DNA from: Oscillospiraceae bacterium
Lineage (GTDB): Bacteria > Bacillota > Clostridia > Oscillospirales > Oscillospiraceae
Direction: 5' to 3'
NCBI GenBank assembly: GCA_902778285.1
Contig: CACYXC010000005.1
Coordinates: 1 to 44,721 of the forward strand
Length of the DNA: 44,721 bases
The notes under the pieces were generated by a model. That model saw only the letters and a program-made list of their open reading frames with translations, was not told where the DNA came from and did no database searches. This document shows, piece by piece, positions 1 through 44,721 of the stretch; position 1 is the first letter of the stretch; each line of letters opens with the position of its first letter. A program made the position numbers and the translations under genes.

Positions 1-24
1 GATTTCCGGGTTCACTCTATTCCC

Positions 25-92
25 GGAACTTATTCTTGCAAGAATTCTCCAATCTGGAACTTACTTTTGCAAACTGGAACTTCGCTTTGCAA
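25..92. repeat. Three 17-bp direct repeats in AT-rich DNA
   Basis: Three copies of GGAACTT-N3-C/T-TTGCAA lie at 25-41, 56-72 and 76-92. Multiple short subterminal repeats of this kind are typical of the ends of some insertion sequences (IS21-like elements, for example), so this may be the tip of an element that continues to the left of the window. That is inference; no transposase is visible here. The rest of 93-246 is AT-rich and holds nothing else I can name. Confidence 0.4.
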
Positions 93-246
93 TTGAGCCA
101 CCAAGATCACCCCTTAGTGAGTAGTATAGAGAACTTTCTTACTTTTCGAATACAATTAAAAGATTCTTGCTATTTCTACCTGCGAGTAGTAAGATTGCTA
201 TTAGTTATAAAACTCAATAGCAAGAAACTTAGGGGTGCAGAGAAAG

Positions 247-1497
247 ATGAACGCAAAATTCACAGCTGTTGATTGTCCTGTATACGAAGAAACTTTTCCT
301 GTCGAAGACAGGTGCAGCCTGAAAAAATGTTCTCATTATGGAATAAGGGGTAGTGTTTTTGGCGGTAATGTGCAAGCGGAGCATCCCATTGATACGGCGG
401 CAGAAACAAATACCCCGCCTGGTGAAGGCCGCTACAATAGTTATGATCTGCTCCGTATTTTTTCTGCTATTTCTGTTATTATCATACATGTTAACGCCCA
501 CTTCTTTGGAAGTCGTGCAGGTGCGCCTTCGTCCTCGCTTTACTATGTGGCAGAAAGCCTGCTGAACATCGTTACCCGTTTTTCTGTTCCCGCTTTTATT
601 ATGATTTCAGGTGCTTTTATTCTTGGTAATCCTGCAAACAGAGATTATATATATTTTTATAAGAAAAGCAGCTATAAAATCTTCCTTCCCACCTTTGCGG
701 TCATTATTATCTTTTTTATTTTGTCGGAAATGAAGTGGATTATTACATACCATAATCCACTCCCCCCTTTGTATGCCCTTCTGATCGGAGGACAATATAA
801 TTTATGGTTCATGTATTTGCTTTTTGGCTTGTATGCTCTGGTACCGTTTATCATCCGGCTCAAAGAGGTAACGGAGAAAAGAGTCTATAAAATTGTGGCA
901 TATTTCATGCTCTTCTGGTCAGTGGTCTCGCAGATGACGTCGACATACGCTCTTCCGTACAGTATTGGTGTTGTTTTTGCGTTTCTTTCTTATTTTATAA
1001 TCGGCAATGTACTCTATGAAGAAAGCAACACACAGAACAAATCAAGTCGTGCCGCAATGTGGTTTTGTGCGGCGATTGCCTGCTTTCTAATAACATTTTT
1101 TTCTCGGTATGCAAGATTGACAAATGATTTGTTTGATCCATATACCAGCTTTTTTTCACCAACGATCACGCTTGCGTCAATCTGCATTTTCATCGGTTTC
1201 GGAAAATTAAAGATCAATTGGCATTGCGAGAAACTATCCTCGCTGACTTTTTTTATGTATCTGTTTCATACCCCCATCTACGGAGTACAGTTTCGGTTTA
1301 GGAAACTTTTGCCGAGCAATGAACTGCTGGCGATAGCAGCAGTGGTTATTCTGACAGTTCTTATGAGCTTGGGAGCTGCAATACTATTTACTAAGTTGTG
1401 GTATTATTGTGAATCTATGTGGAACTGGAAAAAACACTGGTATCACTGGCGGATATGGCAGAAACAATTGGACAATAGCACTTTGAAGGATACATGA
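247..1497 (+). CDS. Acyltransferase 3 family membrane protein
   Basis: A 416-residue polytopic protein of the acyltransferase-3 family (OafA/WecH/YrhL type), whose members O- or N-acylate sugars of the cell surface from the cytoplasmic membrane. The family signature begins near residue 69 with YDLLRIF followed by a membrane segment ending IIIHVNAHFFG; this arginine and histidine are the usual catalytic-region pair. About ten hydrophobic segments follow, and LFHTPIYG lies near the C terminus. The first ~65 residues are not conserved in character, so the true start may be downstream of the ATG at 247, which has only a weak AGAGAAAG ribosome site. The gene is clearly AT-richer than nearly everything to its right and lies next to a tRNA fragment, which fits acquisition by transfer. 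The acceptor is unknown. Confidence 0.82.
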   Translation: MNAKFTAVDCPVYEETFPVEDRCSLKKCSHYGIRGSVFGGNVQAEHPIDTAAETNTPPGEGRYNSYDLLRIFSAISVIIIHVNAHFFGSRAGAPSSSLYYVAESLLNIVTRFSVPAFIMISGAFILGNPANRDYIYFYKKSSYKIFLPTFAVIIIFFILSEMKWIITYHNPLPPLYALLIGGQYNLWFMYLLFGLYALVPFIIRLKEVTEKRVYKIVAYFMLFWSVVSQMTSTYALPYSIGVVFAFLSYFIIGNVLYEESNTQNKSSRAAMWFCAAIACFLITFFSRYARLTNDLFDPYTSFFSPTITLASICIFIGFGKLKINWHCEKLSSLTFFMYLFHTPIYGVQFRFRKLLPSNELLAIAAVVILTVLMSLGAAILFTKLWYYCESMWNWKKHWYHWRIWQKQLDNSTLKDT

Positions 1498-1660
1498 ACA
1501 AGAAATACTTGGGACAAAACGCGATCAAAAAGCCTTGTGATTATTTGCCCCATAATCTATGATGGATATGCAGAAAGTCCAGTAATTTTAGGGCTTTGAA
1601 AGATTTAGAATTCGCGCCGCGAAACGGCCAGACGAAGGCTTCAGCCTGAGTCAGCGGGGC

Positions 1661-1705
1661 CTACGGACCAGAAGGTCAGGGGTTCGAATCCCTTACAGCG
1701 TGCCA
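1661..1705 (+). pseudogene. 3' half of tRNA-Arg(ACG), probable attachment-site remnant
   Basis: The sequence holds an anticodon loop CTACGGA (1661-1667, anticodon ACG), the 3' anticodon strand CCAGA, a T arm at 1678-1694 with loop TTCGAAT, the 3' acceptor strand ACAGCGT, discriminator G and an encoded CCA (1703-1705). The 5' half is absent: the bases before 1661 do not pair with CCAGA and no ACGCTGT acceptor strand is found upstream. A 3' tRNA half next to AT-rich foreign-looking DNA is the classic product of tyrosine-integrase insertion into a tRNA gene. The intact tRNA should then lie to the left, outside the window. Confidence 0.75.
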
Positions 1706-1745
1706 AAAGACCCAGCCCATACGGGCTGGGTCTTTTGGCACGCTG
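1696..1745 (+). terminator. Perfect 23-bp hairpin after the tRNA fragment
   Basis: Arms 1696-1718 and 1723-1745 are perfect complements around the loop ATAC. The core (AAAAGACCCAGCCC / GGGCTGGGTCTTTT) is a normal intrinsic terminator, but the arms extend outward into the tRNA 3' acceptor strand (CAGCGTGCCA) and its mirror TGGCACGCTG. Confidence 0.8.
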
Positions 1746-1843
1746 CGCGTGAAAGATCCGATACCCAATCCCCGGAGGAATCATCGTCCTGTGCTCTCCC
1801 CGTGCATGACATACCCGGTCTCGCCGGCTTTGTCTGCAGTCTG

Positions 1844-1867
1844 AGGGCCGCTCGGATGAGCGGCCCT
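1844..1867. terminator. Hairpin downstream of the antiporter gene
   Basis: AGGGCCGCTC (1844-1853) pairs with GAGCGGCCCT (1858-1867) around GGAT. There is no good T-run on either side, so it may be a weak or Rho-assisted terminator for the gene that ends at 1912. The remaining bases of 1746-1911 show no gene; 1879-1911 is a run of imperfect ACTGAAA repeats. Confidence 0.4.
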
Positions 1868-1911
1868 TCTGAAGACTAAAGACTAAAAACTGAAAACTGA
1901 AAACTGAAAAC

Positions 1912-3210
1912 TCATCTCTGCTGTCCGGCCCTGACCGCGGCGAGCTTGCGCTCGCGGCGGTGAAGGACCTCCTCGCTCTTGGGCCGGATGTCCCCGGCCT
2001 GCGTCAGCGCCCACTTGGTCATCAGCGGGCCGACGAGCTCGTAGATGAGCACCGCGAAGAGCACGATGTTGCGGATCATCTTGCCGTCGCCCGGCAGGGT
2101 GGCGGCGGTCACGCACATGCCGAGGGCCACGCCCGCCTGCGGCAGCAGCGTGATGCCCAGATACTTCACCACATTTTTGTCGCAGCCGACCAGCCTCGCG
2201 GATTCGCGCGCGCCGTAGTACTTGCCCAGCGAGCGGGCGGCGATATACACGATGCCGACCAGCACGGAGCTGAACTGCAGGAACACGCCCAGCTCCAGCT
2301 CCGCGCCGGAGAGGACGAAGAACAGCACCAGCAGCGGCGCCGTCCAGCGGTCGGCGTTCTTCATGATCTCCTCGGACAGGGGGCAGAGATTGCAGAAGAC
2401 GCTGCCGAGCATCATGCACACCAGCAGGGACGAGAAGCCGAGCTTCGCGCTGCCGGCCGGGATCTCGAGCATGGAGAGGGCCACCGTCACGAACACGAAG
2501 CCGATGCTCATGGCCAGACGGTTGGTGTTGGAGTGGAAGAGCTTTTCCAGCTGGGTCAGCAGCCATCCGGCCACCGCGCCCATGACCACAGAGCCGAGGA
2601 TCTCCAGCAGGGGATTGACCACGATGCCGACCACGTCCACCGCGCCGCTGCTCATCGCCTCGGCGATGCCGAAGGACACCGCGAAAAGGATGAGGCCCAC
2701 CGCGTCGTCCAGGGCGACGATGGGCAGCAGCAGATCGGTCAGCTTGCCCTTGGCCTTGTACTGGCGCACCACCATCAGCGTGGCTGCGGGCGCCGTGGCC
2801 GCCGCGATCGCGCCGAGGGTGATGGCCGCGGGGACGGAGAGCACGTCGGGCCGGATCAGGTGGAACAGAAGCAGCGCCGCGTCCACCAGGAGCGCCGCCG
2901 CCACGGCCTGCAGGATGCCGATGACCAGCGCCTGCCTGCCGGTCTCCCGCAGCTGGGAGAGACGGAATTCATTGCCGATGGAGAAGGCGATGAAGCCCAG
3001 GGCGACGTTGGAGATCAGCTTGAGCCCCTCCAGCTCCTCAAAGCTGCCGAAGCCCAGGCCGGGGATGTGCAGCAGACCGAGACAGCAGGGCCCGATCAGC
3101 ACGCCCGCGATCAGATACGCCGTCACGTCGGGCAGATGGAAACGGCTCAGCGGCCGGGTCATCAAAAGCCCTGCAAACATGGCGACGGAAAGCGACAGAA
3201 GTTCGGTCAT
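1912..3210 (-). CDS. Cation:proton antiporter, CPA2 family
   Basis: A 432-residue integral membrane protein resembling KefB/GerN-type monovalent cation:proton antiporters (Na_H_Exchanger domain), which exchange Na+ or K+ for protons across the cytoplasmic membrane. It shows the opening LMTRPLSRFHLPDVTAYLIAGVLIGP and the core segment VALDDAVGLILFAV with its paired Asp residues in the fifth to sixth helix, the usual ion-binding site of CPA2 proteins. There is no C-terminal TrkA-N regulatory domain, so it is a short member. I chose the ATG at 3210 because AGAGGTG lies about 10 bases before it; the longer frame to 3306 runs through the upstream terminator hairpin. The transported ion cannot be told from the sequence. 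Confidence 0.85.
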   Translation of the reverse strand: MTELLSLSVAMFAGLLMTRPLSRFHLPDVTAYLIAGVLIGPCCLGLLHIPGLGFGSFEELEGLKLISNVALGFIAFSIGNEFRLSQLRETGRQALVIGILQAVAAALLVDAALLLFHLIRPDVLSVPAAITLGAIAAATAPAATLMVVRQYKAKGKLTDLLLPIVALDDAVGLILFAVSFGIAEAMSSGAVDVVGIVVNPLLEILGSVVMGAVAGWLLTQLEKLFHSNTNRLAMSIGFVFVTVALSMLEIPAGSAKLGFSSLLVCMMLGSVFCNLCPLSEEIMKNADRWTAPLLVLFFVLSGAELELGVFLQFSSVLVGIVYIAARSLGKYYGARESARLVGCDKNVVKYLGITLLPQAGVALGMCVTAATLPGDGKMIRNIVLFAVLIYELVGPLMTKWALTQAGDIRPKSEEVLHRRERKLAAVRAGQQR

Positions 3211-3273
3211 ATCGATAAAACACCTCTTTTTCAACCGCCCTATTGTAAGCCTGTGCTCTCCAAAAAGCAAGAA

Positions 3274-3314
3274 AAAAACTTGTGGAGATTTCACAGAAAT
3301 CTCCACAAGTTTTT
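3274..3314. terminator. Intrinsic terminator between two transporter genes
   Basis: A 19-bp perfect stem (3274-3292 with 3296-3314) has loop ACA and A/T runs on both sides. It can stop transcription leaving the NhaC-family gene on the minus strand and separates it from the CPA2 gene. Confidence 0.85.
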
Positions 3315-3335
3315 AGCAAAATTGCCCAGTGGCGA

Positions 3336-4841
3336 TCAGGCTTCGGCTTCCGCCGCATTGCCGCTGCGGGCGCGCAGGATCAGCAGCACGCCCACGGTCA
3401 GCACGACCCCGATCGCGAGGCAGAGGATCCAGTTCTGCACAAAGCCCGCAATGATGTAGCACACGAAGCTCACGCCCGCGACGGTCAGCGCGTAGGGCAA
3501 CTGCGTGGAGACGTGCTCCACATGGTCGACGTTTGCGCCGGCGGAGGCCATGATCGTGGTGTCGGAGATGGGGGAGATGTGGTCGCCGCAGACGGCGCCG
3601 GCGAGGCAGGCGGAGATGCCGATCATCAGCAGCTCGGGGTTGTTCTCAAACACAGGCAGCACGATGGGGATCAGGATGCCGAAGGTGCCCCAGGAGGTGC
3701 CGCTGGCGAAGGCCAGACCCAGCGCCACGAGGAAGATGACCGCGGGCAGCATTGCAAAGAGGCCGTCCGCCGCGCCCTTGACGAGCCCCGCCACATAGTC
3801 GGCCGCGCCGAGCGCGCCGGTCATGTTCTTGAGCGTCAGGGCGAAGGTGAGGATCAGCATGGAGGGGACCATGGCGACAAAGCCCTTCGTGATGCAGGCC
3901 GAGGCCTCCTTGAAGGTGATGACCCGGCGGCAGAGCAGGTAGACGTAGGTGATCAGCAGGGCCACGATGCAGCCCCAGGGCAGGCCGACGGAGGCGTCGG
4001 TGTCGGCGAAGGAGTCGATGACGGAGGCGCCGCTCCAGAAGCCGCCGACGTACATCATGCCGAGGATGCAGAAGAGGATCAGCACGAGCACGGGGAAGAG
4101 CATGTCCCAGATCGAGGCGCGGGGATTGTTCTCGTCATCCTCCGCGCTCAGCGCGCCCAGCTCGCCCTGCCGCGCGCGCAGCTCCGCGGCGGCCATGGGA
4201 CCGTAGTCGAAGCCGAGCACGGAGAGCGCGATCACGAACACGATGGTCAGAAGCGAGTAGAAGTTGTAGGGGATGGCGCGGATGAAGAGCTGGATGCCGG
4301 AGATGCCGGTGTTCAGATCCTGCGCCGTGGCGGAGACGGCGGCGGCCCAGGAGGAGACCGGCGCGATCATGCAGATCGGGGCGGCGGTGGCGTCGATGAT
4401 GAAGGCGAGCTTGGCGCGGGAGATGCGCTGGCTGTCGGTGACGGGGCGCATGACGGAGCCCACGGTCAGGCAGTTGAAGTAGTCGTCGATGAAGATCAGC
4501 ACGCCCAGCAGGAAGGTGGCCAGCAGCGCGCCGACGCGGGTGCGCACGTGGGAGGCCGCCCAGCGGCCGAAGGCGGCGGAGCCGCCGGCGCTGTTGATGA
4601 GGGCGACCATGATGCCCAGCAGCACCAGGAACATGAAGATGCCGGCGTTCCAGCCGTCGGCGATGGCGCCGATGAAGCCGTCGTTGATCATGGTGTCCAG
4701 CGCGGCGACGGGCTGGAAGCCCGCCACGAACAGCGCCCCGACCAGGATGCCGACGAACAGGGAGGTATAAGTCTCCTTGGTGATCAGCGCCAGAATGATT
4801 GCGAGAACGGGGGGGACCAGCGCCCAGAAAGTACCGTACAT
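3336..4841 (-). CDS. NhaC-family transporter, candidate lysine transporter (LysW-type)
   Basis: A 501-residue, roughly 12-helix protein of the NhaC family. Visible marks are GVLIFIDDYFNCLTVG near residue 110, DATAAPICMIAPVSSW near 150, FASGTSWGTFGI and CGDHISPISDTTIMAS in the C-terminal half. By homology alone it would be called a Na+/H+ antiporter. Its leader, however, contains a lysine riboswitch, and NhaC-superfamily proteins under L-box control have been proposed as lysine transporters (LysW) in Firmicutes, so lysine uptake or Na+/lysine exchange is the better guess. A TTG at 4856 would start inside the Shine-Dalgarno GGAGG; the ATG at 4841, eight bases after GGAGG, is the real start. The C-terminal tail is short and charged. 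Confidence 0.85.
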   Translation of the reverse strand: MYGTFWALVPPVLAIILALITKETYTSLFVGILVGALFVAGFQPVAALDTMINDGFIGAIADGWNAGIFMFLVLLGIMVALINSAGGSAAFGRWAASHVRTRVGALLATFLLGVLIFIDDYFNCLTVGSVMRPVTDSQRISRAKLAFIIDATAAPICMIAPVSSWAAAVSATAQDLNTGISGIQLFIRAIPYNFYSLLTIVFVIALSVLGFDYGPMAAAELRARQGELGALSAEDDENNPRASIWDMLFPVLVLILFCILGMMYVGGFWSGASVIDSFADTDASVGLPWGCIVALLITYVYLLCRRVITFKEASACITKGFVAMVPSMLILTFALTLKNMTGALGAADYVAGLVKGAADGLFAMLPAVIFLVALGLAFASGTSWGTFGILIPIVLPVFENNPELLMIGISACLAGAVCGDHISPISDTTIMASAGANVDHVEHVSTQLPYALTVAGVSFVCYIIAGFVQNWILCLAIGVVLTVGVLLILRARSGNAAEAEA

Positions 4842-4854
4842 GTTTGTTTCCTCC

Positions 4855-4895
4855 AAAAATAAAAGTTGTGAACAGCGCAGATACTGTTCACAACT
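4855..4895 (-). terminator. Riboswitch expression-platform terminator
   Basis: On the minus strand a perfect 12-bp stem AGTTGTGAACAG / CTGTTCACAACT (8-base loop) is followed by TTTATTTTT and then at once by the GGAGG of the transporter gene. It lies directly downstream of the lysine aptamer, so it is very likely the ligand-controlled terminator. It would form when lysine is bound and the gene would be switched off. Confidence 0.88.
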
Positions 4896-4916
4896 CGTTA
4901 CGGTTCTTTCAAGTCA

Positions 4917-5082
4917 GACAGCTCTCCGCCGGGACAAAGCCCCCGCGACAGTCCGGCGGATCTTCTCCGACGGCCCAGGCATATCCGCACGGGAAAGCGG
5001 ACACCCTTCGGCGGCGATCCCTTTCGCTCCCGCATTTCCCGATGCGTTCTCCGGAGCTACTGATGATAACCGCGCCTCTATC
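4917..5082 (-). ncRNA. Lysine riboswitch (L-box) aptamer
   Basis: Read on the minus strand the leader contains, in order, the L-box signatures GAGGCGCG, ATCAGTAG, GAAAGG, CGCCGAAGGGTG, TGCCTGGG, GGACTGTC and GGAGAGCTGTC, with the spacing of the known lysine aptamer. P1 forms between GATAG (5078-5082) and CTGTC (4917-4921). A terminator and then the NhaC-family start codon follow. Known L-boxes bind lysine and reduce expression of lysine synthesis or uptake genes. Confidence 0.93.
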
Positions 5083-5104
5083 ATGCGCTATTCAATTGAA
5101 CACT

Positions 5105-5132
5105 ATTATACCCGCCCGCCGCCGTTTGTCAA
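5105..5132 (-). promoter_or_regulatory. Sigma-A promoter for the riboswitch-transporter unit
   Basis: On the minus strand a consensus TTGACA (5127-5132), a 16-base spacer and a consensus TATAAT (5105-5110) place transcription start about 15 bases before the aptamer. Confidence 0.85.
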
Positions 5133-5212
5133 CCGTCTCCGGTGATTCGACCGCATTTTTATGCAAATCTACAAATACGCTTTTTCCACTTAGTCAACTG
5201 CTGTGCAAATCA

Positions 5213-5245
5213 GAAAAAAGCGGCAGGCCGAGGTTTCGGCCTGCC
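5213..5245 (-). terminator. Intrinsic terminator, minus strand
   Basis: GGCAGGCCG pairs with CGGCCTGCC (5222-5245) and is followed on the minus strand by GCTTTTTT (5213-5220). It probably ends the transcript of the small gene at 5409-5696. The 160 bases between them hold no recognisable gene. Confidence 0.75.
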
Positions 5246-5408
5246 AAGAACAGGGTTGTGGGATAAAGATATGAGGTTCGCAGAACCAATTGGATAAGCT
5301 GTACCTGTATGATAATGCAAAAGCGCCCTTTTGTAAAGAGCGAAGCGGCACCAGTTTTGTCGAAGCAAAAAATACCCTTTTTCGACGGCGCACGCGGGCT
5401 GGACGGGG

Positions 5409-5696
5409 CTATTTCGCGTCGAGCCCGCAGAGCTCGCGCGCCCGGTCGGCGTCTTTTCTGCGCACATAGATCATATAGACGTAAGAGATCTGGTCCGAAA
5501 AGCTCGAGGCAGGCATGCCGCCCCTGTATGCGCTCACCCCATAGGAGGAATGGAGCGCTTTGCCGAGCGCGGTGTGATTCTGGACGGTCCGCATGTCGTA
5601 GGGGATGCCGTTGGCTTTCAGCTTTTCACGGACCTTCGCAGCCGCCTCGCTGGAGGAGTCGGCGAACAGGCGCACACGGTTGAAAATACTGACCAT
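5409..5696 (-). CDS. Small soluble protein, DUF2007-like
   Basis: A 95-residue protein without signal peptide or membrane segment. The N-terminal half (RVRLFADSSSEAAAKVREKL, then a short loop GIPYD) has the pattern of DUF2007 putative signal-transducing domains: a strand, a helix of alternating charge, then G-I-P. The C-terminal half contains VYMIYVRRKDADRAREL, a strand plus helix. AAAGGAG lies six bases before the ATG. It stands alone and is transcribed away from the DUF378 gene. The family assignment is tentative and no function is known. Confidence 0.6.
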   Translation of the reverse strand: MVSIFNRVRLFADSSSEAAAKVREKLKANGIPYDMRTVQNHTALGKALHSSYGVSAYRGGMPASSFSDQISYVYMIYVRRKDADRARELCGLDAK

Positions 5697-5812
5697 GGTA
5701 ATGCTCCTTTCCCATTTTTTTTCATTCTAACATTTTTTTGCGGGAAAGGAAAGTATATTTTGCTCCGTACGGGAAAGAATAGAGCCGAAACCATTTGAGA
5801 GGAGAATGCTCT

Positions 5813-6025
5813 GTGATCATGGATCGAATCGCGCTGGTCCTGGCCATCATCGGCGGCCTGAACTGGGGCAGCGTCGGCCTGTTTCGCTTTGATCTGGTGG
5901 CCTGGCTCTTCGGCGGACAGACCGCCACGGTCAGCCGCGTCATCTACACGCTGGTGGGGCTGGCGGCCATTTGGTGCATCTCGCTGCTGTTCCGCAGCGA
6001 CGAGCTCACCGACGACGGAATCTGA
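5813..6025 (+). CDS. DUF378 small membrane protein
   Basis: About 70 residues with two hydrophobic segments: the first contains LVLAIIGGLNWGSVGLF with the GxxNWG motif of DUF378 (B. subtilis YuzA-like), and the second is VIYTLVGLAAIWCISLLF. The GTG at 5813 lies eight bases after GAGGAG and is preferred; the ATG at 5819 is the alternative and changes only two residues. It is followed at once by a strong terminator, so it is monocistronic. The function of the family is unknown. Confidence 0.85.
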   Translation: MIMDRIALVLAIIGGLNWGSVGLFRFDLVAWLFGGQTATVSRVIYTLVGLAAIWCISLLFRSDELTDDGI

Positions 6026-6033
6026 TACAACAA

Positions 6034-6068
6034 GGAAAAGCGGCCGCACCCTGCGCGGCCGCTTTTCC
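6034..6068 (+). terminator. Terminator of the DUF378 gene
   Basis: GGAAAAGCGGCCGC (6034-6047) pairs with GCGGCCGCTTTTCC (6055-6068), eight bases after the stop codon. Confidence 0.75.
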
Positions 6069-6300
6069 AGCTTGTCAAAAAAGTCCTTGCAGACTTTTTT
6101 GCCTGCGCTTCTGCCGCCGCGCATTTTGGCGTCCGCCCAAATGCGATACCCCGAAAAAGGCTGTGTTTCAGCCTTTTTCGGACGGCGTCCGATTGTACTC
6201 GAGGCGGGCCTTGCCCCCTCGAGCGTCCCCGCTGCTCTGTCAGTTGACATGGCAGCATCGTTTCTTGACAGTCTCGAAAAGCGGCCGCGGGGACAGACAG
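6069..6300. repeat. Hairpin-dense noncoding block
   Basis: Several perfect or near-perfect stems follow one another: AAAAAAGTC/GACTTTTTT (about 6077-6100), GCATTTTGGCG/GCCCAAATGC, CCGAAAAAGGCTG/CAGCCTTTTTCGG, and CTCGAGG/CCTCGAG. The block is bounded by inverted copies of GAAAAGCGGCCGC (6055-6067 inverted, 6283-6295 direct) with matching TTGACA-like flanks. No frame here looks coding. It behaves like a palindromic mobile or RNA element of unknown type. The following 6301-6420 is AT-rich and holds nothing I recognise. Confidence 0.5.
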
Positions 6301-6423
6301 CGTCCGGGGTCTGAAAATGCAGAAATAGTATAATTTTTGAATTATGTATCGAATCAAAAACAAAATAAAAAAATCTTCGTCATTCTGATACTAAATCTGA
6401 AAGATTCTTGTGCAGTTTGTGCG

Positions 6424-6453
6424 TTGACGGCACAGAGGGGGCGATGATAGAAT
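6424..6453 (+). promoter_or_regulatory. Promoter of the P-loop NTPase gene (and possibly the vor operon)
   Basis: TTGACG (6424-6429), an 18-base spacer, and TAGAAT (6448-6453) lie about 60 bases before the gene at 6515. Confidence 0.55.
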
Positions 6454-6514
6454 ACTATATAGAGGGAACTGACCCGGGCGCCGCTGCGCCGTGCGGGCGA
6501 ACAGGAGCATACTT

Positions 6515-7318
6515 ATGAAAAAAATGATCGTGCTGATCGGCAACTACGGCAGCGGCAAGACGGAGCTCGCGCTGAACTTCGCGTTCAAGGCCGCCGAGCG
6601 GGGCGAGCGCACCGAGCTGATCGACCTGGATATGGTCAACACCTTTTTCCGCCTGACCGAGCGCGGGCGGCTGGCCCGTCTGCGGGAGATCCGCGTGGTC
6701 TCCCCGAACTACGCAAGCTCCGGCATTGAGTCTCTTTCTGTCCCGGCGGAGGTTCAGTCCGCCTTCGCGATGGACTGGGACACCGTGGTCTTCGACGTCG
6801 GCGGGGACGCGGTGGGCTCCACCGCCCTCGGCCGCTATCATCAGGACTTCATGGAGCTGGAGCCCGGCGCGCTCGAGGTTTTGAACGTGGTCAACATCCG
6901 CCGCCCGCTCGCGGGCACGGTGGAGAAGATCATGCACCTGCAGGAGGAGATGCAGATCCACGGCCGTTTGAAGATCACCGGCATGATCAACAACACGAAC
7001 CTCGCGCAGATGAGCTCCCCCGCGGAGCTTCGCGACGGCTACGAGATGATCCGTGAGGTGTCGGAGAAGACGGGCGTCCCCGTGGCCTATACCTCCGGCA
7101 AAAAGGCGCTGCTGGATCAGTTTCTGGCCGAGGGGCACGATCCCCGGTATATCGGCACCCCCTTCCCCATCGACACCTATATGCAGCGCGACTGGGACAG
7201 CTGGGTCAAGGGCCTGGGCGGCCCCAGCGAGCAGGTCCTGTTCGAGTCCGCGGGCGGCTGGGGGCCTAACGAAAGGAAGAAATGGGAGCGGGATTCTCTG
7301 ACGGCGCAGGAAACATGA
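6515..7318 (+). CDS. P-loop ATPase linked to a 2-oxoacid oxidoreductase operon
   Basis: A 267-residue soluble protein with Walker A GNYGSGKT at residues 9-16 and a Walker B-like TVVFDVGGD near 85, where the segment FDVGGD resembles the deviant-Walker/CobQ-CobB-MinD-ParA group of nucleotide-binding proteins. IDLDMVNTFFR near residue 40 fits the switch region of that group. The ATG at 6515 has AGGAG seven bases upstream. The ferredoxin-like and catalytic subunits of a 2-oxoacid:ferredoxin oxidoreductase follow 83 bases later on the same strand, so it may be co-transcribed and assist cofactor loading or regulation. That role is a guess from position only. Confidence 0.75.
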   Translation: MKKMIVLIGNYGSGKTELALNFAFKAAERGERTELIDLDMVNTFFRLTERGRLARLREIRVVSPNYASSGIESLSVPAEVQSAFAMDWDTVVFDVGGDAVGSTALGRYHQDFMELEPGALEVLNVVNIRRPLAGTVEKIMHLQEEMQIHGRLKITGMINNTNLAQMSSPAELRDGYEMIREVSEKTGVPVAYTSGKKALLDQFLAEGHDPRYIGTPFPIDTYMQRDWDSWVKGLGGPSEQVLFESAGGWGPNERKKWERDSLTAQET

Positions 7319-7401
7319 CGACCCGCCGCGATCCCGTTTCTCCGCGAAATCCCTTCTCTGGTTTTCAATTTGCAAACATATAAAAGAAAAGAGGTAGAAT
7401 C

Positions 7402-7617
7402 ATGGCAAAGGTGACAGTAACCATCAATGAGCTGGTCTGCAAGGGCTGCGGGCTCTGTGTCAGAGCATGTCCCAAGAGTGTGCTTGCCCTTTCCAAGACA
7501 AAGCTCAACGCCAAGGGCTATCATCCCGCCGAGGTGGCGGACCCGGAGGCGTGCATCGGATGCGCGTCCTGCGCGCGCACCTGCCCGGACGTAGCGATCC
7601 GGATCGAGAGAGAATAA
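7402..7617 (+). CDS. 2-oxoacid:ferredoxin oxidoreductase, 2[4Fe-4S] delta subunit
   Basis: A 71-residue protein with two CxxCxxCxxxCP clusters: [12 protein letters not shown] near residue 14 and [12 protein letters not shown] near residue 51. It is the small ferredoxin-like subunit that carries electrons from the TPP site of the enzyme to external ferredoxin. GAGGTAG precedes the ATG. The next gene starts 13 bases after its stop, and the order delta-alpha-beta-gamma is the usual vor/kor arrangement. Confidence 0.92.
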
Positions 7618-7630
7618 GGAGGATAAGAAC

Positions 7631-8710
7631 ATGGCACTGACTCTTATGAAGGGCAGCGAAGCGATCGCGGAGGCCGCCATTCGCGCAGGCGCCCGTTTCT
7701 TCTTCGGCTACCCGATCACCCCGCAGACCGAGATCCCTGAGTACATGTCCGCCCGTATGCCCGAGGTCGGAGGCTGCTTCCTCCAGGCCGAGAGCGAGGT
7801 CGCGGCGATCAACATGGTGTACGGCGCCGCCGGTACCGGCGCGCGCGTCATCACCTCTTCCTCCAGCCCCGGCGTCTCTCTGAAGCAGGAGGGCATTTCC
7901 TACTGCGCCGGCGCCCAGCTGCCCTGCGTGATCCTGAACGTCATGCGCGGCGGCCCCGGCCTCGGCAACATCCAGGCCTCCCAGGGCGACTACTTCCAGG
8001 GCGTCAAGGGCGGCGGCAACGGCGACTACCACCTGCTGACCTATGCTCCCTCCTCCGTGCAGGAAGCCATCGACATCATGATGTTCGCCTTCGACAAGGC
8101 CGAGAAGTACCGCATGCCGGTCCTCTTCCTGGCCGACGGCATCATCGCCCAGATGATGGAGCCCGTGGAGATGCCCGAGATGGTCGATTACAAGGTCGAT
8201 CCCGAGAAGAAGCCCTGGGCCTGCACCGGCTGGAAGCCGGGCGACGACCCCGCCAAGCGCGGCGTCATCAACTCCATCTACATCGACACCGAGTCCCTGT
8301 CCGTCCACAATGCCAAACTCCAGGCCGTCTACGCCGAGGCCAGAAAGAATGAGCAGATGTGGGAGAACTACAAGACCGACGACGCCGAGTTCATCATCAC
8401 CGCCTTCGGCACCGTGGCCCGCGTCGCCAAGACCGTCGTCGACCAGATGCGCGCCGAGGGCGTGAAGGCCGGTCTGTTCCGCCCCATCTCCGTGTGGCCC
8501 TTCCCCTATGACGCCCTGCGCGAGGCCGTCCTGCGCGACGGCGTGAAGGGTGTTCTGGACGTGGAGGTCAACGAGGGCCAGATGCTCGAGGACGTGAAGC
8601 TCGCCATCGAGGGCGGCAAGCCCGTCAAGTTCTTCGGCCACCTGGGCAGCCAGTTCCCGACCACCGCTGAGATCAAGAGCGAGATCCTCAAAATGAAGGA
8701 GGGCAAGTAA
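7631..8710 (+). CDS. vorB: 2-oxoacid:ferredoxin oxidoreductase alpha subunit (VorB-type)
   Basis: A 359-residue pyruvate-ferredoxin-oxidoreductase-like alpha subunit. Near the start it has GSEAIAEAAIRAG and FFGYPITPQTEIPEYM, then a SSPGVSLKQEGISYCAGA segment around residue 80 and RGGPGLGNIQASQGDY near 115, all typical of VorB/KorA. With the other subunits it would oxidatively decarboxylate a branched-chain or related 2-oxoacid to the acyl-CoA and reduce ferredoxin; the reverse carboxylation is also known. AAGGAGG lies nine bases upstream. Substrate choice (2-oxoisovalerate, 2-oxoglutarate or another) cannot be fixed by reading alone. Confidence 0.9.
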   Translation: MALTLMKGSEAIAEAAIRAGARFFFGYPITPQTEIPEYMSARMPEVGGCFLQAESEVAAINMVYGAAGTGARVITSSSSPGVSLKQEGISYCAGAQLPCVILNVMRGGPGLGNIQASQGDYFQGVKGGGNGDYHLLTYAPSSVQEAIDIMMFAFDKAEKYRMPVLFLADGIIAQMMEPVEMPEMVDYKVDPEKKPWACTGWKPGDDPAKRGVINSIYIDTESLSVHNAKLQAVYAEARKNEQMWENYKTDDAEFIITAFGTVARVAKTVVDQMRAEGVKAGLFRPISVWPFPYDALREAVLRDGVKGVLDVEVNEGQMLEDVKLAIEGGKPVKFFGHLGSQFPTTAEIKSEILKMKEGK

Positions 8711-9404
8711 ATGTCTGTCGTATTCGAGAGAACCCAGCTGCTTACCGATAAGCAGTTCCATTACTGCCCCGGCTGCAACCACGGCATCATCCACCGTCTG
8801 GTTGCCGAATCCATTGACGAGCTGGTCAAGGAAGGCAAGCTGGAGGCCGGCAATGTGATGGGCGTGGCCCCCGTCGGCTGCTCCGTCTTTGCTTATGATT
8901 ACTTCAACTGCGATATGTACGAGGCGGCCCACGGCCGCGCGCCCGCCGTGGCGACCGGCGCCAAGCGCGCCCGCCCTGGCACCCTGGTCTTCACCTACCA
9001 GGGCGACGGCGACCTGGCCTCCATCGGCACCGCCGAGATCGTCCACGCCGCCCACCGCGGCGAGAAGATCGTCACCGTCTTCGTCAACAACGCCATTTAC
9101 GGCATGACCGGCGGCCAGATGGCCCCCACCACCCTGGTGGGCCAGAAGACCACCACCTCTCCCTACGGCCGTGACGATCGAGCGCTGCGCGGTCAACAAC
9201 AACGCCAATATCATCAAGACCAAGAAGGCCATCAAGAAGGCTTTCGAGTACCAGCTTGAGGGGAAGGGCTTCTGCATGATCGAGGTTCTGTCCACCTGCC
9301 CCACCAACTGGGGCCTCAACCCGGTGGAGGCCATGAAGTGGCTGGAAGAGAACATGATCCCCTACTATCCCCTGGGCGTGAAGAAAGACAAGGGGGCTGA
9401 ATAA
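8711..9404 (+). pseudogene. vorA: 2-oxoacid:ferredoxin oxidoreductase TPP-binding beta subunit, broken by a deletion
   Basis: The first part (8711 to about 9172) is a normal TPP subunit with [58 protein letters not shown] and [11 protein letters not shown]. Immediately afterwards the rest of the protein ([10 protein letters not shown] ... EVLSTCPTNWGLNPVEAMKWLEENMIPYYPLG) continues in another frame from 9174 to 9404. Family members have roughly 24 more residues between SPYGR and the ERxAVN segment, so this is not a simple one-base slip but a loss of about 70 bases (3n+2) at 9170-9175. As written, translation leaves the frame and stops at 9259, giving a 182-residue product without its C-terminal part. 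The other subunits look intact, so an assembly error is a serious alternative. Confidence 0.82.
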
Positions 9405-9406
9405 TT

Positions 9407-9949
9407 ATGATGAAACAGTACGTTTTCGCCGGCTTCGGCGGACAGGGCATGCTGCTGATCGGCAAGTTCCTGGCCATGGCCAACATGCTCGACGGCAGGC
9501 ACGTCTCCTGGCTTCCCTCCTACGGTCCCGAAATGCGCGGCGGCACGGCCAACTGCTCCGTCACCGTCTCCGATGAGGAGATCGGCTCTCCCCTGGTGGA
9601 CAACTGCGACGTGCTGATCGCCATGAACCTGCCCTCCCTGGACAAGTTTGAGCACACGGTCAAGCCCGGCGGCCTGATCGTCGTCAACTCCTCCATCATC
9701 GACCGTAAGGTGCAGCGCGATGACGTGCGCGTGGTCTACTGCGACGCCAACCGCATCGCCGAGCAGGTCAAGAACCCCAAGGGCGCAAACGTCGCCATCC
9801 TCGGCGCCATGATGGGCGCGGACGAGGGCAGCGTCAGCGTCGACAAGATGGTCGAGGCCATCAAGATCGAGCTGGGCGAGCGCAAGATGCGCTTCCTCGA
9901 GGGCAACAAGGCCGCTCTGGCCGCCGGCATGGAGCTGGCCAAAGCCTGA
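9407..9949 (+). CDS. vorC: 2-oxoacid:ferredoxin oxidoreductase gamma subunit
   Basis: A 180-residue gamma subunit, opening with [19 protein letters not shown] and followed by [15 protein letters not shown] near residue 42, both hallmarks of the POR/KOR gamma domain. It starts two bases after the beta-subunit stop; only a weak AGGGGG precedes the tandem ATGATG. It completes the enzyme and ends the operon, 68 bases before a very long terminator hairpin. Confidence 0.92.
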
Positions 9950-9969
9950 GAGCAGCACAAAATATTGCT

Positions 9970-10110
9970 CGTAGGGGCGGCTATCAGCCGCCCGGCAGCA
10001 TAAAAGAAATATCAGAAAACAGTTGGGCGAATTCGTACAACCTACGAATTCGCCCAACTGTTTATTCTTTCCTGCTTTCACCGCGCGGGCGGCTGATAGC
10101 CGCCCCTACA
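9970..10110. repeat. Head-to-head pair of CGTAGGGGC palindromes around a terminator
   Basis: A forward copy (9970-9996; stem GGCGGCT/AGCCGCC) and a reversed copy (10083-10110) with the same stem face each other, with the terminator at 10017-10063 between them. This inverted-pair layout matches that of REPIN elements. Confidence 0.8.
10017..10063. terminator. Long bidirectional terminator after the vor operon
   Basis: 21-bp perfect arms (10017-10037 and 10043-10063) have loop CAACC, with AAA/TTT at the ends. It lies between converging genes and can serve both. Confidence 0.85.
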
Positions 10111-10119
10111 GGCAGACGA

Positions 10120-11058
10120 TCAGAACACGCCCATGGTCTTGAACAGCAGGCTCCAGCAGAAAAAGCTCAGCGAGCAGAGAAGGCTCGTCATCACGACGAT
10201 ATTGCCCGCAAGCTCCGCGTTGCCGCCCATCTGCTGGGCCATGGTGAAGGAGGCCACCGCCGTGGGCGAGGCAAAGAGCGCCAGCAGCGCCACGAACTCC
10301 ATCCCCTGAAAACCCATCAGATACGCAAGCGTAAGCGCAATGGCCGGGAAGATCACAAGCCGCCCGATACAGACGGCGGCCAGCTCCTTCCGGTAGCCGC
10401 CCACGTCCTCAAAGCGGAAGAAGGCCCCGAGCAGGAAGAGCATCAGCGGGCTTGCAACGCGCGACAGATCCCGCACGCCGATCTCGAACATCAGCGGCAG
10501 GCGGATGCCGAGCAGCAGAAAGACAAGGCCCAGGACGCTGCCCACGATGAGCGGGTTTTTGGCGATGTCCTTCAGCAGTTTTCCGATCTGGGGCTTCTCC
10601 CCGGCATAGACCTCCAGCGTGACGACGGCGAGAATGTTGAACATGGGCACCACGATGGCGCCCAGCACCGCCACCGCGCCAAGATCCACGCCGCCCGCGA
10701 GGCCCGAGGCGATGGGCAGACCCAGGATCAGGTAGTTGGTGCGGTAGAGCCCCTGGATCACCACGCCGCGGCTGGGCCGGTCCTTCACAAAGAGCGTCCC
10801 GTAGAGCCAGCTGCAGGCGTACATCAGCGCCACGCCCACGACCGCAAAGAGCATCAGCTTTGGCTTCACGGCAGAGGACAGGTCGGAATTGTAAACATTG
10901 TAAAAGCACATGGCCAGCATGAAGACCCGGAAAGCCACCGCGTTCATCCGCGAGACCTCCGTGACCTTGATGATGCCGGCGCGCTTGGCCAGATAGCCCG
11001 CGGCGATGACGAAAAAGACCGGCACGATGGCGTTGAGACAGACGAGAAGATTGTTCAT
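10120..11058 (-). CDS. AEC family transporter (auxin efflux carrier-like)
   Basis: A 312-residue protein with about ten membrane segments. Family features are an N-terminal AIVPVFFVIAAGYLAKRAG segment, YRTNYLILGLPIA near residue 105, and a C-terminal LFASPTAVASFTMAQQMGG stretch typical of AEC permeases. Such proteins export or exchange small organic anions such as malate or malonate. I prefer the ATG at 11058 (NNLLVCLN), since the 16 extra residues of the longer frame are hydrophilic and the family starts at the first helix. The ribosome site (AAGAGAG) is weak. It is convergent with the vor operon and divergent from mgtE. Confidence 0.85.
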   Translation of the reverse strand: MNNLLVCLNAIVPVFFVIAAGYLAKRAGIIKVTEVSRMNAVAFRVFMLAMCFYNVYNSDLSSAVKPKLMLFAVVGVALMYACSWLYGTLFVKDRPSRGVVIQGLYRTNYLILGLPIASGLAGGVDLGAVAVLGAIVVPMFNILAVVTLEVYAGEKPQIGKLLKDIAKNPLIVGSVLGLVFLLLGIRLPLMFEIGVRDLSRVASPLMLFLLGAFFRFEDVGGYRKELAAVCIGRLVIFPAIALTLAYLMGFQGMEFVALLALFASPTAVASFTMAQQMGGNAELAGNIVVMTSLLCSLSFFCWSLLFKTMGVF

Positions 11059-11161
11059 GGGCAGCCCACTCTCTTTCGGACCTTCAGATAGTCTATACTC
11101 TATCACACGCGGGACTGCTTGAAAAGTGGGAATTTTGCGGCGCTGCCGGCGCCGCCGCCCC

Positions 11162-11190
11162 TTGTAATCGTTTGGCGGACATGATAAAAT
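11162..11190 (+). promoter_or_regulatory. Promoter of mgtE
   Basis: TTGTAA (11162-11167), a 17-base spacer and TAAAAT (11185-11190) lie 58 bases before the TTG start. The short leader has no room for a magnesium M-box riboswitch. Confidence 0.6.
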
Positions 11191-11248
11191 GGGCTGCTGA
11201 ATCGCCGCGGCCGCACCGCGGCAAAACAGGCGGGAGGAGGCGCTTTGC

Positions 11249-12664
11249 TTGGACGAAAAACAGGAGATCGAGCTGCGGGAGCCTGACTATGACACGCTGC
11301 AGGAGCGGTGGACCGACGAGCTGAGCGAGCTGCTGGAGAGCCGGGAGATGAAGAAGCTCCAGCTGCGCATGGAGGAGCTGAACGATTTCGACGTGGCAGA
11401 ATTCCTCACGTCCATCGAAGACAACCGCATGCCCATGGTCTTCCGCCTGCTCTCCAAGGAGACGGCGGCGGAGGTTTTCTCCCATCTGGAGCCGCCCGAA
11501 CAGGAGCGCATCATCAACTCCATCACAGACTCGGAGCTGGCCGGCATCGTCGAGGAGATGTACGTCGACGACGCGGTGGACATGATGGAGGAGCTGCCGG
11601 CCAACGTGGTCAAGCGCGTCATGCGCACCGCCACGCCCGAGACCCGCGCCCTGATCAACCAGTATCTGCACTATCCCGAGAATTCCGCGGGCAGCATCAT
11701 GACCTCGGAGTTCGTGGATCTGAAAAAATACATGAGCGTGAAGGATTCCTTCGCCCGCATCCGCCGCATCGGCAGGGACAGCGAGACCATTTACGTCTGC
11801 TTTGTGACCGACGCCTCGCGAAAGCTGGAGGGCGTGGTGACGGTGAAGGACCTGCTGCTGGCCGATCCGGACACCGAGGTGGACGAGCTCATGGACCGCA
11901 GCGTGGTCTTTGCCACCACCACCGAGGATCAGGAGAGCGTCTCGGAAAAGATCTCCGACTATGACCTGCTGGCCCTGCCCGTGGTGGATATGGAGGGCCG
12001 CCTGGTCGGCATCGTCACGGTCGACGATATCCTCGACGTCATGGAACAGGAGACCACCGAGGACATCGAAAAGATGGCCGGCATGATGCCGTCCGACAAG
12101 CCCTATTCCCGCACCGGCGTGATGGAGATGTGGAAAAACCGCGTCCCCTGGCTGCTCTTCCTGATGATCTCCGCCACCTTCACCAGCGTGATCCTGACGC
12201 ATTTTGAGGGCATGCTGGCCGTGCAGGCGGCGCTGGTGGCCTTTATCCCCATGCTCATGGGCACCGGCGGCAACTCCGGCGCCCAGGCCTCCACCGCTGT
12301 GATCCGCTCCCTCTCTCTGGGAGATACGGAGCCGAAGGACGCGCTGAGCGTCATGTGGAAGGAGCTGCGGGTGGCCTTCGCCTGCGGCCTGACCCTCTGC
12401 GGCGTCAACTTTGTGAAGATGCTGCTGCTCGACGGGATGATACTCGGCAACCACGAGGTCACGGTCTCTATTGCCGCGACGGTCAGCCTGTCGATCCTGT
12501 TCATCGTGATGTTCGCGAAGGTCGTCGGCAGCATGCTGCCCATCCTGGCAGAGAAGATCGGCGTGGACCCCGCCGTCATGGCAAATCCTCTCATCTCCAC
12601 CCTGACCGACGCGGTGAGCCTGCTCATTTATATCTACATCGCCAAGCTCATCCTGCATATATAG
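11249..12664 (+). CDS. mgtE: Magnesium transporter MgtE
   Basis: A 471-residue MgtE-type Mg2+ channel of the cytoplasmic membrane. Order: an N-terminal helical MgtE_N domain (residues ~25-130, with ELNDFDVAEFL and VDDAVDMMEELP), a pair of CBS domains (~140-260, GSIMTSEFV and ALPVVDMEGRLVGIVTVDDI), and five membrane helices (~285-470) with LMGTGGNSGAQASTAVIRSL, the signature of the pore domain. The cytosolic domains sense Mg2+ in known members. The start is a TTG, eight bases after GGGAGGAGG; no in-frame ATG lies near enough. The AEC gene starts 15 bases after the stop. Confidence 0.95.
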   Translation: MDEKQEIELREPDYDTLQERWTDELSELLESREMKKLQLRMEELNDFDVAEFLTSIEDNRMPMVFRLLSKETAAEVFSHLEPPEQERIINSITDSELAGIVEEMYVDDAVDMMEELPANVVKRVMRTATPETRALINQYLHYPENSAGSIMTSEFVDLKKYMSVKDSFARIRRIGRDSETIYVCFVTDASRKLEGVVTVKDLLLADPDTEVDELMDRSVVFATTTEDQESVSEKISDYDLLALPVVDMEGRLVGIVTVDDILDVMEQETTEDIEKMAGMMPSDKPYSRTGVMEMWKNRVPWLLFLMISATFTSVILTHFEGMLAVQAALVAFIPMLMGTGGNSGAQASTAVIRSLSLGDTEPKDALSVMWKELRVAFACGLTLCGVNFVKMLLLDGMILGNHEVTVSIAATVSLSILFIVMFAKVVGSMLPILAEKIGVDPAVMANPLISTLTDAVSLLIYIYIAKLILHI

Positions 12665-12679
12665 AAAAGGTGAATATCC

Positions 12680-13606
12680 ATGGTAGAAATGTCTGTACTG
12701 CTCGAAAAAATGCTGATTTTCCTCGTGCTGATGGTCATCGGCTACACGCTGGCGAAGAGGGGCATGCTGGATAAAAACAGCACCCGCGCCATCAGCTCGC
12801 TGACGATCAATGTCTTCATGTGCGCCACCATCATCGGCTCCGGCCTCGGCATGGAAAAGGGCCTGAGCCTGGGCGAGCTGGGGAAGCTGATGCTGGTGGT
12901 TTTCGCCATGCAGGGCCTGGGCTATGTCATCGCTGCGGTCGTCGCGCGCGTACTGCCCGACAACCGGGAACGGCAGCCGGTGTTCGAGCTGCTGATGAGC
13001 ATGGGCAACTCCATGTTCGTCGCCCTGCCCGTCGTGCAGCTCATCTACGGCGCAACGGCCTCCTTTTACGTGGCGCTCAGCTGCCTGCCCTTCAATATCC
13101 TGCTCTATACCTACGGGATCTACCGCCTCAAGAAAACGCATGACGGCGGCGGGCTGCGGCTCAAGGAGATCCTGACGATGCCCCTGTGCGCGACGCTCGT
13201 CTCGCTGCTGATCCTGCTGCTGCACATCCCGGTGCCCGGCGCCGTACGCTCGCTGATCAGCACCATGTCCGGCGCCACGATGCCGCTGAGCATGCTGGTC
13301 ATCGGCGCCTCGCTCGGCTCGGTGAGCCTGCTGGACGCCTTCAAAAGCGGGCGGCTGTATCTGGTCTCCGCCGTGCGGCTGCTGCTGGTCCCGCTGCTGA
13401 CCTGGGCGCTGCTGCGCCTGTTCATCAGCGACACGGAGCTGCTGATGACCATGACGGTCATCGCCGCCTGCCCCAGCGCGATCCTGATCACGGTGCTCTG
13501 CATCCAGTACGGGCGGGACGCGGTCTTTGCAGCGGAGGGGACGCTGCAGAACACGGCGCTCTCCCTCGTCACGATCCCCCTGCTGCTCTGGCTGCTGGGG
13601 CGGTAA
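12680..13606 (+). CDS. AEC family transporter
   Basis: A 308-residue member of the same permease family as the gene at 10120-11058 but only distantly similar to it. It has ten hydrophobic segments, an N-terminal LVLMVIGYTLAKRGMLDKNS, a middle MSMGNSMFVALPVVQLIYG and a C-terminal CPSAILITVLCIQYGRD. AAAAGGTG lies seven bases before the ATG at 12680. It follows mgtE by 15 bases, so the two are probably co-transcribed, although no functional link is obvious. Two AEC genes thus flank mgtE on either side. Confidence 0.85.
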   Translation: MVEMSVLLEKMLIFLVLMVIGYTLAKRGMLDKNSTRAISSLTINVFMCATIIGSGLGMEKGLSLGELGKLMLVVFAMQGLGYVIAAVVARVLPDNRERQPVFELLMSMGNSMFVALPVVQLIYGATASFYVALSCLPFNILLYTYGIYRLKKTHDGGGLRLKEILTMPLCATLVSLLILLLHIPVPGAVRSLISTMSGATMPLSMLVIGASLGSVSLLDAFKSGRLYLVSAVRLLLVPLLTWALLRLFISDTELLMTMTVIAACPSAILITVLCIQYGRDAVFAAEGTLQNTALSLVTIPLLLWLLGR

Positions 13607-13744
13607 GCCTCCCCTGTGCAAGGGGAAGTGGCGCAGAGCGCCGGAAGGGTTGAGTCAAGGCACTTCGAAACAGCGGCAAAGAGGGACGAACACCCCTCAT
13701 CCGCCCCAGTGTGCGCACTGGGGCACCTTCCCCCGAGGGGGAAG
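13607..13744. repeat. Inverted pair of CCTTCCCC...GGGGAAGG repeats
   Basis: A forward copy (13607-13652: CCCCTGTGCAAGGGG stem, then GTGGCGCAGAGCGCC) faces a reversed copy (13691-13744: CCCCTCATCCGCC ... CTTCCCCCGAGGGGGAAG). The family recurs at 15827-15905, 30151-30195 and 44593-44655. Nothing coding is seen here. Confidence 0.7.
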
Positions 13745-13763
13745 ACTATTTGGAGGTGATTGG

Positions 13764-14384
13764 ATGCACATTCCTTCAGGGGCGAGCCAGACGGTGGAGC
13801 TGCTGAGCTTTGAGGACGCGCTGGCGCTCTCGGGCAAAAGCGGCGGCTACGACAGCGACAAATGGCTCTACGTCCCGGACTTTTACACCGAGTACCGATA
13901 CATATTGGGTACGCGCGGCACAAACCCGCTGATCTGCATCGGCATCAATCCCTCCACCGCAGCGCCCGACGATCTGGACAACACGCTCAAGTCCGTCTCC
14001 CGCATCGCGGCGGGCAACGGCTTTGACAGCTGGATCATGTTCAACGTCTACGCCCAGCGGGCCACCCGGCCGGACGACATGGACCGGGTCTGCAATGAGA
14101 GTCTGCACCGGGAGAATATGAAGGCCTTCGCGTATATCCTCTCCCGCATCGCGGAAAACGGTGTGTCGCCGGCGCTCTGGGCGGCCTGGGGCACGATCAT
14201 CGAGAAGCGGGACTATCTGCCCGACTGCGTGCGGGAGATGGTGCGCATCGGGCAGCGCTGCGGCGGGCACTGGCTGTGTGCGGGCAAGCGCTCGGCAAAG
14301 GGACACCCCCACCACCCACTGTACCTGCGCCGGGACGAGAAGACCTGCCCCTTTGACATCGAAAGCTATCTGGAGGGGATTTGA
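13764..14384 (+). CDS. DUF1643 domain protein
   Basis: A 206-residue soluble protein. YRYILGTRGTNPLICIGINPSTA around residues 45-66, FNVYAQRATRPDDMD near 95 and LWAAWGTIIEKRDYL near 140 are characteristic of DUF1643 proteins, whose biochemical role is not established. GGAGGTG lies seven bases before the ATG at 13764; the upstream frame runs back through repeat DNA and is not used. The next gene starts two bases after its stop, so it is the first gene of a three-gene operon with a nitrilase and a NUDIX hydrolase. Confidence 0.85.
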   Translation: MHIPSGASQTVELLSFEDALALSGKSGGYDSDKWLYVPDFYTEYRYILGTRGTNPLICIGINPSTAAPDDLDNTLKSVSRIAAGNGFDSWIMFNVYAQRATRPDDMDRVCNESLHRENMKAFAYILSRIAENGVSPALWAAWGTIIEKRDYLPDCVREMVRIGQRCGGHWLCAGKRSAKGHPHHPLYLRRDEKTCPFDIESYLEGI

Positions 14385-14386
14385 GC

Positions 14387-15208
14387 ATGGAGAAAAAACT
14401 GAAGCTGGCGGTCTGTCAGCTCCGCACGGAGCTGGATCAGGACGAGACCATGGAGAAGGCCGCGCGCATGCTGCATGAGGCGGCGCGAAACGGCGCGCAG
14501 ATCGTCGTGCTGCCCGAGATGTTCAACTGCCCCTATTCGCGGGAGTACTTCCAGCGCTGTGCCGGGCGGGGACATGAGGCGGCCGTGGCCGCCATGTCCG
14601 GCTGGGCGCGGGAAAACGGCGTGCTGCTCGTGGGCGGCTCGATCCCGGAGCTTCATGACGGAAAGCTCTACAACAGCTGCTTTGTTTTCGACGAAGAGGG
14701 CCGGCAGATCGCCCGGCACCGGAAGGTCCACCTCTTTGACGTGGACCTGCCCGGCATGCGCTTCCGGGAGTCGGACACCTTCGCCCCGGGGGAGGAGATC
14801 ACGACCTTCGAGACCCGCTGGGGCACCATGGGCGCCGCGATCTGCTTTGACGTGCGCTTTCCCGAACTCTTTCGTGCCATGGCCAGCCGCGGCGCGCAGA
14901 TCATCTTTCTGCCCGCCCAGTTCAACGGGACGACCGGCCCCGCCCATTGGGAGCTGAGCCTGCGCGCCCGGGCGGTGGACAACGAGCTCTTTGTCGTGGG
15001 CGCTTCGGCCGCGCGATATGAGGGCTTTTCCTACGAGAGCTGGGGCCACTCGGCTGTGGTCGATCCCTTCGGGGAAATCCTGGCTGCCTGCGGCGACGAG
15101 GAGACGATCCTGTATGCCGAGCTCGACCTCGACCGTGTCGCCGAGGTGCGCCGCCGGCTGCCGACCTTCCTGCACCTGCGCGAAGAGATCTACGAGGTGG
15201 CAAAATGA
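14387..15208 (+). CDS. Carbon-nitrogen hydrolase, omega-amidase (NIT2) type
   Basis: A 273-residue nitrilase-superfamily enzyme with a complete Glu-Lys-Cys triad: E44 in VVLPEMFNCPYS, K113 in HRKVHLFD, and C153 in AAICFDVRFPELFR. The flanking sequence, notably RFPELFRAMASRGA and the closing VRRRLPTFLHLR, is closest to omega-amidases, which hydrolyse 2-oxoglutaramate or 2-oxosuccinamate to the 2-oxoacid and ammonia. It starts two bases after the DUF1643 stop and overlaps the NUDIX gene by four bases (ATGA), so translation is coupled. The exact amide substrate remains inferred. Confidence 0.9.
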   Translation: MEKKLKLAVCQLRTELDQDETMEKAARMLHEAARNGAQIVVLPEMFNCPYSREYFQRCAGRGHEAAVAAMSGWARENGVLLVGGSIPELHDGKLYNSCFVFDEEGRQIARHRKVHLFDVDLPGMRFRESDTFAPGEEITTFETRWGTMGAAICFDVRFPELFRAMASRGAQIIFLPAQFNGTTGPAHWELSLRARAVDNELFVVGASAARYEGFSYESWGHSAVVDPFGEILAACGDEETILYAELDLDRVAEVRRRLPTFLHLREEIYEVAK

Positions 15209-15759
15209 GCATCCGAGACGATATCGCGCGCTATGCGCCGTACAATGAACAGGAGGCGCGGGACAAGGCCGTGATCCTGGACTTTATGGACCGGCAGGAC
15301 GACGCCTTCCTGCGCAGCAATCTGATCGCCCACATGACGGCCTCGGCCTGGGTGGTCAACGCCGCGCGGGACAAGGTGCTCATGGTCTATCACAAGCTCT
15401 ACGACTCCTGGTCCTGGACCGGCGGGCACGCCGACGGGGAGGAGGACCTGCTGGCCGTGGCCCTGCGCGAGGTCCGGGAGGAGACGGGCGTGCACCGCGT
15501 CCGCCCCGTGTCGGAGGAGATCTATTCCCTCGAGATCCTGACCGTGGACGGGCACGAGAAGCGCGGCGAATACGTCCCGAGCCACCTGCACCTGAACGTG
15601 ACCTACCTGCTGGAGGCCGACGAGCATGACGCCCTGCAGATCTGCGAGGCGGAGAACAGCGGCGTGCGCTGGCTTCCGCTGGAGGACGCGCTCAAAGCCT
15701 CCACCGAGCCCTGGTTCGTCGAGCGCATCTATCGAAAGCTGAACGAAAAGCTGCCGTGA
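15205..15759 (+). CDS. NUDIX hydrolase
   Basis: A 184-residue cytoplasmic hydrolase with a complete Nudix box at about residues 73-95, GHADGEEDLLAVALREVREE followed by TGV, that is G-x5-E-x7-REVxEExGV. Such enzymes hydrolyse nucleoside diphosphates linked to another moiety. The segment WSWTGGHADG just before the box and a long region ahead of the domain are typical of the generic clostridial members, for which no substrate can be assigned. It ends the three-gene operon; the start overlaps the stop of the preceding gene. Confidence 0.9.
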   Translation: MSIRDDIARYAPYNEQEARDKAVILDFMDRQDDAFLRSNLIAHMTASAWVVNAARDKVLMVYHKLYDSWSWTGGHADGEEDLLAVALREVREETGVHRVRPVSEEIYSLEILTVDGHEKRGEYVPSHLHLNVTYLLEADEHDALQICEAENSGVRWLPLEDALKASTEPWFVERIYRKLNEKLP

Positions 15760-15826
15760 CGGAGACGCTTCGGAACAACGGAAGCGACGAATACCAGCCT
15801 GTTGAGATGCAGCGCGAGCAGGGAAA

Positions 15827-15905
15827 GCCTTCCCCTTGAGTAACCGCCTTTATTCAGCGGTTACTCGAGGGGAAGGTGGCCGAGCGAAGCGAGGTCGGAT
15901 GAGGT
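15827..15905. repeat. CTTCCCC...GGGGAAGG palindromic repeat with long stem
   Basis: TTCCCCTTGAGTAACCGC pairs with GCGGTTACTCGAGGGGAA around TTTATTCA, followed by GTGGCCGAGCGAAGCGAGGTCGGATGAGG. The same core, in reverse, ends the window at 44593-44655. Confidence 0.75.
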
Positions 15906-16021
15906 GGAGACGAGAGCAAACATATGTCCGTTGAGCCTTCCTTACGAAGTGTGCCCTGACTGGCAGCTTTTCATCTTTCCGCATAGGATGGGCCGAGGGA
16001 GATCCCTCACGGAGGAGAAGC

Positions 16022-16234
16022 ATGGACCATTTTTTCGCAGACCCCGGTCCCGGCGGCCCTGGCGGCCCCGCGGGCCGGGATGGCCGGGCCGACCGCCCGG
16101 ACACGGCGGAGGACACGGACACGGCAGACCCTGCCGCCCGCCGGGACCTCCGCCTCCGCCGCCCCCGCCGGGATGGCGGCCCTGGTGAGGGCACGCCCGC
16201 CTTCACCGTGCTGAACGCCGACAGACTGGTATAA
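16022..16234 (+). CDS. Possible Gly/Pro-rich small protein, frame uncertain
   Basis: GGAGGAG lies four bases before an ATG that opens MDHFFADPGPGGPGGP, a composition seen in small glycine/proline-rich proteins of this group. The frame then becomes Arg/Asp-rich. In the neighbouring frame (ending at 16188) the same DNA reads GGGHGHG, then PPGPPPPPPPPGWRPW, which looks like the natural continuation. A one-base indel in a GC-rich tract would join the two. Function unknown; whether it is a gene at all is uncertain. Confidence 0.35.
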   Translation: MDHFFADPGPGGPGGPAGRDGRADRPDTAEDTDTADPAARRDLRLRRPRRDGGPGEGTPAFTVLNADRLV

Positions 16235-16290
16235 TACCGATCTTTAATATAACGATATCGGATCGCTTGCCCGAAAAACAGTATATATAG

Positions 16291-16323
16291 AAAAACAGCT
16301 CCCCCGACTGCTGCCGGGGGAGC
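16291..16323 (-). terminator. Terminator of the SH3-NlpC/P60 gene
   Basis: Stem GCTCCCCCG/CGGGGGAGC (16298-16323), followed on the minus strand by TGTTTTT. Confidence 0.8.
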
Positions 16324-16343
16324 GATCGTTTTATGAACTTGCC

Positions 16344-17885
16344 TTACACAATGCGGCGGGCTTCGTAGCCGCGGGTGAAGTAGTACCCGCCGAGCTCGGT
16401 GATGATGACGCCCGTGGTGGAGGTGGAGGCGTGGACAAACTTGTTGTTGCCGATGTAGATGCCGGTGTGGCCGATGTAGTAGTTGTCGTTGGAGTAGAAG
16501 CACAGCACGTCGCCGGGCTGCAGGTTGCTGGGATCGACATGCACGCCGTTGAGCGCTTGGTCGCAGGCCACGCGGTTGAGCGTGTAGCCGAACTGGCTGT
16601 AGACGTAGTACACGAAGCCGGAGCAGTCAAAGCCGGTCTCGGGGGACTTGCCGCCCCAGCTGTAGGGGTAGCCGACGAACTGCAGGGCGAAATTCGCGAT
16701 CTGCTGGCCGGTGCTGCTGCCGGAGGAGGAAGCGCTCGTCGTGGTGCCGGAGCCGCTGGAGACGGTCTTGATGGTGTTGACAACGGGGGCGCCGGCCTGA
16801 TAGCTGCCGGGGCAGACATACTTGCTGTACACATAGCCGTCCTGCCCGTTATAGCTCACGGCGGTCCAGTCGCCGGAGCTGCCGGTGATGGTCACGCTGT
16901 TGCCGTAGAAGAACTCGCCGAGGATCGAGGAGCTCATCGAGGGGCCGGAGCGGAAGCGCACGTTGTTGCCGGTGATGTAGGCGTTGCCGCTGGGCTTGGA
17001 CACCGCCGGCGCGGCGGCCGCGCTGCTCGGGCTGGGGGTGCTGACATAGACGGTGCTGTACAGGTTGCCGCTGGCCGTGCCCTGGGTGGCGACGGCGGCG
17101 CTGTAGCTCTCGCGGAGGGTGATGTACTGGGTGTAGATGTAGCCGCTCTTGTTGTCGACCGTGCAGGGCGTCCACTTGCCCTCGGCGGGACCGGCGATGG
17201 TCAGCTCTTTGCCCTTGTTGTACTTGCCGAGGATGCTGTACTGGCTGGACGGGCCGCTGCGCAGGCAGACATAGTCCGCGTTGATCGAGCCCTGACGGCC
17301 CACCTTGCTGGTGTCCGCGGAGACGGAGGCGGCAGGGGCTGCCGCGGGGGCGGAGGGCACGTTGACCGTGCTGCCGTCAGAGAGGATGATGACGGCGCTG
17401 CCCTCATTGCCGCTGGTGGCGTTGTAGGTGGAATAGGAGGGCGCGGCGGGGGCAGCCGGGGCGGGAGCGGACGCGCTGCCGCTTTCGACGATGACGGTCG
17501 TGGAGGAAGCGGAGCTGTCGCCATAGCTGGAAAAGCCGTCCATGACGATGACGCCGCTGCCCTCGTCATAGGAGGGGGCGGCAGCGGAGCCAGTGACGAC
17601 CGCCGTCTGGGAGGCGTCCGCCGCAAGGCTCAGAAAGCCTGAGGACATGTAGCCGTTCTGACCGCGGTAGCTCACCGCGTACCAGCCGCTGTTGGAGCGG
17701 TCCGTCACCTCGACGGTCGTTCCGGCGGTCAGCGTGTCGAGCACCTGATAGTTGGTGCCCGGACCGGAGCGCAGATTCACCGCGCTGCCGACGACCGTCG
17801 CGCTCTCCGCGAAGGCGGTCGTGCCCATGACCAGCGTGAAGACCAGCAGCAGGGCGACAAACGTCCGTATAAAGTGTTTGCGCAT
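16344..17885 (-). CDS. Secreted NlpC/P60 cell wall hydrolase with three SH3b domains
   Basis: A 513-residue exported peptidoglycan hydrolase. Residues 1-26 form a Sec signal peptide ending TTAFAES. Three bacterial SH3 domains follow (about 30-85, 198-262 and 300-358), each with the NLRSGP or CLRSGP or RFRSGP turn that binds wall peptides, separated by Ala/Ser/Pro-rich linkers. The C-terminal NlpC/P60 domain (about 390-513) has catalytic C421 in FDCSGF and H473 in GHTGIYIG; HAS near 485 is the third position. Such enzymes cut the D-Glu-diamino acid bond of stem peptides. The gene is monocistronic, with its own terminator, next to a penicillin-binding protein and a small conserved gene. Confidence 0.93.
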   Translation of the reverse strand: MRKHFIRTFVALLLVFTLVMGTTAFAESATVVGSAVNLRSGPGTNYQVLDTLTAGTTVEVTDRSNSGWYAVSYRGQNGYMSSGFLSLAADASQTAVVTGSAAAPSYDEGSGVIVMDGFSSYGDSSASSTTVIVESGSASAPAPAAPAAPSYSTYNATSGNEGSAVIILSDGSTVNVPSAPAAAPAASVSADTSKVGRQGSINADYVCLRSGPSSQYSILGKYNKGKELTIAGPAEGKWTPCTVDNKSGYIYTQYITLRESYSAAVATQGTASGNLYSTVYVSTPSPSSAAAAPAVSKPSGNAYITGNNVRFRSGPSMSSSILGEFFYGNSVTITGSSGDWTAVSYNGQDGYVYSKYVCPGSYQAGAPVVNTIKTVSSGSGTTTSASSSGSSTGQQIANFALQFVGYPYSWGGKSPETGFDCSGFVYYVYSQFGYTLNRVACDQALNGVHVDPSNLQPGDVLCFYSNDNYYIGHTGIYIGNNKFVHASTSTTGVIITELGGYYFTRGYEARRIV

Positions 17886-17980
17886 GAACAGATCCTTCTT
17901 TCTGGGCCGGGGGACGGCGCCGCGCGGGGAATCCGCCCCGATCCGTCGAAGAGAAGAGCTTCCCGTCGATGGAACCCGGT

Positions 17981-18259
17981 TTACCTGGAGGACAGTGCGC
18001 GTTCAAGCCACACCGCGGCAACATCCATTGCGGCGTACAGGCTGTCTTTTTCGCTCTTTTTGACGATGCGGTCCCGGGATTTGATCGTGGGATCGGTCAG
18101 CTGGAGCTGGATCGAGACCTTGGTGGCCATGTCCAGATCGCCCTGTTTCGTGCTCTCGAGGATCTGCATCATGATGATGTACTTGTCCGCGAAGCTGCCG
18201 TAATAAATGATGTTGTCTTTCCTTTGGAGAGGATGACCCTTATACTCCAATGCTGCCAA
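17981..18259 (-). CDS. Conserved small protein of unknown function
   Basis: A 92-residue protein starting at a TTG (MAALEYKGHPLQRKDN...), five bases after GGAGGTG; the longer frame to 18298 would start upstream of this ribosome site and inside the promoter. It has no signal peptide or membrane helix. DNIIYYGSFADKYIIMMQIL and KSRDRIVKKSEKDSLYAAMD suggest a compact alpha/beta fold. I recall proteins of this pattern as hypothetical in related gut Clostridia but know no function. It sits between two cell wall genes under its own promoter. Confidence 0.75.
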   Translation of the reverse strand: MAALEYKGHPLQRKDNIIYYGSFADKYIIMMQILESTKQGDLDMATKVSIQLQLTDPTIKSRDRIVKKSEKDSLYAAMDVAAVWLERALSSR

Positions 18260-18286
18260 AAGGAACACCTCCAGTTTTGTAATCAA

Positions 18287-18315
18287 AATGTAACACAATG
18301 AATTAGTTTTGTCAA
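18287..18315 (-). promoter_or_regulatory. Promoter of the small gene at 17981-18259
   Basis: On the minus strand TTGACA (18310-18315), a 17-base spacer, and TACATT (18287-18292) lie 28 bases before the TTG start. Confidence 0.7.
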
Positions 18316-18395
18316 CAGGAAAAGCTTGGGAAAAGTGGTTTTTTCAGGGGAAAAACGCGATAAATTAAGATTTTTCTCCGGCCGAGGGAAGGATA

Positions 18396-18435
18396 CGGTC
18401 TCACAACGCTCCGATCCCGGGGCATTGTGAGACCG
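18396..18435. terminator. Hairpin after the penicillin-binding protein gene
   Basis: CGGTCTCACAA (18396-18406) pairs with TTGTGAGACCG (18425-18435). It lies 22 bases past the stop of the minus-strand gene at 18457. There is no clear T-run, so its terminator role is probable rather than certain. Confidence 0.5.
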
Positions 18436-18456
18436 AAATTGTTACAAATTGGGGCA

Positions 18457-20757
18457 TCAGCCGAAGATGATGGCCGCGCTGCCGTCCCCGTTGTCGCCGC
18501 CGATGCCGTAATCCGGCGTGTCGGGGACGGTGATCTGATTGCCGCCGCCGGGGTTGCCGCCGCCCTGATCGATGGTGATGCCGCCGTCGTTGGGGTAGTT
18601 CGTGCCGCCGCCCGGATTGCCGGGGTTGACGGCGATGCTGTTGCCGTTTTCGTCGATGATGATGCTGTTGCTGTCACCGCCGTAGTTGTAGTACTCGTTT
18701 TCGACGGTGTTGAAGATCCCGGTGTCGGGCTGCAGATAGGGATAGGTGAAGTCCTTCCACTCCAGCCCCTCGTGCACGGGGGCCATGACCTTGCGCCAGA
18801 GCTGCGCCGCGGGGTTGCCGCCGAGGTTGATGCGCTCGGGCGTGTCGAAGCCGGTCCAGACCACAGCCACGTAGTAAGGCGTGCAGCCGGCAAACCAGCG
18901 GTCCTTGTAGTCGCCGGAGGTGCCGGTCTTGCCTGCCACGGGCATGCTGTAGAGCCGCGCCTCCTGGCCGGTGCCCTCTTCGACGCCCTTTTTCATCATC
19001 CAGGTCATGCAGTAGGCGGTGTTGGGTGCGAAGGCGGTGATGGTCTTCGGCTCGTTGTTGAGCACGACGTTGCCCTTGGAGTCCGTCACCATGGTATAGG
19101 TGCGGCTGTAGGTGAAGACGCCGTCGTTGACCAGCGCGCAGTAGGCCGCCGCCATCTCGCGCACCGAGACGCCGTTTGTGAGCTGGCCCAGCGCCATGGG
19201 GGAGTAGGAGGCGTCGTCCGGTACCAGGCTCGTGAAGCCGAGGCGCTCGGTCAGATAATTGTATGCGGTCTGCGGCGTCAGCTTGTCGATGATCTGGGCG
19301 GCCACGGTGTTGAGCGACCATTTGAGGGCCGTGTAGATCGTGACCATGCCATAGTTCTCGTAGCTGTCGTTGTGCGGATACCAGTCCGTGCCGTTGAGGT
19401 GGATATAGGGGGAGTCGTTGACGGTGGTATCCGGGGTGATGAGCCCCTCGTTGATGGCCGGGGCGTAGGAGGCCAGCGGCTTGATGGACGAGCCGGGCGA
19501 GCGGGTGGCGCCGCCGTAGGCAAAACCGTCCACCGACACGGGCACCGCGCGGTTGAGCTCGAAGCTGCGCGTTTTCTGCCCGACGCCGCCCTCCAGAGCG
19601 AGGATGCGCCCGTCGTAGGGGTTCATGACGACGATGGCGCTCTGCAGCTGCTGGGCGCTGCCGGTGCGGGGCAGGTTGGAGGTATCCTGATAGATGCCGT
19701 CGGCGATGGCCTGGATGTTCGCGTCCTGGCAGCAGTAGATCTGGTATCCGCCGTTGAAGAGCAGGGTGCGGGCGGCCTGACGGCTGATGCCCTTGGCCTC
19801 CATCAGATCGCGGATCACATCGTAGATCACGACCTCCTCATAATAGGAGTAGACCTGAGAGGTATTCTGCTGGCCCGGCGTGTAGGAGAAGACGAGCTCC
19901 TCGGCCACCGCGTCCTGCCAGGTCTGGTAGTCGATGTAGCCCTGCTCGTACATCTCGCGCAGGATGACCTCCTGCCGCTGCTTGTTGTTGTCCTCGTTGT
20001 AGAAGGGGTCGCAATAGGTGGGCTTGTTGGTGATGCCCACGATGGCGGCGGACTCCGCCAGCGACAGCTCGGACACGTCCTTGCCGAAATAGGTCTGGGC
20101 CGCGGCCTGTACGCCGTAGCAGCCCTCGCCGAAGTACACGGCGTTGAGATACCACTCGATGATCTCCTGCTTGTTGTACTTCTTCTCCAGCTCCAGCGCG
20201 CCGAAGATCTCGCCGAGCTTGCGCTGGATGGTGACCTCGTCCTTGCCGGTGAGGTTCTTGATGAGCTGCTGGGTGATGGTCGAGCCGCCGGAGCCGGTCT
20301 CCATGCGGGCGAACATCTCCACAAAGGCGCCGGAGGTGCGGTACCAGTCCACGCCCTTGTGCTCGTAGAAGCGCTTGTCCTCGATGGCGACCAGCGCGTG
20401 CTGCATGTACTCGGGGATATCCTCGATATCCACCCAGATACGCTTGTAATTGCCCACCAGCGTCTTGAGCTGCTGCCATTCCCCGGCGGAGTTCTGGTAC
20501 CAGATCGTGCTGGACTCGGAGAGCTGATAGTCCTCCAGCGACAGATCCATGTTCTGCGTCAGGAAGTTCTTGACGTAGTAGGCGAAGATGCAGGTGAACA
20601 GGAGCCCGGCGATCAGCAGGATCAGCAGGATCGAGCCGAAGATCTTGAAGACCGTGCTGACGACGGAGGAAGCGGCGTCCACGGTGAAGCCGGCGGCCTT
20701 GAACGCCATCAGCAGGCCCTTCGGCGTCCGGCTGTTTTTGTTCTGGGATCCACTCAT
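18457..20757 (-). CDS. Class A penicillin-binding protein (PBP1A-type)
   Basis: A 766-residue bifunctional peptidoglycan synthase anchored by one N-terminal helix (about 38-62). The glycosyltransferase-51 domain shows catalytic E126 in IEDKRFYEHKGVD, GGSTITQQLIKNL and the RKLGEIFGALELEKKYNKQEI segment. The transpeptidase domain has S423-S-I-K426 (SxxK), S481-L-N483 (SxN) and K610TGTS614. The C-terminal tail is a Gly/Asn/Pro-rich, disordered extension. I chose the ATG at 20757; AAAGGAGG lies a rather long 13 bases upstream, and the longer frame crosses AT-rich promoter DNA. It polymerises glycan strands and cross-links them on the outer face of the membrane. Confidence 0.94.
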   Translation of the reverse strand: MSGSQNKNSRTPKGLLMAFKAAGFTVDAASSVVSTVFKIFGSILLILLIAGLLFTCIFAYYVKNFLTQNMDLSLEDYQLSESSTIWYQNSAGEWQQLKTLVGNYKRIWVDIEDIPEYMQHALVAIEDKRFYEHKGVDWYRTSGAFVEMFARMETGSGGSTITQQLIKNLTGKDEVTIQRKLGEIFGALELEKKYNKQEIIEWYLNAVYFGEGCYGVQAAAQTYFGKDVSELSLAESAAIVGITNKPTYCDPFYNEDNNKQRQEVILREMYEQGYIDYQTWQDAVAEELVFSYTPGQQNTSQVYSYYEEVVIYDVIRDLMEAKGISRQAARTLLFNGGYQIYCCQDANIQAIADGIYQDTSNLPRTGSAQQLQSAIVVMNPYDGRILALEGGVGQKTRSFELNRAVPVSVDGFAYGGATRSPGSSIKPLASYAPAINEGLITPDTTVNDSPYIHLNGTDWYPHNDSYENYGMVTIYTALKWSLNTVAAQIIDKLTPQTAYNYLTERLGFTSLVPDDASYSPMALGQLTNGVSVREMAAAYCALVNDGVFTYSRTYTMVTDSKGNVVLNNEPKTITAFAPNTAYCMTWMMKKGVEEGTGQEARLYSMPVAGKTGTSGDYKDRWFAGCTPYYVAVVWTGFDTPERINLGGNPAAQLWRKVMAPVHEGLEWKDFTYPYLQPDTGIFNTVENEYYNYGGDSNSIIIDENGNSIAVNPGNPGGGTNYPNDGGITIDQGGGNPGGGNQITVPDTPDYGIGGDNGDGSAAIIFG

Positions 20758-20935
20758 GCGGCGTTCAGCACCTCCTTTGCTTGAACGGAAAAAGCCGATA
20801 CGAAGCGTATGCGGCGGATGGTCGGGGTAAGAAAGCAGAAACAGTATACCACACAATGTCAACCATGGGAGCAGAAATTGGAAAAATTCATAAAGTTTAA
20901 TATTTGCGGGAGAGCGGCCCGCGCCGTCCCCCAGA

Positions 20936-20963
20936 ATATTTTCCCAAAAAACAGGGAAAATAT
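20936..20963. other. Inverted repeat between divergent genes
   Basis: ATATTTTCCC and GGGAAAATAT are perfect 10-base arms around AAAAAACA, 30 bases before the BofC-like start. It could be a regulator site or a leader hairpin; there is no evidence to choose. Confidence 0.45.
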
Positions 20964-20992
20964 CACAGAATCCAAAAAGGGGGGAGATCCGC

Positions 20993-21334
20993 ATGGGACT
21001 GAGGGTGCGCATCGCGCTTTTGATGGTGCTGGCGGCCGCGGCGGCCTTCACGGGGGCCGAGGCCTGGCGGGGGCTGCGTCCGCGGGAGAACATCCACCTG
21101 CCGCATGAGATCTACGACGCCTACGCAGCCCGCGCGGAGAGCGCCATGTACTTCCTGCGCGAGAGCGAAGGGCGCGTAGCGGTCTACGAGACGGAGCGGG
21201 CGCGAAAGCCCCTGCGCGTGACGGAGATCGAGCTGTGCTGTCTGCGCGCGGCGGACCGGGCCATGGTGGAGCAGGGCATCCCCGTGCTGTCGCAGCAGGA
21301 GCTGCTGGCGCTGCTGGAGGATCTGGGCTCCTGA
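20993..21334 (+). CDS. Membrane-anchored BofC C-terminal-like protein
   Basis: A 113-residue protein with an N-terminal hydrophobic segment (residues 5-24) followed by an extracytoplasmic domain. The domain pattern Y-F-L-R-E-x-E-G-R-V-A-V-Y ... T-E-I ... L ... D ... Q-G-I-P-V-x-S ... L-L-E-D-L matches the C-terminal domain of BofC, which in Bacillus modulates SpoIVB signalling during sporulation. Family members in Clostridia are small anchored proteins like this one. GGGGGGAG lies seven bases before the ATG. A sporulation role is inferred from the family only. Confidence 0.6.
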   Translation: MGLRVRIALLMVLAAAAAFTGAEAWRGLRPRENIHLPHEIYDAYAARAESAMYFLRESEGRVAVYETERARKPLRVTEIELCCLRAADRAMVEQGIPVLSQQELLALLEDLGS

Positions 21335-21377
21335 GGGAAACTTAAGAAAATGAAAGCGCTTTGATGCCAGTTTGAAG

Positions 21378-21406
21378 TTGATTTCCGGCGGCCCATAGGG
21401 TAAAAT
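21378..21406 (+). promoter_or_regulatory. Promoter of the DUF1292 gene
   Basis: TTGATT (21378-21383), a 17-base spacer and TAAAAT (21401-21406) lie 30 bases before the ATG. Confidence 0.65.
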
Positions 21407-21435
21407 AGAAGCAGCACAGAGAGGAGGTTTCGGCT

Positions 21436-21723
21436 ATGAGCGAGGATTTCGGCAGCGACTTCATCACCATCGTGGACGATGACGGTCAGGAGTTTGAGCT
21501 TGAGGTGCTTGACACCATGGATTACAAGGGGGAGACCTACCTGGCCTTCCTGCCCGCCAACATGGATGAGGACGATCCGGACTACGGCATCATCATCCTC
21601 CGCTCCGTCCTCGACGAGAACGGGGACGAGCTCTTCGAGTCCATCGACGACGAGGAGCAGCTGCAGGACGTGTACGAGCACTTCATGGTCCTGCTCTTCG
21701 ACGACGAGGACGAAGAGGAATAA
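21436..21723 (+). CDS. DUF1292 protein (YrzB-like)
   Basis: A very acidic 95-residue cytoplasmic protein. FITIVDDDGQEFELEVLDTM, YKGETYLAFLPAN, GIIILRSVLDENGDELFESI and DEEQLQDVYEHFMVLLF are the DUF1292 landmarks. In many Firmicutes the family gene lies next to the Holliday-junction resolvase ruvX, which is absent here. GAGGAGG lies seven bases before the ATG. A probable 6S RNA gene starts within 25 bases of its stop. Function unknown. Confidence 0.88.
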   Translation: MSEDFGSDFITIVDDDGQEFELEVLDTMDYKGETYLAFLPANMDEDDPDYGIIILRSVLDENGDELFESIDDEEQLQDVYEHFMVLLFDDEDEEE

Positions 21724-21746
21724 GCAGGCGCCGACGGCATATACTG

Positions 21747-21966
21747 TCAGCAGAGAAGGAAACGAAGTTCTGCGGTGTGCGTGGTTGCCCTTCGAGGCGC
21801 AGCGGCCCATTAAACCCACATCTCTCATAAGGGATGCCGATTTGAATCTGCGGATTGCAGGCCTCCCGACTCCGGTCGGACGTTGGAAGCAGCGAAACAG
21901 AACTTAGGCGACCCACCTGCCTATTTGTGCAGGTTATAATAGGGCCGACACGGCATGCGCGGACTG
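21747..21966 (+). ncRNA. ssrS: Probable 6S RNA
   Basis: The stretch has no coding frame but strong RNA features. AAGTTCTG (about 21764-21771) pairs with CAGAACTT (21897-21904) to close a long structure. It also contains CTGCGGTGTGCG near the 5' side, TCTCTCATAAGGGATGCCG in the middle and TTAGGCGACCCACCTGCC toward the 3' side, then a CCTGC/GCAGG hairpin. I recognise this combination, length (~200 nt) and following terminator as clostridial 6S RNA, which binds and sequesters housekeeping RNA polymerase. The exact 5' end is not certain; a TATACT at 21740-21745 is a plausible -10 box, but no good -35 is seen. Confidence 0.68.
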
Positions 21967-21999
21967 CTCCCCCGGGGAAACCCGGGGGAGTTTTATTTT
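21967..21999 (+). terminator. Terminator of the 6S RNA
   Basis: CTCCCCCGGG / CCCGGGGGAG around GAAA, followed by TTTTATTTTA. Confidence 0.88.
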
Positions 22000-22076
22000 A
22001 GGCCTACGCAGGCGGGCTTGATCGCAAACGGGAAGGGTGATACAATAATTAGGACAAACAATGTGGGAGGATTCAG

Positions 22077-22298
22077 ATGATTGCCGTCAAGATCATTACC
22101 ATCGTACTGGGCCTGGCTTTCCTTCTGTTCGGATATTTCATATATTATAAAAAGCAATACCATCTCATCAATGACTTCCAGGCGGAGCGGGAAGCAGGAC
22201 GAAAAGACGAGCGATATGCCGAAAGAGTGGGACGGATCGAATTTGTGATCGGCGTCGTCCTGCTTGTGATCGGCGTGCTGCTGATGCTGTTTGCGTAA
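22077..22298 (+). CDS. DUF3784 small membrane protein
   Basis: A 73-residue protein with two hydrophobic segments (residues 3-25 and 54-72) joined by a charged cytoplasmic loop containing KKQYHLINDFQAE. This is the layout of DUF3784. GGGAGGA lies five bases before the ATG. It stands alone, followed by three palindromic repeats. No function is known. Confidence 0.75.
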   Translation: MIAVKIITIVLGLAFLLFGYFIYYKKQYHLINDFQAEREAGRKDERYAERVGRIEFVIGVVLLVIGVLLMLFA

Positions 22299-22360
22299 GG
22301 CGGAGGCGGCGCCCGCGTGCGCGTAATACGAGCCCCTAAGAAGCAAAACGAAGGTCACCT

Positions 22361-22485
22361 CGTAGGGGCGATTCAAGAATCGCCCGCCGACATGGTGTAA
22401 GGTTGGTCAAGCGGGACGTCGAGGACGCCGTCCCCTACGAGCGAAAACGGAGGTCTCCCCGTAGGGGCGACCATTGGTCGCCCGT
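22361..22485. repeat. Three CGTAGGGGC palindromes, alternating orientation
   Basis: Forward copy 22361-22387 (stem GGCGATTC/GAATCGCC), reversed copy 22411-22439 (GGGACG/CGTCCC), and forward copy 22460-22485 (GGCGACC/GGTCGCC). Flanks are constant while each stem differs with both arms matching. No gene is seen in 22299-22559. Confidence 0.8.
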
Positions 22486-22507
22486 CGGCACGGGAAAAAA
22501 GAACGAC

Positions 22508-22535
22508 AAAGGAGCGGGCCGAAGCCCGCTCCTTT
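22508..22535. terminator. Terminator of gdhA
   Basis: AAAGGAGCGGGC / GCCCGCTCCTTT around CGAA, 25 bases past the stop of the minus-strand gene; a T-rich stretch follows on both strands. Confidence 0.8.
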
Positions 22536-22559
22536 TTCCTTGTTCTCTTTGCCGTGGGA

Positions 22560-23912
<1,353 letters not shown>

Positions 23913-23957
23913 TTATGCTGACCTCCTAATTATTTTTTCCGGAATGGGCCTGTTGTC

Positions 23958-23986
23958 AGTATAGCACAGCTTGTCAGGGAAGACAA
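23958..23986 (-). promoter_or_regulatory. Promoter of gdhA
   Basis: On the minus strand TTGTCT (23981-23986), 17 bases, TATACT (23958-23963). An inverted repeat CTTGTC...GACAAG overlaps the -35 and spacer and may be an operator. Confidence 0.7.
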
Positions 23987-24002
23987 GCACGATATTTGTT
24001 AA

Positions 24003-24031
24003 TTGTAAATCACCGGGACCTGTGTTATAAT
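24003..24031 (+). promoter_or_regulatory. Promoter of the aldose epimerase gene
   Basis: TTGTAA (24003-24008), a 17-base spacer and TATAAT (24026-24031), 40 bases before the ATG; back-to-back with the gdhA promoter. Confidence 0.75.
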
Positions 24032-24071
24032 ATGCTGAATTGTTAAAATGATACAAATAAGGAGGAGCAAA

Positions 24072-24983
24072 ATGGTCACAAAAACGAATTTCGGCGCGTA
24101 CGCGCTGTATACGATCGAGGCGGGCGAGCTCGCCGTCTCGATCACGACGCTGGGCGCCACGGTGACGAGCCTGCGCTTTCGCGGCCGGGAGTGCGTGCCG
24201 GGCTATGACAGCCCGGAAGGCTACCTCGGCGGTACGGCCTACCTCGGCGCCGCCATCGGGCGCTACGGCAACCGCATCGCGCTCGCGCGCTTCACGCTGG
24301 GCGGCAAAGAGTGCATGCTGCCGGCAAACGAGGGGCCGAATCAGCTCCACGGCGGACCCAACTCCTATGACAAGCGGGAGTGGTCGGCCGAGGTGCTGGA
24401 CGACGCGGTGCGCTTCACGCTCTCTTCCCCGGACGGGGACAACGGCTTCCCCGGCGCTCTCAGCGCCGCGGTGACTTACAGCGTCAGGGGCGGCACCCTG
24501 CGCCTGGACTTCGAGGGCGACAGCGACGCCGACACGGTCTACGCCCCCACAAGCCACATGTACTTCGACCTCTCCGGGCGGGAAAACTGCCGGGAGGCGG
24601 AGCTGCAGGTCAACGCCTCGCACTATCTGGAGGTGGACGCCGGCCTGATCCCCACGGAAGTCACGCCGGTAGAGGGCACGCGCTTCGACTTCCGCAGCGC
24701 GCGGAAGATCGGACAGGCCTACGACCACTGCTTCGTTCTGGATGGGGAGACGGCCTGCGTCCTGTGCGACGGAGGGGTCCGGATGACCCTCTCCACGGAT
24801 CTCCCGGCCCTGCAGGTCTACACCGGCGAATTCCTGCCCGCGCCCTTCAAGCCCTTCGGTGCGGTCGCGCTGGAGCCGGAGAGCTTTCCCGACAGCCCGA
24901 ACCGCCCGGATTTCCCGAGCACCGTGCTGCGCGCCGGCGAGCACTTCCACCGCTGGGCGGAGTACAGATTTGAAACGGTGTGA
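24072..24983 (+). CDS. galM: Aldose 1-epimerase (galactose mutarotase)
   Basis: A 303-residue cytoplasmic enzyme that interconverts alpha and beta anomers of hexoses. Visible family marks are the opening TLGATVTSLRF, GRYGNRIALARFTLGGKE and NEGPNQLHGGPNSYDKREW around residues 75-105, with the catalytic-type HGG, THMYF-like SHMYFDLSGR near 165, YDHCFVLDG near 220, and the C-terminal LEPESFPDSPNRPDFPS containing the catalytic-region Glu. AAGGAGGAG lies upstream of the ATG at 24072; the eight extra codons of the longer frame overlap it. The transposase gene that follows overlaps its stop. Confidence 0.92.
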   Translation: MVTKTNFGAYALYTIEAGELAVSITTLGATVTSLRFRGRECVPGYDSPEGYLGGTAYLGAAIGRYGNRIALARFTLGGKECMLPANEGPNQLHGGPNSYDKREWSAEVLDDAVRFTLSSPDGDNGFPGALSAAVTYSVRGGTLRLDFEGDSDADTVYAPTSHMYFDLSGRENCREAELQVNASHYLEVDAGLIPTEVTPVEGTRFDFRSARKIGQAYDHCFVLDGETACVLCDGGVRMTLSTDLPALQVYTGEFLPAPFKPFGAVALEPESFPDSPNRPDFPSTVLRAGEHFHRWAEYRFETV

Positions 24984-25507
24984 AAAGGATGCTTCCGGCA
25001 AGGAAGGCAAATCGACTTCCGGCGTTTGATTATTCTCAAAACGGTGCCTATTTCCTTACCATTTGCACAAAAAACCGGGAGTGCTTGTTTTGGGAACAAC
25101 CTTTCCCTCCCACCGTAGGGGAGCGCACCGCGCTCCCGCAAAAGGGGTATTCCCTGTCTCAGGAGGGGGAGATCGTTCGCCGCAGGATTGAAGAGATCAC
25201 GAAGCACTATTCTTCTGTTTCCGTGGATCGTTATGTGATTATGCCCAACCATGTGCATCTTCTGCTGCGGATCGAGGAAGACGCAGGAGGCGGGCGCGCA
25301 ATGCGCGCCCCTACGGTATCGACCCTGGTTTGTCAGTTGAAAGGCGCAGTCAGCAAAGACGTGGGGCAAAAAATCTGGCAGCGCTCCTTTCATGATCATG
25401 TGATCCGAAACGAGCGGGATTACACGGAGATCTGGCAGTATATTGAGGATAATCCGCGCAGATGGAGAGAAGACAAACTTTTTTGCGCTTCTCCTGACAG
25501 GATGTGA
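24980..25507 (+). CDS. REP-associated tyrosine transposase (RAYT, IS200-like HUH enzyme)
   Basis: A 175-residue single-strand transposase of the Y1/TnpA_REP group. It opens with FDYSQNGAYFLTICTKNRE, has the HUH pair H91-V-H93 in VIMPNHVHLLL, and a C-terminal segment FHDHVIRNERDYTEIWQYI containing the candidate nucleophiles Y148 and Y154, ending DNPRRW. RAYTs nick and move REP palindromes. The start is either GTG at 24980, overlapping the galM stop, or ATG at 24989. Strikingly, the frame itself carries two palindromes of the window's repeat family, at residues 45-54 and 104-113. No IS ends are seen, as is usual for RAYTs, which stay as single domesticated genes. Confidence 0.9.
   Translation: MKRMLPARKANRLPAFDYSQNGAYFLTICTKNRECLFWEQPFPPTVGERTALPQKGYSLSQEGEIVRRRIEEITKHYSSVSVDRYVIMPNHVHLLLRIEEDAGGGRAMRAPTVSTLVCQLKGAVSKDVGQKIWQRSFHDHVIRNERDYTEIWQYIEDNPRRWREDKLFCASPDRM
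25113..25317. repeat. Inverted pair of CGTAGGGGC-type palindromes inside the RAYT gene
   Basis: Forward copy 25113-25139 (flank CCGTAGGGG, stem GGGAGCGC/GCGCTCCC) and reversed copy 25290-25317 (stem GGGCGCGCA/TGCGCGCCC, flank CCTACGG). Both stay in frame; the second encodes GGRAMRAPTV. Confidence 0.85.
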
Positions 25508-25561
25508 AAGCTTTTCCCGTAAAAATGCGTTATTAGAGTTAGAACCTTACAGGAGGGGCCG

Positions 25562-26365
25562 ATGAAGTATATGCATTTCAATTCCTCCTGCGCTTGGGCG
25601 GGGCTTGCCAACCTGCTGGCGCTGCGGGGATATGACACAGAAGACGCAGAGATCGCCCTGGATATGGGGCTGCCTTATCTGATTGCGCAGGAGGACGGTG
25701 CATATCTGGCGGGACCGATGCTGCAGGGCAAGCGCTGGTTTGACCTGTATCTGCTTCCGCGAGGCTTTGTGGTGGAGGAAAAAACGATCCCACGGGAAGA
25801 GCTTTCGCGATTCCTTGAAAAGCAGGACAGCGCTATGCTGGGCCTGTACGTCTCGGAGCGGGATAAACATGCGGTCATCTATACCGGAATGAAAGGCGGA
25901 AAGCTCTCCTTTCTGAACAACAAATGGGAGTCTGATCCCGCTCCGGGCACATTCAGCCTGACCGCAGAGGATCTTCTGCTTCGCGCGGATGAGCCGACCA
26001 CTGTGGCTGTCCTTCACAGATGTAAGCCACAGGAGACAGATTTCTCGAAGCTCAGGAGAGACTCCGTACGAATGCTGGGGAGCATGCGTACGGATCTGCA
26101 TAGCTTCTGCGAACAGCCGCAGGACCCGGAGGCAATGCGCGGCGCGCTGAACCGTCTTTTCCGCCCCTTGTTTCTGGATGGGATTTCCATGATGGAACTG
26201 CTTGGCGAAAGCGGGATCGCCGGGAATATGAAAACCCTGCAAAGCCAGCTGATGTCCCTTCTGCGGGCTGGCATTACGGCTGCTCCGTCTGAAGAAATCG
26301 ATCTTTCGCTTCTGGACCGCACAGTGGAGGACTGGGCAGATCTGATCCGCAAAAAAGATGCATAG
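25562..26365 (+). CDS. Uncharacterised protein with C39-like cysteine-peptidase N terminus
   Basis: A 267-residue soluble protein. Its opening HFNSSCAWAGLANLLALRGY puts a cysteine (residue 10) at the head of a helix, as in C39/papain-like and BtrH-type domains; KHAVIYTG near residue 105 and FLNNK near 120 could supply the His and Asn/Asp. The C-terminal 110 residues are helical and not recognised. The protein has no signal peptide or ABC-transporter domains, so it is not a bacteriocin exporter. CAGGAGG lies upstream of the ATG. The gene is less GC-rich than its neighbours and is monocistronic. Function unknown; the peptidase likeness is a structural guess. Confidence 0.6.
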   Translation: MKYMHFNSSCAWAGLANLLALRGYDTEDAEIALDMGLPYLIAQEDGAYLAGPMLQGKRWFDLYLLPRGFVVEEKTIPREELSRFLEKQDSAMLGLYVSERDKHAVIYTGMKGGKLSFLNNKWESDPAPGTFSLTAEDLLLRADEPTTVAVLHRCKPQETDFSKLRRDSVRMLGSMRTDLHSFCEQPQDPEAMRGALNRLFRPLFLDGISMMELLGESGIAGNMKTLQSQLMSLLRAGITAAPSEEIDLSLLDRTVEDWADLIRKKDA

Positions 26366-26380
26366 CAGAAGAGCCGAAGA

Positions 26381-26424
26381 AAAAGGCAGGAGAATTCACG
26401 TTGTCGCGGATTCTCCTGCCTTTT
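26381..26424. terminator. Bidirectional terminator between convergent genes
   Basis: AAAAGGCAGGAGAAT (26381-26395) pairs perfectly with ATTCTCCTGCCTTTT (26410-26424). Confidence 0.85.
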
Positions 26425-26437
26425 CGGTATTGACTTT

Positions 26438-28006
26438 TCAGGACCACTCGCCCTTGTATTCCGAGAACTTCACGTAGACCACGCCGTCGATCACGCGGAT
26501 GGAGCCCGCGTCGGGATAGACCGGCATGTCCTGCGTGCGCGCATCCGCGGCGAGCGCCTTCGCCTCGGCGCGCTCGGCAAAGACCATGTTGGCCCCCAGA
26601 TACCAGCGGATGAACAGCGGCTCGGTGGAGCCGTTGAACTGGGAGTGGACCAGGATCTGCCCGTCCACGCCGTAGATGTCCGGGTCGTTGACGAAGAGCT
26701 CCGGGATCTCCTCGAGAAAATCGCTGGCCGAGTCGTAGAGCGCCACGGGCATGTCCTCCCGGTACTCGGGCAGGGATCGGATCTGCGTCACGAGCGTTGT
26801 GGCGAGGGAATAGGCGCTCTCGTAGTGCAGCTCAAGCTGCAGATAGCTGCGGTTGGCGTAGATGACGTTCAGCAGCACGATGAGCGCCAGCGCCGCGCAG
26901 CCGAGATCCTTTCCGGCGTTTTTCCATTTGACCGGCAGCTGCTCGAGGCCCAGAAAGACCAGAACATACAGGCATACGAAGCCGTAGAGCACCAGCGTGT
27001 GGATCCTTCCCCAGTCGATGATGAGATAGAGGCAGCACAGCGCAAGCGGCAGCAGCAGCAGGATGAAGAGCAGCAGCAGGGTCTGCCGCGGCTTTTTCGC
27101 CCGGAGCTGGCTGTACACCAGCCCCGCGGCACACAGCAGGAAGGCCAGAAAATGCAGCGCCCGCGAGAGCTTGGAGACGATCAGCATGTTGTAGCGGGAG
27201 GTCAGGTTGTACACGAACATCCCGTAGGCCGTGGCGACGCCCTTCAAAAGACCGGGCCCCATGTAGAGCGCCTCGTTGGTGTACTCGTTGGCGTCGATGC
27301 CGACGATGCGCAGCGCGATGTTGATGGACACGCGGTAGAGCCCCGCGCCGAGGGCGAGCAGCAGCAGATAGCGCAGGCCTGTCCGGAAAACGGCGGGGGA
27401 GCGGTCCTCCGCCCCGGCGTCCAGAATGTCCTTCACCAGCAGCAGCAGGAGCAGCCCCGCCGCGATGGACACATAGCCCTGGTAGATGCTCAGCGCGAAC
27501 ACGAGCGGCGGCACGAAGCACAGAAAGCCGCGCCAACCGCGGAGGCTGCGCGCCGCCCACACGGCGAACACCACCAGCAGGAAGGCCAGCGCGTAGCTGC
27601 TCGCGACGAACATGAAGCTGAAGTTGCCGATCTGGGACGGAAAGACGATAATCAGCGCGGGCAGCAGGATCTGCGCGAGCGGGCTTTTGAACGCGAACAT
27701 GCGCACGATCAGGCAGGCGGCGGCGGAGAGCAGCAGCAGGCTCACCACGCCGTGCAGCCAGGGCATGGTGAAGTTCGGGATCAGCGCCTGCACCAGCACC
27801 AGCCCCCAGCGGCCGGAGCCCACGGTCTCCCCCTTGCCGAAGAGATAGCGGACGCCGTCGTAGTTGGGCAGGTTGTTGGTGATCACGTACATGTGCGCCA
27901 GCAGCCCCGCGATCAGCGAGGACAGGAGCGGCAGGCGGTTGGCCCGCAGCACGCCGCCGAGGCGGCGCAGGCAGCGCTCCAGCAGGCTTTCGTTTGTGTC
28001 GGTCAT
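26438..28006 (-). CDS. Polytopic glucosyltransferase-domain (GtrII-like) membrane protein
   Basis: A 522-residue membrane protein with about eleven helices. An N-terminal LAHMYVITNNLPNYDGVRYLFGKGETVGSGRWGL loop, followed by repeated hydrophobic segments and a ~100-residue C-terminal extracytoplasmic part, is the layout of GtrII-type glucosyltransferase-domain proteins. These transfer glucose from a lipid carrier to surface polymers. The Asp of NYDGVR in the first loop is the candidate catalytic acid. AGGAGG lies upstream of the ATG at 28006; the longer frame would run through a palindromic repeat. No glycan cluster surrounds it, so its acceptor is unknown. Confidence 0.72.
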   Translation of the reverse strand: MTDTNESLLERCLRRLGGVLRANRLPLLSSLIAGLLAHMYVITNNLPNYDGVRYLFGKGETVGSGRWGLVLVQALIPNFTMPWLHGVVSLLLLSAAACLIVRMFAFKSPLAQILLPALIIVFPSQIGNFSFMFVASSYALAFLLVVFAVWAARSLRGWRGFLCFVPPLVFALSIYQGYVSIAAGLLLLLLVKDILDAGAEDRSPAVFRTGLRYLLLLALGAGLYRVSINIALRIVGIDANEYTNEALYMGPGLLKGVATAYGMFVYNLTSRYNMLIVSKLSRALHFLAFLLCAAGLVYSQLRAKKPRQTLLLLFILLLLPLALCCLYLIIDWGRIHTLVLYGFVCLYVLVFLGLEQLPVKWKNAGKDLGCAALALIVLLNVIYANRSYLQLELHYESAYSLATTLVTQIRSLPEYREDMPVALYDSASDFLEEIPELFVNDPDIYGVDGQILVHSQFNGSTEPLFIRWYLGANMVFAERAEAKALAADARTQDMPVYPDAGSIRVIDGVVYVKFSEYKGEWS

Positions 28007-28052
28007 AAAATGGCCTCCTAAGGGAAAGAAGGGGGTAAAAATGCCCTCTTGA

Positions 28053-28197
28053 CCGTAGGGGCGGCTATCAGCCGCCCGGCGGTACAACAAAACGACATAG
28101 GGGAACGGCAATGCGAATTCGTTCATCCGGGCAGGTCCGCACTCTGTTTTGCGAAAAACCTAAGAGGCCGCGCGGGCGGCTGATAGCCGCCCCTACG
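28053..28197. repeat. Head-to-head pair of CGTAGGGGC palindromes
   Basis: Forward copy 28053-28080 and reversed copy 28170-28197, both with stem GGCGGCT/AGCCGCC, are separated by 89 bases. This is nearly the same pair as at 9970-10110 but without a long terminator between. Nothing coding is seen in 28007-28235. Confidence 0.85.
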
Positions 28198-28235
28198 AAT
28201 AAACGACAGGAGGCGGCACCGCGGCCCCTCAAAAC

Positions 28236-30128
28236 TCAGTTCTCAAAACTCTCGTCCAGCTCCTGCAGGAACAGCGCGGCCTCGCCGTCGGAGGGCATGC
28301 GGAAGCCGATGCGCGGCGAGACGGTAAAGACCTCCACGGCCGGGCCGTCCATCAGGCAGCTGCGCTTGAACTGCTGGGAGAAAAGCCGCCTGCACCAGCT
28401 CGTGAGCCAGCGGCGCAGCTCCTCGTCCGTAAACTCGTTGGCATAGGCGAGCTTTGCCAGGCGCAGGGTCTTGGAGGGCGTGAAGCCCTCGATCAGGATG
28501 CAGTGGGTGAAGAAGTCCTGCAGGCTGTAGGAGCCCACGGCCTCCTCGCTCTTCTGCTCGATCTGATCGTCGTGGATGGGCAGCAGCTCGGGCGTGACCG
28601 GGCAGTCCAGCACGTCGTAGAGCGCGGCCTTGAGCACGCGGTCTTCGGTGGTGTCCGCAATATGACGGACGTTTGCGCGCACCTGGGTCTTGGTCAGGCC
28701 CAGATTCACGTCGTACATGCTGGTGTGGTCGCCGTTGTAGGTGCACCAGCCGTCGATATACTCGCTGAGGTCCTCGGTGCCCACGTCGAGGCCGTTGCAC
28801 TTGTTGGCGATGTCCATCAGGACCTGCGTGCGCTCGCGCGCCTGGGCGTTTTCATAGGCGACGGAGTAGTCGTCATGGGCGTGGCCGATGTCGTCGAAAT
28901 GCTGATAGACGCTCTTGCCGATGTCGATGACGCGCACCTCGCAGCCGAGCTGCTCGGCCACGACGACGGCGTTGGACTTGGTGCGGCTGGAGGTGCCGAA
29001 GCAGGGCATGGTGCAGGCCACGACGTTCGTGGAGGGCAGGCCCATTTTCTTCACCGCCATCGCGCACACCAGCACGCAGAGCGTGGAGTCCACGCCGCCG
29101 GAGATCCCGACCACGCAGTGGTCCAGATGGGCGTACTCCATGCGCTTGACGAGACCGGCGACCTGGATGTCCAGCATGCGCTCACAGTAAGCGGGCAGCG
29201 CCTGCGCGGTCTCGGGCAGGTGCGGGTGCATGAGAAATCTGCGGGTGAGCACAGTCTCCGACGCCTCTTTACCCCAGGAATACTCGAAGCAGTCGCTTTC
29301 AAACTCGAAATCGGAGCAGCCGCGGCGCAGGTTTACCAGAAGCTGCGCGTCGATCTCCGTGATTGCGAAGCTGTCCTCCCCCTCTTCGACGGCCAGCAGC
29401 TTCCCGTTCTCCGCCGCGAGGCAGAGCCCGGAGTAGACGTGGTCGGTGCTGCTTTCGCCCCTGCCGGGGGCGGCCAGCAGGACGCCGGCCCTGAGGTGCT
29501 TCGACTCATAGCGCGCCTGCAGCTCGGCGTCGGCGCGGGAGGAGAGGGTCTCCGGGAAGGAGGCCATCTGCACGATCAGCGTCGCGCCGGCGCGGGCCAG
29601 GCGGAGAGCGGGCGGCTCCAAGGCATCCCGGTCGCTTCCCAGCTCCACGCCCACCTTCAGCTCGCTCAGCGCCTCGCAGCAGAAGAGGCTGTCGCCGCTC
29701 TCCAGCACGGTCTCGTACTCGCCGATCTTCACATAGCGGTTTTCCATGGCGGGGGCCGAGAAGGGGCTGCCGTCCACGTTCTCGCGGGGGATCAGCGCCA
29801 GGATCTCGCCGTCATGGAGCGCGGCGGCTGCGCTGTACACGCGGGCGCCCACGGCCAGCGGCAGGCCGACAAAGGCCAGCAGATCCATGCCCTCGGTGGC
29901 CTTCGCCACCCGGGCCAGGGCCTTCTTCGCGCCGTCGAGCAGCACGCGGTGGGTATAGAGGTCATAGCAGCTCGCACCGGTCAGCGTCAGCTCCGGGAAG
30001 GCGAGCACCCTGACCCCTTTTTCGTCGGCCGCCCGGAGGCAGTCGATCACGCGGTCGGCGTTGTATTCCGCGTCGGCCACCCGGATGACCGGGGCCGCCG
30101 CCGCGACTTTCACAAAACCGTCTTTCAT
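28236..30128 (-). CDS. nadE: NAD+ synthase with a degenerate glutaminase domain
   Basis: A 630-residue two-domain enzyme making NAD+ from deamido-NAD+ and ATP. The C-terminal synthetase domain is intact: SGGVDS at 343-348, PCFGTSSRTKSNA and the GTEDLSE and YNGDHTSMYDVN segments. The N-terminal nitrilase-type glutaminase domain (1-~280) keeps E46 (AFPELTLTG). The Lys position reads R115 (IPREN), and the nucleophile that should be Cys in a GVEICEDLW-like motif reads Gly164 (GVELGSD). Glutamine hydrolysis is therefore unlikely and free ammonia is the probable nitrogen donor. It is separated from glyS by a short repeat; a ribosome site AAAGGA precedes the ATG. Confidence 0.9.
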   Translation of the reverse strand: MKDGFVKVAAAAPVIRVADAEYNADRVIDCLRAADEKGVRVLAFPELTLTGASCYDLYTHRVLLDGAKKALARVAKATEGMDLLAFVGLPLAVGARVYSAAAALHDGEILALIPRENVDGSPFSAPAMENRYVKIGEYETVLESGDSLFCCEALSELKVGVELGSDRDALEPPALRLARAGATLIVQMASFPETLSSRADAELQARYESKHLRAGVLLAAPGRGESSTDHVYSGLCLAAENGKLLAVEEGEDSFAITEIDAQLLVNLRRGCSDFEFESDCFEYSWGKEASETVLTRRFLMHPHLPETAQALPAYCERMLDIQVAGLVKRMEYAHLDHCVVGISGGVDSTLCVLVCAMAVKKMGLPSTNVVACTMPCFGTSSRTKSNAVVVAEQLGCEVRVIDIGKSVYQHFDDIGHAHDDYSVAYENAQARERTQVLMDIANKCNGLDVGTEDLSEYIDGWCTYNGDHTSMYDVNLGLTKTQVRANVRHIADTTEDRVLKAALYDVLDCPVTPELLPIHDDQIEQKSEEAVGSYSLQDFFTHCILIEGFTPSKTLRLAKLAYANEFTDEELRRWLTSWCRRLFSQQFKRSCLMDGPAVEVFTVSPRIGFRMPSDGEAALFLQELDESFEN

Positions 30129-30150
30129 TTCAATAATCCTTTCCTCTTAG

Positions 30151-30195
30151 CCTTCCCCTCTGGGGAAGGGGGACCGCGGAGCGGTGGATGAGGTC
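30151..30195. repeat. CCTTCCCC...GGGGAAGG repeat
   Basis: CCTTCCCCTCTGGGGAAGG followed by GGGACCGCGGAGCGGTGGATGAGG, the same family as at 13607 and 15827; it lies between nadE and glyS and may act as the glyS terminator. Confidence 0.7.
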
Positions 30196-30201
30196 CTTTC
30201 C

Positions 30202-31638
30202 TTACAGCCTGATGCGCTCGGAGATGTAGGCTTTGACCTCGGAGATGGGGATGCGGACCTGCTGCATGCTGTCGCGCTCGCGCACGGTCACGCAGCCGTC
30301 GGCCTCGTCGGTCTCGGTGCCGACGGTGTTGAAGTCGAAGGTGACGCAGAAGGGCGTGCCGATCTCGTCCTCGCGGCGGTAGCGCTTGCCGATGGAGCCG
30401 GTCTCGTCGTAGTCGCACATGAAGTCCTTCGAGAGCTCCTGATACAGCGCCAGCGCGGGGCCGGTGAGGACCTCCTTGCGGCTCAGCGGCAGGATCGCGC
30501 ACTTGAAGGGCGCGAGCGCGGGGTGCAGATGCAGCACGGTGCGCACGTCGTCGTTGCCCTTCTTGTCCTGACCCACGACCTCCTCGTCGTAGGCGTCGCA
30601 CAGCACGGAGAGCACGGTGCGCTCCACGCCGAGGGACGGCTCGATGACGTAGGGGATATAGTGCTCGTTCTTCTCCTGATCGTAGTAGGTCAGATCCTGA
30701 CCGGAGACCTCCTGATGGCGGCTCAGGTCGTAGTTGGTGCGGTCGGCGACGCCCCAGAGCTCGCCCCAGCCGAAGGGGAAGAGGAACTCAAAGTCCGTGG
30801 TGGCCTTGGAGTAGAAGCTCAGCTCCTCGGGATCGTGATCGCGCAGGCGGAGGTTCTCGTCCTTCAGGCCGATGGTAAGCAGGAACTCGTGGCAGAAGCT
30901 GCGCCAGTAGTCGAACCACTCCAGATCGGTTTCAGGCTCGCAGAAAAACTCCAGCTCCATCTGCTCGAACTCGCGCACGCGGAAGATGAAGTTGCCCGGC
31001 GTGATCTCGTTGCGGAAGCTCTTGCCGATTTGGCCGATGCCGAAGGGCAGCTTCCGGCGCGTGGTGCGCTGGACGTTGACGAAGTTGGTAAAGATGCCCT
31101 GCGCGGTCTCGGGGCGCAGATACACGGTGTTCTTCGCGTCCTCGGTGACGCCCTGGAAGGTCTTGAACATCAGGTTGAACTGACGGATATCGGTGAAGTT
31201 GTGCTTGCCGCAGGAGGGGCAGGGGATGTTGTGCTCCTCGACGAAGTCCTTCATCTCGCTCTGGGAGAAGGCGTCGATCGGCTTTTCGAGCTGGTAGCCG
31301 CTGACGGCGCACCAGTCCTCGATCACCTTGTCGGCGCGGAAGCGCTCGTGGCACTCGCGGCAGTCCATCAGCGGGTCGGAGAAGCCGCCCAGATGGCCGG
31401 AGGCGACCCAGGTCTGTGGGTTCATCAGGATCGCGGCGTCGAGCCCGACGTTGTAGCGGTTCTCCTGAATGAACTTCTGCCACCAGGCGCGCTTGACGTT
31501 GTTTTTCAGCTCCACGCCCAGAGGCCCGTAGTCCCAGGTGTTGGCGAGGCCGCCGTAGATCTCGGAGCCGGCGAAGATGAAGCCGCGGTTTTTGCACAGC
31601 GCGACGATCTTGTCCATGGTTTTTTCGGTGTTTTTCAT
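30202..31638 (-). CDS. glyS: Glycyl-tRNA synthetase (single-chain alpha2 type)
   Basis: A 478-residue class II aminoacyl-tRNA synthetase of the homodimeric type. [23 protein letters not shown] at residues 18-40 is the family opening. [16 protein letters not shown] carries the motif 2 region, [14 protein letters not shown] follows, and [17 protein letters not shown] plus a C-terminal anticodon-binding domain ([16 protein letters not shown]) complete it. It charges tRNA-Gly in the cytoplasm. AAAGGA lies eight bases before the ATG. The leader is only about 70 bases with two short hairpins, so there is no T-box. It is transcribed together with, or just ahead of, nadE. Confidence 0.96.
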
Positions 31639-31713
31639 AGTTCAGTCCTTTCCCGCGGCTGGCTGCCGCGGAGAGTTTATTCCGGGCGCATGCCGCCCGG
31701 TTCACAGCTACAC

Positions 31714-31742
31714 AATATAACACATTCCGATAGCATGCGCAA
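31714..31742 (-). promoter_or_regulatory. Promoter of glyS
   Basis: On the minus strand TTGCGC (31737-31742), a 17-base spacer and TATATT (31714-31719). Confidence 0.6.
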
Positions 31743-31871
31743 GGAAAGATAAAGATATATCATGCACACTGCAGATCCCGTTTATTCGCGGCGCATGCGG
31801 CGGTGTTTTTTTCGTGCACGCGGCACAAAAATAGTGTATACTATAGGTAGAGAAAAGATCGGGGAAGGATT

Positions 31872-33317
31872 ATGGCGAAAGAGAGAAAAACCGAAAAACG
31901 GGGTCTGCGGCGCCGGATGCTGCCGCTCTGCGCGCTGCTCTTCGCGGCGGCCCTGCTCCTCGCGCTCGACGCACGTCACGTGCGTTTCTATCTGAGCGGC
32001 CCCCGTGATCTGGAGCTGCCCGTGGGCAGCGAGTATGCCGAGCCCGGCTGTCGGGCCGTGAGCGCGGGCAGCCTTTTCGGAGAACTCGGGCCGGAGCTGC
32101 ACGTGACGGCCGAGGGCGCGGTGGACGGGCAGACGCTCGGCGTCTACACCCGGACCTACACGGCGCGCTGGCTGCTCTGGGAGGGTCGGGCGGAGCGCCG
32201 GGTCTATGTGGTGGACCGAACGCCGCCGGTCATCACGCTTACGCACCGGGAGGGCTACGCGCCGAGCTGGCTGGACGGCTACGAGGAGGAGGGCTTTCGC
32301 GCCGCGGACAACATCGACGGCGAAGTGACGGCGCAGGTGGAGCGCGTATATCTCGGAGACCGCGTGGAATACAGCGTCAGCGACGCGGCGGGCAACCGGA
32401 CGACGGTCACGCGGCAGATCCCCTACTCTGTCGGCAGGCCGCGCATTCGGCCCGTCGGCGGCGAGCGGCTGCGGCTTCCCGCCTCCTTCAGCTTCACCGA
32501 TCCCGGCTGGACCGCCTTTGACGACATGGGAAACGACCTGACGGAGCTTGTGAGGGTCGAGGGCGCGGTAGACCCCACGCGCCCCGGTGTTTACGAGCTG
32601 CGCTATGCCGTCGAAAACCGGGCAGGCGACGAAGTCTCCTTCACGCGAATCGTTGAGATCGTCCCGGCGGAGCTGCCGGAGAGCGTGACGCCGGAGGAGA
32701 AGACCATCTATCTGAGCTTCGACGACGGGCCGGGCCCCCATACCGCGCAGCTTCTGGACGTGCTGAAAGCCTACGGCGTGAAGGCGACCTTTTTCGTCAC
32801 CTGCCGCTATCCGGACTATCTCGACATGGTGGGCCGGGCCTTCCGGGAGGGGCACAGCATCGGCGTGCACTCGGCCAGCCATGACTACTACGGGATCTAC
32901 GCCTCCGAGGAGGCCTTCTACGAGGATTTCAAGGCCTGCGAGGAGATGATCCATGCCCAGACCGGGCAGTACACGACGCTCTTTCGCTTCCCGGGCGGCA
33001 GCTCCAATACCGTCAGCTCCTTCAACGAGGGGATCATGACCCGCCTGACAAAGAGCATGAATGCCATGGGCTACCAGTATTTCGACTGGAACGTGGACAG
33101 CGACGACGCGGGGAAGACCCGCACGATCCAGGGCGTGGTTCAAAACGTCGAGAACGGCTGTCAGGGGAAGGACTGCTGCCTGGTGCTGCAGCACGACGTG
33201 AAGGACTACAGCGTCGCCGCCGTGCGGCAGCTCATCGAGTGGGGCCTTGAAAACGGCTACCGCTTCGCGGCGCTCGACATGACGAGCCCGCCCGCGCATC
33301 ACGAGCCGGCAAATTAG
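31872..33317 (+). CDS. Membrane-anchored polysaccharide deacetylase with Ig-like domains
   Basis: A 481-residue protein with a single N-terminal helix (residues 15-33). Three beta-sandwich domains of the DUF5011/Ig-like type follow (about 38-115, 117-190, 191-272), recognised by LPVGSEYAEPG, DRTPPVITL and the SDAAGN turn. The C-terminal NodB domain (about 275-475) has YLSFDDGPG (the Asp-Asp motif), GVHSASHDYYG (the metal-binding HxxxH) and RFPGGSSN. It probably removes acetyl groups from peptidoglycan on the cell surface. GGGGAAGG lies before the ATG. Downstream, three TTTTCAG repeats follow the stop. Single gene. Confidence 0.92.
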   Translation: MAKERKTEKRGLRRRMLPLCALLFAAALLLALDARHVRFYLSGPRDLELPVGSEYAEPGCRAVSAGSLFGELGPELHVTAEGAVDGQTLGVYTRTYTARWLLWEGRAERRVYVVDRTPPVITLTHREGYAPSWLDGYEEEGFRAADNIDGEVTAQVERVYLGDRVEYSVSDAAGNRTTVTRQIPYSVGRPRIRPVGGERLRLPASFSFTDPGWTAFDDMGNDLTELVRVEGAVDPTRPGVYELRYAVENRAGDEVSFTRIVEIVPAELPESVTPEEKTIYLSFDDGPGPHTAQLLDVLKAYGVKATFFVTCRYPDYLDMVGRAFREGHSIGVHSASHDYYGIYASEEAFYEDFKACEEMIHAQTGQYTTLFRFPGGSSNTVSSFNEGIMTRLTKSMNAMGYQYFDWNVDSDDAGKTRTIQGVVQNVENGCQGKDCCLVLQHDVKDYSVAAVRQLIEWGLENGYRFAALDMTSPPAHHEPAN

Positions 33318-33339
33318 TTTTCAGTTTTCAGTTTTCAGC
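33318..33339. repeat. TTTTCAG tandem repeat after the stop codon
   Basis: Three perfect 7-bp units of TTTTCAG follow the stop codon. The same motif, reversed and with degenerate units, lies at 1879-1911 directly after another stop codon. Confidence 0.6.
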
Positions 33340-33442
33340 TATGAGGAGAAGCGGAGGCACTCCGCGCAGGCAGAGGAAAAGACGCGGCGCCGGAACCTTT
33401 TCCGACGCCGCGCGTCAAATGAGCGGATGGCAGGATTGCGGC

Positions 33443-33471
33443 TTGACAAAGCGGGGCTGCAAGAATACAAT
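33443..33471 (+). promoter_or_regulatory. Promoter of the ECF S component-coaX operon
   Basis: Consensus TTGACA (33443-33448), 17 bases, TACAAT (33466-33471). It lies inside the longer upstream frame, which supports the internal start at 33524. A GC-rich hairpin at about 33380-33415 lies just upstream. Confidence 0.8.
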
Positions 33472-33523
33472 GCCATTGCGCCGCACCCGGCTGGACCGGG
33501 GCGACAGCAGAAAGGAATTGAAT

Positions 33524-34108
33524 ATGGAATCCAAACGCATTGCAACCCGCACCCTGACGGGGATGGCGCTCTTTACCGCCATCGTCGTCGTCCTCCAGTT
33601 TCTGGGCGCTTTCGTCCGCTTCGGCCCCTTCTCGATCTCTCTGGTGCTGATCCCCATCGTCGTGGGCGCCGCACTCTACGGCCCCGCCGCGGGCGCATGG
33701 CTCGGCTTCGTGTTCGGCCTGGTGGTCCTCCTGTCGGGCGACGCCGCGGCTTTTCTGGCGGTGAACCCGCTGGGGACGATCCTGACCGTGCTGGTCAAGG
33801 GCGCGCTCGCCGGCTTCTGCGCCGGTCTTGTCTACCGCGCGCTGGAGAAGACGAACGCGTGGCTCGCCGCGATCCTTGCGGCGGTGACCGCCCCCGTGGT
33901 GAACACCGGCATCTTTCTTGTGGGCTGCCTGCTCTTTTTTATGCCCACCGTCACCGAGTGGGCCACCGCGATGGGCTTCCCCAGTGTGGGCAACTACATG
34001 ATTTTCGGCCTGGTCGGCGGAAACTTCCTGTTTGAACTGCTGTTCAACATCGTCCTCAGCCCGGTCATCGTCCGGCTCGTCAAGATCGGACGGAAAGAAA
34101 ACCACTAA
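33524..34108 (+). CDS. ECF transporter S component, candidate pantothenate uptake
   Basis: A 194-residue protein with six hydrophobic segments and the N-terminal TRTLTGMALFTAIVVVLQFLGAF, a pattern of energy-coupling-factor substrate-binding subunits. It would capture a vitamin and work with the shared EcfA/A'/T module encoded elsewhere. It is 14 bases ahead of coaX, the pantothenate kinase gene, so pantothenate is the likely cargo, as found for similar pairs. AAAGGA lies seven bases before the ATG at 33524; the longer frame contains the promoter. Specificity is inferred from context. Confidence 0.82.
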   Translation: MESKRIATRTLTGMALFTAIVVVLQFLGAFVRFGPFSISLVLIPIVVGAALYGPAAGAWLGFVFGLVVLLSGDAAAFLAVNPLGTILTVLVKGALAGFCAGLVYRALEKTNAWLAAILAAVTAPVVNTGIFLVGCLLFFMPTVTEWATAMGFPSVGNYMIFGLVGGNFLFELLFNIVLSPVIVRLVKIGRKENH

Positions 34109-34122
34109 AAGGAGCGTGCCCC

Positions 34123-34890
34123 ATGATCCTCGCCATCGACGTCGGCAATACCAATATCGTCCTCGGCTGCATCGAGGACGGCAAGATCCTCAACATCTTC
34201 CGCATCCACACGGACGCGAACCAGACCGACGCGGAATACGCCGTCAAGCTCAAGCAGCTCTTCGACCTCTACGGCGTGTGTGCGGCGGGCTTTGAGGGCG
34301 CAATCTATTCCTCCGTGGTGCCGCCCATCAACCGCGCGCTGCTCGCGGCGGTCAAGGCCGTCACCGGGCTCGAGTGCATGGTGGTCGGCCCCGGGATCAA
34401 AACCGGGCTGAATCTGCGGGTCGACGACCCGGGCACGGTCGCGGGCGACCTGGTGGTCGGCGCCGTGGCGGCCATCCAGTACTACGGGGCGCCGGTGCTT
34501 GTCATGGATCTCGGCACAGCGACCACGATCACCGCGATCGACAAAGACAACGGCTTTCGCGGCGGCGCGATCCTTCCAGGCGTGAAGCTGGGCATGGCGG
34601 CCCTGGCCTCCGGCACGAGCCTGCTGCCCGATATCTCAATCACCGCGCCGAAGAAGGTCATCGGCACCAACACCGTCGACTGTATGCGCTCCGCCGCGGT
34701 CTACGGCACCGCCGCCGCGATCGACGGCATGATCGAGCGCATGGAGGAGGAGCTGGGCTACCCCTGCAGGTATGTGGCCACCGGCGGCCTTGCCCAGGCG
34801 ATCGTAACATGCTGTCGGCACGAGGTCGTCTGCGACGACGACCTGCTGCTCAAGGGGCTGTGGGTGCTGTGGGAGAAAAACCGGAAATAA
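34123..34890 (+). CDS. coaX: Type III pantothenate kinase
   Basis: A 255-residue cytoplasmic kinase making 4'-phosphopantothenate from pantothenate, the first step to coenzyme A. It shows the ASKHA-fold motifs ILAIDVGNTNIVLG at residues 2-15, GAIYSSVVPPIN near 60, GPGIKTGLNLRVDDP near 90, VMDLGTATTITAID near 127 and GGAILPGVKLGMAAL near 145. The family is insensitive to feedback by CoA. AAAAGGAG lies before the ATG, and the gene follows the ECF S component by 14 bases in one operon; a terminator follows at 34903. Confidence 0.95.
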   Translation: MILAIDVGNTNIVLGCIEDGKILNIFRIHTDANQTDAEYAVKLKQLFDLYGVCAAGFEGAIYSSVVPPINRALLAAVKAVTGLECMVVGPGIKTGLNLRVDDPGTVAGDLVVGAVAAIQYYGAPVLVMDLGTATTITAIDKDNGFRGGAILPGVKLGMAALASGTSLLPDISITAPKKVIGTNTVDCMRSAAVYGTAAAIDGMIERMEEELGYPCRYVATGGLAQAIVTCCRHEVVCDDDLLLKGLWVLWEKNRK

Positions 34891-34902
34891 GTTCATAAGG
34901 AC

Positions 34903-34940
34903 GCAAAAACAGGGAGTGCCGAAGCGCTCCCTGTTTTTGC
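34903..34940 (+). terminator. Terminator of the coaX operon
   Basis: GCAAAAACAGGGAG pairs with CTCCCTGTTTTTGC; its inner sequence CAGGGAGTGCCGA is repeated in the terminator at 35033. Confidence 0.82.
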
Positions 34941-34974
34941 GCAGAAAGCCCCATTTCTGTCGTCCTGAGCGCAT

Positions 34975-35000
34975 CGTAGCGCCGACCATTGGTCGGCGGA
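34975..35000. repeat. CGTAGCGCC palindrome (second subfamily)
   Basis: GCCGACC and GGTCGGC arms around ATT follow CGTAGC; the copies at 44309 and 44527 belong to the same subfamily. Confidence 0.75.
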
Positions 35001-35032
35001 CTCTGGGTTTTTCTGCGAACAACCATCAAATT

Positions 35033-35060
35033 AACAGGGAGTGCCGAGGCACTCCCTGTT
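35033..35060 (-). terminator. Terminator of the flavin reductase gene
   Basis: AACAGGGAGTGCC / GGCACTCCCTGTT with T-rich 3' side on the minus strand. Confidence 0.75.
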
Positions 35061-35078
35061 TGCAGTAATATTTTTGCC

Positions 35079-37055
35079 TTATTCTTCGCCGAAGGCGACC
35101 TTGACGGCCTTGATGCCGAAGGTCATGGTGCGGCCCATGGCGATGCCGGCCATCAGGCAGGGGTAATTGTTGACGAAGAAGCCGCCGGAGCAGTCGCCGG
35201 TCACGAAGAGGCCGGGGATGGGCTCGCGGTTCTCGTCGATGGCGCGGGCGTTCTCGTCGATCAGGATGCCCTGCTCGGTCGTCAGCAGGCAGGCGCCCAT
35301 CCAGAAGCCGCGGAAGGGGGCCTTCTCGATCTTGGAGAGGTGATAGGGCAGCTTGCCGAAGTCCTCATCCTCGCCCTTCTCGGCCAGCTCGTTGTAGCGC
35401 GCGACGGTGGCGAGGAAGGTCTCCTTCGCCTCACCCTCGAAGCCCAGCTTGTCAGCCAGCTCTTCCAGGGTGTCCGCCTCAAAGGCGTTGCCCTTTTCGA
35501 TCTGGCCCTGGTACATCTGGTCGGCTCTCTCGATTCCGTTGCGGGTACCGGCGGAGCAGCCGATGGTGTGGAAGACCTGCACGTCCTCGCGCCAGTTGTC
35601 GTCGAAGATGGAGGCGTAAACGTGGCCGGGCTGATTGAAGGCGGCGTAGCTCATCTGGTCATAGGTGCCGGTCTCGCAGGCGAAGCGCTCGCCCTTGCGG
35701 TTGACCTTCAGGAAGGGCTGGCTGCCGATGTTGAACTGGCCCTCGGTGGCGGGGAAGACCTTGTCGCCGGCGGCGGTGGTCATGTAGCCCGCGTCGACGC
35801 CCGGAGCGACGATGCCGCGGTCAAAGAGCATGGGGGCGGGTTCGGCCTGCATGGCGGCGCCGATCCACTTGGCGGCCTTGATGCCGTCGCCGGTATCGCC
35901 GGGCCAGCTGTTGTCGTAGGTGGTGACGGCGGTGCCCATGGGGTCGAGGGCCTCCATCATGACCGGGTTGCGGGGATAGCCGCCGGTAGCCAGCAGCACG
36001 CCGTTCTTCGCATTGATGCGCAGATAGGAGCCGTCCTCCTTCTTCGCGATGACGCCGGTCACGCGGCCGGTCTCGTCCTGCTCCAGCTTGACCATCGGGG
36101 TGGAGAAGAGGATCTCATTGCCGGCGTCGGCAATGACCTGCTGGAACATATCCAGGCGGTTGAGCTTGCTGTTCCAGAAATGCTCCTCAGCGGGGAAGAA
36201 GTAGCCGGTCTTCTCCGGCTCGGGCCAGTGAGACTCGTCTCCCGCAGTCACGTTGAGCACGGCCTCGGGGTCATACTTGGCATAGCAGTCCTTGATGAAC
36301 CTGTGCATGTCGGCGGACTCGTTGAACCAGGTGGAGAAGGTCTTGAGGTTCGTCTTGCCGGAGGAGAACTTCTTGAGCTCGCGGCGCATGGCGGCGCGGT
36401 CCATCGGAGCCTCGCCGGCATCCAGCATGTCCTGGGAGTCGCAGGCGCCGTACCAGCCGCGGACGCGGGCGTGCTCGGTGCCCTTCTCGATGACGAGGGT
36501 ATTGTAGCCCTTGCTGGCGGCATAGGCGGCGGCGGCAAGACCGCCGTTGCCGGCGCCGACGACCAGGAAATCGGTCTCGATGGTCTCGGCGATATCCGCC
36601 TCGGCGATCTCGGGGGCGGTGCCCAGCCAGTCGGCGGGGCCGGCTTCGGCTTCTTCAGCGCCGCCGATGACCTCGATGGGGATCTCGCCCTTGGCCTGGG
36701 CGATGCACTTTGCGGCGGCCTCGCGGACGGCCTTCGAGGTGATGGAGGCGCCGGAGACGCCGTCGATCTCGGCGGCCTGCGCGGCGAGGACCTGGCTCTT
36801 CAGTTCGTCCGCAGCGGCCTGACCGATGGAAGCGGTCTCGGCAGAGACGTCGAGCACGACGTCGGTGATGGCGTCTTCCGAGAAGGTCATCGTGACGAGT
36901 ACGGTGCCCATGCCCTGGGCGGTGGCGGAGTAGGTGCCGGGAGTGTAGAGGCCGGCGGCGCGGGCGGTGGCGCCCAGGCCGAGGTGCGCCAGGGTCAGGG
37001 CGGCGGCTCCGGCGACGGAGCCCTTCAGAAAGTCTCTGCGGGAAAGATTCTTCAT
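35079..37055 (-). CDS. Tat-exported flavin reductase with FMN-binding and FAD domains
   Basis: A 658-residue extracytoplasmic flavoprotein of the fumarate reductase/urocanate reductase family. Residues 5-11, SRRDFLK, start a twin-arginine signal. An FMN-binding domain (about 36-122) has D98-G-V-S-G-A-S104, a target pattern for covalent FMN attachment by ApbE, though with Ser in place of the common Thr. The FAD-binding domain begins VVGAGNGGLAAAAYAAS (GAGNGG 167-172) and closes with GDCSGGFF and a conserved glycine-rich GIAMGRTMTFG. Such enzymes reduce a double bond (fumarate, urocanate, methacrylate, cinnamate) as a terminal electron acceptor. No heme-binding CxxCH motif is present. The electron acceptor cannot be named. 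It is divergent from a MerR regulator with a MerR-type promoter. Confidence 0.88.
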   Translation of the reverse strand: MKNLSRRDFLKGSVAGAAALTLAHLGLGATARAAGLYTPGTYSATAQGMGTVLVTMTFSEDAITDVVLDVSAETASIGQAAADELKSQVLAAQAAEIDGVSGASITSKAVREAAAKCIAQAKGEIPIEVIGGAEEAEAGPADWLGTAPEIAEADIAETIETDFLVVGAGNGGLAAAAYAASKGYNTLVIEKGTEHARVRGWYGACDSQDMLDAGEAPMDRAAMRRELKKFSSGKTNLKTFSTWFNESADMHRFIKDCYAKYDPEAVLNVTAGDESHWPEPEKTGYFFPAEEHFWNSKLNRLDMFQQVIADAGNEILFSTPMVKLEQDETGRVTGVIAKKEDGSYLRINAKNGVLLATGGYPRNPVMMEALDPMGTAVTTYDNSWPGDTGDGIKAAKWIGAAMQAEPAPMLFDRGIVAPGVDAGYMTTAAGDKVFPATEGQFNIGSQPFLKVNRKGERFACETGTYDQMSYAAFNQPGHVYASIFDDNWREDVQVFHTIGCSAGTRNGIERADQMYQGQIEKGNAFEADTLEELADKLGFEGEAKETFLATVARYNELAEKGEDEDFGKLPYHLSKIEKAPFRGFWMGACLLTTEQGILIDENARAIDENREPIPGLFVTGDCSGGFFVNNYPCLMAGIAMGRTMTFGIKAVKVAFGEE

Positions 37056-37109
37056 GAGTTTCTCCTTTCAGATTTTGAGGTTTCGCTGTTGCAATGGAGT
37101 CTGAATCTG

Positions 37110-37140
37110 ATTATAGGGCTGGGGCTTGCCCACAGGTCAA
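37110..37140 (-). promoter_or_regulatory. MerR-type promoter (19-bp spacer) of the flavin reductase gene
   Basis: On the minus strand TTGACC (37135-37140), a 19-base spacer and TATAAT (37110-37115). The spacer holds the dyad GGGC-AA-GCCC. An overlong spacer with a dyad is the hallmark of promoters that a MerR protein remodels. Confidence 0.8.
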
Positions 37141-37193
37141 GGAAAATTTGCGGACCGCCGCAGACCGGGAAGTCCGGCCTGCGCAGGCCGCAC

Positions 37194-37222
37194 TTGCAGA
37201 TTCCGGGCCGGGAAGGTATAAT
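37194..37222 (+). promoter_or_regulatory. Promoter of the MerR gene
   Basis: TTGCAG (37194-37199), 17 bases, TATAAT (37217-37222). Confidence 0.65.
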
Positions 37223-37276
37223 GCTTTCCGAAATCCAACAAGGGCTGCCGGCCTCGCGGTCGGAGAGAGGGACAAT

Positions 37277-38086
37277 ATGAAGCAATACCGGATCGGTGAT
37301 TTCGCAAAATACCTGGGGGTAACCCCCGACTTGCTCAAGCACTATGAGGAGGTCGGGATCCTGCAGCCGCAGCGCAGCGAGAGCGGCTACCGCTTTTATC
37401 CCTTTAACGCCACCTCGATCCTGATCGAGAGCGTACGGCTGCGTAACTACGGGCTGACGCTGCGGGAGATCGGGGAGATCCTGGTGAACCACAGCGTGGA
37501 CAATGCCGGCATGGAGCGGCTGTTTGAACAGAACCTGGAGCGGCTGCGCCAGGAGATCCAGCTGGACGAGGCGCTGCTCCGGGAGCATGAGGCCTTCCTG
37601 CGCTGGAAAGAAGTCCTGGAGGAGCGTGACTGGGACTGGGAGATCCGCCGCAGCGAACCCATGCTCTTTCTGCCCCACACCAACCGGGACGATTTTCTGC
37701 GGGACCCGCGGATCTATGAGATCCTGAACGACTGGATGAGCTTTATCCCGCTGGTGAAGTCAAGCATGCGGGTGGATGAGAGCGGCGGCCTCACCTGGGG
37801 GTTCACGGTCCCGGCCCGCGACGCGGAGCGTCTCAATCTGCCCCTCAACGATGCGGTGGAGAGGATCCCGGCCAGAAAAATCTTCTATTACAAGTACAAG
37901 GCCCAAGAGCCGAGGTTCTATCAGGAGGACCGCGAGCTGCCCGGACACCCCGCTTTCCAGACGCTGCGCGCGCTGGGGCTGGTGAACGAGGGCAGCTATT
38001 ACAGAACTGCGATGATGCCGGCCGACTGGCAGCAGGCGCTGAGATATCACTACGGCTATTACGCGATCCCCCTTGCGGAGCAATGA
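37277..38086 (+). CDS. MerR family transcriptional regulator with ligand-binding domain
   Basis: A 269-residue regulator. Residues 1-70 are a MerR winged helix: YRIGDFAKYLGVTPDLLKHYEEVG, then ESGYRFYPFNA. A long dimerising helix (about 80-115) precedes a C-terminal domain of ~155 residues that resembles a GyrI-like or other small-molecule sensor. The ATG at 37277 is preceded by GAGAGAGG; the longer frame would cover the promoter. It is divergent from the flavin reductase gene, whose promoter has the 19-bp spacer MerR proteins need, so it very probably activates that gene. The effector is presumably a substrate of the reductase. Downstream are palindromic repeats. Confidence 0.88.
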   Translation: MKQYRIGDFAKYLGVTPDLLKHYEEVGILQPQRSESGYRFYPFNATSILIESVRLRNYGLTLREIGEILVNHSVDNAGMERLFEQNLERLRQEIQLDEALLREHEAFLRWKEVLEERDWDWEIRRSEPMLFLPHTNRDDFLRDPRIYEILNDWMSFIPLVKSSMRVDESGGLTWGFTVPARDAERLNLPLNDAVERIPARKIFYYKYKAQEPRFYQEDRELPGHPAFQTLRALGLVNEGSYYRTAMMPADWQQALRYHYGYYAIPLAEQ

Positions 38087-38114
38087 AAACAGCGAAAATG
38101 AAAACAACGAACAG

Positions 38115-38352
38115 GACAGCGCCCGGAAGAGCTTTCTTCCGGGCGCTGTCTCAGACGGCAGATAAACCCATATAGAACACGCCGGACTTGCATGGGGAGA
38201 GCGCGAGAGGGGACGGTAATCCCCTTTCGCAGTACAATCTGTGTAAAAAAGGGAACTTTTTCGGAAGTTCCCTTTTTTGCTGTCTCAAGCTGTCGACACT
38301 TTGTCGACAGCTTGAGACAGCGCCCGGAAGAGCTTTCTTCCGGGCGCTGTCT
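38115..38352. repeat. 165-bp three-hairpin element bracketed by a duplicated 37-bp hairpin
   Basis: A palindrome (GACAGCGCCCGG ... CCGGGCGCTGTC) is present twice in identical form, at 38115-38151 and 38316-38352. Between them lies an element with three hairpins: CGCGAGAGGGGA/TCCCCTTTCGC, AAAAAAGGGAACTT/AAGTTCCCTTTTTT, and TCAAGCTGTCGACA/TGTCGACAGCTTGA. The same element is inverted at 44332-44497, at similar length and with matched changes in the second stem. No gene is seen in 38087-38374. Confidence 0.85.
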
Positions 38353-38374
38353 GTTTTTTGCTTTCCGCCGCTTT

Positions 38375-39043
38375 TCAGGCGTTCCAGGCGGTGATCTGCT
38401 CGCGCAGCCACTGGGCAAACTCGTCGATGCCCTCGCCGGTGCGGGCGCAGATGGGGATGATCTTCATGTCGGGATTGAGGCGCAGGACGTACTTTTTGCA
38501 GGCCTCCAGGTCGAAGTCGAAATAGGGCAGCACGTCGATCTTGTTGATGAGCAGCACGTCGCAGATGGAGAACATCAGCGGGTACTTGAGGGGCTTGTCG
38601 TCGCCCTCGGGGACGGAGAGGATCATGGCGTTTTTGACCGCGCCGGTATCGAACTCCGCGGGGCAGACGAGGTTGCCGATGTTTTCGAGGATCGCAAAGT
38701 CGATGTCCTCCGTGCCGAGACCGACGAGGCCCTGCTTCGTCATGCCCGCGTCGAGGTGGCACATGCCGCCGGTGTGCAACTGGATGACCTTGACTCCGGT
38801 CTTCTCGATCGTGGCGGCATCCACGTCGGAGTCGATGTCGGCCTCCATGACGCCGATGCGGAATTCGTCCTTCAGCGCGGCGATCGTCGCCTTCAGGGTG
38901 GTGGTTTTGCCGGAGCCGGGGGAGCTCATCAGATTCAGGAGGAAGGTCTTCTCCCGCTTGAGCTGCTCGCGCAGCTTGTCGGCCTCCCGGTCGTTGTTTT
39001 CAAAAACGCTCTGCTTGATTTCCAGTACGCGATAGCCTTCCAT
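38375..39043 (-). CDS. hypB: Hydrogenase/urease nickel-insertion GTPase HypB
   Basis: A 222-residue cytoplasmic GTPase that drives nickel delivery into [NiFe]-hydrogenase (or urease). It shows Walker A SSPGSGKTTT at about 40-49, DIDSD near 70, the metal-binding HTGGMCHLD near 89, switch II DIDFAILENIGNLVCPAEFD near 113, and the guanine motif NKIDVLPYF near 168. The N-terminal His-rich or CxxCGC nickel motif of some HypB proteins is absent. TGAGGTG precedes the ATG. No hypA, hydrogenase or urease genes lie within the window, so it is a lone gene here and its client is unknown. Confidence 0.9.
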   Translation of the reverse strand: MEGYRVLEIKQSVFENNDREADKLREQLKREKTFLLNLMSSPGSGKTTTLKATIAALKDEFRIGVMEADIDSDVDAATIEKTGVKVIQLHTGGMCHLDAGMTKQGLVGLGTEDIDFAILENIGNLVCPAEFDTGAVKNAMILSVPEGDDKPLKYPLMFSICDVLLINKIDVLPYFDFDLEACKKYVLRLNPDMKIIPICARTGEGIDEFAQWLREQITAWNA

Positions 39044-39106
39044 GGTAACACCTCAGTATCGAAAGAATAGTAACAATGCCAACTGAACTATTTTATCACA
39101 CACGCC

Positions 39107-40162
39107 CTATTTTAGCAAGTCCATGGCTCTGCGAAAGTCCTGCTCAAAGGCCGCCCGGTTTTGGATGTAATCGCTGCCGCCGTCCGGAAGCCACAGCGTC
39201 CGCTCCCGCAGGGAGAGCAGCAGGGAGGAGAGCGCGTCCGCCCCCTCTCCGCCGGGCAGCGCCGGAATCAGAGCGCAGGAGAGCGCAAGCTTCGCCGCCC
39301 TGTCGCCGGAGAAGAACCAGCGGAGGAAGGCCGCGGCGCCGCGCTGCTGCTTCCCGTCGCGGCTGAGCACCGCGAGCGTGCGCTGATCGGCCAGCAGCGG
39401 CGTCCCCTCCGGGCAGAACAGGGAGAGCGTATATCCCACAGGAACACCCTCCGCCAGCGCGTCGGAATAGACGATCACGGCGGGCAGTTCACTCTTGAGC
39501 AGCGCGGCGGCGCCGGCGTCCCCGACGTACAGACCGCCGGAGAAGGCGGCGTCGGCCAGCGCGTTCCAGCCCGCCCGAAAGGCCTCGCTGAAGCAGTCTC
39601 TCTCTCGGTCTGCGTGAAATTCGCCGCTGTCCAGCACGAGCTGGCACAGGAGATCGGCATAGGAGTCCGCGCCGAGGAAGGGCAGGCGCGTGTCCGCCCC
39701 GTAGGAGGCGGCGCGAGCGCAGAGGGCGTCGAGCCCGGCGGGCAGGTCCTCCCGCGCGCAGAGGAGCTGTACGCGGCTACCGATCGGATAGACGCTGCGC
39801 CCGATCCCCTCCGCGCGGTACGCGACGGCCTCCGGATAGGAGACCGAGACGACGGCGTCCGTGAGCAGGGAGCGCTCGTCCAGAGAGAAAGACAGCGTGT
39901 GGGAGCAGAGCAGCAGGTCCGGCCGGGCGGTGTTCAGCGCCCGCTCCAGCGCCGCGTCGTTTTCAAAGCGCCGCAGCGCGAGCGGCGGCGCGGAAGCTTT
40001 CTTCGCGCGGTTGTATTCCTCGACCGCCGTCGTCATCGCCGACGCGAGCGGATCGTCCTCCGAGAACCAGAGGGATACGGGATAGGACGCCTCCTCCTGT
40101 CCGCAGGCGCACAGGGGCAGCAGCAGGCAGACGAGCAGCAGCAGACACAGCGTTTTCCTCAT
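39107..40162 (-). CDS. Lipoprotein resembling an extracellular solute-binding protein
   Basis: A 351-residue exported lipoprotein. The signal peptide ends in lipobox L-C-A-C (C20). The mature part begins with a strand YPVSLWFSEDDPL and has the alternating strand-helix pattern and the SLDERSLLTDAVVSVSY and GYTLSLFCPEGTPLL segments of type 1 extracellular solute-binding proteins. Its start overlaps the rsmG stop (ATGA), so it is the last gene of the rsmG operon. No ABC permease is nearby. It is unusual to find a binding-protein-like lipoprotein translated with a ribosomal RNA methylase; substrate unknown. Confidence 0.7.
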   Translation of the reverse strand: MRKTLCLLLLVCLLLPLCACGQEEASYPVSLWFSEDDPLASAMTTAVEEYNRAKKASAPPLALRRFENDAALERALNTARPDLLLCSHTLSFSLDERSLLTDAVVSVSYPEAVAYRAEGIGRSVYPIGSRVQLLCAREDLPAGLDALCARAASYGADTRLPFLGADSYADLLCQLVLDSGEFHADRERDCFSEAFRAGWNALADAAFSGGLYVGDAGAAALLKSELPAVIVYSDALAEGVPVGYTLSLFCPEGTPLLADQRTLAVLSRDGKQQRGAAAFLRWFFSGDRAAKLALSCALIPALPGGEGADALSSLLLSLRERTLWLPDGGSDYIQNRAAFEQDFRRAMDLLK

Positions 40163-40866
40163 AGCGGCTGCTTTTTCATCTGCGCCCAGCGCCGGGGATA
40201 GCGCGCGGGCGTGTTCCCGACCTTGCGGATAAGGATCGCCGTGTGACGGACCTCGGTGCCGGGGATCGTATACGCCGCCGCGCACTCCAGCTCTCCGCCC
40301 AGAGTGCGGATCGCCTTTTTCGCCTCGTCCAGCTCTTCGGCGGCGCCGGGTCCCTTCATCGCGACGAAAAGCCCGCCCGTCTTCACAAAGGGCAGGCACA
40401 GCTCGCACAGCAGGTTCAGCCGCGCCACGGCCCGGGAAACGGCGATGTCAAAGCGCTCCCGATACTCCGCCGGCGCCTCCTCCGCTCTCGCGTGGACGCA
40501 GACCGCGTCCGCAAAGCCGAGGGCGTCCGCCGTCTCGCGCAGGAATTTCACCCGCTTGTCGAGACTGTCGAGCAGGGTCAGGTCGATGTCCGGCCGGGCG
40601 ATCTTCAGCGCAAGGCCGGGAAAGCCCGCGCCGCTGCCCACGTCGATCACGCGCCTGCCGCCGAAATCGCAGAGCGTCAGCAGCGCCGCGCAGTCGAGAA
40701 AGTGCAGGCGCGCGCTGTCCTCCTCGCCCTCGATGGCGGTGAGGTTCATGACCCGGTTCTTCTCAGTGAGCAGCTCGTAATAGCGCCGGAAACGGTCAGT
40801 CGCCTCCGCGTCCAGCGGCAGCGCCAGCTCCGCGAAGCCGGCGCGCAGGATCTCTTCCAATGTCAT
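40159..40866 (-). CDS. rsmG: 16S rRNA (guanine527-N7)-methyltransferase
   Basis: A 235-residue SAM-dependent methylase modifying G527 of 16S rRNA. NRVMNLTAIEGEEDSARLHFLDC at about 37-60, the SAM site VIDVGSGAGFPGLALKI near 73, and SRAVARLNLLCELCLPFVKTGG near 145 are clear RsmG landmarks. The usual neighbours (mnmE/mnmG, parA) are absent. Here it lies between a cell wall hydrolase gene, which ends 11 bases before it, and a lipoprotein gene that overlaps its stop. Loss of this methylation is known to give low-level streptomycin resistance in other bacteria. Confidence 0.95.
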   Translation of the reverse strand: MTLEEILRAGFAELALPLDAEATDRFRRYYELLTEKNRVMNLTAIEGEEDSARLHFLDCAALLTLCDFGGRRVIDVGSGAGFPGLALKIARPDIDLTLLDSLDKRVKFLRETADALGFADAVCVHARAEEAPAEYRERFDIAVSRAVARLNLLCELCLPFVKTGGLFVAMKGPGAAEELDEAKKAIRTLGGELECAAAYTIPGTEVRHTAILIRKVGNTPARYPRRWAQMKKQPL

Positions 40867-40876
40867 GGTTCTGTCC

Positions 40877-41785
40877 TTATTTATAAAACTGATGATGGCC
40901 GATCGTGCACACCGGCGTCAGCGTACGCGCAAACCAGGTCGGATCGCCGCGCTCGGGATTGACGAAATACAGCGCGTCGCCCGCGGTCCTGTAGCCCTCC
41001 AGACAGAGGCAGGCCGCGATCTCCGCGCTCTCGTCGGGCGCGGCGGCGACCTCCCCGGTGCCGACGGGGGAGAATTGCAGCGTGTGCTCCCGGTCCAGCA
41101 CCACCGCCATGATCGTAGCGGGAAAGTCGTCGCTTGCGACGCGGTTGAGCACCACGTTGCCCACGCCGATCTGACCCGCGAGGGACTCGTGGTGGGCCTC
41201 GGAGTAGATGATGTGGATCAGCCAGTAGAGGTCGTCGGCCTGCGTGGTGCGGGTATAATAATCCTCCCCGCCGCGCAGCAGCCGATACCCGGTGCCGCTC
41301 AGGTCGGCGCGGCTGCCGTCCTCCGCGAGCGTGACCGTCACGCCGAAGAGACGCTCCACCGCGTCGGCGGGCAGGTACAGCGAGCCGTCGGCTTGAAACC
41401 AGCCATCGGGCGCGTAGAGGTAGCGCCCGTCGGCGGTGATGTACGGCTCGCCGTCCCGCCCAACGGCCTCCAGCCCCGGCAGACGCAGCACAAAGCTGTT
41501 GCTGTCCCACAAGGTCTCGCAACCGATCCCGTAATAGATACACACGGCCTCCGGCGGGAGGTAGGCGGCGCCGCCGCGCAGATAGCCGCGCATCGTCAGC
41601 AGCCCGTCCACATAGACCGGGAGAGACTCATAGGGATGCGTCGGCGCGGGAGAGAGCGCGGGGGGCGACGGCTCGGCCGTTTGCGTCGGCTCCGGCGCGG
41701 CGGCGGGGACGTTGCCGGCCTGCGCCGTGCCGCAGGCGGCCAGCAGCATACAGAGCGCCAGCAGCAGGGGCAGGAGCCGCCTCAT
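40877..41785 (-). CDS. Cell wall hydrolase lipoprotein (SleB/CwlJ-type catalytic domain)
   Basis: A 302-residue lipoprotein with lipobox L-A-A-C (C18) and a Pro/Thr/Ala-rich linker. Residues ~55-160 resemble a copper-amine-oxidase N-terminal (stalk) domain, with short strands such as PVYVDGLLTMRGYLRGG. The C-terminal Hydrolase_2 domain (about 185-302) has the catalytic-Glu segment IYSEAHHESLAGQIGVGNVVLNRV and the closing IGHHQFY, as in the spore-cortex lytic enzymes SleB and CwlJ. It overlaps the TSCPD gene by four bases (ATGA) and is followed by rsmG, all in one operon. A role in cortex or vegetative wall turnover is likely. Confidence 0.88.
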   Translation of the reverse strand: MRRLLPLLLALCMLLAACGTAQAGNVPAAAPEPTQTAEPSPPALSPAPTHPYESLPVYVDGLLTMRGYLRGGAAYLPPEAVCIYYGIGCETLWDSNSFVLRLPGLEAVGRDGEPYITADGRYLYAPDGWFQADGSLYLPADAVERLFGVTVTLAEDGSRADLSGTGYRLLRGGEDYYTRTTQADDLYWLIHIIYSEAHHESLAGQIGVGNVVLNRVASDDFPATIMAVVLDREHTLQFSPVGTGEVAAAPDESAEIAACLCLEGYRTAGDALYFVNPERGDPTWFARTLTPVCTIGHHQFYK

Positions 41786-42033
41786 GCCTCCGCCTTATAG
41801 GCTTTGAGCGCCTGGGCGATCTGGTCGGGGCAGGAGGTGGGCTTGAAGCCGCAGCGGATGCCCTCCATGCGGGCGATCGCCTCGTCCACGTCCATGCCCG
41901 CCACCAGACGGGCAATGCCCTGGAGATTTCCGTCGCAGCCGCCGGTCACTTTCAGGGAGCGGACGGTGTTGCCCTCCAGCTCGAACTCCATCAGCTGGGA
42001 GCAGACGCCGCGCGGACGGTAAGAATACGTCAT
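41782..42033 (-). CDS. TIGR03905-type TSCPD domain protein
   Basis: An 83-residue protein, MTYSYRPRGVCSQ at the start and CGFKPTSCPDQIAQAL near the end, with the TSCPD motif that names the domain and a second Cys in GGCDGNLQG. The three Cys residues suggest metal or nucleotide binding. TSCPD domains also occur fused to ribonucleotide reductase and tRNA-modification enzymes. I chose the ATG at 42033 because AAAGGAG lies eight bases upstream; the GTG at 42042 abuts it. It is the first gene of the operon with the cell wall hydrolase, rsmG and the lipoprotein. Confidence 0.85.
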   Translation of the reverse strand: MTYSYRPRGVCSQLMEFELEGNTVRSLKVTGGCDGNLQGIARLVAGMDVDEAIARMEGIRCGFKPTSCPDQIAQALKAYKAEA

Positions 42034-42133
42034 GTGAATCACTCCTTTTGCGTCAATATATCACGAACAGGCCCGTTTGACAAGGCGGGCGCTTCGTGAA
42101 GCGCCTCCTGCGGCGGAGTCGTTCGTTCCTCGT

Positions 42134-42208
42134 CGCAGGGGCGGCTATCAGCCGCCCGCAGACATGGTACGGAGACAGACAGGCGGGTGAGCGATGCTCG
42201 CCCCTACG
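42134..42208. repeat. Head-to-head pair of CGTAGGGGC palindromes
   Basis: Forward copy 42134-42159 (flank CGCAGGGG; stem GGCGGCT/AGCCGCC) and reversed copy 42183-42208 (stem GGGTGAGC/GCTCGCCC, one wobble pair). They face each other across 23 bases. Nothing coding is seen in 42034-42312. Confidence 0.8.
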
Positions 42209-42312
42209 ACGGAAACGTCCGCCCGCCGTTCCCCTGTCAGGGCTCGTTTTTCCCTTGGGGCAGGCATGATCCGCCTGCCCGGACGCATAAGCTGTTGCGT
42301 GGAGGTGAGCGT

Positions 42313-43374
42313 ATGCAGACATCCAGACGGCTCGCGGCGCTGGGACTGGCCGTGCTGAGCCTGTATCTGGCAGCAGCGGGCGGCTGGGGAGAGCGCCTGC
42401 GGCTGTTCGCCGCGGCGGGCATCGGGGAGCTGCGCGCGGCGAGCGAGACCTTGCCGGAAAAGCCTTCGCCCATTCCCACGGCGGCGGGCACGGCGGAAGC
42501 CGAAGACCTGTCGGAGCTCGTGCCCGCGCTGCTGGAAAAGGCCGGGGACGGGACGGAGATGCTGGTACAGGTCGTCGAGCCCTTCGATGGCGGCGAGGTG
42601 CGCCAGACCACGATCCCCGGGGGGCTTGCCGTCAAGAACGAGACCGCGTACCAGGTGGACGTGCAGGAGCTGCTGCGGCGCGGCCCGTCCGTGCGTCTGC
42701 CGGCGGAGGGGCCGCAGATCCTCATCCTCCACACCCACGGCAGCGAGGCCTACACCCCCGCGGGTCTGGACCGCTACGAGGCCAACGACAACCGCCGCAC
42801 CGCCGACGACAAGTTCAGCGTGATCCGCGTCGGGGACGAGCTGGCCGCCGTCTTCGAGCGCGCGGGCCTGCGGGTGCTGCACGACCGGGAGATCTACGAC
42901 TACCCCAGCTACACCGGCTCCTACAACCGCTCCGGCGAGGCGGTGGAGCGCTATCTGGCCGAGTATCCGGGCATCGCCGTGGTGCTGGATGTCCACCGGG
43001 ACGCGCTGGGCGCCGAGGGCGTGATCTACAAGACCATGGCCGAGGAGGAGGGGACCGTCGCGAGCCAGATCATGCTGCTGGCGGGCAGCGATGAGAGCGG
43101 CCTGAGCCATCCCGACTGGCGGGAAAACCTCGCCCTGGCCCTGTACCTGCAGGAGCGGGTCGGCATGCTGCACCCGACGCTGCTGCGGCCGGTGTCTCTG
43201 GTGCCGCAGCGCTACAATCAGCACCTGAGCCGCGGCTCCCTGATCCTCGAGGTGGGCAGCAGCGGCAACACGCTGCAGGAGGCGCTCGCCGCGATCCGCC
43301 TCTTCGGAGAGGCCGCCGCGCCGGCGCTTGCGGAGCTGACGGAGGCCCCCGCGGAAGACATGGACGAAGCGTGA
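42313..43374 (+). CDS. spoIIP: Stage II sporulation protein P
   Basis: A 353-residue membrane-anchored peptidoglycan hydrolase of the SpoIIP family, which with SpoIID and SpoIIM thins the septum and drives engulfment in the mother cell. It has an N-terminal signal-anchor helix (about 6-24), a linker, and the catalytic domain from about residue 135: [14 protein letters not shown] (conserved HTH-x-E), [29 protein letters not shown] near 215 with D-V-H-R-D, and [20 protein letters not shown] near 300. GGAGGTG lies five bases before the ATG at 42313. This is the best evidence that the organism belongs to an endospore-forming lineage. Confidence 0.93.
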
Positions 43375-43469
43375 ATTATGCGCAAATGCCCTTTACAAAA
43401 ACATGCCCGCATGTTACATTGTGGACAAGCGAGCATACGCTGCAAAATAAATTACAGGAGGTTTTTCCA

Positions 43470-44036
43470 ATGAAAAAATGGGTATGTCCCGTATGCGGTT
43501 ACGTCCACGAGGGCGATACGCCCCCCGAGAAGTGCCCCGTCTGCAAGGTCCCCGGCTCCCGGTTCACCCTGCAGGCCGAGGAGCTGAGCTGGGCCGCCGA
43601 GCATGTGCTGGGCGTCGGCAAGGTGTTCCCCGACGAGGTCCCCGAGGAAGTGCGTGAGGAGATCGTCGCGGGTCTCCGCTCCAACTTCGAGGGCGAGTGC
43701 TCCGAGGTCGGCATGTATCTGGCCATGGGCAGAGTTGCCGCCCGTGAGGGTTATCCCGAAATTGCCATGTATTGGGAGAAGGCCGGTCTGGAGGAGGCCG
43801 AGCACGCCGCGAAGTTCGCGGAGCTTCTGGGCGAGGTGCTGACCGATTCCACCAAGAAGAACCTGCAGATGCGCGTCGACGCCGAGAACGGCGCCACCGC
43901 CGGCAAGACCGATCTGGCCAAGCTCTGCAAGAAGTACAACCTGGACGCCCTGCACGACACTATCCATGAGATGGCCCGCGACGAAGCCAGACACGGCAAG
44001 GCCTTCAAGGGCCTGCTGGAGAGATACTTCAAATAA
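43470..44036 (+). CDS. Reverse rubrerythrin (NADH-peroxidase type)
   Basis: A 188-residue iron protein in which the rubredoxin domain comes first (residues 1-40, CPVCGY and CPVCK clusters) and the ferritin-like diiron domain second (about 45-188, with E of [24 protein letters not shown] and [14 protein letters not shown]). This order is the reverse rubrerythrin arrangement of Clostridium, which reduces hydrogen peroxide and oxygen with electrons from rubredoxin. CAGGAGG lies eight bases before the ATG at 43470. A stand-alone rubredoxin gene follows 24 bases later, likely its electron donor. Confidence 0.94.
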
Positions 44037-44060
44037 TTCTACACACAGGAGGAACGGAAC

Positions 44061-44195
44061 ATGCGTTATGTCTGCAATGTCTGCGGCTGGGTCTACGATG
44101 AGGACGAGGCCGGCGTGAAGTGGGAAGATCTGCCCGACGACTTCGCCTGCGAATTATGCGGGGTCGGTAAGGAAGATTTCTCTCCCGAGGAGTAA
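44061..44195 (+). CDS. Rubredoxin
   Basis: A 44-residue rubredoxin with ATG at 44061 after AGGAGG and stop at 44193-44195. It reads MRYVCNVCGWVYDEDEAG, then DLPDDFACELCGVGKEDF, giving two CxxC knuckles that bind one iron. It is 24 bases downstream of the reverse rubrerythrin on the same strand and would pass electrons to it from an NAD(P)H reductase in peroxide and oxygen defence. It is short but unmistakable. A terminator follows after 11 bases. Confidence 0.95.
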   Translation: MRYVCNVCGWVYDEDEAGVKWEDLPDDFACELCGVGKEDFSPEE

Positions 44196-44206
44196 AAAAC
44201 TAACAT

Positions 44207-44240
44207 GAAAAAGCCACGGTTTTGAAACCGTGGCTTTTTC
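44207..44240 (+). terminator. Terminator of the rubrerythrin-rubredoxin operon
   Basis: GAAAAAGCCACGGTTT / AAACCGTGGCTTTTTC, perfect 16-bp arms with loop TG. Confidence 0.88.
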
Positions 44241-44308
44241 TTATGTCCCAAAACCACAGGCCAGGCCTGTGGAGCATGCTGTGCTTGCGGCCAGGGCAAG
44301 AGGTGCCC

Positions 44309-44549
44309 CGTAGCGCCGAGCATTGCTCGGCTTTCAAGCTGTCGACAAAGTGTCGACAGCTTGAAAGGCAAAAATGGGAACTTCCGAAAAAGTTCCCATT
44401 TTTGCACAGATTGTACCGCGAAAGGGGATTGCCGTCCCCTCTCGCGCTCTCCCCATGCGAGTCCGACTTGTTCTGTATGGGTTTGTCTACAGTCTGAGCG
44501 CCGAGCATTGCTCGGCGTTTCCTTTTGCCGACCAATGCTCGGCGCTACA
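44309..44549. repeat. Inverted copy of the three-hairpin element bracketed by CGCCGAGCATTGCTCGGC palindromes
   Basis: A palindrome GCGCCGAGCATTGCTCGGC occurs at 44313-44331 and again at 44498-44516. Between them is the reverse complement of the element at 38152-38315. A further reversed copy of the palindrome subfamily, ending CGGCGCTAC, is at 44527-44549. No gene is seen after 44240. Confidence 0.85.
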
Positions 44550-44592
44550 GGTGGATGAGGTGGAAACCTGCAATCCGAAAAAGACACCTCAT

Positions 44593-44655
44593 TAGTCTCG
44601 CTGCGCTCGACAGCTTCCCCTCGAGTAACCGCTGAATAAAGGCGGTTTGTTATAA
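44593..44655. repeat. Reversed CTTCCCC...GGGGAAGG repeat at the window end
   Basis: CTCGCTGCGCTCG, CTTCCCCTCGAGTAACCGC and GAATAAAGGCGG are the reverse-oriented counterpart of the copy at 15827-15905. 44656-44721 is AT-richer and holds nothing I recognise. Confidence 0.65.
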
Positions 44656-44721
44656 AATGGCGTAAATTAAGGGAAGCATTTGGATATTTCCGGTAAATTG
44701 TATGGGTTATCTACAGGTTTT

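Follow-up and report, generated by a model that had tools for sequence, protein, structure and literature searches.

Matched, facing REP palindromes inside the reading frame of RAYT genes

How do REPs originate, and what keeps a RAYT paired with its repeats? The locus described here raises both questions within a single gene, as two REP palindromes lie inside the reading frame of a transposase. The gene lies in a stretch of 44,721 nucleotides (contig CACYXC010000005.1 of assembly GCA_902778285.1, from an Oscillospiraceae bacterium), which we call the window. A sequence-only reading of the window had started from the premise that RAYTs act on REPs outside their gene. This premise is incomplete, as in-gene REPs have been published for TnpA_REP subclass 2.4 (Quentin et al, 2018; PMC6006769). 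According to the accessible sections of that paper, REPs of this subclass, which the authors take to be the same as RAYT group 4 (Bertels et al, 2017), can occur, and even predominate, in tnpA_REP genes with the frame left intact, generally in a peripheral region between HuH and Y. The same sections name Cyanobacteria, Bacteroidetes and various phyla as carriers and propose a “double foot” origin for palindromes tagged at both ends. The bare observation of REPs within a RAYT gene is therefore not new, and the analysis below concerns how the two palindromes are arranged, related to each other and related to the repeats of the genome.

The window gene and its two palindromes

The protein encoded by the window gene scores 70.2 bits against the NCBIfam model NF047646, under its 80-bit cut-off, and 26 bits against Pfam Y1_Tnp, which exceeds the cut-off of 23; all 47 members of our protein alignment (A1) match NF047646 at E ≤ 0.001. 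Its predicted structure (mean pLDDT 86, pTM 0.81) is closest among PDB folds to 4er8, a REP-associated tyrosine transposase in complex with a REP hairpin (E 1.8e-7), followed by transposases of the IS200/IS605 type, and it has the Y1 HUH transposase fold with an HUH motif and a single catalytic tyrosine. H91 and H93 of the HUH motif (H91-V-H93) and Y154 are invariant in the 47-row alignment. The HUH motif lies where the sequence-only reading had placed it; as for the candidate tyrosine, the invariant residue is not that of “DYTE”, but Y154 within WQYIEDNP. NHVH and WQ motifs are present, and the tyrosine motif YIEDNP is one residue off YIxNNP. The gene also has an in-frame REP between HuH and Y, a trait of subclass 2.4, and judged by its sequence it probably belongs to this subclass (RAYT group 4). 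The genome contains three full RAYTs and one RAYT pseudogene, and both paralogues are 48% identical to the window gene. No outer inverted REP pair lies beside it, the nearest exact CGTAGGGG outside being at 22460 and 28054. The locus does not have the make-up of an IS200/IS605 insertion sequence: neither near-identical copies nor, by exact tag, outer hairpin ends were found.

Two in-frame palindromes were confirmed where the sequence-only reading had placed them, on either side of the HUH-coding segment (Table 1). Site A reads CGTAGGGGAGCGCACCGCGCTCCCG from 25114, and site B reads CGGGCGCGCAATGCGCGCCCCTACG up to 25315, in the loop after the HUH strand; both are in frame, and the hairpins occupy 25115-25138 (forward) and 25292-25315 (reversed). 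They are of a single type, as had been described, but not identical: the tag is shared, and the differences are one compensated stem pair (A-T versus C-G) and the loop. The pair is less alike than in other genes, with an alignment score of 18, where 27 identical bases would give 27. In the predicted structure, the residues of both sites form neither helix nor strand. Mean pLDDT is 59, 70 and 75 in the blocks 41-50, 51-60 and 101-110, and 90-98 in the blocks 21-40, 61-100 and 111-160.

Table 1. Coordinates of the RAYT gene, its in-gene REPs and the other REPs of the window.
Feature	Position	Strand	Remarks
RAYT/TnpA_REP coding sequence	24980..25507	+	ORF; GTG start, 175 aa
Site A: forward REP, tag CGTAGGGG and hairpin	25114..25138	+	encodes VGERTALPQ, residues 46-54, low-confidence loop
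Inner segment between both REPs	25139..25290	+	encodes first long helix, two strands, HUH motif
Site B: reversed REP	25291..25315	-	tag on minus strand; encodes GRAMRAPT, residues 105-112
F/R REP pair, GGCGGCTATCAGCCGCC class, unrelated spacer; REPIN-like	9970..10109		layout as in-gene pair
Second F/R pair, GGCGGCTATCAGCCGCC class, different spacer; REPIN-like	28054..28197		
Three REPs of differing classes, order F, R, F	22361..22485		

The window contains 12 copies of the 8-mer CGTAGGGG, where 1.04 would be expected, and none of 100 shuffles reached this count; judged by eye, several of the 12 (for example, at 5597, 19614 and 30648) have no hairpin behind them. The two GGCGGCTATCAGCCGCC-class pairs have identical REPs and unrelated spacers and measure ~140 bp overall. 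This class is found in the pair of no RAYT match in the window's genome; it does occur in the pair of a gene from another genome (L010, G090). A listed ORF on the minus strand (26438-28126) runs through a REP (28054-28126) at its 5' end; its start is probably further in, and the REP is thus likely intergenic.

A matched pair in relatives and its constraint at the DNA level

Relatives came from two sources: a draw of 300 genomes of the family, 96 of which had a RAYT match, and a species-level contig scan, from which the best 80 loci of 349 relatives were taken, together with stretches around many further matches. Of 240 ORF matches, 40 duplicates, 13 without a readable HUH and 13 short ones were removed, which left 174 genes, mainly of one family, plus Clostridia. 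In each gene, the stretch from 75 to 20 residues ahead of HUH (region A) was aligned to the reverse complement of region B (3-62 residues after it). This comparison revealed a facing pair in the same two protein loops in 99 of the 174 genes (score of at least 14), where 5.8 were expected with swapped partners. The summed A/B score was 2952.5, and none of 5000 permutations reached it (maximum 1621.5). Orientation is strongly biased, with 106 forward and 5 reversed tags at A and 118 reversed and 16 forward tags at B in the 174-gene set. Measured from the HUH codon in the 161 genes whose flanks were complete, forward hairpin tags concentrate near -132 nt and reversed ones between +30 and +90 nt; few lie elsewhere from -240 to +200. 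The standard tag is missing on at least one side in 4 of the 99 paired genes; among the 95 pairs with both tags, the main frame is used by 86 at A and 80 at B. The two palindromes of a gene are identical over 24 nt in 38 of these 95 pairs and have at most two differences in 76, against a mean of 10.6 differences between the palindromes of different genes. By single linkage, the palindromes fall into 14 classes. Site B of some genes (L220, L087, L083 and L216) contains repeated in-frame REP-like units in a longer loop after HUH, about six of them in L220.

The pair changes less often along the gene tree than in shuffled data. On the tree of 168 genes, the state switches between pair and no pair 26 times, where shuffling gives a mean of 54.6; in the 91 paired genes, the 26 greedy REP classes require at least 40 changes, compared with a shuffled mean of 69.9. 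Few branches of these trees are well supported. A wider draw of 348 genomes across the phylum gave 29 loci that were read, 25 of them with a RAYT-like ORF and a readable HUH. One of these (L260) comes from the window's family, and among the other 24 a matched A/B pair was found in one (L259). By tag counts alone, L256, L258 and L262 combine an upstream forward tag with a reversed one at B, and in other loci tags lie outside; the weakest RAYT-like loci of this draw are probably other Y1 transposases. Taken together, the matched facing REP pair is very probably an anatomical part of these RAYT genes.

Is the pair maintained as DNA or as peptide? When both sites were reshuffled synonymously, none of 9500 reshuffles reached the observed match (23.6, expected 8.8). 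Chance and codon bias as the source of the pair are ruled out by these reshuffles and by the window shuffles. At the tags, GTA is the codon for Val in 81 of 86 cases, GGG that for Gly in 86 of 86 and CCT that for Pro in 75 of 80; in the remainder of these genes, the corresponding figures are 174 of 934, 139 of 625 and 114 of 646. As the tag sites were picked by their sequence, this bias follows from the choice of sites, and it is the reshuffle that provides the test. In the 84 sites with the commonest geometry (class I), 249 of 252 stem positions are paired, where shuffles gave 120 at most. Stem differences between A and B of one gene are compensated in 23 cases, the window gene among them, wobble in 7 and broken in 7. 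The question posed by the sequence-only reading, whether synonymous sites are constrained and stems covary, is thereby answered in the affirmative. The peptides themselves vary, with 66 different ones among the 86 main-frame sites at A and 64 among the 80 at B. Outside the REPs, dN/dS is 0.08-0.22 in six of eight gene pairs, the other two being saturated at synonymous sites, and by this sequence measure the protein there is under purifying selection. The pair is thus a DNA-level feature of the gene, with fixed position and orientation and a mostly fixed frame, constrained as hairpins, alike within a gene and different from gene to gene.

The peptide at site B had been described as common in related enzymes, and [APSRVLCF]PT indeed follows HUH in 99 of the 174 relatives. 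A shared origin of protein motif and DNA site is supported in the sense that the REP encodes the APT loop: the tag is present in 96 of these 99 genes, and at most three encode the same peptide without a palindrome, a combination that the earlier reading had named as evidence against itself. Loop length does not support a clean REP insertion, as REP-free homologues are barely shorter: their site-B region has a median of 41 versus 43 residues (p 0.13), and their site-A region is only two residues shorter.

The layout of matched REPs was also scanned up to 220 bp past the core on either side. Besides the 99 genes with a forward REP in A and a reversed one in B, 24 of the remaining 75 have one or both matched REPs outside the gene: forward upstream and reversed downstream in 12, forward upstream and reversed in B in 8, and forward in A and reversed downstream in 4. 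Another 18 of the 174 have no recognisable REP in or near the gene, and 33 have other arrangements. An extra REP lies just outside the gene in 13 of the 99 A/B genes. Among the 161 genes with full flanks, an upstream forward REP is present in 4 of 93 genes with a forward REP in A versus 34 of 68 without one, and a downstream reversed REP in 6 of 99 genes with a reversed REP in B versus 29 of 62 without one. After correction for descent, the exclusion between A and upstream was not significant (six supported independent pairs; none same, on average 4.3 opposite; p 0.125), and that between B and downstream showed no trend in four supported independent pairs. In all four layouts, the HUH segment lies between the REPs, which suggests that each gene has one pair, whose members may lie inside or outside.

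Shared REP classes and possible traces of loss and exchange

The claim that the enzyme and the repeat family are partners is supported, with exceptions, by the match between the REP class of a gene and that of its genome. Copies of five class-specific patterns, with a tolerance of one mismatch, were counted across 55 whole genomes and tallied by hand. Extra copies of the class outside the gene were found in 12 of 14 bearer genomes and in 33 of 261 non-bearers (p 7e-9, uncorrected for relatedness). Nine genomes without a RAYT match had no copy for four of the patterns and a single copy, in G006, for the fifth. In G111, the variant base of the gene is common to 34 other copies found there. On the side of the exceptions, a class is abundant in each of G090, G174, G219 and G252 and no gene of that class was found there, and in G190 and G092 the class is confined to the gene. 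The class of the window gene has two further copies in its own genome and none in the five congeners tested. In sampled contexts of ~20 kb or less per region, a near-identical REP lies nearby in 14 of 62 paired genes (2.7 expected; 9 of 5000 genome permutations were as high), and 24 of 71 paired genes have an extragenic REP sharing at least 16 of 19 body bases.

Plain counts of the 8-mer point the same way. Median density of CGTAGGGG is 38.5 per Mb with a RAYT versus 18.9 without (p 5e-6; 105 of the 300 genomes, 36 with and 69 without), and in the window's genus the counts are 156, 71 and 193 with a RAYT match versus 15, 7 and 19 without. As a test of partnership this count is weak: the reversed control word is common too, and the tag abounds in G006 and G031, neither of which has a RAYT match; the class patterns were used instead. 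These two genomes partly represent the repeat-rich genome without a RAYT that the sequence-only reading had set against its proposal. G006 has 491 CGTAGGGG and several hairpin REPs in one 9.4 kb contig (L233), and no RAYT match was found in it even by profile; its assembly is 88% complete, and it may hold an orphan REP population or reflect an assembly gap. G031, likewise without a RAYT match even by profile, has 339 CGTAGGGG, putative tags of REPs.

Individual loci show traces of either activity or recombination at REPs. In the RAYT pseudogene of the window's genome (G000:C17; L194, ~9913-9950), the segment between the REPs is gone and one double-tagged palindrome is left; one paralogue (L002/L173) has a full pair of the same class, and in the third RAYT (L003) no GTAGGGG tag lies inside the matched region or up to 60 nt from it. 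With the upstream DNA judged by eye, RAYT similarity starts at the forward tag in L225 (G012:C20) and in L226/L075 (G179:C117), and at the reversed one in L230 (G174:C39); the contig of L226/L075 ends 96 nt beyond its tag on the upstream side. Site A of L223 contains an old-class REP cut mid-way, followed by two REPs of the resident class, which is also present at B and has 18 more copies elsewhere in G149. An insertion of new REPs was the first reading of this site; it was demoted by the cut old REP and by the identities to the paralogue L181 (31/40 before, 22/43 inside and 34/53 after the pair), a pattern that makes recombination as likely as insertion.

On both sides, the inner flanks of the G201 REPINs that belong to the gene's class resemble those of the gene itself. 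Such resemblance was counted in 8 of 135 comparisons within a genome and in 19 of 1994 others; the comparisons are not independent, and four of the eight come from one genome. That REPINs are internally deleted gene copies is thus a lead, mainly from one genome. The sequence-only reading had suggested that the gene could be its own substrate or a source of new repeats; what bears on this is indirect, namely the pseudogene G000:C17 and the REPIN flanks of G201. REPIN families of G201, G252 and G174 (L235-L253) share a REP class and have spacer lengths and motifs specific to each genome, and some G174 spacers contain a second hairpin, as judged by eye.

Explanations for the in-gene pair and comparison with known systems

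The best explanation of these findings, which we consider reasonably likely, is that the coding sequence of the RAYT itself contains the enzyme's cognate REP pair; from the sequence comparisons, we also lean towards the in-gene pair being the cognate substrate of the encoded enzyme. The two REPs would correspond to the inverted REPs found on either side of classical RAYT genes, here lodged in peptide-tolerant loops, the forward one before the first long helix and the reversed one after the HUH strand. The enzyme would recognise such hairpins on single-stranded DNA. Strand transfer among REPs of a class, or template switching between the facing copies, may keep the in-gene copies similar to each other and to the genomic REPs. 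Wherever the gene goes, the pair would link the enzyme to a founder copy of its substrate, and it could be kept because it ties the enzyme to that substrate or because it regulates the gene.

Could the pair be a by-product of something simpler? Selfish REPs that inserted at random and survived in two tolerant loops, linked only by their shared genome, would fit the low-confidence loops at both sites and the multiple or tandem REPs at A or B of L223, L220, L087 and L083, and REPs in unrelated genes are known (Di Nocera et al, 2013; PMC3733652, as far as its accessible sections go). Yet random insertion would give neither so exact a match nor a single orientation and frame, and the window has several REP classes while one class occupies both sites of the gene; we consider it quite improbable. 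Equally exact copies might arise by mutation alone, through template switching at replication, to which neither the enzyme nor selection would contribute. Perfect inverted copies ~200 bp apart are a classical substrate for template switching, and the genes of G190 and G092, to which the class is confined, agree with such a process. It leaves unexplained why tag and hairpin are retained in coding DNA of deeply diverged genes, why layouts with an outside REP exist and why the class is shared with genomic REPs, and we regard mutation alone as unlikely.

The outside-REP layouts are equally foreign to a role in the mRNA, in which each hairpin, or a long stem between the copies, would control translation or stability of the transposase. 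Identical facing copies of 25-30 nt could pair together and the compensatory changes do preserve hairpins, but this role, improbable in our estimate, needs no match to genomic REPs. The stretch from F to R might instead be a mobile cassette, a REPIN with an HUH-coding spacer that is exchanged among RAYT genes and shed as REPINs. The pseudogene that lost this interval and kept one double-tagged palindrome would fit, as would the loss of RAYT similarity upstream of the F tag (L225, L226/L075) or the R tag (L230), the gene-like inner flanks of G201 REPINs on both sides, and gene pairs that are close outside and distant inside (for example, L206/L191, 0.34 versus 0.69). Against the cassette, ordinary recombination also produces breakpoints at repeats, L226/L075 soon meets its contig end, and the flank resemblance concerns few REPs, half of the eight from one genome. 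Correlations between inner and outer distances are weak (0.17 and 0.20), but so is that between the two outer parts (0.15). We hold a mobile cassette to be rather unlikely.

The cognate in-gene pair thus remains the reading that we prefer, and its wider implications are offered more cautiously. That the genes are a source of REPINs is a tentative idea drawn from the sequences. Similarly speculative, and doubtful as a whole, is the scenario in which the ends recognised by the enzyme moved into the reading frame, where a private, co-evolving pair seeds the REPs of each new host and, once the catalytic segment between its copies has been lost, is given off in the form of double-tagged palindromes and REPINs. 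If this were true, a transposase gene would be enzyme, substrate and seed at once. With the enzyme and its presumed substrate encoded on the same DNA, sequence comparison gives direct access to their partnership, and the many gene-specific REP types, each with its enzyme, would provide natural specificity pairs for binding and cleavage assays. The genes also provide a clean case in which DNA-level structure overrides protein sequence in a coding region, with loops that accept many peptides.

In the literature found, as far as the accessible sections go, there is no report of a matched in-gene pair, a site before HUH, identity within the gene, compensatory change or the layouts described here. 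The closest known counterparts are the subclass 2.4 genes (PMC6006769), with which our genes share in-frame REPs, NH[IFV]H and WQ motifs and GT[AG]G tags; the pseudogene G000:C17 also resembles what is described for that subclass. Unlike subclass 2.4 as the available text describes it, they have a further site ahead of HUH, two facing REPs that match and class identity within the gene, and the compensatory change and the apparent exclusion between inner and outer REPs likewise go beyond that description. GTAG-tagged REPs (PMC3733652) similarly lie wholly within ORFs and add to the protein; those described in the accessible part of that work are in many unrelated genes at mostly differing sites, with no pair in RAYT genes described there. 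With REPINs (Bertels & Rainey, 2011; PMC3116915), as the consulted sections define them, the in-gene unit shares the layout of two inverted REPs and a spacer, and REPINs of the same class exist in these genomes. Unlike a REPIN, the in-gene pair has a coding spacer of ~150 nt, and no dispersed copies were seen in its own genome. Finally, the arrangement recalls the REPtron (Nunvar et al, 2010; PMC2817692), in which a facing REP pair encloses the HUH segment of a RAYT: in the accessible description, REPtron ORFs are always flanked by the pair, whereas in 99 of the 174 genes analysed here the pair lies inside the ORF.
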